Below, piece after piece: positions 1 through 13,594 of a stretch of DNA of 13,594 nt. The stretch lies in contig JAIOPF010000083.1 of assembly GCA_021414045.1 (NCBI GenBank), positions 1-13,594 on the forward strand, in the 5' to 3' direction. The DNA comes from Deltaproteobacteria bacterium. Its GTDB lineage: Bacteria > UBA10199 > DSSB01. How positions within the stretch are numbered: the first letter of the stretch is position 1; each line of letters begins with the position of its first letter. Under the pieces are notes generated by a model. It saw nothing but the letters and a program-made list of their open reading frames with translations, made no database searches and was not told where the DNA came from. The translations under genes were made by a program, and so were the position numbers.

Positions 1-447
1 GGCCTTCTTCATTTTCATGCGAACGACGGTGCCGTTGTCGAATTCCGTCTCCAAACCGGCGACGCGTTCCCCGAGAATCTTCTGCACCGCCTCGGTGCGC
101 AGCTTCTCGGCCGCCTGGAAGGCGCGGGCGTCTTTCTTGAATTGCAGGTATTGTCCCAGTTCTTCCTTGCTGGCATCGCGAACCTTCTCCCCGTTCACAT
201 CCACCAATTGGAACTTTCCCTTGTCCTTGGGATCGGGCAGGATTCTTTGGCCCTTCTCGAAGCCGCTCCGCAGCTCTTGCTTGGCGGCTTGCTTTTTTTG
301 GTAACCCTGGAAAGACTCGAGATCTTCTTTGGTCGGAGGGGTTTTCGTCTCGACCACGGCATCGGTCTTAGTGTCGTATTTCTCAATCCCGATCACTGCG
401 CCATCCTTGCGCTTCGCCTCGCGGAACCCAAACCCCTTGTCGAATTC
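1..447 (-). repeat. C-terminal imperfect repeats of giant 1 (F-[DE]-[KN]-G units)
   Basis: Three units begin EFDKG (Phe1780), GFEKG (Phe1841) and EFDNG (Phe1914), spaced 61 and 73 residues apart. The first two also share a middle and an end: a V/I-rich strand with a D/N-G or D-T-K turn, then a helix of the type KE[DE]Lxx[FY]xxxxK followed by a Lys/Ala/Gln-rich stretch. The third unit is cut by the window edge, so the array probably continues. The match is degenerate and was found by eye; the function is unknown. Confidence 0.45.
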
Positions 448-3400
448 GGCGACGCGAGCTTTTTCCCGGCCCTGAAAGGCCTTTTCTTGTTGTTGCTGAA
501 GGGCGGCGGCAGCTTGGTCATCGGATTTCTTTTTGGCATCATCGACGCGTTTTTGAGCGCTTTTCTGCTGCGCATCGGCCTGACGCTGGTCTTCCTTCTT
601 TTTCGCATCGATGGATTTTTTTCCAGGAACAAAGTCGTAGCCCGAACCCGATTCGTTCGGAACGATCTCGCTTTGTCCGGCCTTGACTCGTTTGGCTAAC
701 GTCTGGGCTAGTTTTGTGTCGAGCTTCCCCTCGGCGATTTCAAGCAGCAGCCCTTGACGCACTTGGTCTTGTTTGTCCTTGGGCAAATCCTTCAGTGCAG
801 GCTCGAGGATCTTCATGGTGCCTTGAGCTTCAGTGAGGAATTTCGCTGGATCGAACTTCGGGTCGGCGACGATGCGTCCTTGAATCGCTTTCATGACCGG
901 GGCCGAGGTCTCTCCTACACCCACAGCGGCGTTGAACTTCGGCAGTTCGGAGTGAACCTGCATGATCTTTGCGGTATTGGTTTCGATGCGGGTTAGCTTC
1001 CCATTTGTCACTCCATCGATAATTTTTCCGCCAACCTTCATTTGAGCGTCGGTGACGGCACAGCCGAGGAATTTCATCCAAAAAGGAACGCCCTTTTCGT
1101 CGGCCTTGAGACCCAGCGATTCGTTGACATATTCCGCGCCGGTGAAGGCAGCGACATTGCCCACCCAGCCCACTCCCTTCGCCATCTTTTCGAAGGCCAT
1201 TGCGCGGTTGAGGGCGCTCTCGGCGGCCTCGACCCCTTGGCTGGTTTGCCTGGCGACCTTCAGCGCCTCTTGCGCCTCGAGCACGGACCTTTCGGCTCGC
1301 CCGGTGAACTTACTGAGAGGAATCCCGGCGCCATGCAGCAACGTGAAGGTCACCAGCATGGAAAGAAATTCTTTTTTGAAATGCTCCGGCTGCCAATGAT
1401 CCACCTTGCCGGTAAGGGCGGTCGTCAGGAGCGCTCCGGCAACGGGAAAGGCCGCGGCTTCGGTAACGGTGCGCACACCGAATTTCGTGACCCCCATGAT
1501 CACGGGAGATTCAATGACCGTAGCCATTTTAGCTACCCAAAGCGCTTCCGCTCCCACGGCAAGGCCGCGGGCGATGCCAAAGGAGCCAATCGAGATGAGG
1601 GAATTTACCATCGCCTCGTTGGCTTCCGCCTCGGAACCAGCGAAGAAAATCATGCAAAAGGCTCCGGGAGGAGTCGCGCAGGCAAGTCCCTTGAGGCCCG
1701 AAAAAATCGCGCCCATCTTGACCCACTCGGGAATCTTTTCATCGATGATCTTTTTCGCCTCCGCACCGACATAGGGGTTGTCGACCATGAATTTCGCGAT
1801 CTGACCCGCGTTGCCGTAATAACGCTCCCCTGCCAGAATCAAGCCGTCGGACAGTTTTATGGCCGCCTCGGCGGCGTCCTTGTCGCTGACATTGGGGTCC
1901 GCCATCACGGTGATGGCGGCCATTATCTTGCCTTGCGGATCGTTGGGCAGGGAATCGTTTCCGGTGGAGATCAAATTGCTTTGAATATAGCCCTGCACCG
2001 CGGCTGGGGCCTCTCGAGCGGCTTTCGTCAGGGCATCCCGGAAATCGGTGGCTTTGCCGTCCAACATCAGGGTCTTAGCCTTGTGCAGGACGTCGTCGAT
2101 GCCCTGCTCCATCAAGGCTTGCTTCTCCGGAGACATGTTCTTTTCTTCGAGACTGAACAGCCAGGACCGCGCAATCTGCATGGATTGATTAATCCGCAAT
2201 TCCCGTCCACCCGCGCTTATCCCCCGCAACAACTCCTGCGCGGTCTTGTTGTCGGGCAGTTTTTCCAACTCCGCCCTAGCTTTATCAGTGTCGCCGTTGT
2301 TCAAATGGATCATGCCCTGGGCGAGGGTTGCCAGATCTTGCACGTCCAACGGGTAAGCGCCGGTATTCATCTGGGCGGCCCGATAGAGGATACCGTTGGC
2401 TTCCTTGTTCATTCCGGCCATTGTGTAGATTTGGGCGATGCTGAAATCGAGGCCGATCTTGTCGGAAGGGGTCGTGAGGCCCGCTTCGAAGACCTCCACT
2501 GGACGCATGGCCTCCTTCACCCGATCCTTACAACCGATTTGCGCGTAAAGCGCGGCGGCTTGCAAATATCGCTGGGTACCGGTCGGGTCGAGAGGGCCTC
2601 TCGCTTTGGCATCAGCCATGAGTTTGCGGGCATTTTGCGCGGTCTCGGCGAATTGGATCAGCTTTTTTGGATCCAATTGCGAAGCCCAGATCATGTTGCC
2701 ATCTTCGATGTCGAGCTTGAGTCGCCCCTTCATGTCGCTGACGACGTCGGCAGCCATCTTTTTGTCTTCTTCGCTGGCGCCTGGCCCTTGCTCCATGCAA
2801 TCCGCGAAGATCTCGCTCATCGTTGTTTCAAATTTGCCGTTGACGCTCGAGATGTCCTCGGGTTTGAGCAGCGGTTTATCGCCCTGAGTGAGGATCTTTA
2901 AACGGCCCAAGCTAGCCGCAATCTTAGTGCCTTCAGCCAAGCGCTCATCGACCGGCAGATCCTTGGCTAGGGCCAGCTGATCCTGCCAAATCCCGATATG
3001 GTCGGCTATCCGCTTCATATCGTCAGAAACCAAGGCCCGATCGCTTTCGGGACGTTTTCCCTCGGAGATCTCCTGGACGATCTTCGCCGCGGTGTTCAAT
3101 TTACCGCCCATCCGCTCGAGATCGATCTGCACCACCAAGCGCGCGGTCTCGAGGCGTTCCTTCGCCTTGGCCGGATCGCTTGCCAACTTGGGATCGGTGA
3201 ACATGGGGTCCGCGAGCAATTCTCCTTGGATGCCGGAAAGCCGCAAGGTCGCGGTGGTGGCGTTGGGAATGTCACCGACGCTGTCGCAAAAGGCCTTGGC
3301 CACCATCAGTTCTTTAACGCGCTCGGCTCCGTGCGGCGGCCCCATATTTCCGCGTCCGATGATCTCGACAGCGAGCGCGGAACCCTTATCTTGGTACTCT

Positions 3401-5781
3401 TTGGTGAGGGTTGAGTTCTTCCCATCTTCGACGGTGACCCTGGAATCTTTTAACACCCCGGACATCAGGCCGTAAATCTGGAGTTTATCCACCCTCGACA
3501 TATCCGCGGGGATGGTGGATTCCAACTGGCCGGCGATCTCGCGCGCTTTGGCATTGTCGCCAAGCGCGCCAAAGTGCTTGAGCGCCTCGAGGAGGCAGCC
3601 GCGTTTTTCCTTCACGTCGGTCTTTTTTCCGGCTTCGGCGAGCGCCTTGTTGCCGGCATCGACTTCGGTCTCGAGTTTTTTCAAGCCCTCGGCGGAGAGC
3701 AAGTCCAGCACGGGCCCGCTCCCATTCATGACCACCTGTTCCAAGTAATCCTTCGCCTTGCTGGAACTGAGATAATCTTGCGCCAATTCCTGAATCTGAC
3801 GTCCAATGGCGTCGGTTTCGGAGGTACGCCCCCCTTGAGCACGCAAGGCACGATAGACCTCGCCATAGGCGTCTAGCTTGGCCTTGGCGTCCATGACGTC
3901 GGGCGTTGCCGACTTGACCAAATCGTTATAACGAAGCAGATCGCTGAGGTCGCCATAACTTCGACTAATCTCCGCCGCGGTCTTGGCAGCGTCGAGCTGC
4001 TCGAGAGTTGGCGCTTCGCCACTCTTTACCCGCGCAACCTCTTTCAGGTCGTCACGCAAGGTTTCGATCCGTTTGTCGAGCTTATCGAGGTCTTCCTGGG
4101 CGTGCCGAATGTCAATGCTGTCGGCACCCGGCCGCTTCACCTCGGCCGCAAAAAAATCGCGTTGCCGCTTGAGGACCGCGAAGCGCTCCATGTTGGTGGC
4201 CTTGGGACATTCCGACATTTCATCGAGGAGTCGTTGCCGCTCATCACGGCTCCCGCCCCCTTTTAGGCCGTCATAGACCTTGAGCAGGTCGGCCAAATGC
4301 ATGCTACCCGCTTTTCTACGCAACCCGTCGACCTCGGTAATTTTTTCGGGGCTCCTCAGAGAAACTCCGAGGCCGTTATCCCATTGATCGAGAGCCGCCA
4401 AGGCCTTCTTCGGCTCGCCGGCGCCGAGTTGCGCGCGCGCGAGATCAAGCAGCACCTCGGTGTTCATCGGCTGGCGGCGACGCACCTGTTCAAAAGCATC
4501 GGCTGCATCCGCGAATTTTCCCTCCCGCATCAGCGCCTGGCCGAATCTCAGGCGACGTTCGACGTTGTCACCGTCCAAACCCACCGCGATGCGCAAATGC
4601 GTCGAGCATAGCTGTTTGTCCTCGGGCCTGTCGCTGCGCGCGAGCTTCTTTGCCTCGGCGGCGTGGTAATCCGCCATGGCCTGCGAAAAACCTTTTTCCT
4701 TGATGTCCTTTTTCAATCCGGGAGGAATCTCGAGCTTCGACGTTTTCAGCGCTCCCTGAACCTTTTTGGAGTCGTAATGTTCGTTGATGTAGCGCAACAC
4801 GTCCCCTGGCCAGATCTTGTCGTCGGCGGGATGCTCGGCCTTGCCGTCGGCACCCTTTAGGGCGGCATCGGTGATCCCTTGCTTGCGCAATGCCTCATAA
4901 AGTTCCTGCACCACAGGATTGCTTTTACCGTCGAAGCTGCGCGAATAGGGCTTGTCGACGCCATCGAAGGCATGAAAAAATCTCAGGTAAGTTTCTTTTT
5001 GCTTGGGGTCGGTGGCCTCGTTGACGGCCAACGTATACATCGCCCTGGCTTCGTCGAAGCGGGAGCCTTTGATCAAGTGAGCGGCGATGAAGAGATAGGG
5101 GTCTTGCATCTCGTCGAGCAGCTCGGGATGCGGGTATTCTTTTAGATCCTTGAGGATCTGTTGCACCTGCTCCGTCGTGGCGTTTTCGACGGCAATCCCC
5201 AGCCACTTAGAAGCGTCCTTATCGCTCAAATGTCCCACATTCAGAGCGACCAGCTTCTGGGCCAGGTCGTATTTCACTTTTGCAAATTCCGGGTTTTTGC
5301 CCTGCTGCGTATCGATGTCGCCGATAAAGCCGAAGGCCTCCTCGAGCTGAACCTTGCGAACATTCACGTCCTTGGTCTGTCCGTTCCACTCCAACCATAC
5401 CTTGGCCGTCTCAAGGCGGAGCTTTTCGTCTTTGGGATCAAGGGAAATAGCCCGCTTCAACAGGCGGGCGGCGGCGCCGACGTCGGTACCTCTGCGCTTG
5501 TCGGCCTCGGCCTTGATGAAATCCTTGGCGGCCGAGAGCTTTTCGGGTTTGATGTTGCCCTTTTCGTCGACCATGTCGCCGGGGAGCTTGACTCCCATGC
5601 TACTGACCTCGGCGGTGATTTTTTTCAGTTGCGCATCATCGGGCGGAGCGGCGGAAGGTGCCGGAGACTTATGATCTTCGGTTAGAACTTGCTTTTGGTC
5701 CTCGGTGAGTGGAGCCGGAAGCGGAGTAATATCTACGGGGGAAGTACCCGATTTTACGTTAGGAGTAGCACCGTCACCCAT
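1..5781 (-). CDS. Giant TPR-like helical-repeat protein with central hydrophobic module (giant 1), C-terminus cut by window edge
   Basis: One reading frame is open for 1927 codons with no stop and runs off the left edge, so the protein is longer than what is seen. The ATG at 5781 has an AAAAGGGG ribosome-binding site about 9 bases upstream. Residues 1-50 are Pro/Ser/Thr-rich and probably disordered; there is no signal peptide. Residues ~50-1340 are almost entirely helical with TPR-like pairs, clearest at ~228-260, 408-467 (REGKFADAADAFEQV) and 1108-1180 (NNGDTDKARAELEKL). A glycine-rich hydrophobic region (~1350-1590) resembles one in the 1130-residue protein upstream. A charged Lys/Gln/Ala coiled coil follows (~1725-1787), then repeats beginning F-[DE]-[KN]-G. 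I recognise no enzyme motif. Known TPR proteins act as scaffolds or partner-binding platforms, so a scaffold, or a large exported or membrane-active protein, is possible; function is unassigned. A small gene (6191-5922) precedes it and is probably its partner. Confidence 0.9.
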   Translation of the reverse strand, partial: MGDGATPNVKSGTSPVDITPLPAPLTEDQKQVLTEDHKSPAPSAAPPDDAQLKKITAEVSSMGVKLPGDMVDEKGNIKPEKLSAAKDFIKAEADKRRGTDVGAAARLLKRAISLDPKDEKLRLETAKVWLEWNGQTKDVNVRKVQLEEAFGFIGDIDTQQGKNPEFAKVKYDLAQKLVALNVGHLSDKDASKWLGIAVENATTEQVQQILKDLKEYPHPELLDEMQDPYLFIAAHLIKGSRFDEARAMYTLAVNEATDPKQKETYLRFFHAFDGVDKPYSRSFDGKSNPVVQELYEALRKQGITDAALKGADGKAEHPADDKIWPGDVLRYINEHYDSKKVQGALKTSKLEIPPGLKKDIKEKGFSQAMADYHAAEAKKLARSDRPEDKQLCSTHLRIAVGLDGDNVERRLRFGQALMREGKFADAADAFEQVRRRQPMNTEVLLDLARAQLGAGEPKKALAALDQWDNGLGVSLRSPEKITEVDGLRRKAGSMHLADLLKVYDGLKGGGSRDERQRLLDEMSECPKATNMERFAVLKRQRDFFAAEVKRPGADSIDIRHAQEDLDKLDKRIETLRDDLKEVARVKSGEAPTLEQLDAAKTAAEISRSYGDLSDLLRYNDLVKSATPDVMDAKAKLDAYGEVYRALRAQGGRTSETDAIGRQIQELAQDYLSSSKAKDYLEQVVMNGSGPVLDLLSAEGLKKLETEVDAGNKALAEAGKKTDVKEKRGCLLEALKHFGALGDNAKAREIAGQLESTIPADMSRVDKLQIYGLMSGVLKDSRVTVEDGKNSTLTKEYQDKGSALAVEIIGRGNMGPPHGAERVKELMVAKAFCDSVGDIPNATTATLRLSGIQGELLADPMFTDPKLASDPAKAKERLETARLVVQIDLERMGGKLNTAAKIVQEISEGKRPESDRALVSDDMKRIADHIGIWQDQLALAKDLPVDERLAEGTKIAASLGRLKILTQGDKPLLKPEDISSVNGKFETTMSEIFADCMEQGPGASEEDKKMAADVVSDMKGRLKLDIEDGNMIWASQLDPKKLIQFAETAQNARKLMADAKARGPLDPTGTQRYLQAAALYAQIGCKDRVKEAMRPVEVFEAGLTTPSDKIGLDFSIAQIYTMAGMNKEANGILYRAAQMNTGAYPLDVQDLATLAQGMIHLNNGDTDKARAELEKLPDNKTAQELLRGISAGGRELRINQSMQIARSWLFSLEEKNMSPEKQALMEQGIDDVLHKAKTLMLDGKATDFRDALTKAAREAPAAVQGYIQSNLISTGNDSLPNDPQGKIMAAITVMADPNVSDKDAAEAAIKLSDGLILAGERYYGNAGQIAKFMVDNPYVGAEAKKIIDEKIPEWVKMGAIFSGLKGLACATPPGAFCMIFFAGSEAEANEAMVNSLISIGSFGIARGLAVGAEALWVAKMATVIESPVIMGVTKFGVRTVTEAAAFPVAGALLTTALTGKVDHWQPEHFKKEFLSMLVTFTLLHGAGIPLSKFTGRAERSVLEAQEALKVARQTSQGVEAAESALNRAMAFEKMAKGVGWVGNVAAFTGAEYVNESLGLKADEKGVPFWMKFLGCAVTDAQMKVGGKIIDGVTNGKLTRIETNTAKIMQVHSELPKFNAAVGVGETSAPVMKAIQGRIVADPKFDPAKFLTEAQGTMKILEPALKDLPKDKQDQVRQGLLLEIAEGKLDTKLAQTLAKRVKAGQSEIVPNESGSGYDFVPGKKSIDAKKKEDQRQADAQQKSAQKRVDDAKKKSDDQAAAALQQQQEKAFQGREKARVAEFDKGFGFREAKRKDGAVIGIEKYDTKTDAVVETKTPPTKEDLESFQGYQKKQAAKQELRSGFEKGQRILPDPKDKGKFQLVDVNGEKVRDASKEELGQYLQFKKDARAFQAAEKLRTEAVQKILGERVAGLETEFDNGTVVRMKMKKA
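1012..1500 (-). other. Shared hydrophobic module, copy in giant 1 (residues ~1428-1590)
   Basis: This segment of giant 1 is rich in Gly, Ala and large hydrophobic residues and could form several membrane-associated or tightly packed helices. It contains, in order, TEAAAFPVAGALL, then HWQPEHFKKEFLSML, then HGAGIPLSKF, a helical insert (~1495-1530), and VAAFTGAEYVNESLGL followed by a C-terminal helix. The same order and spacing occur in giant 2 at residues ~436-580 (EGGAFGTMQLAQ, LTTEHILKVYASNL, GGLKQFGNLSAKY, MVATNQLNQKLGL). Identity is low, so homology is likely but not proven. Confidence 0.5.
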
Positions 5782-5797
5782 GGGAAAAGACCCCTTT

Positions 5798-5816
5798 TGA
5801 TACTAGTCAAGTATCA
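5798..5816 (-). other. Inverted repeat just upstream of the giant 1 start
   Basis: TGATAC and GTATCA form a perfect 6-base stem around a 7-base loop. It ends 17 bases before the ATG at 5781, next to the AAAAGGGG ribosome-binding site, so a folded leader could affect access to that site. A separate 10-base palindrome, CCGATATCGG, lies at 5846-5855. Stems this short can arise by chance; no protein or ligand can be named. Confidence 0.3.
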
Positions 5817-5884
5817 GCGGAAAGCCCAAGCCCTCGAGCCCCCTACCGATATCGGCTGAATTCTAGCATCTTGTTGCGTGGATA

Positions 5885-5906
5885 AAGAATCGGAAAATCG
5901 ATTCTT
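5885..5906 (-). other. Perfect hairpin between the small gene and giant 1
   Basis: AAGAATCG and CGATTCTT form an 8-base perfect stem with a 6-base loop, starting 15 bases after the small-gene stop codon (5922-5924). On the transcribed strand it is followed by a mixed TTTATCC rather than a long T run. It is therefore not a convincing intrinsic terminator; it could be a weak attenuator or an mRNA-stabilising or processing stem. The equivalent gap in the other small-giant pair also holds a perfect hairpin (10028-10050). Confidence 0.45.
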
Positions 5907-5921
5907 CAAGTGGGATTATGC

Positions 5922-6191
5922 TTAAGAAGCCGCCAACTTAGCCTGCAAACGAGCGCGAACCTCTTCAAAACCGGCAAAAAAGCGGAGGGAGCCGCTAGAA
6001 CGAAGCTCCACGGCCGGTTTTTGACCTTCCGAATTGAAACGGGGGGCCACGGTGGCTCCCTCATGATCCTGCTTCGAATCCTCTAAGTTAGCACTGCGGC
6101 GAAGGACGACGGGATTGCCACGATCGTCGTAATTGATGAATTCTTCGTATTGAGGAACCGACTTACCGACTTTGTTATCTGACTTTTCCAT
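5922..6191 (-). CDS. Small partner-type protein, copy 2 (89 aa), preceding giant 1
   Basis: No known family is recognised. The 89-residue product has two conserved ends: EEFINYDDRGNPVVLRR at residues 16-32 and FFAGFEEVRARLQAKLAAS at 71-89. Between them lies a polar, variable linker. The first block looks like a beta hairpin (YDDRGNPV turn), the second like an amphipathic helix rich in Arg and Lys. The paralogue at 10084-10335 matches at 11 of 17 and 12 of 19 positions in these blocks, which supports both genes being real. An in-frame GTG at 6236 would add 15 residues. The ATG at 6191 is chosen because GAGGCAAGGG lies just before it and because it aligns with the paralogue start. There is no signal peptide or membrane segment. 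It lies 140 bases before giant 1, suggesting a chaperone, adaptor or regulator of that protein; this is inference. Confidence 0.82.
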   Translation of the reverse strand: MEKSDNKVGKSVPQYEEFINYDDRGNPVVLRRSANLEDSKQDHEGATVAPRFNSEGQKPAVELRSSGSLRFFAGFEEVRARLQAKLAAS

Positions 6192-6455
6192 ATCCCTTGC
6201 CTCTTTCCCTTGACGCTTGTTCACATGAACCGTCACTTAAGGTAGGAATAGCAAGGCATGTGCCATGGAATGAATTTTCACTTCTATTCTTATATATTAA
6301 TAAATTCAATGGTTTATACTATAATTTGTCTCAGACTATCACCACCCATTTCATGGGTTTTCGCAAAAAATGGGGTCAAAGTTTACATTACGGGAACAAT
6401 TTTTGACCGTGCTTTGTGCACACTCCTACTTTCGCAGGTCTCACCCAACTCACCC
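6192..6455 (-). promoter_or_regulatory. AT-rich intergenic region upstream of small gene copy 2, likely promoter region
   Basis: These 264 bases hold no convincing gene. Positions ~6270-6340 are far more AT-rich than the surrounding coding DNA and contain TATAAGAATA (minus strand, 6294-6285), about 95 bases before the small-gene start. A near-identical TATAAGTATA lies upstream of the other small gene (10402-10393). No good -35 box at standard spacing was found, so the sigma factor is not assigned. Two dyads also lie here: ACCCAT-TTC-ATGGGT at 6344-6358, and GGTCAAA/TTTGACC at 6374-6380 and 6402-6408 with a 21-base spacer. Either could be an operator or part of the giant 2 transcript end. No terminator with a T run was found for giant 2. 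Confidence 0.35.
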
Positions 6456-9400
6456 TTACCTGCGGATCCGTTCTCGCGTCGGCACCTCGCGAGCTCGGGA
6501 TTCCTCCTCGGCCTCCATTTCCATTTCGGAACGGTATTCTTTCTCTAGATTTTCCTTCGAGCCCGGGGGAACGGAAGCGGCTGGATTGGATTGGGTGGCT
6601 ACTCGTACCCGCTTCGGAAAGGGATCTTCCGGCAATTCGGGAATGGATTCCCTCATCCAGTTCAGCTCTCGCGTGAAATAATAGAGGCTCCCAAAAGTGC
6701 CGACGAAATTCACCAAGCCCAAGGCGCTCGAAAAGGGGCTCGATAGGTCCGCCGTCGATAGCAGATAGCAATTGCCGATAAAGGAGATTCCCGACACCGC
6801 GGTCCACAGCATTTGCTTGAGCACGTTTTCCTCGTGCAACATGACGCCGGCCTTGATGTCGACCACTTCCCCTTCTTGAAACACGCCATCGGCGCGCACC
6901 TGCTTCCTGGCCAATTTCGCGCGCACGACGTTTCCCGAGGTGTCGAATCGAACCGGGAACCCCGCGGCGCAATCGACGCCCTGAATTTCTCGCCCTTCCC
7001 CCAGCGCCACGAATTCCAAGCGAGCGTCGGCGTCGAAAAAGAGTCGGTCGCCGTGGCCGTACTCGATGCCGCCGAACGCGCAGGGTTCGCTCGGGCGAAT
7101 GGCGTAGAGCCTGCCCTTATCCGAATAGAACAAGCGGGTGCCGGCGGGAAGGATATCCGCGCCCAAGCGCTTTTCGACCTTCAGATCCACGGCGCTCGGA
7201 ACTCCGTTCACGTGCCGGCTGGTGGTTTCCACTTCGTCGAGATGGAGGTTGCCTTGCTTCCGCACCGGACCGTCGGGAAGTTGCAGATCCAATAAATCGG
7301 TGACGCCTCGGGGCTTCCATTTCACCATGCCCCACATTCCCACACCGAGGACGGCGGTCATGAGAAATCGAGGAAAGCTGACTTCGGCATTCGTCGCGGA
7401 AAAAGCCTCCACGGCCGCCTGGGCATGTTCAGGGCCAAGCAGAGCGCCAAGACCGAGGCCCAAGCCGAGAATGGTCGTGATCGATTTTCCAGAGCCCTCC
7501 TCCATCTTGGCCTTGGTCTCCGTGGGTTTCACCCCGTCTGTCTCGACCTTCGATTTAGAGCTCGATTTGATTTTTCCGAATATCCGCTTCGCGAAATAAC
7601 CCAGACCGAACACCGCGCCTATCGCGACGATCATGCCCATCTCGGTGGGACCCATGCCGGCGGGTCCGCCCTCTCCGGCTTGGGCCGTTTCGGGAATTCC
7701 CAGGCAAGCGAGAAGCGCTGCCTTAGCAAAGGTCTCACCTATCTTTTCCAGATCCTCGGCCCAAGGGCCAGGGTCGGATTGGCCTTGGATCTCCTTCGCA
7801 TCCATGCCGAGTTGATCGAGGTTCGTCCCAAATCCCTTCGCATAGCCTTCCGCTTCGGCGATTTTTCCTTCTCTCAGCAAACCGCTGAGTTTGCCCGCGT
7901 CGAAGCCGGGCTTCGTCAGGGATTCTCGGATCAGTTGAATGTAAAGTTTTTGAGTCTTGGCGTCCTTGAAGATGGGTGTTCCGTCCTCCGTTCGTTGCGG
8001 GGCTTCGTAACCCAGGGATTTCAGATTCGCCTCGATGATCAGCGCCGTATTCAATTCGAGGATTTTTTGATGGATCTCCTGGCTCTTCGCCTCCAACTCC
8101 GGCCCCATCAGGCCGCCCAAGCCCTTCTGCGCGATGCCGTATTTCAGATAACTAAAGGCGTCGTGGGCTAAGGACTCAAGGAAACCTCCCTCGGGCGTCT
8201 CACTTAAGCCCAGCTTTTGGTTCAGTTGGTTAGTCGCCACCATGCCGCCGAAGCCGGCTACATGATTCATGGAGCCGACGAGGATCTCTCCGCCCTTGGA
8301 CAACTCCTCGCCGCCCCCCTTCACCATTTCCAAGGCCCTGGCGGCCCGCGGCGCGTACTTCGCGCTCAAGTTTCCGAACTGCTTGAGCCCGCCGATCATG
8401 ATCAGGTTGGAGGCGTAAACCTTGAGGATATGTTCCGTTGTCAGCGATTTTTCGACGTCGTGGTTCGCGGCTTCCTGCGCCAGCTGCATCGTCCCGAAAG
8501 CGCCGCCCTCGGCGAGCGCCTCCGCGCCGAAGGCCAGCGCCGTCGCCTTGTAACCGGTGATTCCCGCTTCGCTGAGCTTGGTCAGAGTCGCCAGTTTCGC
8601 CAAGGCACCGAGGGTCTGGCAGCCCTTCATCACCAGCACTTCATAAGCAACTTCGTCTAGGCTCGTGGTGCGAATCATGTCCCAGAGCCTGGCTCCCACT
8701 CCCTTGCCCTGTTCCAGACCGTTCATTTTTTCCGCACTGGTATTTTTCAAGTGGTCGCTGGCGGCCGTCTCACGGAGCAACGAGTACATCGCATAGGCCG
8801 TCTTGACTCCGAACCGGGCCTCGCATTGGTCCGCGTCGCGCAGCAGATCTTCCCCGTTGCCCACGTCCAGCTTGGAATCCGAGACATAACGAATCATATG
8901 GGCGATGACATGAGACCCATCGTCAGCCCCGATACGGCGCTGTGCCAACAACTCGTGGGCCCGCGGTTTCAGCCTAGGATCTTCGATGTTCAACAAGGCA
9001 TCGTCGATGGTCTTCTCTTTCCCGCTCAGCAGCTGTTTGCGTACCGCCGAGATGAGGTCCTTTTCGATCCTGATCTTCTCGTAGACGAAATCGTCGCTGG
9101 TCTTGCCTTCGACGAGCTTGGTGATCATTCCCGAGGCGACGCCCCCCATCCCGTGGGCCTCGTCGAGGGCCTTCTCTTGCCCTTCTTCGATGAAGACTTC
9201 CCAGGCATAAAGCGCTTTCAAACTGCGGCCGCGGATCTCGTCGGACTTCATCCGCTTCACGATATCCCAGGCTTCGCCGAAGTCGGCGCGAAGTACCGTG
9301 AACGCGGCCTTGGCGCCGTCGAAATCCCCTTGGGCCAATTGACGGTAAGCGCCGTAGAGCGGCGCTCGTTTTTTAATCTCCGAGTAGTCGCTGTTGCCAG

Positions 9401-9848
9401 ACACTTTTTCCAAAAGCTCGTAGGTGCGCTCCGCCAGGAGCTGGGCAGCATTCCCATCTTCCCGCGCTCCCAATTGCAGATATTGTTGGGCTAAGGCCTC
9501 GACCTTTTTTAGCTGTTCCAATCCAGTTTCCGCATTCTCCGGTAGGGAGTCGACTAGCTCGCTTTCCAACTTATCCAAGGCCTTGGATTCCTTTTCGTAA
9601 AATTTCTCAGGATCGTCCGACGAAACCTCCTCTTCCGATTTGGCCGCCGATAAGGGCAATGCGCCCGCGAGTCGTACCGCCAAGGGAACTAGGTTCAGCA
9701 CCGGAATAACCTTCGCCAGGACTGGAAAAAAATCCGCGGGTGTCTTGTCCGAAGGCGGAACTCGGGATGGTGTCGCCGGCGGATTCGGCGACTTGACTTG
9801 GCTTGATTGAGTTTGGAGCTTAGGATTTTTTGAAGCGATTGCCGTCAT
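6456..9848 (-). CDS. Giant multidomain helical/membrane-like protein with beta repeats (giant 2, 1130 aa)
   Basis: A complete frame from the ATG at 9848, with CAGGG just upstream, to a TAA at 6456. Residues 1-40 are Ser/Thr/Pro-rich and disordered-looking. Residues 38-68 are hydrophobic but preceded by too long a polar stretch for a normal Sec signal. Residues ~75-400 are helical and TPR-like (AQGDFDGAKAAFTVL at ~172-186). The glycine-rich module shared with giant 1 spans ~436-580. Residues 702-762 and 786-846 look like a duplicated pair of hydrophobic segments. Residues ~899-1009 form a beta repeat array resembling MORN-variant (YwqK-like) repeats. Two hydrophobic helices follow (~1011-1032 and 1040-1060), then a highly charged tail ending in ERIRR. 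No catalytic motif is recognised. The composition suggests a membrane-associated or membrane-inserting protein; secreted effector, pore or envelope scaffold are all possible. It follows small gene copy 1 and is probably expressed with it. Confidence 0.92.
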   Translation of the reverse strand: MTAIASKNPKLQTQSSQVKSPNPPATPSRVPPSDKTPADFFPVLAKVIPVLNLVPLAVRLAGALPLSAAKSEEEVSSDDPEKFYEKESKALDKLESELVDSLPENAETGLEQLKKVEALAQQYLQLGAREDGNAAQLLAERTYELLEKVSGNSDYSEIKKRAPLYGAYRQLAQGDFDGAKAAFTVLRADFGEAWDIVKRMKSDEIRGRSLKALYAWEVFIEEGQEKALDEAHGMGGVASGMITKLVEGKTSDDFVYEKIRIEKDLISAVRKQLLSGKEKTIDDALLNIEDPRLKPRAHELLAQRRIGADDGSHVIAHMIRYVSDSKLDVGNGEDLLRDADQCEARFGVKTAYAMYSLLRETAASDHLKNTSAEKMNGLEQGKGVGARLWDMIRTTSLDEVAYEVLVMKGCQTLGALAKLATLTKLSEAGITGYKATALAFGAEALAEGGAFGTMQLAQEAANHDVEKSLTTEHILKVYASNLIMIGGLKQFGNLSAKYAPRAARALEMVKGGGEELSKGGEILVGSMNHVAGFGGMVATNQLNQKLGLSETPEGGFLESLAHDAFSYLKYGIAQKGLGGLMGPELEAKSQEIHQKILELNTALIIEANLKSLGYEAPQRTEDGTPIFKDAKTQKLYIQLIRESLTKPGFDAGKLSGLLREGKIAEAEGYAKGFGTNLDQLGMDAKEIQGQSDPGPWAEDLEKIGETFAKAALLACLGIPETAQAGEGGPAGMGPTEMGMIVAIGAVFGLGYFAKRIFGKIKSSSKSKVETDGVKPTETKAKMEEGSGKSITTILGLGLGLGALLGPEHAQAAVEAFSATNAEVSFPRFLMTAVLGVGMWGMVKWKPRGVTDLLDLQLPDGPVRKQGNLHLDEVETTSRHVNGVPSAVDLKVEKRLGADILPAGTRLFYSDKGRLYAIRPSEPCAFGGIEYGHGDRLFFDADARLEFVALGEGREIQGVDCAAGFPVRFDTSGNVVRAKLARKQVRADGVFQEGEVVDIKAGVMLHEENVLKQMLWTAVSGISFIGNCYLLSTADLSSPFSSALGLVNFVGTFGSLYYFTRELNWMRESIPELPEDPFPKRVRVATQSNPAASVPPGSKENLEKEYRSEMEMEAEEESRAREVPTRERIRR
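6822..7154 (-). repeat. Beta repeat array in giant 2 (residues ~899-1009), MORN-variant-like
   Basis: About 3.5 units of 29-31 residues follow one pattern: a short strand with an acidic or Gly turn, then RLFYSDKGRL / RLFFDADARL / PVRFDTSGNV, then a strand ending in a hydrophobic residue plus Gly (AFGG, EIQG, RADG). Units start near 899, 928, 958 and 989; the last is partial. The F-[YF]-x-[DS]-x-[GA]-x-[LV] core resembles the FYENGKL-type unit of MORN-variant (YwqK-like) repeats. The family assignment is by eye. Confidence 0.55.
7311..7745 (-). repeat. Internal duplication of a hydrophobic-AQA-hydrophobic unit in giant 2
   Basis: Residues 702-762 and 786-846 share one layout. Each has a short hydrophobic helix ending in a signal-peptidase-like site (GIPETAQA; GPEHAQA), a 10-20 residue small or polar linker, a membrane-length hydrophobic helix (GMIVAIGAVFGLGYF; FLMTAVLGVGMWGMV), and a basic flank (AKRIFGK; KWKPR). 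A Lys/Ser/Thr/Glu linker separates the units. Both are internal, so Sec cleavage is not expected unless they act as internal membrane anchors. The duplication is judged from pattern rather than high identity. Confidence 0.42.
8109..8543 (-). other. Shared hydrophobic module, copy in giant 2 (residues ~436-580)
   Basis: This is the counterpart of giant 1 residues ~1428-1590. Matching points include EGGAF versus EAAAF, LTTEHILKVY versus QPEHFKKEF, and VATNQLNQKLGL versus GAEYVNESLGL, each in the same order and followed by a similar helix. The insert between the two halves is shorter here. Both copies sit after a long helical region and before the divergent C-terminal part of their proteins. Confidence 0.5.
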
Positions 9849-9932
9849 GCCCTGCTAAAAAGCAAGCGGGGTGCCAAGAGCAGGAATTGTTCATTTGCTT
9901 GATATTACTGGTATAAATTATTAACTCGGCAA

Positions 9933-9955
9933 TGCGGAAAAATTCACATTCCGCA
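9933..9955 (-). other. Inverted repeat upstream of giant 2
   Basis: TGCGGAA and TTCCGCA form a 7-base perfect stem around a 9-base loop, 85 bases before the giant 2 ATG. No T run follows on the transcribed strand. The region after it (9900-9932) is AT-rich (TAATAATTTATACC on the minus strand) and might contain an internal promoter for giant 2, but no -35/-10 pair at good spacing could be assigned. Confidence 0.35.
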
Positions 9956-10027
9956 AGATTTCAATTTATTCTTCATAAATCCTTCGCCTTCCTTCCCATA
10001 AATCTCGGGAACACAAACCAGACCCTT

Positions 10028-10050
10028 GAAATTCGGACGAACCGAATTTC
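10028..10050 (-). other. Perfect hairpin between the small gene and giant 2
   Basis: GAAATTCGG and CCGAATTTC form a 9-base perfect stem with a 5-base loop, 33 bases after the small-gene stop. On the transcribed strand it is followed by AAGGGTC, not a T run, so it is not a standard intrinsic terminator. It occupies the same place in this pair as the 5885-5906 hairpin does in the other. An attenuation, processing or mRNA-stability role is plausible and would allow the small and giant proteins to be made in different amounts. Confidence 0.5.
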
Positions 10051-10083
10051 GAGAAAGTCCTAACAAGAAAGAATTGGGAATTT

Positions 10084-10335
10084 TTAGGACTGCTGCAGTT
10101 TGCCGCGGAGACGCGCGCGAACTTCTTGCAGGTCGGCGAAGAAACCAAAGGTCCCTTTGGCGGCTGCGGGGGCAGGCTTGTTCTGAGTCGGGGCCTTGAA
10201 GGAAGGCGCGGGCGCCTCGTCCATGCCGGGATGCTCGGTGTTGCGGCGCAAGACGACGCTATGACCTTGAGAATCGTAACCGAGAAATTCTTCGATGGAA
10301 TGAGAAGACGAGGAGGTTTTTGCAGCGGTGCCCAT
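10084..10335 (-). CDS. Small partner-type protein, copy 1 (83 aa), preceding giant 2
   Basis: Paralogue of the small protein at 5922-6191; no known family is recognised. It has EEFLGYDSQGHSVVLRR at residues 15-31 and FFADLQEVRARLRGKLQQS at 65-83, separated by an Ala/Pro-rich low-complexity linker. The ATG at 10335 is preferred because it gives the same N-terminal length before the EEF motif as in the paralogue (14 versus 15 residues). It lacks a strong ribosome-binding site. An in-frame TTG at 10368 has AGAGG only 3 bases away, which is too close. It is soluble-looking, has no signal peptide and is basic at the C-terminus. It lies 235 bases before giant 2 and 148-178 bases after the DUF255 gene, so it probably starts its own transcription unit. 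A role as chaperone, targeting factor or regulator of giant 2 is inference from position and paralogy. Confidence 0.82.
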   Translation of the reverse strand: MGTAAKTSSSSHSIEEFLGYDSQGHSVVLRRNTEHPGMDEAPAPSFKAPTQNKPAPAAAKGTFGFFADLQEVRARLRGKLQQS

Positions 10336-10513
10336 GCTGACTTGATAGAAAAGCAATCTTTGGGCCAAAAACCTCTCGAGGCGTTAAAAAAATATACTTA
10401 TATTACAACGGGTTAGAAGATCCGATTTTACTGTCTTGGAAAGATCTGGGGAGCTCAGGCCACAGAAGCAAGTCCAGACGAGGCCCGCGGGCGACGTGAG
10501 ACCTCATGCAAAC
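10336..10513 (-). promoter_or_regulatory. Intergenic region between the DUF255 gene and small gene copy 1, possible promoter
   Basis: No gene is seen here. Near the DUF255 stop there is a GC-rich 10-base palindrome, GCCCGCGGGC (10483-10492), without a following T run. Closer to the small gene is an AT-rich block with TATAAGTATA (minus strand, 10402-10393) followed by a run of seven T. This block resembles the TATAAGAATA block upstream of the other small gene and may mark a shared type of promoter. No -35 box at good spacing could be assigned. Confidence 0.3.
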
Positions 10514-12544
10514 TCATTCCGCGAGAAGTACATAGGGGGTGAATTCTTCCAGTTTCTTCAGCGCCACTTCGGCGTCCTGCAAGGGCGCCTCGCAGGCCTG
10601 ATTGCGACAAACATAGAAGGTCGTCTTGCCTCCGCTCGCCATCTTGTCTTGCAGCAAGGGAGGAAAGTTCGAAGGACCACGGGTGGAAGCGACGACTACA
10701 TTGGGATAAAAATGCTCGCGCAGACCGTGCAGGAAGATCTCTCCTTCACCTTCGGCGGCTTCCACCACCGCCACTTCGCTGGAAAGATCGGTAAGCGCAT
10801 CGTAGGCCAGCAATAGCGTGCCAAAGGCCGTAGGATATTCGGAGGCCAGAGGGGCGAAGGCCTCGATGGTTTTGAGCGCCTTGGCGCGATAGGAAGCGTC
10901 CAAAGTCAGGTCGTGCAGGCGCAGCAAATTGGAAGCGCTGACGGCGTTGGCGTTAGGCATGGCGCCGTCCATGCCTTCCTTGCCTCGAACCAAAAGACTT
11001 GCGTCGCTGCCGTCGGTGAAAAAATAACCACCGCCCTCCTCGTCCCAAAATTTCGCATCTTGGCGACCTTGTAGAATCAGGGCCCAGTTCAAGACCTCGT
11101 GCCGAAAATCGCATTGGTAGAGGTCGATCAGCCCTTGAATCAGATAGGCGTAATCGTCGAGCCGACCGGCAAAACGGGCTTCCCCATCGCGGTACCGCGC
11201 CAACAAATCTCCATCGGGAGCGAGATGCCTCTTGAGGAAATCCATCGCGCGGCCGGCCGCCTCGAGATATTTTTTGTCGCCGGAGACTTGGTGGCCCAGG
11301 GCCATGGACCGGATCATGAGACCGTTCCAGGCGGTGAGGATCTTGTCGTCCTTATGGGGATGGATACGCGCCTCGCGCAATCGGAAGAGCTTCTCGCTGG
11401 CCGACTTTAGCAAAGGGTTGTCCTTCTCCGACCAGGCGAATTCCGGGGCCAAGGAAAAGTTATTGGTGCCGTGCTCGAAATTTCCTCCCGGGCTGACCTG
11501 ATAGACCCGGCAGAAGTGATCCAACTCGTCGCGACTGAGGGCTTCGCTCAATTCCTCGAAAGTCCAGACGTAGAATTTCCCCTCTTCGCCTTCGCTGTCC
11601 GCGTCTTCCGCCGAATAAAATCCCCCCTCGGGGTGGGTCATCACGCGCAGGACGTAATCCAAGGTTTCCAGGGCTACTCTCCGGAAAGCTGTCTCCTGCG
11701 TCGCGCGATATGCCTCAAGGTAGGCGACGGCCAATTGGGCGTTGTCGTAGAGCATCTTTTCGAAATGTGGGATCAGCCAGCGTTCGTCGGTGGAGTAGCG
11801 GGCAAAACCGTAGCCCAGGTGGTCATAAATCCCGCCTCGCGCCATCTTGTCCAAGGTGAATTTCACCATCTCGAGGGCGCGGGCCTCGCCGCTGCGCCTC
11901 CAAATACGCAGCAGCATCGAAAGCTGGTTGGCGTGCGGGAACTTGGGCGCCCCGCCGAAACCGCCCCAACGGCTGTCGAAACTCATCAGGCTCTGGCGAA
12001 AAAATTGCCCGAAAACTTCCTCGCTTAAGCCGACTCCTTCGGCCTGGGCGGATTTCTGAAGTTTGAGGAATTCGACGATGGAATTCCCGGTCTCGGTGAC
12101 CTGGGCGGCGGATTCGCGCCAGACCTTCTCGATTTGCCCGAGCAGATTGAGAAAAACGGGCTTCGGCCAATAGGTTCCGCCGTAAAACGGCTTGCGGTCC
12201 GGCGTGAGGAACATGCTGAGGGGCCAGCCTCCGCGCTGTTTCATCGCCTGCAACGCGCTCATGTAGATATCGTCGACGTCCGGCCGCTCTTCGCGGTCGA
12301 CCTTGATGGGAATGAAATCGCGGTTGAGCACCGCGGCCACTTCTTCTTTTTCGAAGGATTCGTGCTCCATCACATGGCACCAATGACAGGTGGAATAGCC
12401 GATGCTTAGGAAGATGGGCTTGTTCTCTTCCTTGGCCGCGCGAAAGGCCTCTTCTCCCCAAGCGTACCAATGGACGGGATTGTCCTTGTGCTGCAACAGA
12501 TAGGGAGACTTTTCGTGAACGAGACGGTTATATTTTTCGGTCAT
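10514..12544 (-). CDS. yyaL: DUF255 thioredoxin-domain protein (YyaL / spermatogenesis-associated protein 20 family)
   Basis: Complete 676-residue protein of normal family length. The N-terminal DsbH-like thioredoxin fold carries the hallmark [18 protein letters not shown] (13-30), the CHWC redox motif (Cys53, Cys56), [15 protein letters not shown] (81-95) and [11 protein letters not shown] (105-115). The rest is an alpha/alpha-barrel resembling six-hairpin glycosidases, with [13 protein letters not shown] (259-271), [17 protein letters not shown] (311-327), [12 protein letters not shown] (399-410) and a C-terminal [13 protein letters not shown] (643-655). The CxxC suggests thiol redox activity, but the substrate is not established for the family. 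It has no signal peptide, so it is probably cytoplasmic. In the GGFxRYS region this copy has GYGFARYS (244-251), with Tyr where Gly is usual. It starts 8 bases after the acs stop, and its GAGGAA ribosome-binding site overlaps the acs TAG, indicating translational coupling. Confidence 0.97.
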
Positions 12545-12552
12545 GGCTTCCT

Positions 12553-13594
<1,042 letters not shown>

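Follow-up and report, generated by a model that had tools for sequence, protein, structure and literature searches.

The giant proteins encoded in the window, G1 and G2, are best explained as members of a lineage-restricted and strongly expanded set of large modular proteins. The firm parts of this picture are a rare family of small proteins (S), a conserved gap between a small gene and a giant gene, giants that carry signalling domains, and a very large family of proteins built on a helical module (M). The window (the whole stretch of DNA that was analysed, 13,594 bp) is an entire contig (G000:C78) of a draft genome, G000, of 2,607,638 bases in 385 contigs that is 84% complete. Other genomes of the same class are labelled G001, G002, G003, G004, and so on; the class set comprises 46 genomes, and a set of seven family genomes was used for searches with the gap and with RelA_SpoT.

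Read along the minus strand, the window contains an acs-like gene, a yyaL-like gene, S1, G1, S2, and G2, and both of its edges cut genes, the acs-like gene at the 5' end and G2 at the 3' end. The small-giant-small-giant order that had been noticed from the sequence is confirmed, with S1 at 10335-10084, G1 at 9848-6456, S2 at 6191-5922, and G2 starting at 5781. No tRNA or Rfam family was found in the window. Its features are as follows.

1..5781, minus strand: G2, at least 1926 aa, 3' end beyond the contig
934..2586, minus strand: central part of G2 (residues 1066-1616), whose second half contains a distant M-type module
4381..4533, minus strand: TPR repeats of G2 (residues 417-467; PF14559, E 9.4e-12)
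5782..5921, minus strand: gap S2-G2, 140 nt, a conserved non-coding stretch
5922..6191, minus strand: S2, 89 aa, start ATG at 6191
6192..6455, minus strand: gap G1-S2
6456..9848, minus strand: G1, 1130 aa, no Pfam domain, relatives in its own genome
8052..8852, minus strand: M-type helical module of G1 (residues 333-599; M profile E 4.4e-8)
9849..10083, minus strand: gap S1-G1, 235 nt, without a counterpart in G001 and G002, where no giant directly follows S1
10084..10335, minus strand: S1, 83 aa, with motifs EEFLGYDSQGHSVVLRR and FFADLQEVRARLRGK; family of 41 proteins
10514..12544, minus strand: yyaL-like gene (DUF255; PF03190, E 9e-73), a neighbour kept upstream of S
12553..13593, minus strand: acs-like AMP-binding gene (PF00501, E 2.7e-33), 5' end cut

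The small-protein family and the gap ahead of G2

S1 and S2 are paralogues, as had been proposed, with 32 identities over 80 positions (40%; E 2e-15). One motif, around EEF-x-x-YD-x-x-G-x-x-VVLRR, and then another, around FF-x-x-x-x-EVRARL, occur in both proteins and are separated by a variable stretch. At the nucleotide level S2 of G000 and S2 of G001 are 61% identical overall (162/267 nt), with 50/63 (79%) and 58/72 (81%) in the two motifs and 34/93 in the linker. Substitutions between these two genes are seven synonymous and five non-synonymous in motif 1, and ten synonymous and two non-synonymous in motif 2, and from these the S genes look protein-coding; between S1 of G001 and S1 of G002 there are 10 synonymous and 19 non-synonymous substitutions. 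The family is small: a profile search of 5.8 billion proteins, confined to proteins of similar length, gives 41 members including the window's own and, where named, these come from metagenome-assembled genomes of Deltaproteobacteria bacterium or simply bacterium. Nine S genes are present in 4 of the 46 class genomes, and a query with S2 only against 60 relatives returned the same four genomes and no others. Neither S nor M is described in the titles and abstracts returned by literature searches of openly licensed PubMed Central papers.

In the AlphaFold2 model of S2, strands span residues 14-20 and 26-32 and a helix spans residues 74-87 (numbered without the first Met). The monomer model (42 sequences) has a confident beta-hairpin that a disordered linker joins to a helix, with a mean pLDDT of 67 and a pTM of 0.27, and does not depict S as a globular chaperone. 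We also considered whether S is a copy of a repeat unit within the giants and rejected this, as the S profile has no credible match in them (best E 0.15). A role as phosphorylated substrate of the FHA/PP2C part of the giants (see below) was likewise rejected, because alignments show no conservation of the Ser that follows VVLRR.

The gap between S2 and G2 is 74% identical to its counterpart in G001 (103/140) and matches that of G002 at 102/140 positions. In the comparison with G001 it is more conserved than either the whole S2 gene or the start of G2 (150/300 nt, 50%), and slightly less so than the S2 motifs. Among the seven family genomes, strong matches to the gap sequence occur only at the S2-G2 locus of G000, G001, and G002. 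The preliminary description had called the gaps hairpin-bearing, and the window's S2-G2 gap does fold better than its shuffled versions (z -2.7, 1/200), but its two relatives fold no better than shuffles (z -0.7 and +0.3), so that a hairpin is not supported as an element common to all three. The longest helix common to the three gaps comprises 7 pairs, a length equalled or exceeded in 54 of 200 column shuffles; two-sided changes are seen at only 2 of 41 predicted pairs, among three sequences of which two are close. A conserved RNA in the gap is not supported, given the lack of an Rfam match, the few two-sided changes, and the shuffle-level common helices. The simplest reading of the gap is a putative promoter or operator for the giant.

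Giant proteins and the module M

The giants were thought to have a central module in common, and this is real but distant. BLASTP gives no alignment of G1 with G2 (best E 2.2), whereas a single comparison of profiles built from the group of giants related to each aligns 413 columns with 98.2% probability (E 4e-14). Relatives of each were found within their own genome. That neither family was recognised still applies to S1, S2, and G1, which have no family match in Pfam, PADLOC, or PHROGs, and for which a search of NCBIfam gave a single weak match, to S2, far under its cut-off. It does not apply to G2, which has TPR repeats and exceeds the Pfam cut-off for TPR models only (PF14559, PF13432, PF07719, and PF13428). 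The PADLOC scan of the window covered S1, S2, and G1. A simple hydropathy window, used here on its own, places hydrophobic segments of membrane length at residues 40-62 of G1, at residues 2948-2970 of the G004 giant, and at residues 1469-1495 and 3763-3784 of the G002 giant.

G001 encodes the nearest relative of G2, which shares 41.5% identity with it across 1693 aligned positions and, at 2699 aa, is likewise cut by a contig end. Complete giants that follow an S gene are 4846 aa long in G004 and 5330 aa in G002. The G004 giant contains PP2C and FHA domains, with TPR matches under the cut-off, and the G002 giant contains TPR, RelA_SpoT, FHA, and PP2C; a further giant with RelA_SpoT and FHA lies on G000:C273. 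In the aligned PP2C rows NED and DGMGG are kept in five of five; of these, the G001 row and the row for the first G002 copy represent close orthologues. The RelA_SpoT domain of the giants, which is absent from the window itself, exceeds the curated Pfam cut-off, and 13 of 19 RelA_SpoT matches in the seven family genomes lie in open frames of at least 1382 aa, ranging up to 5942 aa. We scored the giant rows at synthetase motifs that we take to be conserved. The three rows read in frame (two others, L165 and L167, were not so read and were left out) keep R-x-K, D-x-x-x-x-R, YRA-x-H, and E-I-Q-[IV]-x-T, and K or Q replaces the R of QIRT, which is present in two canonical rows. Five of the seven family genomes additionally have a much stronger RelA_SpoT match, with an E of at most 1.5e-41, whose frame is 438-839 aa long.

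Module M is a helical module of about 280 residues with at least 53 matches in G000, and the central regions of G1 and G2 are, judging from profile comparison, a distant form of it (96.3% for M against the G1 group and 89.1% against the G2 group, the latter being weaker). With 53 candidates scored in each of G000, G001, G002, and G004, a search of the class with a 19-row alignment gives at least 53 matches in G002, at least 56 in G001, and at least 54 in G004, together with 40 in G003, five in G007, two in G012, and one each in G015 and G028, where one gene may yield more than one match; there are none in the other 37 of the 46 class genomes. A wider search of 385 genomes, in which at most six candidates were scored per genome, recovered M in the same nine genomes, all of this class. 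Proteins with M can occur in tandem, and four complete ones are encoded consecutively on contig C186.

The domains fused to M are diverse and include histidine-kinase HATPase_c, PAS, a Fis-type HTH, biotin carboxylase, and PadR, as well as sigma-70 with amine oxidase, a metallo-beta-lactamase fold, GGDEF, HTH_3, and PFK (phosphofructokinase); matches to a response regulator and a transglutaminase beside M are under the cut-off. HATPase_c, biotin carboxylase, PadR, and PFK are among the named outputs within G000 itself. Of the 120 M proteins compiled, 94 have no precomputed Pfam domain, and a rescan for domains covered 108 distinct proteins of the 120. M and PFK are joined in one frame in G004 (774 aa) and in G000 (817 aa), and separate PFK frames of 343-395 aa are present in G001, G003, G004, and G005; the M-PFK fusion is an additional PFK. 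The structure model of M is all-helical and confident over residues 30-320. No clear structural relative was found, and the M region has no Pfam match in the 18 M proteins examined.

Association of the small genes with the giants

If small and giant genes were a dedicated pair, most S genes would be expected to precede a reading frame of more than 1000 residues, as the preliminary description proposed. A large same-strand frame begins within 420 nt downstream in six of nine cases, and five of these frames encode 1132 to 5249 aa within the limits of the fetched sequence. The sixth S gene, on G000:C301, is followed by a frame of 675 aa (gene of 639 aa) with the module (M profile E 2e-101). The other three have no giant directly behind them, namely the orthologues of S1 in G001 and in G002, and the S gene on G001:C162, where 1.1 kb of contig is left after S and contains no module frame. 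The place that G1 occupies between S1 and S2 in G000 is taken in G001 by an XRE-like gene and a further gene on the opposite strand. Viewed from the giants, only 3 of 27 module frames of at least 1000 aa have an S gene within 420 nt upstream, as do 4 of all 58 fetched module frames, these being the fetched loci with at least 420 nt upstream and a part of the module family. Most of the fetched giants of the wider module family lack a small gene, a pattern that had been named in advance as counting against the pairing. The pairing does hold in part, in that all four S-bearing genomes have a giant with the G2 N-terminus behind an S gene, and all three S genes found in G000 precede a same-strand protein with the central module. 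We found no single detected domain common to every large protein behind S: G1 and the 639-aa protein have the module, and the G002 and G004 giants have in common the G2-type N-terminus, with no detectable module in either.

We tentatively favour, at less than even odds, the interpretation that G2 is a signalling scaffold for which S, encoded immediately upstream, serves as a short adaptor. Two observations prompt this choice: S combines a pair of conserved docking-like motifs with a flexible linker, and each genome with S has an S gene followed by a giant with a G2-type N-terminus.

In the main competing explanation, S has its own function (it might, for instance, be a small regulator in the acs-yyaL region) and stands beside yyaL by inheritance, its position before the giants stemming from tandem duplication. 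This is less likely than not in our estimation, though only slightly less likely than the adaptor reading, and the acs-yyaL adjacency is just as constant as that of the G2-type giant: in each of the four S genomes (G000, G001, G002, and G004) an S gene comes directly after acs and yyaL (yyaL being 68-81% and acs 75-86% identical to the window's genes), and S1 stays behind yyaL in G001 and G002 even though no giant directly follows. Part of the S-giant adjacency may therefore reflect inherited position. Against this, the S2-G2 gap is conserved, and the S2 gene on G002 C270 and the S gene on G000 C301, with no acs or yyaL in the 20-kb stretch around each, still precede a giant and a module protein; acs and yyaL are also lacking in the 4.3 kb around the S gene of G001 C162.

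A polymorphic-toxin-like system, in which a lineage-specific constant region carries exchangeable C-termini and the upstream small gene aids anchoring or delivery, is possible but has little positive support, and we regard it as improbable. G1 and a copy on contig C103 are 81% identical over 637 aligned positions and 68% over the next 59, with no alignment beyond that, and the terminal stretch of one protein (P0047) looks nuclease-like by eye. There is a precedent in MafA/MafB of Neisseria, for which the relevant passages of PMC3482391 describe a lineage-specific constant region, variable C-termini, and an upstream gene confined to the same lineage. These passages present MafA as secreted, lipid-anchored, and found with every full-length MafB gene, and the present system differs from that account in that S is upstream of only the 4 of 58 module frames, and in that no toxin domain was identified among the domains named behind M. 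The nameable domains are instead regulators and metabolic enzymes, and PADLOC matched none of the three window proteins scanned; its single hit in the C273 giant (E 5e-8) is to a candidate-defence model and covers the RelA_SpoT stretch.

A dedicated chaperone and effector, with S holding the giant unfolded or guiding its export, had been offered as an example of such a pair. The small gene directly upstream of a giant on the same strand speaks for it, but it is disfavoured as very improbable, since S has no globular fold in the monomer model, the gene is not beside most of its fetched would-be clients (and three of the nine S genes have no giant), and the full-length relatives bear signalling domains that are usually intracellular.

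The proposed scaffold and adaptor in relation to known systems

If G2 is a scaffold, then it and its relatives would act in intracellular signalling, perhaps anchored to the membrane. The TPR superhelix of G2 could gather partners, and the helical module may be a coupling part common to the giants. The far C-terminal half of G2, beyond the contig, would carry a PP2C phosphatase and FHA domains that read phosphopeptides; this C-terminus is assumed from relatives because G2 in the window and its G001 relative are both cut by contig ends. Some giants also carry an alarmone-synthetase-like domain, which may be enzymatically active. The hairpin and the C-terminal helix of S may be separate docking motifs, joined by a flexible tether, through which S could contact the giant and link it to another partner.

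The module resembles the domains of effector-associated domain (EAD) coupling, which in the relevant passages of PMC7159879 are non-enzymatic, mostly helical domains that recur at the end of many effector and signalling proteins in one genome. M in G000 likewise is one domain fused to many outputs within a genome. The same passages call EADs small, whereas M has about 280 residues, and their record of 22 proteins compares with the at least 53 M matches of G000. M fusions also include metabolic enzymes, unlike EAD coupling as presented there.

Lengths of 4846 and 5330 aa place the complete relatives of G2 among the huge proteins of bacteria, whose major clusters serve peptide and polyketide synthesis and surface attachment in the portions of PMC11573180 that treat them. 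The giants differ from the clusters so described in carrying TPR, FHA, PP2C, and RelA_SpoT domains.

The RelA_SpoT domain of the giants resembles alarmone synthetases in scoring over the Pfam cut-off and, in the three rows read in frame, in keeping most of the recognised synthetase positions, the R of QIRT excepted. Unlike canonical RelA_SpoT proteins, the giant copies are embedded in the frames of 1382 to 5942 aa, some of them beside FHA and PP2C.

A bolder proposal is that M is a new coupling module that ties much of the regulation and some of the metabolism of one small bacterial lineage to a common platform, with the giants of about 5000 residues (TPR, alarmone synthetase, FHA, and PP2C) as its hub and S as a dedicated hub adaptor. 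We consider this unlikely as a whole. If true, a module that is matched at least 53 times in a genome of 2.6 Mb and attached to unrelated outputs would amount to a lineage-wide organising principle. It would compare with the coupling domains of conflict systems, while being larger and extending to metabolic enzymes. Alarmone synthesis, the reading of phosphopeptides, and dephosphorylation would be brought together by the giants on a single polypeptide chain, and S would provide a small handle on the G2 giant.

The partial copy of G1 and XRE-like regulator pairs

A second, partial copy of the 1130-aa giant G1 lies on another contig (C103) of the window's genome, G000, where a frame change breaks it and an unrelated C-terminus follows, with HEAT-type repeats matching PF02985, PF03130 and PF13646. 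Possible explanations for this copy are decay to a pseudogene, variation between strains, or misassembly. Next to it stand two genes, one for an XRE-like regulator and a second, small one, and such a pair also lies between the paralogous small genes S1 and S2 in G001, another genome of the class; the regulator and its small neighbor are possibly a mobile or toxin-antitoxin-like pair.

L013 (G000:C103), 2-4415: partial G1 copy (81% identity to G1's first 630 residues) with its unrelated C-terminus
L013, 4600-5712: XRE-like regulator and second small gene, beside the G1 copy
L037 (G001), 14845-16020: XRE-like regulator and second small gene, between S1 and S2

Small-protein pairs elsewhere

Among other S-family members, the S1-type and S2-type proteins P0003 and P0007 both have a longest contig of 2461, and P0010 and P0029 likewise one of 16225. 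If these equal lengths reflect identical contigs, S1 and S2 would be close together in both cases, and for P0003/P0007 the interval between them would be too small for a G1-sized gene.

Contig C174 of G000 carries another pair of paralogous small proteins, 55% identical, which have no match in a Pfam scan and no credible match to the S family.

L036 (G000:C174), 8209-8676: small gene (155 aa), preceding an ORF of 1174 aa and a giant with TPR repeats
L036, 12403-12864: small gene (153 aa), preceding ORFs of 595 and 541 aa

The M module and other large frames

A profile search of the class genomes gave at least 53 matches in G000 to M, the ~280-residue helical module. M-module proteins can occur in tandem arrays, each copy with its own remainder, as at L119 (G000:C186), 726-10044, and further loci. 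The class also holds open frames of 5942 aa (G001:C13), 5655 aa (G010:C6) and 4787 aa (G001:C30). In P0079, P0085, P0120, P0121 and P0132, M shares a single chain with sigma-70 regions as well as with a flavin amine oxidase domain. An additional phosphofructokinase is joined to M on G000:C113 and G004:C167, and relatives also hold separate phosphofructokinase genes, apart from this fusion.
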